A DNA stretch of 37,572 bases from Candidatus Yanofskyibacteriota bacterium (GTDB lineage Bacteria > Patescibacteriota > Minisyncoccia > 2-02-FULL-40-12 > GWA2-44-9). Positions 1-37,572 of the stretch are shown one piece after another. The translations under genes were made by a program, and so were the position numbers. A model generated the notes under the pieces. The model was given only the letters and a program-made list of their open reading frames with translations. It was not told the DNA's origin and did no database searches. The stretch is from NCBI GenBank assembly GCA_016185505.1, contig JACPNL010000027.1, positions 1 through 37,572 of the forward strand, in the 5' to 3' direction. Numbering within the stretch: position 1 is the first letter of the stretch; the number at the start of each line of letters is the position of its first letter.

Positions 1-618
1 ATAGAGGTAAAGCGTGTAACGGTAGCCGTTCGGGCCACGCAGCACAACACCATCGAAGAAAATGAACTGAATATTGCCGTTCACCTTCTTCTTGAAACGG
101 TCGGGGAGTTGTACTCGGTTCTCCCAGAACGACTTGAAGACGTTCTCATCGTGACGGACACGGCCATCCGTTTTGAGGCGCCTGATACGCTCCTCGCCAG
201 TCATGACCGATTCGCCCCGCTTGAGACAAGTGACGAGCTGGACCTTGTTCAGATCCACCTCGGTCAGTGTGGCCGCGCGATGGTCACGCTCTTCCTCGCC
301 TTCCAGACCATTGCCGTTCACTGGCCCACGCCAGATACTCCAGCCCGCGCCGATGAACATGGCTGGGTTGAACAGCTTGGAGCGGTCGATCGACAGGATG
401 TTGGGCCGGGGAACGGCCTCAACAACGACTGGCTTGAGACCCAGCAGATGACGGATCACGTTCCGCCTCTCCGGCGTGAACTCAGCGAGATTGGCGTCGA
501 GCACATCGCCGAGGATACCGGAGTTGAGAACCTTCTGGAGTTGTTCTCGCGAGGGATCTTTTTCCCTCACAAACTCCAGAATTCGATACGCCTGATCAAA
601 CGTTCGGGTAGCTTCCAT
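1..618 (-). CDS. Unknown protein, 3' end outside window
   Basis: An open frame of 206 codons starts at an ATG (616-618) and runs off the left edge without a stop. A strong ribosome binding site (GGAGGAG) lies about 5 bases upstream of the ATG. The protein starts MEATRTFDQAYRILEF and is rich in charged residues. It has a helical N-terminal part (residues 1-75) and then a segment with aromatic and Gly motifs (GWSIWRGP near residue 100, FFDGVVLRGPNGYRY near the edge). I see no signal peptide, membrane segment or known catalytic motif and do not recognise the family. The gene is visibly richer in G+C than everything up to position 10000 and uses C/G-ending codons heavily, which suggests transfer or unusual expression. 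Plus-strand frames across this stretch are shadows of it. Confidence 0.8.
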   Translation of the reverse strand, partial: MEATRTFDQAYRILEFVREKDPSREQLQKVLNSGILGDVLDANLAEFTPERRNVIRHLLGLKPVVVEAVPRPNILSIDRSKLFNPAMFIGAGWSIWRGPVNGNGLEGEEERDHRAATLTEVDLNKVQLVTCLKRGESVMTGEERIRRLKTDGRVRHDENVFKSFWENRVQLPDRFKKKVNGNIQFIFFDGVVLRGPNGYRYTLYLY

Positions 619-689
619 GCCACTCCTCCTTGTTTTTGCCACTCCCTTCTCGGGGTAGCTGTTTGCTGTGCCAGCGGACCACCGGAATT

Positions 690-747
690 GGCAGTCATAG
701 CGATAAGTTTCCAATTTCTGAATCAGCTGCTTATCGCTATGACTGCC
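690..747 (-). promoter_or_regulatory. Long perfect hairpin in leader of left-edge gene
   Basis: An 18-base arm at 690-707 (GGCAGTCATAGCGATAAG) is exactly complementary to 730-747, with a 22-base loop. It lies 72 bases upstream of the start codon at 618 and would be transcribed in the 5' leader. No U-run follows it on the minus strand, so it is not an obvious terminator. A regulatory leader structure or a small palindromic insertion are both possible. Confidence 0.5.
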
Positions 748-837
748 CGCAAGTAATAAAGGTATTTATGCTGAACTTGTCTAAGTACTGACTAACCACA
801 CCTTAATTATACGCCTTTTCGGCCAAAAAGTCAACTA

Positions 838-906
838 GGTAGTAGATTTTCCAAATACCCGCCAAAAGGCGGGTAAAAGCCAAAGGTAATTGGAAAATTC
901 ACTACC
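838..906. repeat. Nested palindromic element
   Basis: Outer arms at 838-854 (GGTAGTAGATTTTCCAA) and 890-906 (TTGGAAAATTCACTACC) pair over 17 bases with two mismatches. Inside sits a perfect CCCGCC-AAAA-GGCGGG hairpin (858-873). The inner hairpin resembles palindromes found at 19441-19457 and 29915-29929. The element lies in the 332-base gap between the left-edge gene and the mini-protein gene, in which I see no other gene. Confidence 0.6.
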
Positions 907-918
907 TGGTCAATCCCA

Positions 919-950
919 CACAAAAACCGCCATTTTTGGCGGTTTTTGTG
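919..950 (-). terminator. Rho-independent terminator, probably bidirectional
   Basis: CACAAAAACCGCC and GGCGGTTTTTGTG form an almost perfect stem with A- and U-runs on its two sides. It directly follows the stop codon of the minus-strand mini-protein gene (951-953). Confidence 0.75.
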
Positions 951-1118
951 CTAGTTCTTGCTGATTTTTTTATTCTTTTTAATTTTATTTAGAAAGTTTA
1001 ATACGGGTTTTCCGCACTTTAAACAAAATGTTTGTCGTGAAAACATGCCATCTGTTCCCGCCACAACAATGTCACTTTTAATTTCTTTTTTACAAATATC
1101 GCATTTAGTTACAAGCAT
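951..1118 (-). CDS. Small zinc-binding-type protein (55 aa)
   Basis: The frame from ATG (1116-1118) to TAG encodes 55 residues. It holds two CxxC pairs, CDIC at residues 6-9 and CLKC at 32-35, separated by about 22 residues, and a very lysine-rich C-terminus. This spacing is typical of a treble-clef or ribbon zinc site. The frame sits between a terminator and the DUF2283-like gene on the same strand, 17 bases downstream of that gene's stop, so it could be the last gene of that unit. No clear Shine-Dalgarno is seen. Role unknown. Confidence 0.6.
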   Translation of the reverse strand: MLVTKCDICKKEIKSDIVVAGTDGMFSRQTFCLKCGKPVLNFLNKIKKNKKISKN

Positions 1119-1135
1119 ATAGAATCAGAAACATT

Positions 1136-1381
1136 TTAACGCGCGGCTCGTACGGACGCGTGAAAATCTTCCTTTTGATTTTGACCAAGGACAGATCTTA
1201 ATACTCTTGAGGCGTTAAGAACTTCCACACCGATAACATTACCTTTCTTGTCCAGTTCTACTGCAATACCGGGCGCAATTTCAGAAAATTCTTCTTCAAC
1301 TCCCTCGCGAATGCCAAAATACAGAACATCGCTCTGTTTGTCATAGTGAACTAGGTTTTTATTTTTTATATTTTTTGCCAT
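1136..1381 (-). CDS. DUF2283 family protein
   Basis: Protein of 81 residues with the family's pattern: an early YDKQSDVLYFGI strand, an EIAPGIAVELDKKGNVIGVEVLNAS hairpin region (described here by its key residues G-I-D-G-V-E) and a short basic tail. DUF2283 proteins are small, of unproven function, and often sit beside DUF4258-type proteins, an arrangement proposed to be a toxin-antitoxin pair. The start codon overlaps the 3' end of the upstream gene by 16 bases, so the two are translationally coupled. Confidence 0.8.
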   Translation of the reverse strand: MAKNIKNKNLVHYDKQSDVLYFGIREGVEEEFSEIAPGIAVELDKKGNVIGVEVLNASRVLRSVLGQNQKEDFHASVRAAR

Positions 1382-1650
1382 CTTTTTGTTTTAATTCTAT
1401 TACTTTTTTGTAAAACTTTCAAGGGGTGGACGGTGATAAGGATGACTTTGTTCCCCGTCTTCTCATAAATAACGGCCATTTCTCGAAGTTTGCCTTTATA
1501 ATTTATCTTTTTTACGGCAACATTCTTCTCTGTTTCGAGATCAAGATAATGTTCTTTTGAGGTCTTGAAGATCTGTTTTGGTATCAACCTGGAAATATTT
1601 CTTACTTTTAATCTGAGTTCCAGATGAGATGAGTAGATAATTTTCAACAT
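1366..1650 (-). CDS. Possible DUF4258-like small basic protein
   Basis: Protein of 94 residues, basic and without cysteines. It begins MLKIIYSSHLELRLKVRNIS, a pattern of a short strand followed by an H-x-x-x-R helix. That is seen in DUF4258 and RelE-like small proteins (SxHAxxRmxxRgIs). The middle has strand-rich stretches (VAVKKINYKGKLREMAVIYE, VILITVHPL). It overlaps the DUF2283-like gene, and together they look like a toxin (this gene) and antitoxin cassette. Assignment is by pattern only. Confidence 0.55.
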   Translation of the reverse strand: MLKIIYSSHLELRLKVRNISRLIPKQIFKTSKEHYLDLETEKNVAVKKINYKGKLREMAVIYEKTGNKVILITVHPLKVLQKSNRIKTKRWQKI

Positions 1651-1682
1651 CGTCGTTCAAATTTTTGGTTACAATTTCTTAA

Positions 1683-2150
1683 TTACTTAAATTTCTCAAT
1701 TTCTTCTTTAGTTATTCGGCTCACTGTCTGCCCGTCCGCCCTTCCTTTCATCTTCGGCATCAGCGCCCCAAGTACTTTGCCCATTTCTTTAATCTCCTTG
1801 GCGCCGGTTTCGGCTATCGCCTTTTTTGCTTCGGTTCTTATCTCCTCTTCCGACATTTGTTCTGGCATATACTGCATCAGCACGCCAAGCTCGTCTCTTT
1901 CTTTCTGGGCAAGTTCCTCTCGTCCGGCTTTTTCATAACTTTCAATAGATTCTTTTCTTTTCTTAACTTCGGAAGCGATGACATCCAAAACCTCATCATC
2001 GTTAAGTTCTTCTTCCTTGCCCGATTTTGCTCTTTTTTGAAGCTCTTTGTTTTTTATCGCACTCTGAAGCAAACTTAAAACAAGACGCTTATTAGCGTCA
2101 CCGCTTTTCAAGGCAGTTTTTATGTCGTCGTTGATTTTTCCCTTCAACAT
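1683..2150 (-). CDS. yqeY: GatB/YqeY domain protein
   Basis: Protein of 155 residues, the usual length for YqeY. It starts with the family's L-x-x-x-I-x-x-D-x-x-x-A-x-(K/R)-x-x-x-x-x-R-L-x-x-L-R/L-type helix (LKGKINDDIKTALKSGDANK), followed by the helical hairpin with EEL-DDE-VIASEVKKRKES. It ends with the tail domain features LGALMPKMKGRADGQTVSRIT. This tail domain is shared with the GatB amidotransferase subunit and is thought to contact tRNA. A good site (GTAGGAGAA) precedes the ATG. It lies beside rpsU, HIT and hisS in a translation-related cluster. Confidence 0.92.
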   Translation of the reverse strand: MLKGKINDDIKTALKSGDANKRLVLSLLQSAIKNKELQKRAKSGKEEELNDDEVLDVIASEVKKRKESIESYEKAGREELAQKERDELGVLMQYMPEQMSEEEIRTEAKKAIAETGAKEIKEMGKVLGALMPKMKGRADGQTVSRITKEEIEKFK

Positions 2151-2154
2151 TTCT

Positions 2155-2240
2155 CCTACAAATTACAAATTCCACAAATATACAAATTTTACAAATATTT
2201 GTAGATTTGTATATTCGTTTAGTTTTGTAATTTGTAGTTA
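2155..2240. repeat. Low-complexity inverted repeat, TACAAATT theme
   Basis: The yqeY-rpsU gap consists of variants of TACAAATT/ACAAATAT on one half and their complements (ATTTGTAG, TTTGTAATTTGTAG) on the other, so the whole stretch folds back on itself. It belongs to a class of themed intergenic repeats seen at many places in this window. Confidence 0.6.
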
Positions 2241-2504
2241 TAATCCGAGTTTTTGTTTCATCTTCCTCTTCTCCTCTTCAAACGTCTCTTCGTTATATTT
2301 GCCAAGTTTGGTCAACCGTTTTCTCAACTGGGCCAAGTGAGTACCCATTATAGCGGACATTTTTTCTTTTCTGTCTGTCGGCTTTTTTTGGTGAAATTGA
2401 TCGCTTTTTGCTTTAAGCAAAACACCGCTTTGCTGCACAAAACGGCTAAAACGCCTTAGCAAAGCGCCGGTTGATTCATTTGGTTTTCGTTTAACTTCTA
2501 CCAT
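2238..2504 (-). CDS. rpsU: 30S ribosomal protein bS21
   Basis: The ATG at 2502-2504 is chosen over the longer frame because GAGAGGAGGAAT lies just upstream and the bS21 pattern begins there: V-x-V-K-x-x-x-N-E-S-x-x-x-L-L-R-R-F-S-R (residues 2-21). The product is 88 residues, longer than the roughly 70 of E. coli bS21, with an extra charged C-terminal helix (residues 65-88). bS21 is a small-subunit protein near the mRNA exit region and the 16S 3' end. Confidence 0.85.
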   Translation of the reverse strand: MVEVKRKPNESTGALLRRFSRFVQQSGVLLKAKSDQFHQKKPTDRKEKMSAIMGTHLAQLRKRLTKLGKYNEETFEEEKRKMKQKLGL

Positions 2505-2520
2505 ATAAATTCCTCCTCTC

Positions 2521-2586
2521 TTTGAATGTAGAGTGTGGGGTGTTGAATGTAGTATCAACCACATTCTACCTTCCACGTTCTACGCT
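2521..2586. repeat. Low-complexity inverted repeat, GTAGAATGTGG theme
   Basis: Left half has GTAGAGTGTGG and TTGAATGTAG. Right half has the complements CCACATTCTAC and CCACGTTCTACGCTCTA. It fills the gap between rpsU and the HIT gene. Confidence 0.5.
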
Positions 2587-2955
2587 CTATTTTACTATTT
2601 TCGGTCCTAATCTTTTCCCTCCCAGCAAATGTATATGCAAATGCGGAACAAGTTTCCCGCCATGCTCTCCTTCGTTAATTATCAAGCGATATCCCTTTTC
2701 CGCGATACCAACTTGATGAGCAACTTTATGGGCCACCACCAGCCCTTTACCAAACAGTCCTGCCGGCGCAGGCAGGCCGTCATGTTCACCGTGAACAAAA
2801 TCTTCCAGCGAAGTAAAATGCCGCACCGGCACTACAAGTAAATGAACAGGCGCTTGGGGGCTAATGTCCTTTATCACCCAAAAATCGTCATCCTTGTAAA
2901 CGACATCGGCTTTCAGTTCGCCATTTATAATTTTGCAGAAAACATCTTGAATCAT
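2587..2955 (-). CDS. HIT family hydrolase
   Basis: Protein of 122 residues with the HINT-type signature HLHIHLLGG at about 104-112 (His-x-His-x-His, where the central His is the nucleophile). It starts with the family's F-C-K-I-I-N-G-E-L pattern and has the D-x-x-P-Q-A-P-V-H-L-L-V-V-P core. HIT proteins hydrolyse nucleoside phosphoramidates or dinucleotides. A short palindrome (2759-2776) encodes GLPAPAG in the loop after EDFVHGEHD, where the family usually has a shorter linker; it may be an in-frame insertion. Confidence 0.92.
   Translation of the reverse strand: MIQDVFCKIINGELKADVVYKDDDFWVIKDISPQAPVHLLVVPVRHFTSLEDFVHGEHDGLPAPAGLFGKGLVVAHKVAHQVGIAEKGYRLIINEGEHGGKLVPHLHIHLLGGKRLGPKIVK
2759..2776. 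repeat. Palindrome inside HIT gene
   Basis: CCTGCCGGCGCAGGCAGG is an inverted repeat placed in frame in the coding sequence. On the coding strand it gives the peptide LPAPAG in a loop. Confidence 0.45.
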
Positions 2956-2957
2956 CT

Positions 2958-3104
2958 TTGATGATAAATTATTCTAATTTCTAATTACTCTAATTGACCT
3001 AAATAAATCCCAACGACCTAATGACCAAAAATTTTTAGACATTGAACATTTTGATATTGGGGTTTCTTTAGAATAATTAGGTTAATTAGAATAATTAGGT
3101 TAAT
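2958..3104. repeat. Low-complexity repeats, AATTAG/AATTAGGT theme
   Basis: The HIT-hisS gap has ATTCTAATTTCTAATTACTCTAATT on the left and AGAATAATTAGGTTAATTAGAATAATTAGG on the right (given as overlapping short units). The two halves are roughly complementary. No gene is seen in it. Confidence 0.5.
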
Positions 3105-4377
3105 TTTTCAACCTCTTCTTCACCTCATCCACTATCTTCTCTAACGGTATCGTCTCCTGGACGCCCGTGTCCATCTCTCTTAATATTATCGTCCCGTCCA
3201 AGGCTTCTTTCTGGCCAAAGATGAGAGCGAGACGAACTCCCAACCTGTTGGCGATGCGCAACTGAGATTTAATGCTGTCTCTGCCTATGGATGACTTTGC
3301 TTCTATCCCCGCTTTTCGGAAACTTTCATATAAATTTATGCTTTTTCTTTTTGCCGCCTCTCCAAGCTGAACAAGGAATACCTTCGGCTTAGGCAAGCCC
3401 TCCGGAACGTTGACGTTCTTCTCCTTTAAGGCCAGAACGACTCTGTCTATACCCATAGCCCAGCCGGCAGCGGGCGTTTTGGACCCGCCGAGTACTTCTA
3501 TAAGTTTATCGTATCGCCCTCCAGCAATTACAGAAGCTTGAGAATTCTCCTCGTCAGGCAGAAACTCAAAGACCGTCCTAGTATAGTAATCCAGTCCTCT
3601 TACAAGACGAGGATTCAGTATGTAAGGAACTTTCGCTTCGTCCAGAAATTCAAGGACGTGTTTGAAGTGGCTTTTGCATTCGTCGTCCAGAAAATCAACC
3701 GTTTGAGGCGCTTCTTTAGACAACTCTACACACTCTGCCTCTTTACAATCAAGCAAACGCAGAATGTTGATCTTCAGCCGGTTTTTACAATTAACGCAGA
3801 GTTTCTTTGACCTGTTTTTGTAGTAATCTTTTAAGGCCTTCAAATATCCCGGCCGGCAGTAAGAATCGCCCAAACTGTTTATATGAACATTATAGTTATC
3901 AAGTCCGAGCATATCCAATAATTTATAACCCAGGAATATCAATTCCGCATCAACCGCTTCCGAGCTGTCGCCTATTGTTTCAACGCCAATCTGATAGAAC
4001 TGCCTATACCGTCCGTGTTGCGGTTGGTCGTGCCTGAACATCGGACCCCAATAAGACAGTTTAACGGGATGAGGCCGCACGTTCATGCCGTTCTCTATGT
4101 AAGCCCTGACCACCCCAGCCGTCCCTTCCGGACGCAAAGCAAGCATGTCCCCGCCCTTTGTCTTGAGAGTGTATATTTCTTTCTCCATTATATCCGATGA
4201 CTCTCCGACAGAGCGCAAAAACAGCTCAACCGATTCCACCATCGGAGTATCTATTCTTTCAAATCCGTAATAATCCAAAAGCTGATCGGATTTTTTCAGT
4301 ATATACTTGAAATATCTCTGGTCCTCGGGAAGAATGTCCCGCATCCCCTTAGGAGATTGTAATTTAACTTTTGCCAT
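3100..4377 (-). CDS. hisS: Histidyl-tRNA synthetase
   Basis: Protein of 425 residues, close to the normal bacterial length. Class II motifs are present: motif 2 LRPEGTAGVVRAYIEN, the HisRS-specific LVRGLDYYTRTVFEF (His A type) and motif 3 AGWAMGIDRVVLAL. A C-terminal anticodon-binding domain follows from about residue 330. The start gives MAKVKLQSPKGMRDILPED, with the conserved PKGxRDxLP, so no longer start is needed. It charges tRNA-His. Confidence 0.97.
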   Translation of the reverse strand: MAKVKLQSPKGMRDILPEDQRYFKYILKKSDQLLDYYGFERIDTPMVESVELFLRSVGESSDIMEKEIYTLKTKGGDMLALRPEGTAGVVRAYIENGMNVRPHPVKLSYWGPMFRHDQPQHGRYRQFYQIGVETIGDSSEAVDAELIFLGYKLLDMLGLDNYNVHINSLGDSYCRPGYLKALKDYYKNRSKKLCVNCKNRLKINILRLLDCKEAECVELSKEAPQTVDFLDDECKSHFKHVLEFLDEAKVPYILNPRLVRGLDYYTRTVFEFLPDEENSQASVIAGGRYDKLIEVLGGSKTPAAGWAMGIDRVVLALKEKNVNVPEGLPKPKVFLVQLGEAAKRKSINLYESFRKAGIEAKSSIGRDSIKSQLRIANRLGVRLALIFGQKEALDGTIILREMDTGVQETIPLEKIVDEVKKRLKN

Positions 4378-4379
4378 AA

Positions 4380-4430
4380 ATCAAAAATTAAAAATTAAAT
4401 ATCAAAAACACAAATTAAATATTAAAAATT
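4380..4430. repeat. AT-rich repeat, AAAATTAAATATC theme (left copy)
   Basis: AAAAATTAAAAATTAAATATC units lie just downstream of the four-helix-bundle gene. Complementary units (TTTTTGATATTTGATATTTGA) occur upstream of it at 4770-4822, so the gene is bracketed by an inverted pair. Confidence 0.45.
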
Positions 4431-4794
4431 ACTTCCTACCTTTTAAAGTTAGGATGCTCGAAGCAAATATCTTACCAATTTCATCCAATTCTTTTAAAAA
4501 CCAACTAACTTCATTTTCTTTTGTTCTTTTACTGTCTCTCAATATTGCAAACCACAATTTACTTTCATTAACAGATTTTAAAGAGTGGTTAAAGAAATTA
4601 GTAAAGTCCTTTCTGCTACTTGAAGATTGTCCTTCAATATAATTCCCGATTATACTAGTTCCACTTCTTAATAGTTGGTCGCCAATTCGCTTAGAGACGT
4701 TGTCGTTAGGCAATTTGTCTATGAATTCAATCAGTTTCAAGGTAAAATCATACAAGCGTCTTTTGAATTCCATTTTTGATTTTTGATCTGTCAT
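4429..4794 (-). CDS. Four-helix-bundle protein (23S rRNA IVS/S23 type)
   Basis: Protein of 121 residues with the hallmarks of the four-helix-bundle family encoded in some 23S rRNA intervening sequences: the RLYDFTLKLIEFIDKLP start, IGDQLLRSGTSIIGNYIEG in the second helix and the FNHSLKSVNESKLWF repeat pattern. Free-standing copies are frequent in candidate-phyla genomes and have no proven function. It is bracketed by AT-rich inverted repeats, which hints at insertion as a unit. Confidence 0.88.
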   Translation of the reverse strand: MTDQKSKMEFKRRLYDFTLKLIEFIDKLPNDNVSKRIGDQLLRSGTSIIGNYIEGQSSSSRKDFTNFFNHSLKSVNESKLWFAILRDSKRTKENEVSWFLKELDEIGKIFASSILTLKGRK

Positions 4795-4822
4795 TTTGAT
4801 TTTTGATATTTGATATTTGATT
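4770..4822. repeat. AT-rich repeat, GATATTTGATTTTTGA theme (right copy)
   Basis: Units of TTTTTGAT and GATATTTGAT are complementary to the repeat at 4380-4430 on the other side of the four-helix-bundle gene. Confidence 0.45.
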
Positions 4823-5430
4823 TAATATACTGCTCCTTCTATCTTATCAAACCTAGTAAACGGCCAAGCTCGCAGGAACGCCTTGCCCGTTATCAGTATC
4901 TTATTAACCGGTCCCCAACGTCTTGAATCAGAACTTGCCAGACGATTATCGCCCAGAACAAAATATTCGTTATCGTCCAGACGTGTTAGCATATTCCCGA
5001 ATGTCTCCTGACCCGTATCCAGATAGTCCTCTACCAAAACAAGGCCCTCGGTACTTTCCGCGTTGTATATAATTACTTTATTATTTTTAACCTCTATCGT
5101 CTCACCGGGCAGCCCGATTATTCTTTTGATGAAGAATTGGCTTCTGTCTTCCGGGTATCGAAACACTATAACGTCGCCCCGAGCCGGTTCCGCGAATCTG
5201 TAAGATATCTCGTCGATAAGGAGATAATCGCCATCTTCAAAACCGGGTTCCATTGACGCGCCTTTAACAAAAAACGGCTGAACAAGATAATACCTTATCG
5301 GGAGTATAATGGCAAGAGAAATAACTACCACCTTTATCGTCTCCCAAACAAAGATCAATACTTCATTCTTTGGCGCCTGTCTTGGGTTTGTCAAAGGAGC
5401 TGAATTTTGAGTGTTTTCATTTAACATCAT
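4822..5430 (-). CDS. lepB: Signal peptidase I
   Basis: Protein of 202 residues with one N-terminal membrane segment (about 31-50). The catalytic Ser is at about 59 in GASMEPGF and the catalytic Lys at about 102 in FFIKRIIGLPGE. The late signature FVLGDNRLASSDSRRWG is also present. It removes signal peptides from exported proteins at the outer face of the cytoplasmic membrane. The short form with a single membrane anchor is typical of Gram-positive and CPR bacteria. Confidence 0.96.
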   Translation of the reverse strand: MMLNENTQNSAPLTNPRQAPKNEVLIFVWETIKVVVISLAIILPIRYYLVQPFFVKGASMEPGFEDGDYLLIDEISYRFAEPARGDVIVFRYPEDRSQFFIKRIIGLPGETIEVKNNKVIIYNAESTEGLVLVEDYLDTGQETFGNMLTRLDDNEYFVLGDNRLASSDSRRWGPVNKILITGKAFLRAWPFTRFDKIEGAVY

Positions 5431-5466
5431 CTGAGTTTATAACAATTTTCCATCTATTTCAAACAA

Positions 5467-5484
5467 AAGGGGGCGCCGGCCCCT
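5467..5484 (-). terminator. Terminator after zinc-ribbon gene
   Basis: GGGGC-GCCG-GCCCC hairpin, followed on the minus strand by CCTTTTGTTTG. It lies 30 bases past the stop of the gene at 5515-5718. Confidence 0.55.
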
Positions 5485-5514
5485 ATATTATATTTATCTC
5501 CCGCGATAAATCTC

Positions 5515-5718
5515 TTACTTATCGGTTGAGTTACGTCTAGAACTGTTTTTATCCTTTGCGCCGCTCTTATCATCTCGAACGCTCGGATCCTTTTCGCCCG
5601 AATCACCAGGAAACATGGAGTGAAACTCTGGACAATTCGGATTGAAACAGACCGCTAAATCTCCCCAACCCGCGTCCAAAACAGGAAACAAGGTCTCTCC
5701 GCAATAAAGACAGACCAT
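5515..5718 (-). CDS. Small zinc-ribbon protein, function unknown
   Basis: Protein of 67 residues. The first half has CLYC (residues 3-6) and CFNPNC (24-29), a likely four-Cys zinc site. The second half is a highly charged, probably disordered tail rich in Asp, Lys and Ser. It lies upstream of lepB on the same strand, separated by a hairpin. I do not recognise the family. Confidence 0.65.
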   Translation of the reverse strand: MVCLYCGETLFPVLDAGWGDLAVCFNPNCPEFHSMFPGDSGEKDPSVRDDKSGAKDKNSSRRNSTDK

Positions 5719-5800
5719 CGAGTTCCTTCATTTTCAATTTCAGCAACTCAACTCATTATATAGTTAAACAATGCCCCGTCAATAGCGATCGTGGAATTAG

Positions 5801-5828
5801 TTGCAATCGGCTGTTTTTATGATATTAT
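5801..5828 (+). promoter_or_regulatory. Possible promoter for CYTH-NTPase gene
   Basis: TTGCAA (5801-5806) and TATTAT (5823-5828) are 16 bases apart and lie 34 bases upstream of the start codon, in the divergent gap. The match to sigma-70 boxes is partial. Confidence 0.35.
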
Positions 5829-5861
5829 TCAGCCAGAATTTTTGAAAATAAGGCGCTAAAT

Positions 5862-6986
5862 ATGGTTCACTACGAGAGAGAACGGCGATGGCTGATAACC
5901 AAAATGCGTATTATCATCTGTGAACCAGAATTAATTCTAGCATCGTTTGCTTCAAGTGTGGTTGAAATAAAACAAGGATATCTAGGGACATCTCATCCCG
6001 ACGACTCATTCAGGGCGAGAATAAAGGACGACAGGAAAGCCGAAGCTACGACTAAAAGAGGCAAGGGCATAGAAAGATACGAAACACCTCCCAAGGACAG
6101 CAAGATAAGATTAGGCCTTGGCAGAGAAGTTATGGCGATAAGCCGCCATCAATTATTTAAGACCAGATACACAGTCGGACCATGGGAAGTTGATGTTTTA
6201 CACGCCCCGCTTGAAGGAATAATTCTTCTTGAGCTTGAGGAAAAAGAGGGCGTGAACATTGACGGAGACATTCAACTCCCTAATTTTGCGGAGGAAGCGA
6301 TAGAAGTGACTGATACACTAACCAGTTCCCAGCTTGCTCGACTGGCGACAGAACTAAACGGGTTAAACCTCCCGGCCATGCCGTTCGTTATGGAATTGCT
6401 GCATCCCATCTCCCGGATCGGCATTGCGGGTGATCCGGGTTCCGGGAAAACAGGAACAATCGACATCTTCAAGAAAGAATTTCCGGAAATACACTTCGTA
6501 CCCGAAGCGGCAGAAATACTGATTAATAAGTTAGGCGTCCCGGCAACCAGAGACCCTGTACAAAACAGAAGATTTCAAAAAGCGGTATATGATATGAATA
6601 AAACGTTTGAAAAGTTAGCAACAAGTCACGCCGTCGCTCACGGAAAAAAGGGGTTGCTGTTTGACCGGTCAAATCCGGACGGCGCGGGATACTTTGACAA
6701 AGGAGTGGCAGAGTTTGAAACATTTATCGGCACCTCAATTGAAGCCGAGTTCAGAAAAATTAACATAGCGATATATCTGGAAATACCGTCAAGAGAGATT
6801 TATGAAAGGTGCCAGCAAAGAGCTCCTTACAGAACAGAAACATACGAACAAGCTAAAGCCCGCGGAGCGAGAACCAAAGCCGTATGGCTTCAGCACCCTA
6901 ACATCCATGTTATCGGCAATGATGGCGGTTGGGACGTAAAGGTAGATAGGGTCAGACAGTTAATCAAAGCGGCAATAAAAACATAG
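5862..6986 (+). CDS. CYTH-like domain fused to P-loop (AAA_28-like) NTPase
   Basis: Protein of 374 residues in two parts. Residues 1-165 look like a CYTH/triphosphate-tunnel fold: the N-terminal E-x-E-x-(K/R) type motif ERERRW, then strands with alternating charged residues (SFRARIKD, EATTKRG, YTVGPWEVDVL, ILLELEEKEG). Residues about 183-374 form a P-loop NTPase with Walker A GDPGSGKT (192-199) and a kinase-like lid region (EIYERCQQRAPYRTETYEQA). CYTH proteins handle triphosphates or polyphosphate; the P-loop half resembles NadR/Ttd14-type ATPases. Eukaryotic Ttd14 joins the same two folds, but in the opposite order as I recall. The substrate is unknown. The gene stands alone on the plus strand with a terminator behind it. 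Confidence 0.75.
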   Translation: MVHYERERRWLITKMRIIICEPELILASFASSVVEIKQGYLGTSHPDDSFRARIKDDRKAEATTKRGKGIERYETPPKDSKIRLGLGREVMAISRHQLFKTRYTVGPWEVDVLHAPLEGIILLELEEKEGVNIDGDIQLPNFAEEAIEVTDTLTSSQLARLATELNGLNLPAMPFVMELLHPISRIGIAGDPGSGKTGTIDIFKKEFPEIHFVPEAAEILINKLGVPATRDPVQNRRFQKAVYDMNKTFEKLATSHAVAHGKKGLLFDRSNPDGAGYFDKGVAEFETFIGTSIEAEFRKINIAIYLEIPSREIYERCQQRAPYRTETYEQAKARGARTKAVWLQHPNIHVIGNDGGWDVKVDRVRQLIKAAIKT

Positions 6987-6987
6987 A

Positions 6988-7005
6988 GGGCAAATCGCCC
7001 TTTTT
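6988..7005 (+). terminator. Terminator after CYTH-NTPase gene
   Basis: GGGC-AAATC-GCCC followed by TTTTT, two bases after the stop codon. Confidence 0.75.
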
Positions 7006-7046
7006 AAGTCTTGCGGTCTTTTTTTGTTTCTAATATCATTCAGGTT

Positions 7047-7649
7047 ATGATCAAACTTATTATCGGCATCGGCAATCCAGACCTAGAGTATCAAAATACC
7101 CGCCACAACGTCGGATTTATGTTTTTGGATTACCTTGCTAAAAAATTGGAAGCTAATGATTTTGAATTTGATAAAAAATCAAACTCTTTGATAACAAAGG
7201 CAAAATTAGAAACAGCCCCGACGCCAAAGGGTCGGGGCTCCGACCGAAGCGTCGGAGTTATCCTGGCCAAACCTCAAACTTATGTTAATAAATCCGGCGA
7301 AGCCGTGAAAAAATTAGCTAAAACCTACAACCTAAAACCTAATGACCTAATCGTCGTCCACGACGATTTAGATATTCCGTTTGGCAATATCAAACTCTCT
7401 TTTGATAAAAATTCCGGCGGCCACAAGGGCGTAGAATCAATAATGCGAGCATTAAAAACAAAAAAGTTCTACCGCCTCCGCATCGGGCTTGCTAAACCGG
7501 CTCTAGCAAAAGCCCGACAAGGGTCAGAAAAGAAAAGAGACGAATTCGTTGTCAAATTAGTACTTTCAAAGTTTACTCCGGCAGAACAAGAAACTTTGAA
7601 AAAAATCTTTAAGGAAGGTCATGAGAAAATAATGTCGGTAATTAGGTAA
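7047..7649 (+). CDS. pth: Peptidyl-tRNA hydrolase
   Basis: The ATG at 7047 gives MIKLIIGIGNPDLEYQNTRH, the standard start of the family; the upstream extension of the frame has no Met and overlaps the terminator. Catalytic features are visible: Asn in GIGNP (about 10), His in NTRHNVG (about 20) and Asp in VVHDDLD (about 108). The enzyme frees tRNA from peptidyl-tRNA released by stalled ribosomes. A palindromic element (7215-7257) is inserted in frame before VILAKPQTYVN and adds [14 protein letters not shown] to the loop after residue 55, making the protein 200 residues. Confidence 0.95.
   Translation: MIKLIIGIGNPDLEYQNTRHNVGFMFLDYLAKKLEANDFEFDKKSNSLITKAKLETAPTPKGRGSDRSVGVILAKPQTYVNKSGEAVKKLAKTYNLKPNDLIVVHDDLDIPFGNIKLSFDKNSGGHKGVESIMRALKTKKFYRLRIGLAKPALAKARQGSEKKRDEFVVKLVLSKFTPAEQETLKKIFKEGHEKIMSVIR
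7215..7257 (+). repeat. In-frame palindromic element, family A (in pth)
   Basis: Two adjacent hairpins: CCCCGAC...GTCGGGG (7216-7237) and CTCCGAC...GTCGGAG (7238-7257). The sequence matches the copy in the trmH-like gene (33142-33183) at about 40 of 42 positions and is in the same reading frame, encoding [13 protein letters not shown] in both. Confidence 0.85.
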
Positions 7650-7696
7650 GTAATAGTAATTAGGCAATTAGTGGTAATTGAGTAATTGAAGAACCC

Positions 7697-7722
7697 AAAA
7701 ATCCGCCTCAAGGCGGATTTTT
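7697..7722. terminator. Bidirectional terminator between pth and channel-like gene
   Basis: AAAAATCCGCC-TCAA-GGCGGATTTTT is a perfect 11-bp stem with U-runs on both strands. It serves the convergent genes on either side. TAATTAGG/GTAATTAC-type repeats flank it at 7646-7690 and 7725-7767. Confidence 0.85.
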
Positions 7723-7764
7723 AGTGTAATTCCTTAATTACGTAATTACTTAATTACACAATTA

Positions 7765-8553
7765 CTAGTCCTCAATTCTTCGTCGCAACTTCCCGATCAT
7801 CTCATCAGCGTGCTTAACTCCGCCCAGACCAAAGGAAAGACCCAGGGCCAACGCGGCGGCGGCTACGAATCCAACAATCACTATTCTGACAATATCATCC
7901 GCCACTCCCAATTGAGCCAACACTATGAGCAAAGTGAACACGAATACTGACCACTTCGTCAAAGCGCCTAAGAAGTTGGCAGAAACCAATCCCGCCGCTT
8001 TAACCGACGCCCGCACTAATCCCTCTAAGAATTTGGCAACTAAAATACCGATCAACAGAATAACAGCCGCGACAATCACATTCGGAAGGTACAACACAAC
8101 AACTCCCAGAAACTCTGTCACCTGATCAAGGCGAAGAATATTGGCAGCCGCCATCAAAAAGACGATTATGAAGAACCATTTAACCAGCTCATAGAAAAAC
8201 TTCGGCGTATCTAGCCGAAAACCGCCTCTCTCCCATGCGTGCCTGAAACCGACTTTGGTTAAAGCGCTGTCAACGCGAAGCACTCTTACAATGTGCCACG
8301 CAACCTTACCCAAAAGCACGGCTATCAGCCAGCCGACAAGAAAGACGACTATGGCCGCGACAAAACGAGGCACAAACCCCGCCACGCCGGTCCATAGGGT
8401 CAACGCAACCTTACCCAAAAGCACGGCTATCAGCCAGCCGACAAGAAAGACGACTATGGCCGCGACAAAACGAGGCACAAACCCCGCCACGCCGGTCCAT
8501 AGGGTCAACAATGATTCTCGAACTATATCCGATGCTGCTACTACTTGAAACAT
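7765..8553 (-). CDS. Membrane protein with mechanosensitive-channel TM-helix repeats
   Basis: Start taken at ATG 8551-8553, preceded by GGGGGTG, rather than the ATG 24 bases upstream. The product is 262 residues with about six membrane segments. The repeated unit PRFVAAIVVFLVGWLIAVLLGK and later copies (PNVIVAAVILLIGILVAKFLE) match the conserved TM-helix repeat found in small mechanosensitive-channel relatives. The C-terminal ALALGLSFGLGGVKHADEMI resembles the channel pore helix region. No large cytoplasmic beta domain is present. Residues about 16-85 contain an exact 35-residue duplication caused by a 105-bp tandem repeat. Likely in the cytoplasmic membrane; gating role inferred. Confidence 0.82.
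   Translation of the reverse strand: MFQVVAASDIVRESLLTLWTGVAGFVPRFVAAIVVFLVGWLIAVLLGKVALTLWTGVAGFVPRFVAAIVVFLVGWLIAVLLGKVAWHIVRVLRVDSALTKVGFRHAWERGGFRLDTPKFFYELVKWFFIIVFLMAAANILRLDQVTEFLGVVVLYLPNVIVAAVILLIGILVAKFLEGLVRASVKAAGLVSANFLGALTKWSVFVFTLLIVLAQLGVADDIVRIVIVGFVAAAALALGLSFGLGGVKHADEMIGKLRRRIED
8300..8509. repeat. Perfect 105-bp tandem duplication
   Basis: 8300-8404 and 8405-8509 are identical base for base. The unit is a multiple of three, so the channel-like protein gains exactly one extra copy of the 35 residues beginning LTLWTGVAGF. Absence of any divergence means the event is recent or is an assembly artefact. Confidence 0.95.
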
Positions 8554-8579
8554 TAGTATGTATGCACCCCCAATCATAC

Positions 8580-8665
8580 CGCTGAATTTACGCTGATTAC
8601 TACGCTGATTGTTCGCTGAATTTTTCAGCGTTATTTCGGCGTTAATATCAGCGACCTTATCAGTG
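8580..8665. repeat. Low-complexity repeats, ACGCTGATT theme
   Basis: Units GCTGAATTTACGCTGATTAC, TACGCTGATTG and TTCGCTGAATTT are followed by partly complementary TTCAGCG, CGGCGTTAATATCAGCG. They lie upstream of the channel-like gene. The remainder of the gap to 8742 shows no gene. Confidence 0.45.
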
Positions 8666-8742
8666 GTTTTTTACAAAAATCTACCCATAAATTTTAGCAT
8701 TTTGAATAAATTCTCCCTATAGAGCGATGTGGATAACAAAAA

Positions 8743-8759
8743 GGTGTCTTACAGACACC
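8743..8759 (-). terminator. Terminator after zinc-finger gene
   Basis: GGTGTCT-TAC-AGACACC stem, followed on the minus strand by TTTTTG. It sits just beyond the stop at 8762. Confidence 0.75.
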
Positions 8760-8761
8760 CT

Positions 8762-9031
8762 CTAACAACTCGTCGGCTGAAATTTGCATATGCACGCCGA
8801 AAGAGAAAAACCGCAGGACCAACAAGTGTCGAGCGGCGCCGGCCTGTGTAGCCAACACCAGTGGCAATACCACTTATTTTCTTTTGAATCAAACTGCCAA
8901 CCTTGTTTCATCGCCGCTTGCTTGGTTTCCGAATTTGAACCGTCGTCAACAACCGGATCATGCTTAAATTCTGACCAACAGCCGTCACCATCGCAAATTA
9001 TCCTGTCCACATTCCCTATTACTAGTCCCAT
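8762..9031 (-). CDS. Cys-rich small protein, function unknown
   Basis: Protein of 89 residues with several Cys pairs: C-x4-C near residues 13-18, CHWC near 56-59, CWSC near 70-73 and CIC near the C-terminus, pointing to one or two zinc sites. AGGTGAT lies upstream of the ATG and a terminator directly follows. The conserved look of WYCHWCW suggests a ribbon fold. I do not recognise the family. Confidence 0.65.
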   Translation of the reverse strand: MGLVIGNVDRIICDGDGCWSEFKHDPVVDDGSNSETKQAAMKQGWQFDSKENKWYCHWCWLHRPAPLDTCWSCGFSLSACICKFQPTSC

Positions 9032-9107
9032 TTTTAATCACCTCACACAGAGTCAAGATTCTGGGTAATAATATATACACGGCTTGTAAAAATGTCAACT
9101 CTCCCCT

Positions 9108-9133
9108 GAATACGTAAACCGGTTTACGTATTC
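9108..9133. promoter_or_regulatory. Perfect 26-bp palindrome
   Basis: GAATACGTAAACC and GGTTTACGTATTC are exact complements with no loop. Such loop-free palindromes usually mark binding sites of dimeric proteins. It lies between the winged-helix gene's 3' hairpin and the promoter side of the Cys-rich gene, so it could be an operator for the latter. Confidence 0.45.
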
Positions 9134-9134
9134 A

Positions 9135-9171
9135 TAACATCCTTACAAACTCCAGTTTGTAAGGATGTTAT
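9135..9171 (-). terminator. Hairpin at 3' end of winged-helix gene
   Basis: TAACATCCTTACAAACT and AGTTTGTAAGGATGTTA pair perfectly over 17 bases with a 2-base loop. The stem includes the stop codon. A U-run is weak, so it may act more as an mRNA 3' end stabiliser. Confidence 0.5.
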
Positions 9172-9506
9172 TTTAACCGATAACGGACGCCCTGGCCGAT
9201 GTCGCCCACTTGTTCAACTTTGCCCTCTCGTTCCAACTCATCTAAATAATTAACAACTGTTTTAGGTGAGACTCCCAACGCTTCCCGTATATCCGAGTTG
9301 CTTAATTCATCCTTTTCCCGTAAAAGCGCCGGTATCTTCTCTTTGTTCTCCTCTTTCTTGGCTGACTGGCCCAAAACGACTTCGCAAATTCCGGCTAGTT
9401 TATCCTGAGCTGGTCGAAGGATTTTCTGGCGAGCCGAACGCGAAAAAATTAAAACCAAACCGACACCGACGATAAAACCAATAACTATGTAAATGACGTC
9501 TATCAT
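9168..9506 (-). CDS. Membrane-anchored winged-helix DNA-binding protein
   Basis: Protein of 112 residues. Residues 2-22 form a membrane segment (VIYIVIGFIVGVGLVLIF). Residues 57-112 form a winged helix (LREKDELSNSDIREALGVSP, KTVVNYLDELEREGKVEQVG, RYRLK). An ILRPAQDK stretch near residues 29-36 is encoded by a palindrome (9402-9422) in the linker. The combination suggests a regulator tethered to the membrane. Next to the toxin-antitoxin pair on the same strand, but no functional link is shown. Confidence 0.75.
   Translation of the reverse strand: MIDVIYIVIGFIVGVGLVLIFSRSARQKILRPAQDKLAGICEVVLGQSAKKEENKEKIPALLREKDELSNSDIREALGVSPKTVVNYLDELEREGKVEQVGDIGQGVRYRLK
9402..9422. repeat. In-frame palindromic element, family C (winged-helix gene)
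   Basis: ATCCTGAGCTGGTCGAAGGAT has ATCCT/AGGAT arms and a TGAGC..GTCGAA core. The core recurs at 32479-32499 (rnhB) and, less perfectly, at 33098-33116 (trmH-like). Confidence 0.7.
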
Positions 9507-9530
9507 TAAGTATTGGAAAATGGTTGTATG

Positions 9531-9791
9531 TTATCTATAAACGTCTTTTCTGTGTCCGATCCTTATAATATAGACTGTCCTGTTTTTATTATAAACATCG
9601 TAGAGTATTCTGTAGTCGCCAACTCTAATTCTGCATTGAGGAAGTTTTATGTCTTGTAGAATTTTTACTCCGTAAGGATAGGAGTTTTTGGCCAAACCTA
9701 AAAGCGCCTTGTCTACTTTTGATAGGACTTGGCGCTCTAATTTTTTAATATCTCTCGCCGCTTTTGGGCTTAATAATATCCTGAAACTCAT
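9531..9791 (-). CDS. RelE/ParE-family toxin
   Basis: Protein of 86 residues with the family layout: an N-terminal F-R-I-L-L-S-P-K-A-x-R-D-I-K-K-L strand-helix, G-V-K-I-L in the middle, then RIRVGDYRILYDVYNKNRTVYIIRIGHRKDVY with the conserved R-x-G-x-Y-R-I and GHRxxVY. RelE members cut mRNA on the ribosome; ParE members poison gyrase. Sequence alone does not decide between them, though the GHRxDVY end favours RelE. It starts two bases after the antitoxin stop. Confidence 0.9.
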   Translation of the reverse strand: MSFRILLSPKAARDIKKLERQVLSKVDKALLGLAKNSYPYGVKILQDIKLPQCRIRVGDYRILYDVYNKNRTVYIIRIGHRKDVYR

Positions 9792-9792
9792 T

Positions 9793-9996
9793 TTAATTTG
9801 ATGACTTATACTCTATCGCTCTCCCTTTTTTGTAATCGCTGCGCGCTTTTTTTACATCCTTAATAAGTGTCGGAGAAGACAGTTCTTCCATAATATCTTC
9901 TATCTGATGCCATTCTTCCAAAGACATAATAACCAGCGGTAGTTGGTTCTTCTTCATGCGGGTCTCAATGTTTTTTATTAATGCTTGGGTAGTCAT
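9793..9996 (-). CDS. Antitoxin of the RelE/ParE pair
   Basis: Protein of 67 residues immediately upstream of the toxin. It has the Phd/YefM-like stretch LPLVIMSLEEWHQIEDIMEEL (described by its V-I-M-S-L-E-E-W core), which in that family joins the DNA-binding part to the helix that wraps the toxin. The usual N-terminal dimerisation domain is shortened. The charged C-terminus (KKARSDYKKGRAIEY) would neutralise the toxin. It probably represses its own operon. Confidence 0.8.
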   Translation of the reverse strand: MTTQALIKNIETRMKKNQLPLVIMSLEEWHQIEDIMEELSSPTLIKDVKKARSDYKKGRAIEYKSSN

Positions 9997-10010
9997 AGTG
10001 AGCCACTTAA

Positions 10011-11993
10011 TTATACCAAAAACCTCGCAATCAGCAAAGCTACAATGTTCGCAACTTTTATCATAGGATTTATCGCCGGACCGGCAGTATCTTTGTACGG
10101 GTCGCCCACCGTATCGCCGGTAACCGCGGCTTTGTGGGCCTCGGAACCCTTGCCGCCGTATTGGCCTTCTTCAATGTATTTCTTGGCGTTGTCCCAAGCC
10201 GCTCCGCCCGAGGTCATAGAAATTGCAACAAACAAACCGGTAACTATCACGCCAACGAGAAGCCCCCCCAAAGCTTCCGGTCCAAGGATAAATCCGACCG
10301 CGACAGGAAAAGCGACAGGAATTATTGCCGGTACTATCATTTCTCTCAAAGCCGCTCGGGCAACAATGTCAACTGCTTTGCCATAATCCGGTTTTTCGGT
10401 TCTCTGCATAATGCCTGGCATCTCTCGAAATTGTCTCCTGACCTCGTCAACTATCGCTCCCCCCGCGCGCCCCACCGCTTGCATCGCCAATGAACCGAAA
10501 AGATATGGCATCATTCCGCCGATGAGCAACCCCAGCAGAACTCTGACGTCTGAAAGCACAAATAATACATTATATCCTAAGTCATACAGTTCTTGATTGT
10601 AAGCGGCGAAAAGCACAAGCGCCGCAAGGCCGGCGGAAGCAATGGCATAACCCTTTGTTACGGCTTTTGTCGTGTTGCCAACCGCGTCAAGCGGATCAGT
10701 AACGTCTCTGACCGAATCGGGCAGTCCGGCCATTTCCGCTATGCCGCCGGCATTGTCGGTAATAGGGCCGAACGCGTCTATCGCAACAATAATTCCCGTT
10801 AAAGAAAGCATGCTCATCGTCGCAAGGGCTACTCCGTAAATCCCCCCGAAAATATATGAAAATAATATTCCTCCGCCAATTATAAGTACCGGCCAAGCGG
10901 TTGATTGCATTGATACGGCAAGACCGGTGATTATATTCGTCCCGTGTCCCGTAGTTGATGCTTTGGCAATTGATTTCACGGGACTGAATCTCTTTGAAGT
11001 ATAATAATCAGTCGCCAAAACCATCAGCGCCGTTACGGCGATACCAACAATCAAAGCGCCAAACACATTCAAATTCCCTAAATCAATAATTTGGGACTTT
11101 TCAGCAACCCAATAGAACATCGCGAGCAATATGACAGCGGTTGCCGAAAGTCCTTTGTATAAAGCATTCATTATTTTATCTCCGCTTAATTTTACGAATA
11201 ACGAACCCAGGATTGAGGCAACAACCGCAAAAGAACCAACCAACAGAGGAAACTCAACTATATTTTTAAGTCCGCCGAACATCAGCTCGCCTAAAAGCAT
11301 CACCGATAGAGCTGATACAACATATGTCTCAAATAAATCAGCAGCCATACCGGCATCGTCGCCGACGTTATCCCCCACATTGTCAGCTATCACCGCGGGG
11401 TTGCGAGGGTCGTCTTCCGGAATTCCTACTTCCACTTTACCGACAAGGTCAGCGCCGACGTCGGCGCCTTTGGTAAATATGCCTCCGCCCAAACGCGCGA
11501 ACACAGAAATAAGAGAGGCGCCAAATCCGAGACCGATAAGCGCTTTCACGTCACCCGCCCACCAATAAAAAAGCGTGAGAGACATCAACGCCAGACCAAC
11601 GACAAAAAATCCTGTCACTGCTCCTCCCTTGAAAGCCAAACCGAAAGCGCGAGATAAACCATGCTTTGCCTCCTCGGCCACTCGAACATTGGCCCTTACG
11701 GCAACCATCATACCGATATAACCGGCAAAGGCCGAAGCGATAGCTCCGACAACGAATCCCGTTGCCAACATAGAGCCTAACCAATACCAAAGCACAAAGA
11801 CAGCCGTAAGCCCAACCCAAAATACGGTCTTATTCTGCCGGGCAAGATACGCAGACGCGCCCTCTTGTATCGCTTTTTGAATCTCTCGCATTTTCTCATC
11901 CCCGGTTGGCTTTTTGAGAACCTGCCAAGTTAAAAACGCGCCATATCCCAGCGACGCCATCGACGCCAATAATGAAAATAATAGTATAGACAT
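10011..11993 (-). CDS. hppA: Membrane-bound proton-translocating pyrophosphatase
   Basis: Protein of 660 residues with about 16 membrane segments. Substrate-site motifs are present: [33 protein letters not shown] (key Asp residues), and the late [18 protein letters not shown]. The segment [10 protein letters not shown] has Lys and Thr at the positions that, in the family, mark the K+-independent H+-pumping subclass (K+-dependent forms have Ala at the first). It couples PPi hydrolysis to proton export and so saves energy from biosynthesis, which suits a small fermentative cell. Monocistronic, with weak Shine-Dalgarno. Confidence 0.96.
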
Positions 11994-12041
11994 GGAAAGT
12001 ATGATACTAAAATTCTATTTAAACTTCAACCCAATCAAAAA

Positions 12042-12058
12042 ACCACGCCTCGCGTGGT
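12042..12058 (-). terminator. Terminator after GDPD gene
   Basis: ACCACGC-CTC-GCGTGGT stem, followed on the minus strand by TTTTTTGATT. Confidence 0.8.
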
Positions 12059-12069
12059 CAGATAAAAAA

Positions 12070-12780
12070 TTATAGTAATTCGGGAAAATCGGAACAAGCG
12101 CCGTCAACACCCATTTCATGAAGTTCCCTTATTCGTCTGGGATCATTGGCCGTCCAGACATTAACCAGCAGTCCTCTGTCATGAGCAATTTTTATGGCTT
12201 CCGGATAAACAGCTGTGTGCTCCGGATGAATGGCAAAGGCCTGCCGCCTAAGCGCTTCCTCTAAAAATACCGGCCAACCCATCTGATTGATCTTGGACTC
12301 TCGGGCCAAAAGCGCAATCGGCGCTTCTCCGCGAAATGTTTTCAATTGATCCCACGAAGAATCCTCGTCCGGATCATTATCGTCAGAATCAAATGCCGAA
12401 ATCAGCACTTGATCCCGCAAACAATAAAATTGGATCATCTTAAGAACATCTTCGGCGATACCGTCTTCCTTGATATGAATATTCAAAAAAGCTCTCGCGG
12501 CAAAATCCGTTAAGACATCCTCCAATAAAGGTATCTTCTCGCCAAAACCAGCATCCAGTTCGGAAAGCTGTCTATAAGTCAGGTCGCAGACATTGCCGGA
12601 GCCGTTGGTCGTCCTTTTAACGGAGAGATTGTGGATAACAACCAGTTTGCCGTCTTTCGTTCTTCGAACGTCAAATTCCAAGGCGTTGGCGCCTTTCCAA
12701 ATGGCCTTTTCAAAAGAAAGTATGGTATTTTCACCGTATCTCGGATTCCCCGGCGCGCCTCGGTGACCGATCTTGAGCAT
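12070..12780 (-). CDS. Glycerophosphodiester phosphodiesterase
   Basis: Protein of 236 residues with the GDPD barrel signatures: IGHRGAPGNPRYGENTILSF (catalytic His-Arg and metal Glu), A-L-E-F-D-V-R-R-T-K-D-G with the metal-binding E-x-D, and V-V-I-H-N for the second His. It ends with VNVWTANDPRRIRELHEMGVDGACSDFPELL-type features (key: W-T-N, G-V-D-G, D-x-P). No signal peptide, so it is cytoplasmic. It would release glycerol 3-phosphate from glycerophosphodiesters, perhaps from scavenged host lipids. Confidence 0.93.
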   Translation of the reverse strand: MLKIGHRGAPGNPRYGENTILSFEKAIWKGANALEFDVRRTKDGKLVVIHNLSVKRTTNGSGNVCDLTYRQLSELDAGFGEKIPLLEDVLTDFAARAFLNIHIKEDGIAEDVLKMIQFYCLRDQVLISAFDSDDNDPDEDSSWDQLKTFRGEAPIALLARESKINQMGWPVFLEEALRRQAFAIHPEHTAVYPEAIKIAHDRGLLVNVWTANDPRRIRELHEMGVDGACSDFPELL

Positions 12781-12825
12781 TTTTACCCCAACTTTTAAAA
12801 TTTGCTATTTTCTAGAATAATGTAT

Positions 12826-13941
12826 TTAATAATTAATGTCAACTTTGGGGACTTCAATTTCCTCTCTCTCCTCCATCTCCCCTATCTTTATCACCTTCCC
12901 CACTCTGTCCGTCATCAAGCTCAACCGTTTCTCCGAGTCCTCGTAAGCCGACTGGGCGTTTGAGAGGTGGCTGCCCAGTTTGCGAAAATTATCCGCCAAT
13001 TTGGCGCTGTCGGCTACTATGCCTTCTAGTTTTTTGATTATTGACTGAGTTTTCTGGTTTATATGAACATCTCGATACCAGTGCTGGATGGCGGAAACGG
13101 ACAAGGCGAAAGTGTTCGGCGACACTAGGATGACTTTTTTCTTCCTGGCGTAATCGGCAACATCCACGTCTTTCATATTATTAATCATCTCATAATAAAC
13201 CGTCTCCGCCGGCACGAACATAAGCGCGAAGTCGGTCGTGCCTTCGGCGGGAAGAATGTATTTGGAACTTATCTCGTCAATTTTTTTCTTCACATCAGAG
13301 TAGAAAAGTTTTCGGAAGCCGTCCTTATGTATTTCGTTATCCGCATTAACCAGTTTCTGAAAGTTGTCCCAGTTGAACTTGGAATCAATCGGAAGCAAAA
13401 TATCGTTCGGCAGACGCAAAGCCGCGTCCACCGCCTCGCCGGAACTGAAATAATGCTGGATTAAATACCTGTCTTTGGGAAAGTATTGAGCCAGAGACGC
13501 CTCTAATGACATTTCTCCCCACTGACCGCGTAGTTTAGGGTTCCTGAATAAGTCCTGAAAAGAAACCACGCTTTTCACCGAATCGTGCATCCCCTTTAGC
13601 CCCTCATGGAGCTGGGTCATCCCTTGAGTAAAGTTCTGAACTTGCTGATTAACCGTGAACGTCGCCCGCTCGGAGGCCTGACGCGATCTTTCCATCTGCT
13701 CGCTCACCGCCTGCGACAAAGAGTCCAACCGTTGATGCAGTACGACATAATTTTCGTCCGGCTCTTTCTTCCTTCTTGATTTAACGGACAAATACAAATT
13801 TATCCCCAGCATCACAAAAATAGATACGGAAACAGCAATAATTAGTATTGTAATAGGATTAGCCACAGTAAATATAATATAACCACTTGAAAATTTATTT
13901 GCAATAATAAAACCTCCCAAAAAGGAGGTCATGGTATCCAC
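12826..13941 (-). CDS. rmuC: DNA recombination protein RmuC
   Basis: Protein of 371 residues (from the ATG at 13941) with one N-terminal membrane segment (about 29-52) and a coiled coil (about 60-115). The RmuC core follows: NPKLRGQWGEMSLE, then LPNDILLPIDSKFNWDNFQKL, TDFALMFVPAETVYYEM and VILVSPNTFALSVSA. The family resembles nucleases and limits recombination at inverted repeats in E. coli, which is of note given the palindromes here. The start is uncertain: ATG at 13941 or 13932 overlaps sppA, and a GTG at 13866 lies just before the membrane segment. Confidence 0.9.
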   Translation of the reverse strand: MDTMTSFLGGFIIANKFSSGYIIFTVANPITILIIAVSVSIFVMLGINLYLSVKSRRKKEPDENYVVLHQRLDSLSQAVSEQMERSRQASERATFTVNQQVQNFTQGMTQLHEGLKGMHDSVKSVVSFQDLFRNPKLRGQWGEMSLEASLAQYFPKDRYLIQHYFSSGEAVDAALRLPNDILLPIDSKFNWDNFQKLVNADNEIHKDGFRKLFYSDVKKKIDEISSKYILPAEGTTDFALMFVPAETVYYEMINNMKDVDVADYARKKKVILVSPNTFALSVSAIQHWYRDVHINQKTQSIIKKLEGIVADSAKLADNFRKLGSHLSNAQSAYEDSEKRLSLMTDRVGKVIKIGEMEEREEIEVPKVDINY

Positions 13942-14972
13942 ATATAAAGAAGTTCGGAAGAAAATATATCAGGGTTCTTTACGGCATTACTTAAATTGCC
14001 GATCAAGCCGATAAGCGGTGAACGAGTTCCCAAAATATCCCAAACGGTTATTTCTTCTTGATACTGTATCACCACGGGCATATTAACGCCGGTTAATTCC
14101 ATTGCGACCTCAACGGCTCTGTCCATATATCCTATCTCATCTACTAAACCAAGCGTCTTGGCATCTTCAGGATGCCATACCGCGCCGGTAGATGCCAAAT
14201 CAATCTGCGAGTCGCTTAATCCTCTTCCTTTCTGAACAATCGATCTGAATCTGTCATAACTATGGTCAACAACCCGCTGAAGAACCATTCTTTCACTACC
14301 GGACATTTTTTTGAACGGCGAACCGATGTCCTTCATCTCGCTTGATTTTATCACCTCTTCAGAAACCCCTATCTTTTGGCCTAACTGCTCCGCGTTGATT
14401 AACCTCCAGATAACACCGATACTCCCCGTGGTTCCGGTCGGCGAAGACACGATCCGGTCTGATTGGGCTGTTATATAATAAGCGCCTGATGCGGACAAAC
14501 TATCAACAAAAGACACAATTTTAATGCCCCTTGTCTTGATCTTTCTTACCTCTTCGTAAAGATGATCGCTTGCGGTTGCTCCCCCGCCCGGGCTGTCTAT
14601 CAAAAATATGATCGCCTTCAAGTTTGGAGTAATTCTGGCGGCGATATAAAGCTGGTCCCATATCCGCTGCGCGCTGTCGCTAAGGATAGCGCCGCTGATA
14701 GGAACAACCACAAATGTGCCTTCTTTTATTTCGTCGGTCAAAAGAATGTCCTTGGCTATCTTTTTATTGAAAGATCCCGCGTCGGGCAATATTTCATAAA
14801 TGAAAAATTTTTCCACATAGTTTTTATAAACCTTATTCTCCCCGGATGAAATATTCAAAGCATTGCTAAAAAACCAAACATACGCGAACAGCATAAGAAT
14901 GCTTATGGCAAAATAAGCGATAGGTCCCCCTATTAAACTTCTTATCAACGTCCTTCTGAACCACGTCGTCAT
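13929..14972 (-). CDS. sppA: Signal peptide peptidase SppA-type S49 protease
   Basis: Protein of 347 residues with an N-terminal membrane anchor (about 15-38). The S49 core shows IDSPGGGATASDHLYEEV (oxyanion), the nucleophile Ser in SLSASGAYYITAQSD, TGSIGVIW and the general-base Lys in EMKDIGSPFKKMS. It degrades cleaved signal peptides or membrane stress products. Its last codons overlap the rmuC start (TGGATACCATGA), so the two are probably co-transcribed. Confidence 0.93.
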   Translation of the reverse strand: MTTWFRRTLIRSLIGGPIAYFAISILMLFAYVWFFSNALNISSGENKVYKNYVEKFFIYEILPDAGSFNKKIAKDILLTDEIKEGTFVVVPISGAILSDSAQRIWDQLYIAARITPNLKAIIFLIDSPGGGATASDHLYEEVRKIKTRGIKIVSFVDSLSASGAYYITAQSDRIVSSPTGTTGSIGVIWRLINAEQLGQKIGVSEEVIKSSEMKDIGSPFKKMSGSERMVLQRVVDHSYDRFRSIVQKGRGLSDSQIDLASTGAVWHPEDAKTLGLVDEIGYMDRAVEVAMELTGVNMPVVIQYQEEITVWDILGTRSPLIGLIGNLSNAVKNPDIFSSELLYMWIP

Positions 14973-15088
14973 TATTATAACTCCTTGTCAACGTACAGAA
15001 ATTAAGAATAAGCAATTATAACAACCTTGATAAAAAAGACAATAACCAGTATTCTCTACCCAACCCTTTGACAACCGAGGAACAGATA

Positions 15089-15778
15089 ATGAGGCCAGCC
15101 GAGATTGCGCGATACATTGACCACACCCTGCTAAAACCAGATGCCACAGCAGACGATATTCGCCGTTTGTGCGACGAAGCAATGAAACATAAATTTGCTT
15201 CCGTGTGCATAAACCCGATCTGGGTAGGTCTTTGCAGCGATTTATTACATGGTTCTAATGTTTCTAGTGTTAAGGTCTGTACGGTGGTGGGGTTCCCCTT
15301 TGGAGCAAATCTCTCTTGGACCAAAGCAAATGAAGCCCTTCAAGTATTTGAAGAGGGCGCTGAAGAAATAGATATGGTCATTAATATAGGTTCATTAAAA
15401 ACAGGCAACTTGGGATACGTACAATCTGTTTATAATGATATACTCAACGTTCGTTCAACGGTTCCAAGCGTTACTCTGAAAGTTATCACAGAAACCTGCT
15501 TGCTAACCGTTCCCGAAAAAATTCTGGCCTGCCGGTTGGCCAAAGAAGCGGGCGCTGATTTTGTGAAGACGTCAACGGGATTTTCGACAAGCGGAGCAAC
15601 GGTGGAAGACGTCGCTTTAATGCGCCGGGTGGTAGGAGAAAAAATGGGAGTAAAAGCGGCCGGAGGCATCAAGAATTTTGCCACCGCTAAAGCAATTCTT
15701 GAAGCCGGCGCTAATCGTTTGGGATGCTCCACCAGTGTTGCCATCGTTTCCGAAGCAGCTCAAGAAGAGGAGAGTTAA
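15089..15778 (+). CDS. deoC: Deoxyribose-phosphate aldolase
   Basis: The ATG at 15089 is preferred (GAGGAACAGATA upstream) over the TTG 21 bases earlier. The product is 229 residues. Conserved parts: YIDHTLLKPDAT, CINPIWV, VVGFPFGAN, EIDMVINIG, the Schiff-base Lys in DFVKTSTGFS and VKAAGGIKNF. It makes deoxyribose 5-phosphate from acetaldehyde and glyceraldehyde 3-phosphate, or the reverse in nucleoside salvage. With transketolase and Prs, it links triose phosphates to nucleotides. Confidence 0.96.
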   Translation: MRPAEIARYIDHTLLKPDATADDIRRLCDEAMKHKFASVCINPIWVGLCSDLLHGSNVSSVKVCTVVGFPFGANLSWTKANEALQVFEEGAEEIDMVINIGSLKTGNLGYVQSVYNDILNVRSTVPSVTLKVITETCLLTVPEKILACRLAKEAGADFVKTSTGFSTSGATVEDVALMRRVVGEKMGVKAAGGIKNFATAKAILEAGANRLGCSTSVAIVSEAAQEEES

Positions 15779-15786
15779 ATAAATCG

Positions 15787-15801
15787 CCCCGCTAAGCGGG
15801 G
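15787..15801 (+). terminator. Terminator after deoC
   Basis: CCCCGCT-A-AGCGGGG hairpin followed by TATTT, 9 bases after the stop. Confidence 0.6.
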
Positions 15802-15844
15802 TATTTAAACACCGGAGAGACGCAGGAAATATTAGTACAAAAAA

Positions 15845-15861
15845 ACCGAGATATACTCGGT
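15845..15861 (-). terminator. Terminator after prs
   Basis: ACCGAG-ATATA-CTCGGT hairpin, followed on the minus strand by a run of seven T. Confidence 0.75.
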
Positions 15862-15910
15862 CGCTCCTTTTCAAAATACCTGAACAGAATACCACGATCA
15901 TCCGTTCGAA

Positions 15911-16888
15911 TTAATTGAATAATCTACTTACGGACTCACCGGTATGTATGCTCCTTATGGCTTCGGCAAATATCCTGGCGACAGAAATGATTTCGATTTT
16001 TTTAGATCCGACGATCTTTCTGTTATAGATTGAATCGGTTATAAATACTTTTGTCATAACGGAATCGTCAATTCTCCTAACCGCGTTCTTAGACAAAACA
16101 CCGTGAGTAATCGCGGCAAAAACCTCAACCGCGCCGGCTTTTTTAACGGCCTCTGCCGCCTTAATCAGAGTTCCGCCCGTATCAAGAATATCGTCTACGA
16201 AAACTACTGTTTTACCCTCTACGTCTCCGAGAATATGCATAACATCAGACTGATTGTGCTCTTCTCTTCTTTTATCTACGATAATAAGGGGAATATCTTG
16301 ATCCAAATTAAACCTGTTCCCAAGATGCTTAGCGTAAGCCCTAGCTCTCCCGGGACCCGCTCCGCTCGCATCCGGCGAGCCTATAACCAGATGTCCGTTT
16401 TCAACCGCGGTCTTAAAAATATCTCGGAATAGATCTAAAAATACGGGCCGAGCATAGATCTGATCAAGTTTCATTCTCCTTGAGGCAAAACCCTCCTCTT
16501 GGTTAGCGTGCAGATCCATGGCCAATATCCCGGAACTTCCTGAAGTTTCGATCAGATCCATAACTAATCTCGCGGTAATGGGCTCCCTTGGCGCGCTTTT
16601 TCTGTCCTGCCTCGCGTAGCCAAAATAAGGGATGACGGAAATCGCCTTTCCTCCCGCCCTACAGACCGCGTCCAAAGCAGCCAACAAGCAGAAAAGATTC
16701 CTGTCCGGTTGATTGGTCGGTTGAATAAGAAAAACCCTTCTTTCCCGCAAATTTTCATTAAACTGAACATATGTTTCTCCGTCGGCAAATCGGCTTATGG
16801 TAATACTGCCAAGCTTATTCCTCAACTCACCGGCAATTTTCTCCGCCAGCGGGTTGTTGCTGCCCAAACTGAATACCTTGAGCTCCAT
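15911..16888 (-). CDS. prs: Ribose-phosphate pyrophosphokinase
   Basis: Protein of 325 residues, normal length. It shows FADGETYVQFNENLR near the N-terminus, the ATP-binding YARQDRK, the DLHANQEEGF site and the PRPP-binding loop VVFVDDILDTGGTL. The usual PDxGG segment reads PDASGAGPGRARAYA. It makes PRPP from ribose 5-phosphate and ATP, the substrate used by PurF elsewhere in the window. Monocistronic. Confidence 0.96.
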   Translation of the reverse strand: MELKVFSLGSNNPLAEKIAGELRNKLGSITISRFADGETYVQFNENLRERRVFLIQPTNQPDRNLFCLLAALDAVCRAGGKAISVIPYFGYARQDRKSAPREPITARLVMDLIETSGSSGILAMDLHANQEEGFASRRMKLDQIYARPVFLDLFRDIFKTAVENGHLVIGSPDASGAGPGRARAYAKHLGNRFNLDQDIPLIIVDKRREEHNQSDVMHILGDVEGKTVVFVDDILDTGGTLIKAAEAVKKAGAVEVFAAITHGVLSKNAVRRIDDSVMTKVFITDSIYNRKIVGSKKIEIISVARIFAEAIRSIHTGESVSRLFN

Positions 16889-16956
16889 CTGATCTCCTAA
16901 CTTTCAAAAAACATAAGAATTATAGCATGAAACCAGAATCCTTCAACCCCGCCCTC

Positions 16957-17772
16957 CTAAAATAAGTCCCTGTTACTTTTCCACTCGTCCACAATATTCA
17001 CCACCCTCTTATTATCTGACCGTCCCAGTTTTTTGAGATGTTTTTTGTCAGCCACCCACTCACCGCCATTCCAAAATTCAATATTCTCAAACGCGGTTTT
17101 ATACAACGCCTTCTCGCCATATACTGTGCCTACATAAAAATTCTTTTTACCGGCTTTTTGCGCATGCCTCGCGCTATCTAACATCAGCCACATCCCCAGC
17201 GATTGATAAATAAGAGAAATATCGTAAAAGGAATACCAAAAGTGAGTCATATTTTTGTCAGAAACCTCAAAAACATAGGCTACCGGCTTGTCATTCATGC
17301 TATACGAAATAATATCGGTTATAAGGCCATAGTTGAGTATCGTTTTCAAGCGCTCTTCGGGCATCACTAACGGTCCATGCCGTTTTAAAAAATAATCAGA
17401 GCAAAAATCAATGAAACTTTTGTCGCGTATGTCAAAATTCTTAAACGGTATTGATTCACGAACTAATTTATCGCTCGCCCCGTAGTGTGGTTTCGGTTTA
17501 GTTTTGCCAGAGACAGCCGAAATCTCTACTACGGGGTCAAATTTCTTGGCAACGCGGCGGTTCTCGCTTGAAAGAACGAATGAGCTCAACGGAAAACGCG
17601 CGCTTCGAGCCATATAGAAAATATCTTTAACCCCAGGACTACCCGAATATGGCAAATAGCCGGCAGCATAAATATCCGAGATTTTATCCTTTTTCTCTCT
17701 AACACAATAACCCGCGTAACCAAAAGAGTACGCTTTGTAATTGTGGCCGAATTCACTGTGAAACTTACGCAT
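16957..17772 (-). CDS. GNAT-fold transferase, arginyl-tRNA-protein transferase-like
   Basis: Protein of 271 residues. The N-terminal part has GYLPYSGSPG and FYMARSARFPLSSFVLSSENRR, and the C-terminal part has YQSLGMWLMLDSARHAQKAGKKNFYVGTVY, YKTAFENIEFWNGGEW (described by key residues). These resemble the two halves of Ate/Bpt N-end-rule transferases and the related GNAT/FemAB fold. The conserved N-terminal Cys cluster of true Ate1 is not visible, so the substrate is open. Between residues 78 and 98 a palindromic element (17478-17536) inserts DPVVEISAVSGKTKPKPHYG in frame. Likely cytoplasmic. Confidence 0.6.
   Translation of the reverse strand: MRKFHSEFGHNYKAYSFGYAGYCVREKKDKISDIYAAGYLPYSGSPGVKDIFYMARSARFPLSSFVLSSENRRVAKKFDPVVEISAVSGKTKPKPHYGASDKLVRESIPFKNFDIRDKSFIDFCSDYFLKRHGPLVMPEERLKTILNYGLITDIISYSMNDKPVAYVFEVSDKNMTHFWYSFYDISLIYQSLGMWLMLDSARHAQKAGKKNFYVGTVYGEKALYKTAFENIEFWNGGEWVADKKHLKKLGRSDNKRVVNIVDEWKSNRDLF
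17478..17536 (-). repeat. In-frame palindromic element, family B (GNAT/Ate-like gene)
   Basis: CCCCGTAGT (17478-17486) and ACTACGGGG (17528-17536) are exact terminal arms. TTTCGG/CCGAAA form a second stem inside. The coding strand reads DPVVE at one end and HYG at the other, as in the family-B copy in the trmH-like gene (DPVVE...YTTG). Confidence 0.8.
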
Positions 17773-17800
17773 GCTTTAACGTGTTTTAATAATTGATTCT

Positions 17801-17835
17801 TAAATCTATTGATATATCAAAATATCAATAGATTT
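17801..17835 (-). terminator. Hairpin at 3' end of mpl-like gene
   Basis: AAATCTATTGATA and TATCAATAGATTT pair perfectly and overlap the last codons of the gene. The T-run is short, so termination is only probable. Confidence 0.5.
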
Positions 17836-19243
17836 TTGGGAATTTTTGTTCAAGCCATTTCACAGCCAGATCAATGAACCCGTCAAATCCACCCGAAGAA
17901 AGCACAAGCACAACAGAATCTCTGTTGGCATCTCTTTGTAGCAACCCTACCCCCTCTTTGACTTCATCAAACCCTTCTGCATAGTATCCCGCACCCTTAA
18001 CTCTGTTTACGATATCTTCCAAGGTAATCTCGCCGCCACTTGGTGGTTTATATATGAAAGTCCGCCAAGCACCCTCAAAGACATCATCATACCACCCCAA
18101 AGTATCGCGGATGCGCCAACTAAAAGCGTGCGGTTCAAATACTACAACTAATTTTTTGTCGGGAAAGTGCGCCTTTACGGCTTCTATGGCGGCCCTTGTT
18201 TTAGCATATGACGAACCGAATCCCTCGTAGAATGGTACTACCGTCTTATACGACTTTTTGTCCAGACGGCGGTTGAGCGCTTTAAAGTCAGCGATCGCCG
18301 AAGCAAATTGTCCCGGCGTTACCATTTCTAAAGACAGAAGCAAAGCAGCCGCGCCTAAAATATTTTCAAAATTATGATAGCCCAGCAAACTTGTTCTTAT
18401 ATTTACGATCTTCTTGCTGTCATGTAAAACATCAAATGAAGATGTCCCGCCCAAATTAACATTTGAAATATTCCAGTTCGCGTCGTTCTTCGTGCTGTAA
18501 AAAACCGTTTGTTTTTCAAGGCCGCATTTTGAGAGCGCTTCTTTTACTCCTTCCCCATCGGCGCAAGCGGCAATAAGACCGTCTTTGGGCAATAAAGATA
18601 TGAGTCTAAAGAAAGGTGCTTGATATTCGTCGTGCGTCTTGAAAACATTCAGGTGATCGTGAGCCAAAGAGGTCAGCAGCAAATGTCTTGGGTTGTAGTG
18701 CAGGAACTTTGAAGAAGTATCCCAGTTTGACGATGGGTATTCATCGCCTTCCAGAACAAACGTGCTTCCGCTTCCCTTTTTCGCGCTATCAGCAGGGGTA
18801 TTCGGAATAGCGCCGATAAAATAGCTCGGACTCTTGCCGGCATGTTCAAGGCACCAGGAAATAAGCGCAGCGCAAGTTGATTTGCCGTAACTGCCAGCCA
18901 CTACGATATTTTCTTTGCCTCTGCTTAATTCACCCAAAACTTCGGGGAATGACCTAACGGGAACACCCAAAGAAAACGCCGCTCGAACCTCTCTATTCTC
19001 TTCCGGCCTTAGAAGAGCGTGCTTCCCCACAACAACAAACTCAGCATCAGCGGGAATGTTTTTCGAATCATATCCCTTCTTGAAAGTTATGTTGTGTTTT
19101 TTGATATACTCCGAAACAGGCGGATAAAAATTATCATCGGAACCGCTTACCTGCCAGCCGTAATCAACCAATAGTTTAGCAACCGCGCTCATCCCCGCTC
19201 CGCAGATACCAATGAAGTGTGCTTTTTTATTTGAAGAAGTCAT
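17825..19243 (-). CDS. mpl: Mpl/MurC-type UDP-muramoyl ligase
   Basis: Protein of 472 residues of the Mur ligase family. The Rossmann start HFIGICGAGMSAVAKLL, the ATP loop VVAGSYGKSTCAALIS and the central DEYPSSNWDTSSKFLHYNPRHLLL are visible. The DEY...SKFxHYxP pattern is that of Mpl, which re-attaches tripeptide to UDP-MurNAc in wall recycling, rather than MurC. Usual GTHGKT is GSYGKS here. A MurC role cannot be excluded, since small genomes may use one enzyme. Followed on the same strand by the GNAT/Ate-like gene. Confidence 0.85.
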   Translation of the reverse strand: MTSSNKKAHFIGICGAGMSAVAKLLVDYGWQVSGSDDNFYPPVSEYIKKHNITFKKGYDSKNIPADAEFVVVGKHALLRPEENREVRAAFSLGVPVRSFPEVLGELSRGKENIVVAGSYGKSTCAALISWCLEHAGKSPSYFIGAIPNTPADSAKKGSGSTFVLEGDEYPSSNWDTSSKFLHYNPRHLLLTSLAHDHLNVFKTHDEYQAPFFRLISLLPKDGLIAACADGEGVKEALSKCGLEKQTVFYSTKNDANWNISNVNLGGTSSFDVLHDSKKIVNIRTSLLGYHNFENILGAAALLLSLEMVTPGQFASAIADFKALNRRLDKKSYKTVVPFYEGFGSSYAKTRAAIEAVKAHFPDKKLVVVFEPHAFSWRIRDTLGWYDDVFEGAWRTFIYKPPSGGEITLEDIVNRVKGAGYYAEGFDEVKEGVGLLQRDANRDSVVLVLSSGGFDGFIDLAVKWLEQKFPKIY

Positions 19244-19251
19244 TTGGTGGC

Positions 19252-19282
19252 AACAAACGCACGACGTCGTGCGTGTTTGTTA
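19252..19282 (-). terminator. Hairpin between tRNA-Ala and mpl
   Basis: AACAAACGCACGAC and GTCGTGCGTGTTTGTT form a 14-bp stem with one bulged G. It follows the tRNA on the minus strand and may end or process its transcript. Confidence 0.5.
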
Positions 19283-19288
19283 GAATTG

Positions 19289-19361
19289 TGGACCGTGCCG
19301 GACTCGAACCGGCGACACCCTCATTGCAAATGAGGTGCTCTACCAACTGAGCTAACGGCCC
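19289..19361 (-). tRNA. tRNA-Ala(UGC)
   Basis: On the minus strand: acceptor GGGCCGT / ACGGTCC, D arm GCTC..GAGC, anticodon stem-loop CCTCA-TTTGCAA-TGAGG with anticodon TGC, and T arm GCCGG-TTCGAGT-CCGGC. All stems pair, with one G-T pair in the acceptor. The discriminator is A and the next bases are CAA, so CCA is not encoded. Confidence 0.96.
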
Positions 19362-19433
19362 TTTATTTAATTGATACATTGCTAAATTGCTTAATTGTTG
19401 TTATATTTTACCACAGAATCTTGACATCTCAAA

Positions 19434-19465
19434 CCCCGAAAATCCCGCCAAGGCGGGACTCGGGG
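19434..19465. repeat. Nested palindrome in leader of erpA-like gene
   Basis: CCCCGA...TCGGGG enclose TCCCGCC-AA-GGCGGGA. It lies between a TTGACA box (19421-19426) and the ribosome binding site, so it may be transcribed as a leader hairpin or be an intergenic member of the palindromic-element group. Confidence 0.6.
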
Positions 19466-19480
19466 CAAGGGAGGAAAAGA

Positions 19481-19807
19481 ATGGTCACAATCACTCCCAA
19501 AGCCGCTGAAAAATTGCTGGAAGTCATGGCTGACGAAAATAAAAGCCCAGACAATACTTACTTAAGAGTTTTCGTCCAAGGCGGTGGGTGCTCCGGTTTT
19601 CAATACGGACTTGCCGTTGAAGAAGCGCTCCAAGATACCGATAAAATTTTCGAATCAAACGGAATAAAAGTTATCGTCGATCCAATCAGTGTAAGGTATC
19701 TTGATGGGGCAGAAGTTGATTTTGTTGATGGTCTCACGGGTGGATTTAAAATCAATAATCCAAACGCCAAATCAACTTGCGGCTGCGGTTCATCGTTTAA
19801 TGCTTAG
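19481..19807 (+). CDS. erpA: Iron-sulfur cluster insertion protein, ErpA/IscA type
   Basis: Start at ATG 19481 with GGAGGAAAAGA directly upstream; the longer upstream frame crosses the palindrome and lacks homology. The 108-residue product has the A-type carrier Cys residues: C in VQGGGCSGFQYG (about 37) and C-G-C in STCGCGSSF near the C-terminus. These bind and hand on Fe-S clusters. Client candidates in this window include PurF. The exact subgroup (ErpA, IscA, SufA) cannot be decided here. Confidence 0.9.
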   Translation: MVTITPKAAEKLLEVMADENKSPDNTYLRVFVQGGGCSGFQYGLAVEEALQDTDKIFESNGIKVIVDPISVRYLDGAEVDFVDGLTGGFKINNPNAKSTCGCGSSFNA

Positions 19808-19815
19808 AAAAAAAT

Positions 19816-19840
19816 AAAAGCCCACTTTTTAAGGGCTTTT
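19816..19840 (+). terminator. Terminator after erpA-like gene
   Basis: AAAAGCCC and GGGCTTTT stem with a 9-base loop and T-run. The convergent HAD gene ends just beyond. Confidence 0.75.
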
Positions 19841-19853
19841 AATATTTTAATGC

Positions 19854-20546
19854 CTAGAAGTCCACTCTCACAATACTCCCCGCTTGACTTAAACTTAACA
19901 TTCTCAATCTTACCATCCTTAAAAGTAATCTGTTTCTTTCTGTTTCAAGGCACCCATTCGGGCAAAATGCGTCATCAACGACATTATAGTGATGACCGAT
20001 ACCACCCCAGCGTCCAAAAGCATCAACGTTTATTTTTTGGTCATCTATAAGCAAACATCTCTCCGGCGGCACTTTCAATTCCTTGGCGGTAGCATCAAAT
20101 ATTTCCCAATTTGGTTTTCGGATTTTTAAGAGAAACGACAGCGCTAAATAGTCAAATCCCATAAACACTTCCGGCCATTGTTGCCTGACATACTCAAAAT
20201 GATAGCGGTTGATGTTGGAAATTACTGCCACCTTAAAACCGTTCTGTTTTAATATTTGCCGAAGCGCTATCATCCTAGGATCCGGTTTCATAACGTCGGA
20301 GAACATAGAAAAAAATTCTTCCATAGTTGCCGTCAGCCCAAGGGCGAATTTTACCGCTTCAAAAAACTTCAGCTCACCCAACTGATCAAGTTCATATTTG
20401 ACAAGACAGTCAGAACGAAAAAAACTTTCTGGGCTTGGCGAACCGGGCCATTGATTAAACCTGACAAAATCATAAAATTTTTGAGTTTTAAAGCCAGCCA
20501 GCACGTTGCCATAATCAAAGTTAATCAGCTCTACCTGACGTTCCAT
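19854..20546 (-). CDS. HAD superfamily hydrolase
   Basis: Protein of 230 residues. Motif I reads NFDYGNVLAGF (nucleophile Asp, with the acid Asp replaced by Gly-Asn as in the FDxGxVL subgroup). Motif II is VAVISNINRYH, motif III the Lys in RKPNWEIFDA, and motif IV CLLIDDQKINVDAF. It resembles epoxide-hydrolase N-terminal/ACAD10-type HADs, several of which have unknown substrates or lack phosphatase activity. Substrate unknown. Confidence 0.88.
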   Translation of the reverse strand: MERQVELINFDYGNVLAGFKTQKFYDFVRFNQWPGSPSPESFFRSDCLVKYELDQLGELKFFEAVKFALGLTATMEEFFSMFSDVMKPDPRMIALRQILKQNGFKVAVISNINRYHFEYVRQQWPEVFMGFDYLALSFLLKIRKPNWEIFDATAKELKVPPERCLLIDDQKINVDAFGRWGGIGHHYNVVDDAFCPNGCLETERNRLLLRMVRLRMLSLSQAGSIVRVDF

Positions 20547-20556
20547 CTAATCCCCC

Positions 20557-20760
20557 GAAATTGGCAAAGAACTAAAAACCTCTTACATAATAACCTTTCT
20601 ACTGCAAATCTCAAATTTTGGCTATAAGATTATTGAAATTTTCTCTGAATAGTGTTCAACTATTCATCAAAAATTTCAATAACTTCTATCTCAAAATTTG
20701 AGATTTTCGCGACGAAAATTATCGTGTAAGAGGTCTTTTCCGGTATTGTGCCAGAACTTC
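20557..20760. repeat. About 200-bp imperfect palindrome
   Basis: The two halves are inverted copies for most of their length. Matching blocks include CCTCTTACA near 20579 with its complement near 20726, ATCTCAAATTTTG (20608 region) with CAAAATTTGAGAT, TTATTGAAATTTT with AAAATTTCAATAA, and a GAATAG...CTATTC tip (20647-20665). No open frame is contained. It could be a MITE-like element or a long hairpin RNA. Left-over gap to the terminator shows nothing else. Confidence 0.8.
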
Positions 20761-20772
20761 GTCCTTAACGCA

Positions 20773-20802
20773 AACCCGCCCCGATTGTAATCGGGGCGGG
20801 TT
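20773..20802. terminator. Strong terminator after tRNA-Ile
   Basis: AACCCGCCCCGATT and AATCGGGGCGGGTT pair over 13-14 bases. It lies directly downstream of the minus-strand tRNA. Confidence 0.75.
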
Positions 20803-20810
20803 TTACAATG

Positions 20811-20885
20811 TGGTGCGCGTGCTAGGGATCGAACCTAGGACCTTTTCATTATCAGTGAAATGCTCTACCACTGAGCTAGACGCGC
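20811..20885 (-). tRNA. tRNA-Ile(GAU), CCA encoded
   Basis: On the minus strand: acceptor GCGCGTC / CACGCGC (last pair C-C mismatched), D arm GCTC..GAGC, anticodon stem-loop TTTCA-CTGATAA-TGAAA with anticodon GAT, T arm CTAGG-TTCGATC-CCTAG, discriminator A followed by CCA. Unlike the tRNA-Ala in this window, the CCA end is encoded. Confidence 0.95.
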
Positions 20886-20910
20886 GTTAGAATGTATAGA
20901 TTTTACCAAA

Positions 20911-21042
20911 CCCCGTATATCAACTTCCGATTGCCTTCTGCTTTTGCTTAATCTTAATATTTTATATCAGTTTATAGTATTTTTCAAGAATTGCTCGCTG
21001 TCTTAAATCGGCTGAAAACCTTTCGGAAGTTGTATTACGGGG
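20911..21042. repeat. Palindromic element ending in CCCCGTA/TACGGGG
   Basis: Left arm CCCCGTATATCAACTTCCGA (20911-20930) pairs with the right arm ending TTACGGGG (21042), with three adjacent mismatches; inner parts are only loosely complementary. The CCCCGTA tips match the family-B elements at 17478, 31463 and 33297. It fills most of the gap between tRNA-Ile and the acyl-CoA dehydrogenase gene. Confidence 0.65.
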
Positions 21043-21051
21043 CAAATTAAA

Positions 21052-21070
21052 AAGGGTCTCACAACCCCTT
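21052..21070 (-). terminator. Terminator after acyl-CoA dehydrogenase gene
   Basis: AAGGGGTTGTGAGACCC hairpin on the minus strand, followed by TTTTTAATTTG. Confidence 0.65.
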
Positions 21071-21073
21071 GTT

Positions 21074-22225
21074 TTATTTGAACAAACTCTTGGCCACAGC
21101 TAATCTCTGCATATCAGAAGTCCCTTCACCGATAATAAGCAGGATGGCATCCATAAGATCCTGCGCGATGCGATTGTCTTTAATATAAGCATTGCCTCCG
21201 AAGGTACGAGCCGCGTCCAAACAGCCAGATAAAACTTTTTCAGTAACATGAAGCTTTGTTTCCGACGCTAACTGAATAGTCAGTTCTCCTTTATCAAAAA
21301 TATGGGCAGATTTTTCAACCATGGCCCAGCAAGCAGTTAAAGTAGCTGACACATCCGCAAGACGATGACTTACTGCCTGATATTCAGAGATAGGCTTACC
21401 GAAAGTTTTTCTTATTTTTCCGTAATTTACTGCTTCTTTTAATGCTGATCTTAACAGCCCGCAGGCAAGAGCTGAAATGCCCACACGCCCGCTGTTAAGA
21501 ACTTTATAGGTACTCGCCCTGCCATCGCCTTCCATTTCTGCGTTAATACCAACCTCAACATTTTCAAAAATAACAGTGGAGGTATCACTCGCATCCATCC
21601 CCACCTTGTTAGTTTCAGCGCTGCATATGAAGCGACCTTCACTGGCTTTTGGCACAATAAATGCGCCATAGTTCTGTTGTCCGTGTTTGTTTGAGAATGT
21701 CTTTGCTATTACAACAAAAATATCCGCAATTGTACCGTTGGTAATAAATTGTTTGGAACCGTTAATAAGCCGGCCGGAGCCAGTCGTTGTTGCCGTTGTC
21801 TTCATTCCAATTCCAAAGGCATCGCTTCCGGCATCAGGCTCGGTTAAGCACCATGCGCCAATTGTTTCACCCTTAGCCAGTTTTGGCAAAAAGGCTTTTT
21901 TCTGTTCCTCGGTACCGGCATAAAGAATATGCGCAATCGCCAAGGAGTGATGGGCTGTCAAAGTCAACGCGATAGAACCCCCGCCGTAACAGGCCAAACT
22001 TTCCATCAAAACCACATATTGTTGCATATTCATTCCTGCCCCGCCATATTCTTCCGGGACCATCGCGCCCAGAAAACCACGCTCCCCCATTTGTTTAAAC
22101 ACCTCGCGGGAGAACTGTTTGGCTTTAACAAATTTTCCATAATCCTTTCTGACCACGTCTTGGCAAAATTCTTTCACTGACTGTTCTATGTGCCGACTAT
22201 CCCCTTCGTGGAAGTAAGTAGCCAT
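21074..22225 (-). CDS. Acyl-CoA dehydrogenase
   Basis: Protein of 383 residues, full length for the family. It shows AWCLTEPDAGSDAFG (FAD/substrate signature), GSKQFITNGTIADIFVV, the KTFGKPISEYQAVSHRLAD arginine-loop region and the catalytic-base region IIGEGTSDMQRL, in which the Glu of EGTS is kept. It would oxidise an acyl-CoA to trans-2-enoyl-CoA and pass electrons to ETF. No ETF gene lies in the window. It is the last of four beta-oxidation genes on this strand and has its own terminator. Confidence 0.95.
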   Translation of the reverse strand: MATYFHEGDSRHIEQSVKEFCQDVVRKDYGKFVKAKQFSREVFKQMGERGFLGAMVPEEYGGAGMNMQQYVVLMESLACYGGGSIALTLTAHHSLAIAHILYAGTEEQKKAFLPKLAKGETIGAWCLTEPDAGSDAFGIGMKTTATTTGSGRLINGSKQFITNGTIADIFVVIAKTFSNKHGQQNYGAFIVPKASEGRFICSAETNKVGMDASDTSTVIFENVEVGINAEMEGDGRASTYKVLNSGRVGISALACGLLRSALKEAVNYGKIRKTFGKPISEYQAVSHRLADVSATLTACWAMVEKSAHIFDKGELTIQLASETKLHVTEKVLSGCLDAARTFGGNAYIKDNRIAQDLMDAILLIIGEGTSDMQRLAVAKSLFK

Positions 22226-22308
22226 ATTCCCTTCTTGTTAATGTCCTTAATCTGGACATAAACTAACAACATTTTTTAATTTTGTCTAGATTAAAAGACA
22301 AAACAAAA

Positions 22309-22326
22309 AGGGGTTAAACAACCCCT
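22309..22326 (-). terminator. Terminator after hydratase-dehydrogenase fusion gene
   Basis: AGGGGTT-GTTT-AACCCCT hairpin followed by TTTTTG on the minus strand. Confidence 0.75.
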
Positions 22327-22334
22327 AGTAAAAA

Positions 22335-24446
22335 TCATATCAAACGAGATGTGATAAATTCTTTTCCAAGAAATAAAACTTGAACTTCACTTGTTCCTTC
22401 AAAAACTCTGAAAACAACAATGTCGCGCTGAAGCATTTCAATCGGGAAATCCGCGATGAATCTATTCCCGCCATGAAGCTGACCTGCTCTGTCAATAACA
22501 TTAAAAGCTGTCTCGGCAGCAAAATATTTGACTGCCGCGGCTTCACTACGCACATCAAGACCCCGGTCAAGTTTCCAAGCAGCATCTAAAACCATATTTT
22601 CAACCGCAAGTAGCTTGGCCCGCATCTCGCCAAATTCTCTCACGGTATTTTGGTGTTCATATAACATTTTTCCAAAAAGCCGGCGGTCTTTGGCATAATT
22701 CCACGCCTCGTCAATTGCCCGCCGCATCATACCGATACAACTTGCCGCAACAGTAATTCTGGAGTGGTTGAATATTTTCATTGTAGCCTTAAAGCCCTTC
22801 TTTTTCCCGTCGCTGCCATCCGCCAAAACATCGGCCTCTGGAACAAAAATATCGTCAAGCGCAAAACTATTCGTTCGTGAAGCATGAATACCCATTTTCT
22901 CTTCCCGCTTAGTAATGGCGAACCCCTTGGAGCCCGTATCCACGATAAATAAACTTAATGTCTTCTGTCCGCCGTCAGGATCAGTTTGGGCGGTAACAAT
23001 TACAAAGTCGGCTATCTCGCCATTGGTGATAAATTGCTTGGATCCTCTAAGCCGCCAGCCGCCCTCAACTTTTTTTGCCATCGTTGAAATATTTGCGATA
23101 TCCGAGCCAATCCCCGGTTCAGTAGTGGCAAAAGCACCGATCTTTTTACCTTCAATAACAGGGATCAGGTATCTTTGTTTTTGATCTTCGTTGCCAAACA
23201 AATAGACCGCTTCCCCGGCTAAACTTGAAGAAGCGCCCATAACTACCGCTGTCGCCGGATGATAATAAGCTAATTCGTCAGCCAAAACACAAACACCAAC
23301 TTTGCCTAATCCAAAACCGCCAACACTCTCCGGAAAACCTGCCCCAAATAAGCCAAGTTCCGCCATTTTACCCAAAAGCTCTTTTGTCACCGTCTCGGTC
23401 TTTTCCATTTGACGAACTTTAGACCAAGTTAACTCTTGCTCGGCAAATTCCCGAATTGTTTGGCGAAGCATTTTATACTCTTCTTTTTCCCACGGCGGAA
23501 CTTCGGCATTTTGGACAACAGTTTCTGTCTTTTGAGCAGAACTTTCTTGACTGCCAACAACCATACTGAAGGAAGGTTTGCGTTTTTGCAGAAACGACGA
23601 AAGTCCTTCCAGCGCATCCGAGGTAAAAAGACAGTTAAGCAGTGCCGGTAACTCCACATCTGACCATGCCTCGGGCATGGGCAATTTTAGTCCTTCGTTA
23701 ACCACACTATTGATCAGATAAGCGGCAAAAGAGGGTTGCTCTTTGGCAAAAGAATTAAAATCTTCACGGCTAATACCCTTAAAGTCCGGTCTTGGGTCAT
23801 TTCTGTCGGCAGACATTTTGACTTCGCTGTTCAAAACCCTATTAACAAACCCGATCACCCCTTTATTAAAATCCTCATCAGCCACAAGTTCGTCCACTAA
23901 ACCAATTGAATACGCGACCTCGGCGTTTATAGCCGCCGACTTGCCGCCTAGGAGCATTTTCAGGGCCAAACGAGGTTCGATGCGCCTTGGTAACCTTTGA
24001 GTCGCGCCTAAACCCGGAATAATACCGTAGTCCACTTCGGGACAAGCAAATGAAATTGTCTGCGAGTCCGACGGCACCACAATAAAGTTGCATGCCAGAG
24101 CCAGCTCAAGGCCACCGCCAAAACAAAAACCATTAACAGCCGCAATAACCGGTTTCTCGCCGCCACTCATCAGGTCAAAATTGCCGTGAAGGGCTTTAAG
24201 CAGTTTTTCTACGGCGCTTCTGTCTCCTGATTTAGCCATGGCAGAAATAAGCTTGATATCTACGCCGGCTGAAAAAGCGAGGCCCTCGCTTTTGACAACA
24301 ACGGCCTTAACCGACTCGTTGTGATAAAGCGGTTTAAAATACTTTTCAAATCCTTCAAGCATTTCTCTCGTCAAAAAATTAAACGGTGGATTTGAGAACT
24401 TAATAACTCCAATATTCCCCACAATTCCAGAAACAACTTCGGCCAT
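22335..24446 (-). CDS. Enoyl-CoA hydratase / acyl-CoA dehydrogenase fusion
   Basis: Protein of 703 residues. Residues 1-about 265 are a crotonase domain: AFSAGVDIKLIS and NGFCFGGGLELALACNF form the oxyanion hole, and CPEVDYGIIPGLGATQRLPR holds one catalytic Glu. The position of the second Glu of true hydratases reads Lys (LALKMLLGG). A linker of about 50 residues follows. Residues about 320-703 are a full acyl-CoA dehydrogenase: FATTEPGIGSDIANIST, GSKQFITNGEIADFV, RRLFGKMLYEHQ and VFRVFEGTSEVQ with the catalytic Glu. The frame is continuous with no stop or shift. I know of no standard enzyme with this order. It could carry two successive beta-oxidation steps in one chain. Confidence 0.92.
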   Translation of the reverse strand: MAEVVSGIVGNIGVIKFSNPPFNFLTREMLEGFEKYFKPLYHNESVKAVVVKSEGLAFSAGVDIKLISAMAKSGDRSAVEKLLKALHGNFDLMSGGEKPVIAAVNGFCFGGGLELALACNFIVVPSDSQTISFACPEVDYGIIPGLGATQRLPRRIEPRLALKMLLGGKSAAINAEVAYSIGLVDELVADEDFNKGVIGFVNRVLNSEVKMSADRNDPRPDFKGISREDFNSFAKEQPSFAAYLINSVVNEGLKLPMPEAWSDVELPALLNCLFTSDALEGLSSFLQKRKPSFSMVVGSQESSAQKTETVVQNAEVPPWEKEEYKMLRQTIREFAEQELTWSKVRQMEKTETVTKELLGKMAELGLFGAGFPESVGGFGLGKVGVCVLADELAYYHPATAVVMGASSSLAGEAVYLFGNEDQKQRYLIPVIEGKKIGAFATTEPGIGSDIANISTMAKKVEGGWRLRGSKQFITNGEIADFVIVTAQTDPDGGQKTLSLFIVDTGSKGFAITKREEKMGIHASRTNSFALDDIFVPEADVLADGSDGKKKGFKATMKIFNHSRITVAASCIGMMRRAIDEAWNYAKDRRLFGKMLYEHQNTVREFGEMRAKLLAVENMVLDAAWKLDRGLDVRSEAAAVKYFAAETAFNVIDRAGQLHGGNRFIADFPIEMLQRDIVVFRVFEGTSEVQVLFLGKEFITSRLI

Positions 24447-24532
24447 TTTCGAACTCCGATTGTCAAGTTACTTGCTGTTTATATACAACAAACCGATTGG
24501 AGAGTCAACACATAGAAAATAACGCCTAAAAC

Positions 24533-24556
24533 AAAAACGGCAAAAGCCGTTTTTTA
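24533..24556 (-). terminator. Terminator after 3-hydroxyacyl-CoA dehydrogenase gene
   Basis: AAAACGGC-TTTT-GCCGTTTTTG hairpin with U-run on the minus strand; it overlaps the gene's stop codon. Confidence 0.8.
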
Positions 24557-25759
24557 CAACAATATTTCATAGAATTTCTCACCTCTAACCGCCATATCCA
24601 CAAGCATCTGTGCCGGTTTGAATCTTGGCCCATAAATTTGAACATAGCCATTCAACTGCTTGACGAGAGTTGAAGCTCCAAGCTTGCTAATATGATGCAA
24701 GGGGCCGTCCTTTGGAAAACCGATGCCGATTTTTGCCCCGGTTTCAATTTCGTTTTTAGACGTAACGCCGTCCTGAAGAGCCTGAACCGACTCGTTCAAA
24801 AATCTAGCCGTCATTCTTTCAAAAACCTTTTGGGCGGAAACTATTGGCCGCGAACCGTAAATCCTCTGAAGAAAAGCGTTCAGGGGTTCGTGGCCGCCTT
24901 TCATGTCATAAAAACCGACACCGGCTTTTTCACCCAAACGACCGGCATCAACCAACGCCTTGAACAAGGTCCCAAGCTGTATCTTCTCCGGATATGCCCG
25001 AGACAAGAATTCGGCAACAAGATACGCTGTATCCAGACCAACCACATCCAATACTCCGAACGGTCCCATCGGCCAGCCGAAATTTCTCGCTTCAGCATCA
25101 ATAGCTTCAAACGAAACGTCACTCTGCTCAAGAGCCATAACGGCCTCGCCCAGATACGGTAGCAATAGACAATTGACCAGAAAACCGAACCGATCCTTGA
25201 CGCGTATAGTCTTCTTTCCTAAAGTAGCTCTGGAGAATTTCTCAACCGTATCCATTGTGTCGCTGGAAGTACTGCCTCCACGAACCAATTCCACTAACAT
25301 CCTCTGATTACTGGTTGGAGGATTGAAAAAATGCATACCCACAACTTTATCCGGGCGCTTTGTTGCCCTGGCAATTTCAGTAATCGGCAAAGAAGAAGTA
25401 TTGGACGCGAGAATTACATGCTCCGGCATAATTCTGTCCAGTTCGAAAAACAACTCCTTTTTCCATTCCATGTTTTCGGGGATAGCTTCAATAATCAAAT
25501 CGGTATTAACCAGATCCTGAATACTATAAGTTACGGTCAAATAAGATTTCTGCTGATCAAGGACACTCCGTTCCTTTGTATAGCCTAGATCAAACCATTT
25601 CTGAAAACGATCGTGAAGGCTTTTCTCTACTTTTTGGGCTAACTCCGGACTTTCTTCCTTTAGAACTACTGGCCGATTACAACGAATAGTCAAGGCTGTA
25701 ATGCCGCCGCCCATCGTTCCACCGCCAACGACGCCAACTGTACGAATAGCATAACCCAT
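24554..25759 (-). CDS. 3-hydroxyacyl-CoA dehydrogenase
   Basis: Protein of 401 residues. The NAD-binding GVVGGGTMGGGI is at 9-20. The catalytic region has SNTSSLPITEIA and HFFNPPTSNQRMLVE. Two C-terminal helical domains follow (GFLVNCLLLPYLGEA...; KAGVGFYD; then a second copy from RFLNESVQALQDG). Having both C-terminal domains is like the dehydrogenase half of FadB, whose hydratase half is here in a separate fused protein. It makes 3-ketoacyl-CoA from 3-hydroxyacyl-CoA. Confidence 0.95.
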   Translation of the reverse strand: MGYAIRTVGVVGGGTMGGGITALTIRCNRPVVLKEESPELAQKVEKSLHDRFQKWFDLGYTKERSVLDQQKSYLTVTYSIQDLVNTDLIIEAIPENMEWKKELFFELDRIMPEHVILASNTSSLPITEIARATKRPDKVVGMHFFNPPTSNQRMLVELVRGGSTSSDTMDTVEKFSRATLGKKTIRVKDRFGFLVNCLLLPYLGEAVMALEQSDVSFEAIDAEARNFGWPMGPFGVLDVVGLDTAYLVAEFLSRAYPEKIQLGTLFKALVDAGRLGEKAGVGFYDMKGGHEPLNAFLQRIYGSRPIVSAQKVFERMTARFLNESVQALQDGVTSKNEIETGAKIGIGFPKDGPLHHISKLGASTLVKQLNGYVQIYGPRFKPAQMLVDMAVRGEKFYEILL

Positions 25760-25809
25760 TGAAATACTCCTAATTTCAAGCTACTGCCGATAACTTACAG
25801 AAAATAAAA

Positions 25810-25831
25810 AAGACAGTCAAATGACTGTCTT
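25810..25831 (-). terminator. Terminator after thiolase gene
   Basis: AAGACAGTC-ATTT-GACTGTCTT hairpin, followed by TTTTTATTTT on the minus strand. The stem touches the stop codon. Confidence 0.8.
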
Positions 25832-27092
25832 AAACAAACCTTTTTATAACAAGTGCTATCCCTTGGCCATTGCCGACACAGAGCGAGACCAAACCATAAT
25901 CCTTTTTGAAATCATGAAGTATATGGATAAGGGTTGTAAGCAATTTTGCGCCGGATGTTCCGACCGGATGGCCAAGAGCAACCGCCCCGCCTCGAATGTT
26001 TAATCTATCGCCAGGAATTTGGAAATGTTTTTTTGTCGCCAAAACTACTCCGGCAAAGGCCTCATTAATTTCAAAAAAATCGATCTGACCTTCGGTCAAT
26101 CCGGCCATTTTGAGGGCCTTGGGAATTGCCCAGATAGGACCTTCGCCCATATGAGACGGATCACCGGCCGCTTTACCGTAACCAAGGATTTCTGCTTCAA
26201 GTGTAACTCCCAGTTCCAGGGCTCTCTCAAGTTCCATAACCAGAAAGCTGGCCGCGCCGTCATTGACCGTACAGCTATTAGCCGGAGTGATAGTGCCGTC
26301 TTTTTTAAAATAAGATTTTAAAGTAGCCAGTTTACTAACCGTAAGAGTGGGATTTGGACCTTCGTCTTCATAAATCTCACTTTCCCTAATATCTCCCAAC
26401 ATTCCTTTTTCAATTGATTTAACGGGCACAATTTCTGTTTCAAATTTACCGGAAGAAATGGCCTCGTAAGCTCGCGTGTGGGATTCAACGGCAAAAAGAT
26501 CTTGCTCTTCTCTCGAAACTCCATACTTCTCAACTGTATTTTCCGCAATCCGGCCCATCAATTCACCGGTTAAAGGGTCTCGCAAACCGTGAACAAGAGA
26601 ATCTTCAAGCAATGAGTCTCTCATCTTAGAACCGGACCCACGCTCCAAGAGCATTGGTGAATTAGACATACTTTCCGTTCCACCAACTAGAACCACTCTG
26701 GAATCGCCTGCAACAATTTCATGGACTGCCGAGATAACCGCTTGAACGCCGGAACCACAGTTAAAACTTGGGGTAAAGGCGGTAATATTTCTTGCTCTAG
26801 ATTTTTCTACAACTTCCTCCTTCAGATATTCGCCTTTGTTATAAGTATCGACCGCGTCATCGGGTAAACCAGCTAAAAGTATCGCTACCCGAGCCACATT
26901 CATCGCATTTGGAGAATGGACACAAGTACTGGCTACAACACTATCAATGTTCTCTATTTGGATTCCGGCTTTTTCAAGACTTCCCTTAAAACAAGTTCTC
27001 AATAATTCCTGAGCTTTAACGCTCTTTAGCCGGCCAGCAAACCTACCTACCGGCGTGCGGCAAGAACCAGAAATGACTATTCTTTTATTCAT
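25830..27092 (-). CDS. Acetyl-CoA acyltransferase (thiolase)
   Basis: The ATG at 27090-27092 (MNKRIVISGSCRTPVGRFAG) is chosen, with GGAAGGGTAAG upstream; the 42 residues before it in the frame have no family match. The 420-residue product has the nucleophile Cys in FNCGSGVQAV, NEAFAGVVL, the His in GGAVALGHPVGTSGAK and the acid Cys in LCVGNGQGIA. Between LLAGLPDDAV and the Cys there are about 20 extra residues (TYNKGEYLKEEVVEKSRARN). It cleaves 3-ketoacyl-CoA, or condenses acetyl-CoA in the other direction. First gene of the beta-oxidation block. Confidence 0.94.
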   Translation of the reverse strand: MNKRIVISGSCRTPVGRFAGRLKSVKAQELLRTCFKGSLEKAGIQIENIDSVVASTCVHSPNAMNVARVAILLAGLPDDAVDTYNKGEYLKEEVVEKSRARNITAFTPSFNCGSGVQAVISAVHEIVAGDSRVVLVGGTESMSNSPMLLERGSGSKMRDSLLEDSLVHGLRDPLTGELMGRIAENTVEKYGVSREEQDLFAVESHTRAYEAISSGKFETEIVPVKSIEKGMLGDIRESEIYEDEGPNPTLTVSKLATLKSYFKKDGTITPANSCTVNDGAASFLVMELERALELGVTLEAEILGYGKAAGDPSHMGEGPIWAIPKALKMAGLTEGQIDFFEINEAFAGVVLATKKHFQIPGDRLNIRGGAVALGHPVGTSGAKLLTTLIHILHDFKKDYGLVSLCVGNGQGIALVIKRFV

Positions 27093-27242
27093 CTTACCCT
27101 TCCAATTTTCAAAGAAATTAACCTTAACATAGACGTGAATAAACAGGTTGTCAAGTTTCAGTTCGGGTAAGCAAACTCCCGCCAGGAAGTGAATTTTTGA
27201 GCTACGGTCTAACCGCAAAAGCAGAGTTAACTCAAAAATCTC

Positions 27243-27271
27243 TTGTCAAAATTTAAATAATATGGTAACAT
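27243..27271 (+). promoter_or_regulatory. Possible promoter of UDG gene
   Basis: TTGTCA (27243-27248) and TAACAT (27266-27271) are 17 bases apart. The ATG lies only 9 bases after the second box, so the mRNA would have almost no leader; no Shine-Dalgarno is visible. Confidence 0.4.
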
Positions 27272-27280
27272 GGCAACATC

Positions 27281-27832
27281 ATGCCTAATGCTCAAGAATT
27301 ACAACATGTGCATACGGCTTTAAAGAAAAAATTCTCAAATAGAAAATTGATTTTCGGAAGGGGTTCTATTGGCTCAAAAATCGTTATCGTTACCGATCAC
27401 CCCGGAGCTGAAGGAGCAAAAGAAGGAAAACCCATCGCCGGAAACAACCAAAAACTGATTAATAAATTGCTTCGTTCCGCAGGCGTAGAACCAAATAAAG
27501 TTTACATCACCAACGTCATCAAATACCACCCTGAAAACAAAAAACCCACACCGAAAGAGATCAAATCATACGTTCCATTTCTCAAGGAAGAGATAAAAAC
27601 GGTGGGGCCGAAAGTAGTAGTCACTTTGGGTGACATAGCCCTCAACGGGATTGGTTTAAGGCAACCGCTTCATAACATCCACGGCAGGCCGTTCAACTTC
27701 GGCAGTTACACTCTGCTGGCCACTTTCCACCCCGAAACGGCGGCCAAAGACCCGGAAATTCATACGCTCCTGGCAACAGACATCTCGAAGATCAAAAAGA
27801 TAGTAGCTGAATCGGATAAAGAACAAGCATAA
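27281..27832 (+). CDS. Uracil-DNA glycosylase superfamily protein, cysteine-free
   Basis: Protein of 183 residues resembling family 4/5 UDGs. Motif 1 reads VIVTDHPGAEGAKEGKPIAG (where family 4 has GEAPG-x-x-E-D-x-x-G-x-P-F). YITNVIKYHPENKKPTPKEI matches the YITNVVKC.P.....P segment. VVVTLGDIAL and the late LLATFHPETA match the LG and HP motifs. It contains no cysteine at all, so the 4Fe-4S cluster of families 4 and 5 is absent. Base excision of uracil is likely but substrate is unproven. Confidence 0.82.
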   Translation: MPNAQELQHVHTALKKKFSNRKLIFGRGSIGSKIVIVTDHPGAEGAKEGKPIAGNNQKLINKLLRSAGVEPNKVYITNVIKYHPENKKPTPKEIKSYVPFLKEEIKTVGPKVVVTLGDIALNGIGLRQPLHNIHGRPFNFGSYTLLATFHPETAAKDPEIHTLLATDISKIKKIVAESDKEQA

Positions 27833-27859
27833 CAAAAATCCCCTCGGGGGATTTTTGTT
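27831..27859. terminator. Bidirectional terminator between UDG and transketolase genes
   Basis: AACAAAAATCCCC-TCG-GGGGATTTTTGTT is a perfect 13-bp stem serving convergent genes. Repeats of TACTTACTACTTTC lie beside it at 27868-27900. Confidence 0.85.
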
Positions 27860-27883
27860 ATTGTTAAAATTCCCAACTACTTA

Positions 27884-28909
27884 CTACTTTCTACTTACTA
27901 CTTTCTTTACTGCTTTTTTTATACTTTCCACATCCATACCGAAATGTTTGATGAGTTCTTCGGCGTTGCCTGATTCCCCAAACCTGTTTTGAACTCCAAT
28001 ATACTCTTGCGGAGTCGGATAATTTCTTGATAAGACCTCGGCAACCGCCGAACCAAGCCCGCCGTTTACCTGATGCTCTTCAACCGTTACAACGGCTCCG
28101 GTTTTTTTCGCCGCTTCAATAATTGTTTTTTCGTCCAACGGTTTCACGGTATGAGAATTTATAACCAAACATTCTATCCCCTCTTTGGATAGTTCTTCGG
28201 CCGCCAAAAGCGCGTTATATAATAACATGCCACATCCGACGATAGCGCAGCTATTCGCCCCGACCGGAACTCCGACCGAAAGCGTCGGAGAAGCGTCGGG
28301 GTTAATATCTCTGAACACCTCTGCCCTCCCCACTTCGAACGGCGTATCTTCTGTCGTAAAAACAGGAGACTTTTCTCTCCCTATTCTCAAATAAGACGGC
28401 TTATCGTTAAATGCTATCGCGACAGTCGCTTTCCGGGCTTCTACCGCGTCGCAAGGCACAACGACCACCATCGGCGGCTGGACACGCATTAAAGCAATAT
28501 CTTCAAGCGCTTGATGTGTCGCGCCATCCGGCCCTACAGAAATTCCGGCATGAGCCCCTACAATTTTAACCGGTACGTTGTTTATGGAAATATTAGTCCT
28601 TATCTGCTCATTGTTTCTTCCCGGGCTGAATGTGGCGTATGAGGAGATAAAAGGTATCTTGCCGTAGTTAGCCATACCGGAGGCCAAAAGAGCCAAATTC
28701 TGTTCGGCTACGCCAACTTGGACGAATCTTTCGGGAAATTTCTCCGCGAACCAATGCGACCGCGTTGACTCGGTCAGGTCAGCGCAAAGAACAACAACCC
28801 TTTCGTCTTTTTCTCCCGCTTCAACGACGCCCTTACCATAGCCGTCGCGAGTCGGCACCATCTCGGGTTTACTCAAATCGGAAATTAGTTTTGCGTTTTT
28901 GTTAAACAT
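27884..28909 (-). CDS. tktB: Transketolase, C-terminal subunit
   Basis: Protein of 341 residues covering the pyrimidine-binding and C-terminal domains. It shows KDERVVVLCADLTEST, RFVQVGVAEQNLALLASGMA with the catalytic Glu, and GPDGATHQALEDIALMR. The late TVKPLDEKTIIEAAKKTG, VTVEEHQVNGGLGSAVAEVL part is the C-terminal domain. It pairs with the N-terminal subunit encoded at 29429-30349. A palindromic element (28258-28301) adds about 16 residues (NPDASPTLSVGVPVG) just before CAIVGCGMLLYNAL. Confidence 0.94.
   Translation of the reverse strand: MFNKNAKLISDLSKPEMVPTRDGYGKGVVEAGEKDERVVVLCADLTESTRSHWFAEKFPERFVQVGVAEQNLALLASGMANYGKIPFISSYATFSPGRNNEQIRTNISINNVPVKIVGAHAGISVGPDGATHQALEDIALMRVQPPMVVVVPCDAVEARKATVAIAFNDKPSYLRIGREKSPVFTTEDTPFEVGRAEVFRDINPDASPTLSVGVPVGANSCAIVGCGMLLYNALLAAEELSKEGIECLVINSHTVKPLDEKTIIEAAKKTGAVVTVEEHQVNGGLGSAVAEVLSRNYPTPQEYIGVQNRFGESGNAEELIKHFGMDVESIKKAVKKVVSRK
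28258..28301 (-). repeat. In-frame palindromic element, family A variant (transketolase C gene)
   Basis: Outer arms CCCCGAC/GTCGGGG enclose inner arms CTCCGAC/GTCGGAG. The same four arms occur side by side in the pth and trmH copies; here they are nested. Confidence 0.75.
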
Positions 28910-28910
28910 A

Positions 28911-29022
28911 CTACCTACTAATTACAAATTTTAACTAATTTACAAATCTACAAATTACCAAGAGTACGAACATACAAACTTATTAGTAGATTCGTATATT
29001 CGTACAGATTCGTAATTCGTAG
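28911..29022. repeat. Low-complexity inverted repeat, TACGAATT/TACAAATC theme
   Basis: Units ACAAATTTTAACTAATTTAC, ACAAATCTACAAATTACC on the left and TAGATTCGTATATTCGTACA, GATTCGTAATTCGTAG on the right. A similar block occurs at 29345-29426, so the Cys-rich membrane gene is bracketed. Confidence 0.55.
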
Positions 29023-29024
29023 GG

Positions 29025-29339
29025 CTAGCGGCATCTATCGCAATCCCCGCACTTGCATCCTGCTTCGTGACTGCAAACTTTACCGCTTCCCCCGCTCTTC
29101 ATATCGCAACTGGCGCAGTTTCCGCAACCGCTACCTCCGCAACAGCATCCGCAGTGTTTCATGCCAAATGACATTAAACTTAAAATAACCACAGACCATG
29201 CGTAGAACAATGGGTCATATCCCCAGACTGGCACCCCTTTCAGACCTGACCAAAAGAATATAACACCGGCTACCCAAACCAGTAACATCAAAATTTTCTC
29301 TCCCCAATGATGCCCGCATTTACAATTTCCTTTATACAT
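29025..29339 (-). CDS. Small membrane protein with Cys-rich tail
   Basis: Protein of 104 residues with GGAGGTG upstream of the ATG. Two membrane segments are visible (about 17-34 and 43-60). The C-terminal 45 residues contain about 14 Cys with Gly and Ser (HCGCCCGGSGCGNC, CSHEAGCKCGDCDRC), suited to metal binding. It sits between the two transketolase subunit genes and would be co-transcribed with them, but a functional link is not evident. I do not recognise the family. Confidence 0.72.
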   Translation of the reverse strand: MYKGNCKCGHHWGEKILMLLVWVAGVIFFWSGLKGVPVWGYDPLFYAWSVVILSLMSFGMKHCGCCCGGSGCGNCASCDMKSGGSGKVCSHEAGCKCGDCDRCR

Positions 29340-29344
29340 ATAAC

Positions 29345-29426
29345 ACCTCCAATCTTACCTACGAATTACTAATCTTGTACGAATTTACGAATTCGTATAT
29401 TCGTAAAGGATTCGTATTTCGTAGAT
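29345..29426. repeat. Low-complexity repeat, ACGAATT theme
   Basis: ACGAATTACTAATCTTGTAC, GAATTTACGAATTCGTATAT and TCGTAAAGGATTCGTATTTC fold back on each other. It lies upstream of the Cys-rich membrane gene. Confidence 0.5.
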
Positions 29427-29428
29427 TA

Positions 29429-30349
29429 TTATTCATGTTCTGATTTAATCTTTCCCCCCAGTGTCCTTAACTGCCTCAACGCTTCTTCGGCCTGTTTTTC
29501 CGGTGGTGGCGCGTCAGGGTCGTCCTTTACTTTTCCAGGCGGATTACCATGCCACAAATAATCAAATTCCATAAAATCAACGCCTTTGCCCGGTATTGTG
29601 TGGGCAATTATCATCGTCGGTTTTTCGTAAATCGCCTTCGCTTCTTCAACTGCGTCAACAAACTGCTCAATATTGTGGCCGTCAACTTCAAGTACGTGCC
29701 AATTAAACGCTTCGTATTTTGCTTTCAACGGTTCAAGGGGCATAATATTTTCCGTAAAACCGTCTATCTGGATATTGTTACGATCAATGACTGCAGTAAG
29801 ACTGCTTAACTTGTTCTTACCAGCAAACATCGCCGACTCCCATGTTGCTCCCGCTTCCTGTTCCCCGTCAGACATAAAGCAATATACTCTGAATTTGTCT
29901 CCGCCGGAGGCGGACCCGCCTCTGGCGGGCATTCTCGCCGCTAAAGCTACACCCGCCGCCTGACCAAGCCCAGACCCAAGCGGACCGGAGGTTGTTTCCA
30001 CTCCCGGTAATCGCTCTCTTTCGGGATGTCCCTGAAGACGAGTCCCGAATTTGCGTAATGTTTTTAACTCCTCAATAGGAAAATATCCTGCCATAGCCAT
30101 AAGTACGTACCTTATGGGAGTAATGTGGCCGTTTGAAAGAATTAATCTGTCCCTTTCTTCCCATTCGGGGTTTTGGGGGTCGTGGTTAAGGACGTGAAAA
30201 TACATCGCCGTAAAAATATCGGCCATCCCAAGCGGTCCGGCCGTGTGCCCACTTCCCGCCTCCACAAGCATCGAAATTAAAAATTGTCTGGCCTCATTCG
30301 CCTTGATCTCTAATTCTTTTATTTTTTCTTCAGAAATATAGTTGGACAA
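29429..30349 (-). CDS. tktA: Transketolase, N-terminal (ThDP-binding) subunit
   Basis: Protein of 306 residues. It starts with TTG (30347-30349): a stop codon lies two codons before it and the next Met would cut into the conserved AGSGHTAGPLGMADI. Thiamine-diphosphate features: GHTAGPLG, LSNGHITPIRYVLM, QGHPERE, SGPLGSGLGQAAGVALAARM and SDGEQEAGATWES...DRNNIQIDG (GDG-like to N-N pattern). Palindromic element at 29900-29930 encodes the ARGGSASGG loop. With the C-terminal subunit it forms one transketolase. Confidence 0.94.
   Translation of the reverse strand: MSNYISEEKIKELEIKANEARQFLISMLVEAGSGHTAGPLGMADIFTAMYFHVLNHDPQNPEWEERDRLILSNGHITPIRYVLMAMAGYFPIEELKTLRKFGTRLQGHPERERLPGVETTSGPLGSGLGQAAGVALAARMPARGGSASGGDKFRVYCFMSDGEQEAGATWESAMFAGKNKLSSLTAVIDRNNIQIDGFTENIMPLEPLKAKYEAFNWHVLEVDGHNIEQFVDAVEEAKAIYEKPTMIIAHTIPGKGVDFMEFDYLWHGNPPGKVKDDPDAPPPEKQAEEALRQLRTLGGKIKSEHE
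29900..29930. repeat. In-frame double palindrome (transketolase N gene)
   Basis: TCCGCC-GGA-GGCGGA and CCCGCC-TCT-GGCGGG lie side by side and encode a Gly/Ser/Ala loop before FRVYCFMSDGE, where the family normally has a shorter turn. Confidence 0.65.
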
Positions 30350-30367
30350 AATGATTTAGAATTAAAA

Positions 30368-31426
30368 TTATAAAATCGAGGCCACAGTAAGCACATGCCG
30401 AGTCAGCATTGCGCCATATCCCCATTCGTTATCATACCACGCCAATACTTTGACCAGATCTCCGTCTATTACCCTGGTCATAGCCAGATCAACTATTGAA
30501 CCGTGGGGATTGCGTAAGATATCCGAGGAAACTATCGGCTCGTCTGTAACTGTTAAAATTCCTTTCCAGTTTTCCTGTTGCGCGGCTTTTTTGAAAATCT
30601 CGTTTATTTCTTCTATAGATGTTTTTCGGGAAGCTAGAAAAGTGAAATCCATTATGGAGCCGGATATAACCGGAACCCGCAGGGCGATACCGTCAAACTT
30701 GTCTTTAAGAGGCGGGATGGCTCTTGTCGCCGCCAACGCTGCTCCGGTTGAAGTTGGCACGATATTCATGGCGGCCGCCCTGGCTCGCCTATAATCTTTA
30801 TTCCTAGGATCCGGACCGTCAACCAAACCCTGGCTGGCCGTATATCCATGGACCGTATTCAGCGCGGCTTTCTCAACTCCCGGGTTGGCCATCATTACCG
30901 ACATTACCGGCGTAGCGGCGTTGGTGGTGCAGGAAGCGTTGGAAGTTATTTTGTCGAGTTTTAACGCTTCAACGTTGACATTAGGTGTGACAGTCGGAGT
31001 TATTTCATCTTTGGCCGGCGCGGTAATAACCACTCTTTTCGCGCCGGCATCCAAATGAGGAGCCGCCTTATCGCGGGATTCAAACACTCCGGTTGATTCT
31101 ACGACGATATCTATGCCCAGATCTTTCCAAGGAAGTTTGCCGGGGTCTTTCTCGCTCAAAAAAAGTATTTGCTTTTTTTGAGCGCCCTTCGAAGCCTCGT
31201 GCGAAGTAGGGCTTACCACAATATAACTTTTGCCGTTTTCTTCCAAAGTTTCAACAACTCTGTCGTAATTTCCGTAAACTGTGTCGTATTTAAGCAGATA
31301 TGCCAGGTTTTCTGGAGAACCCAAGTCGTTAATGGCAATAATATCCAAATCAGCGCTATCAAATGCCTGCCTGAAAAATATCCTGCCGATTCGACCAAAG
31401 CCGTTTATTGCTATTTTTTTAGACAT
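30368..31426 (-). CDS. gap: Glyceraldehyde-3-phosphate dehydrogenase
   Basis: Protein of 352 residues. It shows the NAD-binding INGFGRIGRIFFR, an Asp in AINDLGSPENLAYLLKYD that favours NAD over NADP, the catalytic ASCTTNAATPV and NTVHGYTASQGLVDGP, and WYDNEWGYGAML at the end. It is about 15-20 residues longer than usual because of an insertion (SPTSHEASKGAQKKQILFLSE) encoded by two palindromes at 31154-31212. It heads the operon-like run with the transketolase subunits. Confidence 0.96.
   Translation of the reverse strand: MSKKIAINGFGRIGRIFFRQAFDSADLDIIAINDLGSPENLAYLLKYDTVYGNYDRVVETLEENGKSYIVVSPTSHEASKGAQKKQILFLSEKDPGKLPWKDLGIDIVVESTGVFESRDKAAPHLDAGAKRVVITAPAKDEITPTVTPNVNVEALKLDKITSNASCTTNAATPVMSVMMANPGVEKAALNTVHGYTASQGLVDGPDPRNKDYRRARAAAMNIVPTSTGAALAATRAIPPLKDKFDGIALRVPVISGSIMDFTFLASRKTSIEEINEIFKKAAQQENWKGILTVTDEPIVSSDILRNPHGSIVDLAMTRVIDGDLVKVLAWYDNEWGYGAMLTRHVLTVASIL
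31154..31212 (-). repeat. In-frame pair of palindromes in gap
   Basis: GCTCAAAAAAAG/CTTTTTTTGAGC (31154-31183) is followed by GCCCTTCG...CGAAGTAGGGC (31184-31212). The second encodes PTSHEASKGA on the coding strand, the first QKKQILFLS. GAPDHs normally have a short turn here. Confidence 0.75.
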
Positions 31427-31462
31427 AAAATCATAATAACAAAAACATTGTAAACAAAAAAG

Positions 31463-31551
31463 CCCCGTAGTAGAGATTTCGGATACCTCCTCGCCTCGCC
31501 AAAGCTTCAGCGAAGCGGGCGGTAAAGATAAACCGAAATCACACTAGGGGG
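31463..31551. repeat. Intergenic palindromic element, family B
   Basis: CCCCGTAGTAGAGATTTCGG (31463-31482) pairs with CCGAAATC...ACTAGGGGG (to 31551). The interior GCCTCGCCAAAGCTTCAGCG-AAGCGGGC looks like a second palindrome nested inside. The rest of the 31427-31638 gap shows no gene. Confidence 0.7.
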
Positions 31552-31638
31552 CACGCCCTTTATCAGAATCATTTTAATCTGTGTTTTTATTCAAAAAGCT
31601 CCACCGCGAGAGCTTTGAAATAAGAACTCATTTATTTT

Positions 31639-32127
31639 TTATCGTCCATTTTGTCTAGTTATCCTGATGTTGTGAATGCCAACCCAAGTTTGAGCCGACA
31701 CCACTCCAACCGGAAGCACCCACCACCATTTTGTTTGCTTTTTAAGCTCATAAGTAGCCAGTGACATGACGCTTACCGCGGCAGCGCTAATCAAATAAGT
31801 TGCATGACGACCGTTGTTTATAAACGGCCTCATCAGCGGATTTGCTTCTACTATTGCGCCATTACCTATGTTGTAAAAAGTGGATTCTATATCAAATACT
31901 TTAGACGCGCCCATAAACGTAACGGCTGTCCAAAAAGCGCCGTCGGCAATTCTTTTGTCAGAAACCTTTGATACCGCTGTCTGGCTTTTGCTTTCAGAGC
32001 TAGTTGTCTGCACGTCAACAAATGACAATTTTATAGCGTCGTCAACAAACGATTGGGAGTATGTGAAAGACGGAAAAAACAGTACAACCGCCGCTAACAA
32101 CGCAAAAATCCTTGTCACTGTCCTCAT
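31639..32127 (-). CDS. Exported or membrane protein, DUF5658-like pattern
   Basis: Protein of 162 residues. A signal peptide is clear (about residues 1-24: basic start, LLAAVVLFF core, SFTYSQS end). A Ser/Thr-rich stretch follows, then FDIESTFYNIGNGAIVEANPLMRP, the D-x-x-S/T...G...E-x-N-P-x-M pattern of DUF5658-type membrane proteins. Two further membrane segments (about 112-126 and 134-150) follow. GGAGAA lies upstream of the ATG. Function unknown. Confidence 0.65.
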   Translation of the reverse strand: MRTVTRIFALLAAVVLFFPSFTYSQSFVDDAIKLSFVDVQTTSSESKSQTAVSKVSDKRIADGAFWTAVTFMGASKVFDIESTFYNIGNGAIVEANPLMRPFINNGRHATYLISAAAVSVMSLATYELKKQTKWWWVLPVGVVSAQTWVGIHNIRITRQNGR

Positions 32128-32181
32128 CGCCGTTCTCCTTTTTGTGAAAAAACCGTTTTATCTGTTATAATAAATAAAAGG

Positions 32182-32832
32182 TCAGCCGTCAATAGCAAGC
32201 CGAAACGACCTTCTATGTATTTCGCAAGGCCCAAAAGAAGCCAGTTGGGCTTTATGAAATCTAGTTCCATAACCTTTGTGTTTCTCAAAACCATATTCAG
32301 GATATTTTTTGGCATAGCGAGCCATCATTCCGTCGCGATGGACTTTGGCGATTATGGACGCGCAGGCGATGGCAAAAATTTTTCTGTCACCTTTCACGAT
32401 GGACATCTGCTCTATTTTTAATCCATTGATTTTTGTTTTCCCGTCGACCAAAATTATCTGTTTCAGATAATTTTGGTCGCCCTGAGCCAGTCGAAGGGCA
32501 ACAATCGCTCTTTTCATCGCCAACCTTGAAGCTTGGTATATGTTAAGTTTATCTATTGTCGTCGGAAAACATTGGGCTATCGCGTAAACTAAATCTTTTT
32601 CTTTCACTAATTCTCCAGCGAATTTTTCGCGGTCTCTGGCTGACAAAAGTTTTGAATCCCTCAACTTAAAATATTTCTTGTGGATTTTGTTGTAGAAATG
32701 ATTAGTAAATCCAACCGCGCAAACGACAACCGGCCCAGCCAGACAGCCCATTCCGACTTCGTCCACGGCAAAGATTAGCGAATAGCCGTTAGCGAATAGT
32801 TTGCGCTCTAAGGTTTTGTGAGGAAGACGCAT
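32182..32832 (-). CDS. rnhB: Ribonuclease HII
   Basis: Protein of 216 residues. The first metal site is in FAVDEVGMGCLAGPV (Asp-Glu at about 23-24), the third acid in ILVDGK and the fourth in ACASIIAKVHRD. The C-terminal YPEYGFEKHKGYGTRFHKAQL is the usual substrate-contact region. It removes ribonucleotides and RNA primers from DNA. Between ALR and IILVDG, two palindromes add LAQGDQNYLKQ. Confidence 0.95.
   Translation of the reverse strand: MRLPHKTLERKLFANGYSLIFAVDEVGMGCLAGPVVVCAVGFTNHFYNKIHKKYFKLRDSKLLSARDREKFAGELVKEKDLVYAIAQCFPTTIDKLNIYQASRLAMKRAIVALRLAQGDQNYLKQIILVDGKTKINGLKIEQMSIVKGDRKIFAIACASIIAKVHRDGMMARYAKKYPEYGFEKHKGYGTRFHKAQLASFGPCEIHRRSFRLAIDG
32446..32499. repeat. In-frame palindromes in rnhB (family C plus AT-rich hairpin)
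   Basis: GCCCTGAGCCAGTCGAAGGGC (written as GCCCT and AGGGC arms around TGAGCCAGTCGA, 32479-32499) shares the core of the 9402 element, in the same frame (LR-x-AQ). Adjacent is a perfect 15-bp hairpin GACCAAAATTATCTG / CAGATAATTTTGGTC (32446-32478). Confidence 0.75.
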
Positions 32833-32834
32833 AA

Positions 32835-32895
32835 TTCAAAAATTTTTTATTTTTAATCTGTGTTTTTGATATTTAATTTTTAATTTTTAATATCA
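32835..32895. repeat. AT-rich low-complexity repeat, AAATATCAAAAATTAAAAAT theme
   Basis: AATTCAAAAATTTTTTATTT and GATATTTAATTTTTAATTTT units fill the gap between rnhB and the trmH-like gene and run into that gene's 3' end. Confidence 0.4.
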
Positions 32896-33673
32896 TGGCA
32901 TATAGCACCACTCCCGCCGCCACCGATACATTCAACGATTCTTTTTTGCCATACATAGGAATATACACAACCTCGTCACAGTATTTTAAAATTTTCGGAC
33001 TTAGTCCTCTGACCTCGTTGCCCAGAACCAGGGCAATTTTTTTATTCTTTGACACTTTATATTTGAAAATGTTTTTCTGCTGAATTTTTAGTTTGCTTGC
33101 AGTGAGCTTGTCGAACCGCTCCAGTCCTACAATTTTGACTTCTCCGACGCTTCGGTCGGAGCCCCGACCTTTCGGCGTCGGGGTTGAACTTTGATTTTTG
33201 ATTTTGAGTAAACATCTCCATGTTTGCGACTGGTATTCCCAAGGCACATAATTTTCAGCACCTAGCGCTGTTTTTGATATTTTATCACTTCCCTGCCCCG
33301 TAGTGTAAATCAAGTTTTCTTTCAGCGAAGCTGCTTGATTTTCTACTACGGGGTCCGCTCCCAACGCCGTCTTGCTTATCTTATCATCAAAATTATCTAC
33401 GCCAGATATCGTATTTATAATACGATCGTGGTATAAATCAGATCCTATTTTTTGATTAATATTCTCCCGACGGCAAAGCCGTCGAGGATCCTCGACAGAG
33501 TCGGGACGTACTCCATATTTCATGATTTTTGGTGTCGGCGTTATCCCGCATAAATATATCTTGGAAACTCCCGCCGCGTCCGCGGTTCTAAATATTGAAC
33601 CTACATTTTCTTTACTCCTAATATTGTCCAATATTAATACCGGGCACACATTTCTCTTGACCATGTTTATCAT
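32873..33673 (-). CDS. TrmH/SpoU-family RNA methyltransferase swollen by insertions
   Basis: The SPOUT core is intact: [36 protein letters not shown] (motif 1 key N-x-R-S-x-x-N-V-G), [28 protein letters not shown] (motif 2), and [18 protein letters not shown] (motif 3, knot). It transfers methyl from SAM to a ribose 2'-OH, probably in tRNA or rRNA. Minimal members have about 150-180 residues; this one has 266. The excess maps to at least four palindromic elements (33098-33116, 33142-33183, 33297-33353, 33465-33506) and a doubled [10 protein letters not shown] segment. All insertions keep the frame. Start at 33673 or the second ATG at 33664. Confidence 0.88.
33098..33116. repeat. Degenerate family-C element in trmH-like gene
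   Basis: CAGTGAGCTTGTCGAACCG keeps the TGAGCTTGTCGAA core but the terminal arms no longer pair fully. It encodes RFDKLTA, a different frame from the other two family-C copies. Confidence 0.5.
33142..33183 (-). repeat. In-frame palindromic element, family A (in trmH-like gene)
   Basis: CTCCGAC/GTCGGAG and CCCCGAC/GTCGGGG hairpins side by side. The coding strand differs from the pth copy at about 2 of 42 positions and encodes the identical [13 protein letters not shown]. Confidence 0.88.
33297..33353 (-). repeat. In-frame palindromic element, family B (in trmH-like gene)
   Basis: CCCCGTAGT (33297-33305) and ACTACGGGG (33345-33353) arms with inner AAATCAAG/CTTGATTT. It encodes DPVVENQ...LIYTTG and is flanked by the two copies of [10 protein letters not shown]. 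Confidence 0.82.
33465..33506 (-). repeat. In-frame nested palindrome (in trmH-like gene)
   Basis: TCCCGAC/GTCGGGA outer arms enclose GACGGC-AAA-GCCGTC and GTCGAGGATCCTCGAC. It encodes [14 protein letters not shown], which interrupts the region after the conserved GITPTP. Confidence 0.72.
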
Positions 33674-33723
33674 TATAATATACTAGCAAAAGGCGCTTAA
33701 TTAACACAACAAAGGACATTGAC

Positions 33724-34446
33724 ATGAATAATTTATTAAAAGGGCTTGGCGGGTTACTGATGATTTTTCTCATAGTATTTTTCGCCGTAAAAATAAATCA
33801 GATAAGCAATACCGCCGCTACAACTAACACAATTTCTTTCAACGGAGAGGGTAAGGTTTTGGCTAAACCGGATATAGCTGTTCTAGATTTATCGATCATA
33901 ACCGAAGCAACCACATCGAAAGCGGCACAGGACGACAACTCCAAGAAATCCAAAGAAGTAACAGATTTTCTAAAAAAACAGGATATATCGGAAAAGGATA
34001 TAAAAACAACTGGATACAATATATTGCCCCAATATAACTATCCCCGTTTTGACAAGCCGGAGATAAGAGGATATCAGGTTAGCCAGATACTGGAAATTAA
34101 GATCCGCAATTTGGACAAAACAAGCGAGATATTAGATGGCGTAGTGTCAGCCGGAGCAAATCAGGTGAACGACTTAAGTTTCCAAATAGAGAAACCCGAC
34201 GAACTAAAAACCGAAGCAAGAGAGAAAGCAATTAAGAGCGCAAAAACAAAAGCTGAAGAGTTAGAAAAGCAACTCGGCGTTCACCTCGGCAAAATAGTAA
34301 ATTACAGCGAAGGAGGATATTCCCCGGTTTATTTCAAGACAGAAGCTCTCGATAGTCGAGGCGGAATCGGCGGAGGCGGCCCGGAAGTCCCCGTTGGAGA
34401 AAACGAGATTGTGGTAAGTGTCACGATTACATATCAAATTAAATAA
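33724..34446 (+). CDS. SIMPL (DUF541) domain protein
   Basis: Protein of 240 residues with AAAGGA upstream of the ATG. An N-terminal membrane anchor or signal (about 6-24) precedes the SIMPL domain: ISFNGEGKVLAKPDIAVLDL, TTGYNILPQYNY, GYQVSQILEIKIRNLD, VNDLSFQIEKPDELKTEAREKAIKSA. The family includes outer-surface and periplasmic proteins of poorly known role, some tied to stress. A Gly-rich loop (GGIGGGGPEVPVG) near the end is unusual. Single gene on the plus strand. Confidence 0.9.
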   Translation: MNNLLKGLGGLLMIFLIVFFAVKINQISNTAATTNTISFNGEGKVLAKPDIAVLDLSIITEATTSKAAQDDNSKKSKEVTDFLKKQDISEKDIKTTGYNILPQYNYPRFDKPEIRGYQVSQILEIKIRNLDKTSEILDGVVSAGANQVNDLSFQIEKPDELKTEAREKAIKSAKTKAEELEKQLGVHLGKIVNYSEGGYSPVYFKTEALDSRGGIGGGGPEVPVGENEIVVSVTITYQIK

Positions 34447-34448
34447 TT

Positions 34449-34482
34449 TAACAACTCAATGGCGGTCGCCATTGAGTTGTTA
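34449..34482. terminator. Long perfect hairpin between SIMPL and purF genes
   Basis: TAACAACTCAATGGCG and CGCCATTGAGTTGTTA pair perfectly over 16 bases with a 2-base loop. Little U-run follows on the plus strand. It may end the SIMPL transcript or be another palindromic element. Confidence 0.5.
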
Positions 34483-34490
34483 AGAAAAAT

Positions 34491-34506
34491 CCGCCCGAAG
34501 GGGCGG
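34491..34506 (-). terminator. Terminator after purF
   Basis: CCGCCCC-TTC-GGGCGG type hairpin on the minus strand followed by ATTTTTCTT. Confidence 0.75.
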
Positions 34507-34512
34507 TCTGTT

Positions 34513-35925
34513 TTATTCTAGAGGAATTGGATACTCACCAGTAAAACATCCCTTACAGAAATTTTGCGGCACTTCACCGCCCTCACTCAAGACCTCTTCG
34601 AGAGCAGAGACCGGCAAGTATTTTAGCGAAGTTGCCCCCAACCATTTTCTGATTTCCTCTTCCGATTTGTCAAAAGCAACCAATTCTTCCCGAGTCGGAA
34701 TATCTATTCCATAAAAACACTGTCCTATCACTCTGGGAGAACTTATCCTCAAGTGAACTTCTTTTGCTCCAGCATTAAACAACTCCGCAACTTTTCCTCT
34801 CATGGTATTACCCCTAACGATGGAGTCGTCAACAAGTACTAGGCACTTATCCTTTACTGCCCAACCTTCCAAATGGTATTTAATTCTAGAATACTCTGCC
34901 CTGCTACTGGGATTGGGATTTATAAACGTTCTTCCTGGCATATAAGAATTTCGTATATAAGTGTCTATATAAGGGATCTTTGATTCAAAAGCAAACCCTT
35001 GAGCAGCCGGCCGGCCCGACTCTGGAATACCGCTTACCAGATTGGCGTTGGGAACGGGAGACGAGTTTGCCATCTTTCGACCGAGACGAAACCTGAAACT
35101 CCCTTCTTCTTCTTGACTAAATGTCCGACTGTCGGGACGAGCAAAATATATTTTTTCAAATACACAATGAGCCTTTGGAATGTTTTGCTGTACCGCCTGA
35201 TACTCCCGGACATTCACAAAACATTGAAACCCGTCGTCGACAGGAGTTATCTTAACTCTCCTGCCGGCCGACACCTCAACGATATTTGCTGAGTAGTCCT
35301 TAAGAGCGCAGGTCTCCGAAGCAAAAAATATCACTCCGTCTTTTGACGAAATAAACAACGGTCTATCTTCCCAAGGGTCCCTAAAAACAAATACGTCATG
35401 TTTAGTCATCAAAGCTGCCGAGTAACTGCCATTTATTTCTTTCATAAATTCTTGAATCGCAGTTTCTAAATCACCTGTTTTTAACGATAAATAATAAATC
35501 TTCCTCAGCATGAATTCTGTATCATTTGCCTTAGAGGAAATATCAATATGTTCTTCGGACAATTTTCTTTTTTTATCTTCTAAACCAGGAATATTTCCAT
35601 TGTGCACAAGCGCAATTCTATCCCATTTTCCGGTATCCAGAAATTGAGGTTGTATATTTTTGCTGGACGTTCCCTTGCTTGTCGAGTATCGCACATGTCC
35701 TATAACAATATTCGGATTGTGATTCTGAATATCTTGAATTTTACTTTCGGTTAATACTTGTGAAACCAGCCCTTCTTCTTTATCCACATAAACCGTATCC
35801 CCGTCGCTATAAGCAACACCGACGCTTTCTTGTCCTCTGTGCTGAAGCTGAGAAAGGCCAAAATATACCCACTCGGGCAATCGCGGATCTGGTTTGGCTG
35901 ATATCGCGCCAAAAATTCCGCACAT
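34513..35925 (-). CDS. purF: Amidophosphoribosyltransferase
   Basis: The ATG at 35923-35925 is chosen because it gives MCGIFGA, putting the glutaminase Cys at position 2, and GAGG lies 9 bases upstream. The 470-residue product has the Ntn domain (GHVRYSTSKG, LVHNGNIPG) and the PRPP domain (CLVLVDDSIVRGNTMR). Four Cys that could bind a 4Fe-4S cluster as in Bacillus PurF are seen: in AHCVFEKIYFARPDS, GQCFYGIDIP and FCKGCFTGEYP. It makes 5-phosphoribosylamine from PRPP, the first purine step. No other pur gene is nearby. Confidence 0.96.
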   Translation of the reverse strand: MCGIFGAISAKPDPRLPEWVYFGLSQLQHRGQESVGVAYSDGDTVYVDKEEGLVSQVLTESKIQDIQNHNPNIVIGHVRYSTSKGTSSKNIQPQFLDTGKWDRIALVHNGNIPGLEDKKRKLSEEHIDISSKANDTEFMLRKIYYLSLKTGDLETAIQEFMKEINGSYSAALMTKHDVFVFRDPWEDRPLFISSKDGVIFFASETCALKDYSANIVEVSAGRRVKITPVDDGFQCFVNVREYQAVQQNIPKAHCVFEKIYFARPDSRTFSQEEEGSFRFRLGRKMANSSPVPNANLVSGIPESGRPAAQGFAFESKIPYIDTYIRNSYMPGRTFINPNPSSRAEYSRIKYHLEGWAVKDKCLVLVDDSIVRGNTMRGKVAELFNAGAKEVHLRISSPRVIGQCFYGIDIPTREELVAFDKSEEEIRKWLGATSLKYLPVSALEEVLSEGGEVPQNFCKGCFTGEYPIPLE

Positions 35926-35991
35926 TGTGATTTTCCTCAATTTTTAAGAAACAATACGGACATATTACGACTCTTAGACACAAACGTCAAA

Positions 35992-36031
35992 AATCAAAAA
36001 CGGCACCGCCTAGGCGGTGCCGTTTTTGATT
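35992..36031 (-). terminator. Strong terminator after 16S rRNA spacer
   Basis: AATCAAAAACGGCACCGCC and its exact complement form an almost loop-free 19-20-bp stem, with T-runs on both sides. It ends the rRNA transcript before purF. Confidence 0.85.
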
Positions 36032-36358
36032 AACCTTCCCCTCTTAATATAGTCAAGGCTGACACTTGCTGTAAGCAAGGTTGGCCCCCCGACATCTGAT
36101 TTTAATCTGATCGTCGGGGCCAGCTAAGTACTGTTTTAGTTCTAGTACCATCGAACCTCAATATATCTGTTGAGTTCAGAATGAGAATAAACTCATATCG
36201 ACATCATTTTTGAAGATTAGAGGGACGATGTGAAAAATTAGAAATTCTTCCCACCTTTCGCCTCGCACTTCTAACCCCTTCTCTATCGTGACTCCGGCTC
36301 TCGGCTATCCGCTTTCGGCTGAAAGCTGACGGCTGATTGCTGATAGCTACGCTAGTAG
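36032..36358 (-). other. Transcribed spacer downstream of 16S rRNA, no gene seen
   Basis: This stretch holds several hairpins: CTTGC-TGTAA-GCAAG (36066-36080), TGGCCCC..CGAC / GTCG.GGGGCCA (36082-36122) and GAACCTCAA / TTGAGTTC (36153-36179). A GCTGAT-themed low-complexity repeat lies at 36295-36355 (TCGGCTATCC, TTTCGGCTGAAAGCTGACGG, CTGATTGCTGATAGC). No tRNA, 23S or 5S sequence follows before purF. The stems may guide 16S 3' processing. Confidence 0.55.
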
Positions 36359-36402
36359 AAAGGAGGTGATCCAAGAGCTGCTTCCGCAACCCTTGCCTTG
36401 TT

Positions 36403-37080
36403 CATGTTTCTCCACATATCGCTACATGGCACGGACTATATCATCACCCCGATTTAAATCGGGGGGTCGGCGTGTAGTCTCTGAGGGGACTAAATGTGTA
36501 ACTGACTAGCTAATTGCTTAGCTTTGAGGAATCCTTCAGGCCCTATATGTTCTTTTCTTTCTTTCATTTTAGCAATTTCGACAAATTTCTCAAACGCTTT
36601 TACTTTCTTAGGAAGTTTCAATCGATATCTTTGAAAAAACGGTATTATGACTTTAAATATTGATTCGGTATCAGCCACTTGAAAACGCAATTGGTCTGAA
36701 AATTTCTCTCTTTTTTCTTTTTTTAGACTGATATTACCGCAACCAAACCAATCTCTCAAGTCATATAAGATTCTTCCATCAATAACGTTGAGATCAATTC
36801 CAAACACCATTCTTACATCGTGACAATTCCAACCTCGGGATTTATTTATTCTAGCGCTTACTGAAAAATAACCCTCTCCGTCGGCAAGACCCACAATATA
36901 ATCTGGGGTTAACTTCACATTTAGTCTTCCCTGCTGATTGACTGCACTAGAAGCTTTGTTACTTAAAGACATAATCAAATTATATCATAAAAGTAGCTCT
37001 AGATACACAGTGTTTCCAGCAAACAGCCAACTTTTTTTATCAAGATTACTCTTGACAAGTCGCAACGTCTTTTTAGACCA
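36403..37080 (-). mobile_element. Group I intron in 16S rRNA at E. coli position 1498/1499
   Basis: The 5' exon ends AAGTCGT (37087-37081). The intron contains GCGACTT (37063-37057), which pairs with it to form P1 with the required terminal U-G pair. The intron ends in G (36403) before AACAAGG. R-like (TCAGAGACTACACG, 36484-36471) and S-like (GATATAGTCCGTG, 36443-36429) elements can form P7, with a CCCCGATTTAAATCGGGG P8 hairpin between. It is 678 bases long and carries a homing endonuclease gene. Confidence 0.9.
36490..36972 (-). CDS. LAGLIDADG homing endonuclease (intron-encoded)
   Basis: The ATG at 36970-36972 (TATAAT about 10 bases upstream) is preferred to the TTG six bases earlier. The 160-residue product has one LAGLIDADG motif (IVGLADGEGYFSVS, about residues 26-39) and a later half with FRVQVADTESIFKVIIPFF-like features and a basic C-terminus. 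A single motif implies a homodimer cutting a near-palindromic target in intronless 16S genes. It lies wholly within the intron, between P-helices. Confidence 0.93.
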   Translation of the reverse strand: MSLSNKASSAVNQQGRLNVKLTPDYIVGLADGEGYFSVSARINKSRGWNCHDVRMVFGIDLNVIDGRILYDLRDWFGCGNISLKKEKREKFSDQLRFQVADTESIFKVIIPFFQRYRLKLPKKVKAFEKFVEIAKMKERKEHIGPEGFLKAKQLASQLHI

Positions 37081-37502
37081 ACGACTTATCCCGTGTCACC
37101 GATCTTACCGTAGCTCCACATAAAAACGCGGATCTTTGGGTATTACCGGCTCCCCTGGATTGACGGGCAGTGAGTCCAAAATTCGAGAACGTATTCACCG
37201 CAGCATTCTGATCTGCGATTACTAGCAATTCCGGCTTCATGGAGGCAAGTTGCAGCCTCCAATCCGAACTGGGGACGCTTTTGATGGGATTAGCTCCGCC
37301 TCGCGGCTTGGCAACCCATTGTAACGTCCATTGTATCATGTGTGTAGCCCAGGGCATCAGAGGGCCACGCTGACTTAACGTCATCCCCACCTTCCTCTCC
37401 GTTACCGAAGCAGTCCTGCCTGACAAATATAACAGACGGTAGGGGTTGCGCTCGTTAATTCACTTAAGAAAACCATTCACATGACGAGCTGACGACCGTA
37501 TG

Positions 37503-37572
37503 CTTCCACTATTACTAATGGTACGGACTATACTTTCATCCTATTAATTCTACATTCTCAATAGGAGCCAAC
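37503..37572 (-). mobile_element. 3' end of a second group I intron in 16S rRNA (near E. coli 1053), partial
   Basis: On the minus strand, 16S sequence resumes at CATACGGTCGTCAGCTCG (from 37502). The sequence before it does not match 16S but contains GATGAAAGTATAGTCCGTACC (as GATGAAAGTATAG + TCCGTACC, 37541-37521), an S-like element nearly identical in form to that of the first intron, and it ends in G at 37503. The rest lies outside the window. Confidence 0.75.

Follow-up and report, generated by a model that had tools for sequence, protein, structure and literature searches.

The window analysed here, a stretch of 37,572 nucleotides, forms contig 24 of a genome of 681 kb (32 contigs, GC content 42%). 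It carries pth on the forward strand and a SpoU/TrmH-like RNA methyltransferase gene on the reverse strand, both of which contain a 42-bp stretch made of two adjacent hairpins, together with further palindromic inserts. In what follows, G000 denotes this genome and G001 and G002 the two members of the same genus with which it was compared at the codon level; open reading frames (ORFs) were taken as greedy longest ORFs. The features of interest are:

7047..7649, + strand: pth, peptidyl-tRNA hydrolase (Pept_tRNA_hydro, PF01195, E=2.4e-50)
7216..7257, + strand: double-hairpin element in pth, with stems CCCCGAC/GTCGGGG and CTCCGAC/GTCGGAG, read as a 13-residue peptide
28258..28301, - strand: nested CCGAC hairpins (CCCCGAC-[CTCCGAC..GTCGGAG]-GTCGGGG) in the transketolase C-terminal subunit gene, 27884-28909(-)
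32873..33673, - strand: SpoU/TrmH-like RNA methyltransferase gene (SpoU_methylase, PF00588), 266 aa
33142..33183, - strand: second copy of the element, in the methyltransferase gene, matching the pth copy at 40/42 bases and sharing its frame; absent from G001 and G002
33296..33353, - strand: palindromic insert of the CCCCGTAGTAG...ACTACGGGG family in the methyltransferase gene, with further copies at 17477-17538 and 31463-31553
33404..33453, - strand: palindromic insert of the ATCGTATTTAT..ACGATCGT family in the methyltransferase gene, with further copies in C1, C19, C27 and C32
33465..33506, - strand: related double hairpin TCCCGAC..GTCGAGGA + TCCTCGAC..GTCGGGA in the methyltransferase gene, giving a 15-residue reading

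A sequence-only reading of the window had described the copies in pth and the methyltransferase gene as near-identical elements in unrelated hosts. A 42-bp pattern search bears this out, giving 2 mismatches, with 40 of 42 bases identical and the 13-residue peptide read in frame in both, and a repeat search of the two copies gave 93% identity over 45 nt; the host proteins belong to different Pfam families, as listed above. The element in pth is likewise real, with its first base at 7216 rather than 7215 as first proposed.

The methyltransferase gene alone holds at least four palindromic inserts and encodes 266 aa, compared with open frames of mostly 154-197 aa in relatives. Its double hairpin at 33465-33506 has a sister copy at C7:23371-23412, read as a 16-residue peptide, while no matching sequence for this insert was found in G002 and none that is clear in G001. 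The CCCCGTAGTAG palindrome at 33296-33353 is flanked by a repeated 10-residue segment, the two DNA copies of which differ at many synonymous positions. Elsewhere in the window, a perfect 105-bp tandem duplication at 8298-8507, within an ORF at 7765-8577(-), repeats 35 residues (LTLWTGVAGFVPRFVAAIVVFLVGWLIAVLLGKVA) of a membrane segment and could be either a recent event or an assembly effect, and a perfect 40-bp palindrome (AATCAAAAACGGCACCGCCT/AGGCGGTGCCGTTTTTGATT) at 35992-36031 is terminator-like on both strands.

Structure and abundance of the element

The 42-bp element consists of two adjacent hairpins with 7-bp stems, CCCCGAC-GCCAAAGG-GTCGGGG and CTCCGAC-CGAAGC-GTCGGAG, and the RNA fold of the whole has a free energy of -25.6 kcal/mol, compared with -14.9 (sd 2.9) in shuffled sequences. 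Read on the opposite strand, the second hairpin (CYCCGACGCYTC.GGTCGGRG) resembles the first. Single, double and nested forms are all present, the last with one hairpin lying within the loop of another (window 28258-28301, C1:20371 and C25:23012), and element size ranges from 20 to 66 bp. The prolyl-tRNA synthetase (ProRS) gene holds a third copy of 42 bp (C5:7892-7933), which a genome-wide pattern search recovered with 2 mismatches.

Counting as a hairpin any CCGAC/GTCGG core with two further complementary pairs (a 7-bp stem), we found 39 in G000 and none in any of five dinucleotide shuffles; other permutations of the CCGAC 5-mer gave at most 9 hairpins, with a median of 1. The same count yielded 29 hairpins for G002 and 17 for G001, where shuffles gave 0-1. 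The abundance of CCGAC hairpins is not due to chance. While the outer two stem pairs vary (C-G, T-A, G-C, A-T), 39 of 51 cores keep the complementarity of both. In its exact form the 42-bp element is rare: within the family it was found only in G000, G002 and G023, and the named collection added a single genome. A degenerate element pattern had an exact match in only one named genome, a Candidatus Nomurabacteria metagenome-assembled genome, so that G000 most likely belongs to a CPR (Patescibacteria) bacterium close to Nomurabacteria.

The insertion in pth

The host is the only pth found in the genome (one match). G002 has the insertion too, at an identical base and frame and with the 13-residue peptide kept, whereas G001 and the other aligned relatives do not have it; the left boundary is uncertain, the net gain being 12 aa for a 14-codon element. 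In an AlphaFold2 model of mean pLDDT 92.9, the insert (residues 57-70) forms a loop, bordered by strands 47-55 and 68-76, that has a pLDDT of about 70-76, and the remaining fold is of high confidence. Residues N10, H20, N81 and D106, which correspond to known active-site positions of the family, are invariant. The pth genes of five relatives (L060, L063, L069, L071 and L086) carry other small insertions at other loops, with peptides such as LPAGRQG, RRSLGEGGS and SFAKASEGK that look like further palindrome families.

Host genes and empty sites

Copies have inserted in many unrelated, mostly essential genes and in the RNase P RNA gene (rnpB), leaving the host gene readable. Besides pth, the SpoU methyltransferase gene and ProRS, CCGAC hairpins occur in the genes for MurF, CCA tRNA nucleotidyltransferase, methionyl aminopeptidase, DnaK, DnaG, a beta-CASP nuclease, the transketolase subunit and tRNA-guanine transglycosylase (Tgt). 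For most host sites, one or more relatives have a clean counterpart. At the codon level, empty sites were found in at least one congener for MurF, the CCA-adding enzyme, methionyl aminopeptidase, ProRS, the methyltransferase, C17:25713 and C26:29764. In MurF, an exact 66-bp insert lies between AAT CAA and ATG CC(A/G), and the extra bases relative to congeners amount to 54 bp in the CCA enzyme, 21 bp in methionyl aminopeptidase and 24 bp at C26:29764. At the best sites the insert starts and stops exactly at the hairpin boundary, and several copies have 1-5 extra bases beside the hairpin. Neither a target duplication nor a common flanking tetranucleotide was visible at clean insertion sites. These empty sites, and the many unrelated genes with hairpins, confirm the earlier proposal that homology between hosts does not account for the shared stretch: the copies are insertions.

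Palindromes are not confined to the CCGAC family. Comparison of the genome with itself gave more than 100 repeat components, many of them palindromic and many within genes. Both congeners lack 65 of the in-frame insertions seen here, and 49% of these 65 contained a perfect stem of at least 7 bp, compared with 7% of matched control stretches drawn from the same gene set.

The inserts in DnaK and DnaG are shared with G001; G002 lacks that in DnaK. The pth and DnaK patterns disagree as to which congener is nearer, so that loss, transfer or repeated insertion must occur. At the transketolase loop each species holds a different sequence which, together with the other Pth insertions in relatives, points to tolerant loops.

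The insertion in RNase P RNA

G000 has one rnpB (Rfam RF00010, 103.9 bits), in which a 45-bp double hairpin, TCCCGACGTTTCAGTCGGGACTCCGACCTCGTAAGAGCGTCGGAG, lies between GAAACGG and CTAAATCC. In all 20 readable relatives, GAAACGG continues directly into CTAAATCC or a one-base variant, the uninterrupted site being of the type GAAACGGC(T/A/C)AAATCC. The insertion site corresponds to the P13/P14 position of the class A consensus, and the alignment of one relative skips both helices. The family has lost P13/P14, and in G000 the double hairpin occupies their place, where it may work as P13/P14. We rejected the reading of the double hairpin as an ordinary P13/P14, because the 20 readable relatives have neither helix and run through the site uninterrupted. 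Other hairpin-like insertions, one with CTCCGAAGCCTTAGCAAAAGAGG, lie upstream of GAAACGG in rnpB of G002 (L143) and G015 (L142). A Y1 transposase gene adjoins rnpB in G000 (L055, G000:C29:22823-24071), with TGTGGAGGGC/GCCCTCCACA hairpins around both.

Y1 transposase genes

Two Y1_Tnp genes were identified in the genome, on C3 and C29. That on C3 (G000 C3:19762-20845) is flanked by hairpins of the CCTGTGGATAA type, a family of 30-50 copies, and that on C29 by TGTGGAGGGC..GCCCTCCACA hairpins. None of the Y1 genes examined in this and related genomes is flanked by CYCCGAC..GTCGGRG, and the hairpins beside them vary from one gene to the next. CCGAC cores in the neighbourhood of Y1 genes are few, and they belong to CCTGTGGATAA hairpins, to another palindrome (ATGACCGACAC), to single cores unlike the family, or to the rnpB insert. 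The flanks of the element copies contain neither a GTAG tag nor a terminal CGTC.

The flanking hairpin of the C3 gene, CCTGTGGATAA[x]CGACTT..AAGTCG[x']TTATCCACAGG, is also found within ORFs at orthologous sites across the family. In G000 its x-x' pair is A-T in 34 of 34 cases; G002 has T-A in 16 of 17, and G001 has the two in even proportion, a pattern that looks like concerted evolution.

Origin of the element and alternative explanations

Taken together, the 42-bp stretch is best explained as a small, non-autonomous, dispersed palindromic mobile element of two back-to-back hairpins that is tolerated after insertion, a reading to which we assign a probability of roughly 0.8. Such an element would move as a hairpin-forming single strand, either by the action in trans of a Y1/HUH-type transposase or by template switching at replication forks; these are the two candidate mechanisms. 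Coding copies would persist where they are harmless, that is, where net length is a multiple of three and the insertion falls in a surface loop, and RNA copies where the site is in a peripheral helix.

The genome is metagenome-derived, and its 32 contigs and 12.6 kb of N would favour an assembly or binning artefact. As an account of the inserts, however, artefact is barely conceivable: the pth insert recurs at the same base in another species of the genus, inserts preserve the frame, and two congeners are likewise enriched in hairpins. Selection for a single readable frame, or insertion with frame filtering, had been suggested because the window copies in pth and the methyltransferase gene agree in frame. 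That agreement, and the retention of the 13-residue peptide in pth of G002, would favour selection on the peptide itself, as a linker or tag that proteins acquire. Yet the pth element is free of stops in all six frames, two copies are expected to agree in frame by chance about once in three to six, and the ProRS copy reads PRRQGVGAPTKASE in a frame that differs from that of pth. In ORFs of at least 120 aa, CCGAC hairpins use the three frames 7/5/5 times (22 of 39 hairpins lie outside such ORFs), copies in other frames give unrelated peptides, and the same kind of element occurs in rnpB, which is untranslated. With six open frames and this usage, agreement in frame between the window copies does not point to selection for one peptide. 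The element in rnpB, together with the frame usage, refutes the peptide as a selected unit in general, leaving it a highly improbable explanation, and the 13 residues are most likely incidental. Selection for one frame is accordingly rejected. The only filter seen is a net length in multiples of three, which in coding genes is in part guaranteed by the site-finding procedure.

Three insertions are shared with a congener, that in pth with G002 and those in DnaK and DnaG with G001. Inside them the third codon position is identical in 31 of 32 codons, compared with 43%, 68% and 42% in the flanks, an excess that we treat as a lead because the sample is small and sites called as shared by alignment favour conserved copies. 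Only 1.3% of GC3-matched windows are as conserved as the pth insert (12/13). A general scan gave a related hint: in hairpins within genes with stems of at least 13 bp, double compensatory changes make up 33% of changed pairs, compared with 8% in a slid control. Third-position conservation of shared copies exceeds plain neutral drift, which counts against mere tolerance. Selection at the level of DNA or RNA, for example for mRNA stability or folding during translation, could keep the hairpins and make the insertions functional beyond being tolerated. We consider this rather unlikely, since three sites and 32 codons are involved, many insertions are absent in congeners, so that no single one is needed, and homogenisation of copies or quasi-palindrome correction yields the same pattern. 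Somewhat more plausible, although still tentative, is the broader proposal that the embedded hairpins are rewritten or maintained as nucleic acid, be it by homogenisation, quasi-palindrome correction or selection, as DNA that evolves as a family inside coding sequence, and that the rnpB element supplied two helices where P13/P14 had been lost. Mobilisation of the elements as REP/REPIN sequences by the RAYT (IS200/Y1) transposases of the genome would fit the presence of two Y1_Tnp genes, the hairpin pairs that flank RAYT genes in the family and a possible REPIN-like layout of two hairpins in opposite orientation; it is doubtful in view of the missing CYCCGAC..GTCGGRG flanks and the absence of GTAG and terminal CGTC tags. 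Since G000 is 95% complete, a cognate RAYT gene may be absent from the assembly.

Significance and comparison with known systems

Most known protein-coding palindromes come from Rickettsia and Wolbachia. Our search found no paper on in-frame palindromes in CPR bacteria; as subscription papers lay mostly outside that search, we make no claim of priority. The heavy load of such palindromes in this ultra-small CPR genome, where they lie in pth, ProRS, MurF, DnaK, DnaG and RNase P RNA, would make in-frame hairpin insertion a recurrent route for streamlined genomes to gain loops in essential proteins and RNAs. The inserts offer natural maps of insertion tolerance, and they are also a warning that models of CPR proteins or of RNase P may hold inserts specific to a lineage that represent mobile DNA rather than functional domains.

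The element shares features with several described families. CGTC REPs, which include RPE-4 and RPE-6, are short, often form head-to-head dimers, are sometimes intragenic and have no known dedicated transposase (PMC3733652). They are defined by a terminal CGTC, 8-9 bp stems starting with A/T pairs and CCA-like tails (PMC3733652), whereas the element described here has CGTC only inside the 3' arm, 7-bp stems starting mostly with C-G or T-A, and no CCA tail at clean-site boundaries. GTAG REPs and REPINs, which are associated with RAYTs, may resemble it in having two hairpins in opposite orientation, given the likeness of the second hairpin on the other strand to the first, although single and nested forms occur as well; RAYT genes are present in the genome; the element differs in lacking the GTAG tag and a RAYT flanked by the same hairpin, and in that many copies are intragenic. 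By the published definitions (PMC3733652) it is neither a CGTC nor a GTAG REP, as tags, stems and tails differ at the element boundaries. The Correia elements of Neisseria (107-bp type) are likewise small and non-autonomous, with open frames fused in frame to genes (PMC2229807), but are larger and have terminal inverted repeats, TA ends and a target duplication, the last not seen here.

The closest likeness is to the Rickettsia palindromic elements (RPEs), which lie in frame in many Rickettsia genes and also in tmRNA and M1 RNA (PMC2229807), and to their Wolbachia counterparts (WPEs). The resemblance drawn here is one of features: the elements are palindromic and dispersed, occur in frame in unrelated conserved genes and in RNA genes including RNase P RNA, and leave their hosts readable. 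RPE-1 types measure 105-146 bp and form a long stem-loop, whereas those described here measure 20-66 bp and comprise two hairpins and nested forms, in a different phylum. By this analogy, the phenomenon appears to work as Rickettsia RPEs do, in a very different bacterial group.

Follow-up and report, generated by a model that had tools for sequence, protein, structure and literature searches.

Palindromic insertions in genes and promoters of Patescibacteriota and a small GIY-YIG nuclease element as their probable source

Encoded on the minus strand of contig JACPNL010000027.1 of a Candidatus Yanofskyibacteriota bacterium, at positions 16957-17772, is a 271-aa GNAT acetyltransferase-like protein (PF13480, from Pfam), and within its gene, in frame, lies a palindromic element of 59 nt (17478-17536, minus strand) with exact CCCCGTAGT...ACTACGGGG arms and with DPVVEISAVSGKTKPKPHYGA as its encoded peptide (E=4.1e-7 with the covariance model R2 described below). 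The stretch analysed, here termed the window, comprises 37,572 nucleotides of that contig, and the genome to which it belongs is of 681 kb in 32 contigs and is 95% complete. A second exact pair, 58 nt in length (33296-33353, minus strand; E=3.5e-8), is in frame within an ORF for a 266-aa SpoU/TrmH rRNA methylase-like protein (32873-33673, minus strand; Pfam SpoU_methylase 1.2e-30), where it specifies 21 residues. That the two pairs both read DPVVE was pointed out in an earlier, sequence-only reading of the window and holds, though the second starts at 33296 and not at 33297. There are two such exact pairs in the window as against none in 100 shuffles, and they are present in 8 of 58 genomes, a reversed-pattern control giving none in the same 58, which excludes a frequency no higher than that of shuffled sequence. 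The SpoU gene has at least three insertions in the one gene. Its element is between two copies of one 10-residue peptide (33260-33420), the DNA of which has many synonymous differences (AGC/TCA for serine), and a further insertion, of residues about 50-96 of the protein, is one that most relatives lack. It also carries one of two 93% complementary copies of another palindrome family, CCCCGACGCC..GGTCGGGGCTCCGACCGAAGCGTCGGAG (7213-7257 and 33142-33186), which are within the peptidyl-tRNA hydrolase and SpoU ORFs and absent from the other loci examined. A search of genome contigs with the SpoU protein gave a single, distant contig, from a Brocadiia MAG.

The window has, besides the four copies noted in the earlier reading, one further intact copy and one that is decayed. 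The intact one is intergenic and of 75 nt (CTAGGTAGTAGATTTTCC..GGAAAATTCACTACCTGG, 835-909, plus strand; E=2.7e-6), is flanked by the 4-bp target site duplication (TSD) TCAA at 831-834 and 910-913, and directly adjoins a promoter-like sequence of the minus strand at its -35 box (TTGACT-17-TATAAT, 834-806, scoring 11/12 in a promoter scan). The decayed one (CCAGGAAGTGAATTTTTGAG..CTCAAAAATCT, 27182-27241, minus strand; E=0.0067) has lost one outer arm. An 89-nt intergenic copy (31463-31551, plus strand; model E=4.2e-4, and folding) was present as previously described, with one base of its right arm changed (CTAGGGGG). Read on the minus strand it is a hairpin followed by CTTTTTTG (31456-31463), downstream of the minus-strand ORF 31639-32127, for which it has possibly been reused as an intrinsic terminator, to judge from its layout; a terminator scan of the window gave no entry for it. 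The fourth copy, earlier considered a looser one, is intergenic as stated. It adjoins a tRNA gene, is of 132 nt (20911-21042, minus strand; arms CCCCGTAATACAACTTCCG..CGGAAGTTGATATACGGGG, like those flanking the GIY-YIG genes at loci L288 and L291) and is bounded by the TSD CAAA at 20907-20910 and 21043-21046. However, its arms are of a sister type, GTAATACAACTTCC / GGAAGTTGATATAC, to which we return. Folding z-scores of the elements in the window range from -3.7 to -7.3. Near the same tRNA gene and the 132-nt element is a long imperfect inverted repeat with 47-nt arms that are 77% alike (20574-20738), which is perhaps another element type, and elsewhere there is an exact tandem duplication of 105 bp (8298-8507) within the minus-strand ORF 7765-8577.

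A covariance model (R2) built from ten copies was used to search for the family, called Family B, more widely. For the window's own genome it gave 12 matches at E<=1e-3, and within the class there were matches in 91 of 383 genomes, spread over 77 of 294 genera; in a phylum-wide set 17 of 379 genomes matched at E<=1e-5, of which 13 belong to other classes. The short copies are geneless, dispersed and of 58-89 bp, with about a dozen in the window's genome, and they have terminal inverted repeats, as do miniature inverted-repeat transposable elements (MITEs). No Rfam family matched the element, and pattern scans of viral contigs for the arms gave no match.

By arms alone, 144 distinct insertions were gathered. 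When folded, the element has nine pairs, then A.C and G.T mismatches, then nine further pairs, with pairing ending at position 20 and a variable loop beyond; its two ends are slightly unlike, one being NNNNGTAGTAGA and the other NNNNGTAGTGAA. The main class is represented by 118 copies, all of which have A.C at position 10 and G.T at position 11, and in which pairs 1-9 and 12-20 are 78-100% Watson-Crick despite varying columns, the most variable positions being 78-98% Watson-Crick as against 37-59% in shuffled arms. The outer four bases (CCCC, CCAG, CCCG, CCGG, TCCC and others) and positions 13-20 covary with their partners, and even a rare change of the core, GTAGA/TCTAC, is compensated. To judge from these alignments, it is structure and not sequence that is kept in the stem, except for GTAG and the mismatch pair, the sequence of which is itself conserved. 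Arm-by-arm correction in replication could be an alternative cause of the likeness of the arms, though it would be expected to erase the mismatches unless these are selected. The earlier suggestion that the ends are the recognised part is borne out family-wide in that GTAG(T/A) cores and paired arms are kept, and the interior varies in both length and sequence.

The earlier reading had also proposed a search for target-site duplications, and perfect 4-bp TSDs flank 99 of the 144 insertions, as against a mean of 11.4 and a maximum of 22 with re-paired flanks; TSDs of other lengths are at chance in the same set. Their consensus is YNNR, with C or T first in 98 of the 99 and A or G last in 95, and the commonest tetramers are TATG/CATA and TTGA/TCAA. 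Copies may be nested, as with a whole composite in genome G107 that itself has the TSD CATA. At five loci there are nested elements whose outer pair in several cases has its own TSD, and some nested composites recur at several contig ends. What are the sites into which the elements go? For copies of TATG type, the downstream ATG coincides exactly with the start codon of an ORF of 60 codons or more in 31 of 37, compared with 439 of 1796 in the control (p=1e-13); the genes include ones that we take, by eye from their N-termini, to be for alanyl- and lysyl-tRNA synthetase-like proteins, S12, S20, L27, L34, NDK and GatB. A -10-like box is 4-12 nt before the ATG, as in leaderless genes, in 17 of 32 TATG copies (control 183 of 2042), and a -10-like box is 16-18 nt on from 21 of 23 TTGA copies, compared with 82 of 408 other TTGA sites outside ORFs (p=3e-12). 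Insertion thus favours the -35 boxes of promoters and the starts of genes, and since 4 bp of TATG or TTGA are duplicated, the start codon or -35 motif stays whole in both copies. The excess over intergenic TTGA sites argues for what would be targeting, rather than survival alone.

Copies within long ORFs number 17, and 13 of these are in recognisable proteins. In addition to the GNAT and SpoU proteins of the window, the hosts are Met-tRNA formyltransferase, endonuclease IV, YchF, a PMM-like hydrolase, Dus, an NDH-2-like oxidoreductase, a MiaA-like IPP transferase, two proteins named by eye (one of them TPR-like), and class II fructose-bisphosphate aldolase, where the element is at the same site in two genera. 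For three of them, the formyltransferase, the aldolase and endonuclease IV, the element is where the alignment with solved homologues is interrupted. Element length plus four is divisible by three in 11 of the 13 recognisable genes, as against 45 of 127 copies elsewhere (p=8e-4), and in 11 of the 17 when all spanning ORFs are counted, the 58-nt SpoU copy being an exception. In-gene copies read as peptides of the type DPVVE...HYG, and the constraint on frame implies translation straight through the RNA of the element, so that peptides such as that of the GNAT copy would be inserted in the proteins. No clear 4-bp TSD is visible at the two in-gene copies of the window; in its genus, in-gene copies of 58/59 nt have instead common flanks, GA[element]CAGG, and these are not explained by the GIY-YIG element model developed next.

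In G107 one lone pair of arms was 295 bp apart, between the TSDs TATG and TATG, and the single ORF internal to it was that of a GIY-YIG nuclease. When the GIY-YIG genes of 20 genomes were searched, more arm-flanked cases were found, and from five such proteins a subfamily model was made. At a threshold of at least 141 bits it gave 23 matches in 22 of 383 genomes, followed by a gap in the scores. With one locus examined per genome, Family B arms directly bracket the nuclease gene in 20 of the 22, two being armless, and background inverted repeats mostly had arm scores of 6-9, with a maximum of 12, out of 60. The nuclease-bearing element is two ~20-nt palindromic arms around one gene for a GIY-YIG nuclease of ~85 aa, in all 295-351 bp; that gene is the only ORF between the arms, and no other gene was found between Family B arms in the loci examined. 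Perfect TSDs, mostly TATG on the gene strand, flank 14 of the 20, and the genes that are often opened by the downstream TATG are, by eye, presumably for DnaE-like, GroES-like and LexA-like proteins. The conserved orientation of TATG suggests that the nuclease gene may be transcribed from the promoter of the gene at the landing site. Polarity of the arms relative to the nuclease gene is mixed (8 versus 12).

The nuclease matches PF01541 with E=5.8e-16, its Y6, Y17, G19 and E51 are invariant and R27 is nearly so, and it is under purifying selection (median pN 0.25 and pS 0.81; ratio 0.16 for the closest pair). Among solved proteins it is closest to UPF0213 and to SLX1, of which SLX1 is a structure-specific nuclease. 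In the nuclease tree Family B arms are confined to one side of a branch, and in two sister clades the arms are different, GTAATACAACTTCC/GGAAGTTGATATAC in one and GTAGGACAAATTCG/CGAATTTGTACTAAC in the other, with each arm type being on one branch side. The first of these sister elements has a 70-nt core in genome G047, and since its arms are shared by the 132-nt copy of the window (20911-21042), that copy belongs to it. At five further loci, where the GIY-YIG genes belong to other clades, the flanking palindromes are of quite another kind, e.g., TACCCCCACACTCACAAGGTTT, which suggests that there may be a larger set of palindrome-flanked GIY-YIG elements.

Several observations link the short copies with the nuclease-bearing form, the two having arms and 4-bp TSDs in common. 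Arms of short copies agree with those of the nuclease element in their own genome at 40 of 40 positions in G107, 40 of 40 in G229 and 39 of 40 in G245, and in the last the short copies share with the nuclease element the rare GTAGA core. Over twelve genomes 131 of 5000 permutations gave a within-genome fit of the arms as good, and in several of the twelve the match is weak. Short copies were detected in 16 of 22 genomes with the nuclease subfamily as against 75 of 361 others (p=7e-7), and, when the five seed genomes are left out, in 11 of 17 (p=1.8e-4). The 75 have no subfamily match in the assemblies examined. The window's own genome, 95% complete as noted, yielded no partner gene and a sole GIY-YIG match, one of UvrC length.

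How, then, do these elements move? The reading that we consider probable is that Family B elements are non-autonomous, MITE-like derivatives of the nuclease-bearing transposon, and are moved as follows. The nuclease, in cis or in trans, would recognise the folded hairpin (9 bp, A.C and G.T, 9 bp, with the GTAG core), the fixed mismatches making its two ends and two strands distinguishable, and would cut a YNNR target with a 4-nt stagger; the element would be joined at the cut and the gaps filled to give the 4-bp TSD, and copies in genes would survive when the combined length of element and TSD is divisible by three and the reading frame stays open. The compensatory changes and the fixed mismatches together suggest that it is the hairpin that is recognised, and we infer that the nuclease drives movement with the folded hairpin as its substrate. 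We know of no GIY-YIG enzyme that joins DNA ends or transfers strands, and in the open-access papers searched none is reported to join DNA ends, so the joining step would need either host factors or repair, or new chemistry. The earlier reading of the copies as elements recognised by their ends was largely right, and what it missed were the nuclease partner, the fixed mismatches, the promoter and start-codon targets and the sister family.

Could the nuclease do no more than break the target, with the hairpin being copied or captured by host double-strand-break repair and no true transposase step? This would leave the elements the same and is a tentative possibility, in keeping with GIY-YIG enzymes being textbook homing, repair and restriction nucleases and with the kinship to UPF0213 and SLX1. 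However, a homologous, occupied allele is needed for homing, and the targets here agree in only 4 bp, and TSDs of one fixed length would not be expected so regularly. Homing by an endonuclease or intron as such was rejected, there being many unrelated targets with 4 bp in common and no Rfam intron match in the window. That the MITEs are moved in trans by an unrelated transposase, e.g., of DDE type, the GIY-YIG gene being a captured passenger, seems to us unlikely. Fixed-length TSDs are, in textbook terms, the usual mark of DDE transposases, and both the lack of known strand transfer by GIY-YIG enzymes and the existence of some high-copy genomes with no GIY-YIG partner detected favour it; but the nuclease gene is the only one between the arms, is under purifying selection and is bracketed in 20 of 22 loci in many families, and the arm types split with the nuclease clade, as they would not with a passenger.

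The GTAG invariant in the stem brings to mind REP/REPIN elements, which are GTAG-tagged palindromes moved by the RAYT (Y1, PF01797) transposase, and RAYT-type Y1 genes are present in 31 of 58 relatives with no Family B arms nearby. As the partner here RAYT was rejected and the reading is very improbable, since the surroundings of 20 Y1 loci, out to about 1 kb, are free of the arms, three high-copy genomes of one genus (G012, G021 and G027 of g11) have no Y1 match, and GTAG is paired here and accompanied by 4-bp TSDs, as opposed to the unpaired GTAG tag of REP (PMC3733652). Scarcely credible is that the copies are not mobile DNA at all but RNA structures, such as terminators or regulatory hairpins, that selection has conserved. 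The strong pairing, the compensatory change and the terminator-like look of the window copy at 31463-31551 would fit it, but not the dispersed copies with TSDs at unrelated sites, the nesting, the insertions in genes and the absence of an Rfam match.

Returning to nuclease-driven movement of hairpins, on balance we incline to the view that it represents a DNA transposon of a new class, and perhaps one of the smallest yet known, in which a ~85-aa GIY-YIG nuclease moves folded hairpins into promoters and start codons with 4-bp duplications, and whose clades each have their own palindrome. If so, GIY-YIG joins the few enzyme folds that drive transposition, and does so in a ~300 bp element with one protein. 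It would also offer a reason why a genome has several small GIY-YIG genes and why in-frame palindromes abound in these reduced genomes. In-frame palindromes in conserved genes, known from Rickettsia, are then also a feature of streamlined bacteria elsewhere, and with a visible source. The preference for -35 boxes and start codons makes promoter-directed insertion testable. Searches of the open-access literature gave no description of GIY-YIG transposons, MITEs or palindromes in Patescibacteria, and earlier reports may exist.

Of known systems, REP/REPIN elements with their RAYT (TnpA_REP, a Y1 HUH enzyme) are alike in being short GTAG-core palindromes with many non-autonomous copies, some of them inside genes, and a small single-gene partner acting in trans; RAYT genes are flanked by REPs, in which GTAG is an unpaired tag (PMC3733652). 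Unlike them, the partner here is GIY-YIG, the arms are halves of one hairpin with fixed mismatches, and there are 4-bp TSDs. The palindromic elements of Rickettsia, as summarised elsewhere (PMC10969869), are likewise in frame inside unrelated conserved genes. However, they are of ~150 bp rather than 58-89 bp and from another bacterial group, and the family here has TSDs, a preferred target and a partner with a nuclease gene. MITEs of DDE insertion sequences share with Family B the terminal inverted repeats, fixed-length TSD, lack of genes and a longer gene-bearing relative, but the gene-bearing element here has a GIY-YIG nuclease and no DDE transposase, and compensatory change maintains its 20-nt pairing. 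Reported from the rRNA genes of CPR bacteria are GIY-YIG insertions that match neither intron group and, in the relevant passages of that report (PMC11270868), are judged to be outside spread by homing; elements such as ours would explain these non-intron insertions, though in those passages their ends are not described as palindromes with TSDs. A precedent is given by casposons, where a nuclease family outside the classical transposases serves as transposon integrase, yet those are large and Cas1-based (PMC4046053), in contrast to the ~300 bp and GIY-YIG nuclease of the element here.

Follow-up and report, generated by a model that had tools for sequence, protein, structure and literature searches.

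The window, by which we mean the whole 37,572-nucleotide stretch of DNA analysed, contains a block of beta-oxidation genes that is native to a CPR genome. On balance, the block probably works as a module for acyl-CoA beta-oxidation in a lineage of Yanofskybacteria-like Paceibacteria, with electrons passing to an acceptor other than ETF, the standard electron carrier of beta-oxidation acyl-CoA dehydrogenases (ACADs).

Gene content of the block

The block comprises four intact genes, all on the minus strand, which encode a thiolase, a 3-hydroxyacyl-CoA dehydrogenase (HCDH), an enoyl-CoA hydratase-ACAD (ECH-ACAD) fusion and a second, stand-alone ACAD, giving two ACAD domains. An earlier note on this DNA had placed four beta-oxidation enzymes together here, with active-site residues mostly intact; strong Pfam matches at the positions in Table 1 confirm the assignment, and catalytic residues are kept. 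The mechanical thiolase reading frame reaches a TTG at 27218, and the gene is taken here from its ATG. The thiolase scores 381.8 bits against NCBIfam TIGR01930 (cutoff 240.6), and its catalytic Cys/His/Cys are present (motifs NCGSG, NEAF, GHP and CVGNGQG). HCDH retains its catalytic Asn/His/Glu motifs and aligns to FadJ positions 308-707, corresponding to the C-terminal half of FadJ without the hydratase. The promoter-like sites and terminator-like hairpins of the region show no excess over shuffles.

Table 1 Features of the beta-oxidation block and its borders, in window positions
Feature	Position	Strand	Basis
Terminator-like hairpin after small ACAD	21051..21070	-	
tRNA-Ile(GAU), one border of conserved slot	20811..20885	-	ARAGORN
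Second ACAD, stand-alone, 383 aa	21074..22225	-	Pfam N, M and C domains, E down to 3e-30
Terminator-like hairpin in the gap from fusion to small ACAD	22309..22326	-	
ECH-ACAD fusion, bifunctional, 703 aa	22335..24446	-	Pfam
ACAD module of fusion, residues 322-697	22356..23483	-	Pfam ACAD domains at residues 322-695, E 1e-40
Flexible linker of fusion, residues 290-314	23505..23579	-	pLDDT <50 at 290-314
Hydratase (crotonase-fold) module of fusion, residues 1-290	23577..24446	-	Pfam ECH_1 at residues 10-207, E 3e-37
HCDH, 401 aa	24554..25759	-	Pfam 3HCDH_N 1e-50 and two 3HCDH stretches
Terminator-like hairpin, end of thiolase gene	25810..25831	-	9-bp stem, then T-run
Thiolase (acetyl-CoA C-acyltransferase)	25830..27092	-	ATG start; Pfam Thiolase_N 1e-64, Thiolase_C 3e-42
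Promoter-like site, TTGACA-17-TATGTT, upstream of thiolase	27126..27154	-	10/12 consensus match only
Family-4-like uracil-DNA glycosylase, other slot border	27281..27832	+	Pfam UDG

The hydratase-dehydrogenase fusion described previously is real, with the qualification that the partner is an ACAD and not an HCDH as in FadB and FadJ. A FadB-type fusion is ruled out by the domain order, the hydratase being joined to the ACAD while HCDH is separate. Both domains are folded in the AlphaFold2 model (mean pLDDT 88.9). Full-length fused homologues occur in 7 other genomes of the order (32-45% identity to the window fusion), hence in 8 of 45, and E114 and E137 of the hydratase and E683 of the ACAD are invariant in all eight fused proteins. 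A scan of named genomes covering 80 loci detected an in-frame ECH-ACAD fusion only in a Ca. Yanofskybacteria. Sequence, model and fold matches agree that the ACAD module has the dehydrogenase fold and the catalytic Glu. Its best PDB sequence matches are the ETF-partnered enzymes 5ol2_C and 6fah_C. Glu515, which by-eye alignment equates with MCAD Glu212, is invariant in the fusions, and the small ACAD has Thr at this site; the comparison carries no claim, since the ETF-docking pocket differs even among true ETF partners. The small ACAD groups with that of G034 (98) and then with the ACAD of the ETF-bearing genome G082 (96).

Locus and distribution across the order

The source genome is that of a CPR bacterium, as had been supposed: it is 681 kb, has a split transketolase, and its relatives include Ca. 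Yanofskybacteria JACPAB010000006.1. Completeness is 95%, with contamination of 0.83%. The segment is native CPR DNA, because in many relatives this slot, bounded by tRNA-Ile and the uracil-DNA glycosylase gene, is likewise occupied by beta-oxidation cassettes; the glycosylase gene adjoins them in nine further genomes of the family. The rarity of beta-oxidation among CPR might suggest a chimeric bin, with the segment drawn from a non-CPR genome, as the earlier note had considered. Against this, the flanking genes are of CPR type, the slot and tRNAs are conserved in relatives, the fusion is seen only here and contamination is low. We give a chimera virtually no credence, as synteny across independent genomes rules it out.

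Across the order, sampled as 45 genomes (the source genome and 44 relatives), ACADs occur in 21, compared with two among the roughly 378 CPR genomes sampled outside it. The latter count supports the view that CPR mostly lack beta-oxidation. For the closest pair of relatives (G023 and G027), dN is 0.17-0.20 and dS 1.8-2.3, the latter near saturation, with dN/dS ~0.1; related gene copies thus evolve under purifying selection. This ratio, together with the intact domains and motifs, supports the beta-oxidation reading.

The cassettes vary in composition. In G004 the ACAD half of the fusion is replaced by a Bacillus-FadE type with the hydratase half retained; that the fusion is kept regardless, and the cassette kept in one slot, argues for a functional module. 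In G031 the fusion clade is represented solely by a stand-alone ACAD, and no degraded hydratase was found beside it. Other cassettes in the slot are FadE- and FadJ-like, and the cutoff of the Bacillus FadE model NF058590 is exceeded in G013 (in the slot) and G034 (elsewhere). Bacillus FadE itself functions alongside ETF. It resembles the same-slot G013 type and the G004 ACAD half, whereas those of the window have shorter sequences and fall in different clades. Matches to PF00109 in six genomes of the order are weak and do not represent a fatty-acid synthase, those of G023, G006 and G032 being the thiolases themselves by coordinates; no ketoacyl synthase was found in the order beyond such cross-matches, a point in favour of the beta-oxidation reading.

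Electron acceptor and acyl-CoA activation

None of the 45 genomes has an ETF domain (PF01012), a heme-copper oxidase, a bd oxidase, a PF01144 CoA-transferase or an ADP-forming acyl-CoA synthetase. The PF01012 search does find ETF in two other CPR genomes (G082 and G208) and in 10 of 14 controls. Assembly gaps are rejected as the cause of a missed ETF, given 0/45 genomes, and poor sensitivity is unlikely as the search recovers both CPR ETFs. The occurrence of ACADs in 21/45 genomes and ETF in 0/45, with the same search positive elsewhere, further supports the beta-oxidation reading. At least four ACAD lineages occur in ETF-less genomes. An EtfD-like iron-sulfur protein (640 aa, two CCG and 4Fe-4S domains) is present in G015 and G034, and absent from the source genome and 43/45 genomes overall. 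These proteins resemble the membrane iron-sulfur oxidoreductases EtfD/EMO/FadF, although there is no ETF to feed them. Ten neighbours of ACADs, taken from other genomes, reveal no shared electron carrier; they comprise glutamate dehydrogenase, SecD, an M50 protease, NAMPT, NUDIX, FtsX, a sugar transferase, DUF5671 and uncharacterised proteins.

The earlier note found no ETF or acyl-CoA synthetase in the window; this holds, and both ETF and acyl-CoA ligase are also absent from the 95%-complete source genome, as judged from protein-family searches and sequence stretches. The activation search there covered PF00501, PF13607 and PF01144, all absent. Judged as a beta-oxidation spiral, the genome supplies ACAD, hydratase, HCDH and thiolase with their catalytic residues, and lacks the ETF acceptor and an activation enzyme of these three families. 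Elsewhere in the order, AMP-forming acyl-CoA ligase (PF00501) was found in 13/21 genomes with ACAD vs 3/24 without (Fisher p 0.0014, taking genomes without regard to shared ancestry), and in G006 the ligase lies inside the cassette. Together these point to free-acid activation and breakdown. Lack of an electron acceptor had been named as evidence against the pathway, and every known acceptor family tested is indeed missing, ETF across the whole order. Conservation of the genes despite this points to a new acceptor rather than to no function.

Discussion

In the proposed scheme, the ACAD half of the fusion would oxidise acyl-CoA from scavenged fatty acids to 2-enoyl-CoA, the small ACAD doing the same, probably for another chain length. 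The tethered hydratase would then add water, the separate HCDH would oxidise 3-hydroxyacyl-CoA with NAD+, and thiolase would release acetyl-CoA. The covalent ECH-ACAD link may raise the local enoyl-CoA concentration at the hydratase and so draw the ACAD reaction towards its product. The flavin, once reduced, could be re-oxidised by a non-ETF carrier, or by oxygen directly. The absence from the source genome of an AMP- or ADP-forming ligase, a PF01144 CoA-transferase and any known acceptor weighs against this reading. So do the nearest solved ACADs, which are ETF partners, two of them clostridial and studied for the reductive direction, and the ~5% of the genome that is missing.

The cassette could instead run in reverse, lengthening acetyl-CoA to acyl-CoA for NADH disposal or to make lipid chains without fatty-acid synthesis. 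The order's lack of a ketoacyl synthase, the missing ligase, the clostridial Bcd and CarC among the nearest ACAD relatives, and acryloyl-CoA reductase as best NCBIfam ACAD model (at a score far under cutoff) are consistent with this. We nevertheless consider it unlikely: the ACAD step would need an electron donor, which is ETF in known cases and equally absent, and ligase co-occurrence favours breakdown. Furthermore, 24 of the 45 genomes lack ACAD and likewise ketoacyl synthase, so that the cassette is not the order's lipid source. Alternatively, the two ACADs may have narrow specificity and serve to degrade a particular CoA ester, be it branched, dicarboxylic or derived from an amino acid, instead of ordinary fatty acids; this would suit a genome without fatty-acyl ligase. 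ACAD substrates are not readable from sequence, and the best match of the small ACAD, Thermus 1ws9, has a record naming no substrate. Such a specialised route is quite unlikely, as accessory genes for it are missing from the cassettes and the other same-slot cassettes are FadE- and FadJ-like.

The ACADs might also need no carrier, either reacting with oxygen as oxidases or shuttling hydrogen between acyl- and enoyl-CoA in a redox-neutral manner, as the missing ETF and terminal oxidases and the diversity of ACAD lineages in ETF-less genomes would allow. Sequence and fold matches of the ACADs are to dehydrogenases first, with no acyl-CoA oxidase among the best 50 fold matches listed, and Pfam ACOX_C_alpha1 scores 24.1 bits on the small ACAD, below its 27-bit cutoff; we regard this alternative, too, as unlikely. 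It overlaps the beta-oxidation reading, in which the acceptor is left open. A pathway without visible input or output, and the retention in G031 of the stand-alone ACAD only, could indicate a non-functional remnant being lost, but four intact frames, kept catalytic residues and the low dN/dS in relatives make this very improbable.

Freshwater CPR have no reported beta-oxidation (PMC9166423), and CPR have been characterised as incapable of fatty-acid synthesis or oxidation, their handling of lipids being an open question (PMC9166423, PMC12281837). A CPR precedent for the block exists in Ca. Parcunitrobacter nitroensis. Its genome likewise has co-located ACADs, hydratases, HCDH and thiolases, and differs in having an ETF beside these genes, AMP- and ADP-forming acyl-CoA synthetases and a respiratory chain; the part of its description used here mentions no ECH-ACAD fusion (PMC5220378). 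FadB and FadJ also fuse the hydratase to a cycle partner, there HCDH and here ACAD. Bcd/CarC/AcrC, to which the closest solved relatives of the fusion's ACAD module belong, form complexes with EtfAB, in contrast to the ETF-less order.

About half of the order thus appears to oxidise fats by a non-ETF electron route. More tentatively, the order may use the bifunctional hydratase-ACAD with an acceptor of a new kind in place of ETF, to which several unrelated ACADs were recruited. Nearly half of the sampled genomes in one CPR order have ACADs, under selection where tested and without their usual carrier, and the ECH-ACAD architecture was not met elsewhere in the scan. This implies either a new route for ACAD electrons or a pathway other than textbook beta-oxidation.

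A native beta-oxidation cassette with a fused hydratase and dehydrogenase

The minus strand of the window carries four intact genes separated by 70-109 bases, encoding a thiolase, a 3-hydroxyacyl-CoA dehydrogenase (HCDH), a 703-aa enoyl-CoA hydratase–acyl-CoA dehydrogenase (ECH–ACAD) fusion and a stand-alone 383-aa ACAD; they stand where an earlier note placed the block. In contrast to FadB/FadJ, the hydratase is joined to an ACAD; a gene of its own encodes the HCDH, whose sequence aligns with the latter half of FadJ. The thiolase, fusion and small ACAD genes are each followed by a terminator-like hairpin, although such hairpins are in no excess over shuffled sequence in the cassette region.

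Active sites, which the earlier note judged mostly intact, are well preserved. All eight fused proteins share hydratase Glu114 and Glu137 as well as ACAD Glu683, and the catalytic motifs of thiolase and HCDH are retained in the window and in relatives with this cassette type. For the closest relative pair (G023 and G027), all three genes give dN of 0.17-0.20 and dS of 1.8-2.3, the latter near saturation. AlphaFold2 models both fusion modules with high confidence (mean pLDDT 88.9), joined by a disordered linker (residues 290-314); the top PDB folds belong to butyryl- and medium-chain acyl-CoA dehydrogenases and related enzymes.

The genome (681 kb) is 95% complete. Beta-oxidation genes directly adjoin the same uracil-DNA glycosylase (UDG) gene, followed by a split transketolase, in 10 genomes of the family (G000, G005, G006, G007, G012, G013, G014, G015, G022 and G023). 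The opposite border is tRNA-Ile(GAU), then tRNA-Ala, in 8 of these (exceptions G006 and G012). G031 and G037, from a different family of the order, carry their beta-oxidation genes in this neighbourhood too, at a distance of a few kb. A chimera with a non-CPR genome, raised in the earlier note, is excluded by this shared neighbourhood and by contamination of 0.83%.

The 16S rRNA 3' end, tRNA-Ile and tRNA-Ala of the window are arranged and oriented as in a bacterial rRNA operon, yet are spaced across 18 kb; the slot between tRNA-Ile and UDG sits within this dispersed operon, and the window contains no 23S rRNA. A LAGLIDADG endonuclease ORF immediately follows the 16S rRNA 3' end.

Coordinates of features in the window and in loci (L) of other genomes
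Feature	Location	Strand	Remark
16S rRNA 3' end	window 37055-37572	-	
LAGLIDADG endonuclease ORF	window 36490-36978	-	
Beta-oxidation cassette	window 21074-27092	-	
tRNA-Ile	window 20811-20885	-	
tRNA-Ala	window 19288-19361	-	
Glycerophosphodiester phosphodiesterase	window 12070-12780	-	near slot
H+-translocating pyrophosphatase	window 10011-11993	-	near slot; conserved nearby in relatives
Thiolase–HCDH fusion	L035:4693-7185	+	G007; 830 aa
HCDH–ECH fusion	L045:4735-6648	-	dehydrogenase first
HCDH–ECH fusion	L147:4002-6014	+	dehydrogenase first
EtfD/FadF-like protein	L141:7627-9540	-	two CCG, 4Fe-4S, hydrophobic N-terminus
EtfD/FadF-like protein	L142:7152-9089	+	two CCG, 4Fe-4S, hydrophobic N-terminus
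ACAD	L145:8313-9542	-	G394

Slot cargo and history of the fusion

Three cassette types occupy the slot across the family: thiolase–HCDH–ECH–ACAD (window, G023, G015, G007), a single Bacillus-FadE-like ACAD (G012, G013, G014, G022), and long ACADs accompanied by thiolases and FadJ-like fusions (G005, G006), in one case with an internal AMP-forming ligase. Within the genus, flanking UDG genes are 81-83% identical to that of the window, yet G014 carries a FadE-like ACAD and the G015 fusion is just 38-39% identical. Hence, judging from these comparisons, cassettes appear to be exchanged in place. The fusion also occurs outside the slot in G027 and G042.

A single-frame ECH–ACAD fusion is present in 8/45 genomes of the order. 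A scan of GTDB species genomes (at least 80 loci) found both modules in one frame only at the Yanofskybacteria locus, among 80 loci listed. In quick trees, with SH-aLRT as the sole support measure, the fused hydratases form one clade (98), as do the ACAD halves (99) except that of G004. The latter groups with Bacillus-type FadE (96-100), whereas its hydratase neighbours that of G015, so the ACAD half was swapped and the hydratase link retained. This argues that the tether is useful in itself. Several genomes of the order encode HCDH–ECH fusions with module order opposite to bacterial FadB/FadJ.

Electron carrier and substrate entry

ACADs pass electrons to ETF. The earlier note saw no ETF in the window, and whole-genome searches extend this to the entire genome and to 0/45 genomes of the order, 21 of which encode ACAD (G035 gives a hydratase match only). 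The identical search was positive in two CPR genomes outside the order (G082, G208), each with ACAD domains nearby; 2 of ~378 sampled CPR genomes outside the order passed the ACAD search, which missed the G208 copy. At least four ACAD lineages (fusion, FadE, long and small types) occur in ETF-less genomes, thus the lack is systematic. Domain searches of the order also found neither heme-copper oxidase nor cytochrome bd. A 640-aa EtfD/FadF-like iron-sulfur protein occurs only in G015 and G034, both without ETF. An ACAD without any ETF match also occurs in G394, which belongs to a different CPR lineage.

Neither AMP-forming ligase nor ADP-forming acyl-CoA synthetase was found in the window's genome, matching the earlier observation for the window, nor was a CoA-transferase of PF01144, the one such family covered. 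Across the order, AMP-forming ligases track ACAD (13/21 versus 3/24 genomes without ACAD; Fisher p 0.0014, shared ancestry ignored), which favours breakdown of free acids. No convincing ketoacyl synthase match was seen in the order. The H+-translocating pyrophosphatase near the slot could consume PPi released by acyl activation; a glycerophosphodiester phosphodiesterase is also close by.

Ca. Parcunitrobacter nitroensis combines CPR beta-oxidation with an adjoining ETF and a respiratory chain (PMC5220378), in contrast to the ETF-less window genome and order. A parasitic lifestyle on Methanothrix is described for a Ca. Yanofskybacteria (PMC9600506). A search of open-access literature found no paper describing an ECH–ACAD fusion, nor one on CPR beta-oxidation that runs without ETF.

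Proposed mechanism

The cassette most likely works as an ACAD–hydratase–HCDH–thiolase cycle. Acyl-CoA would be oxidised by ACAD, the enoyl-CoA taken up by the tethered hydratase, NADH produced by HCDH and acetyl-CoA released by thiolase, with the ACAD flavin re-oxidised without ETF. The data establish which genes are present, that they are intact and native, and which families are absent; we infer direction, substrate, channelling and acceptor. In G007, which has a thiolase–HCDH fusion as well as ECH–ACAD, the whole cycle of four activities resides in two proteins.
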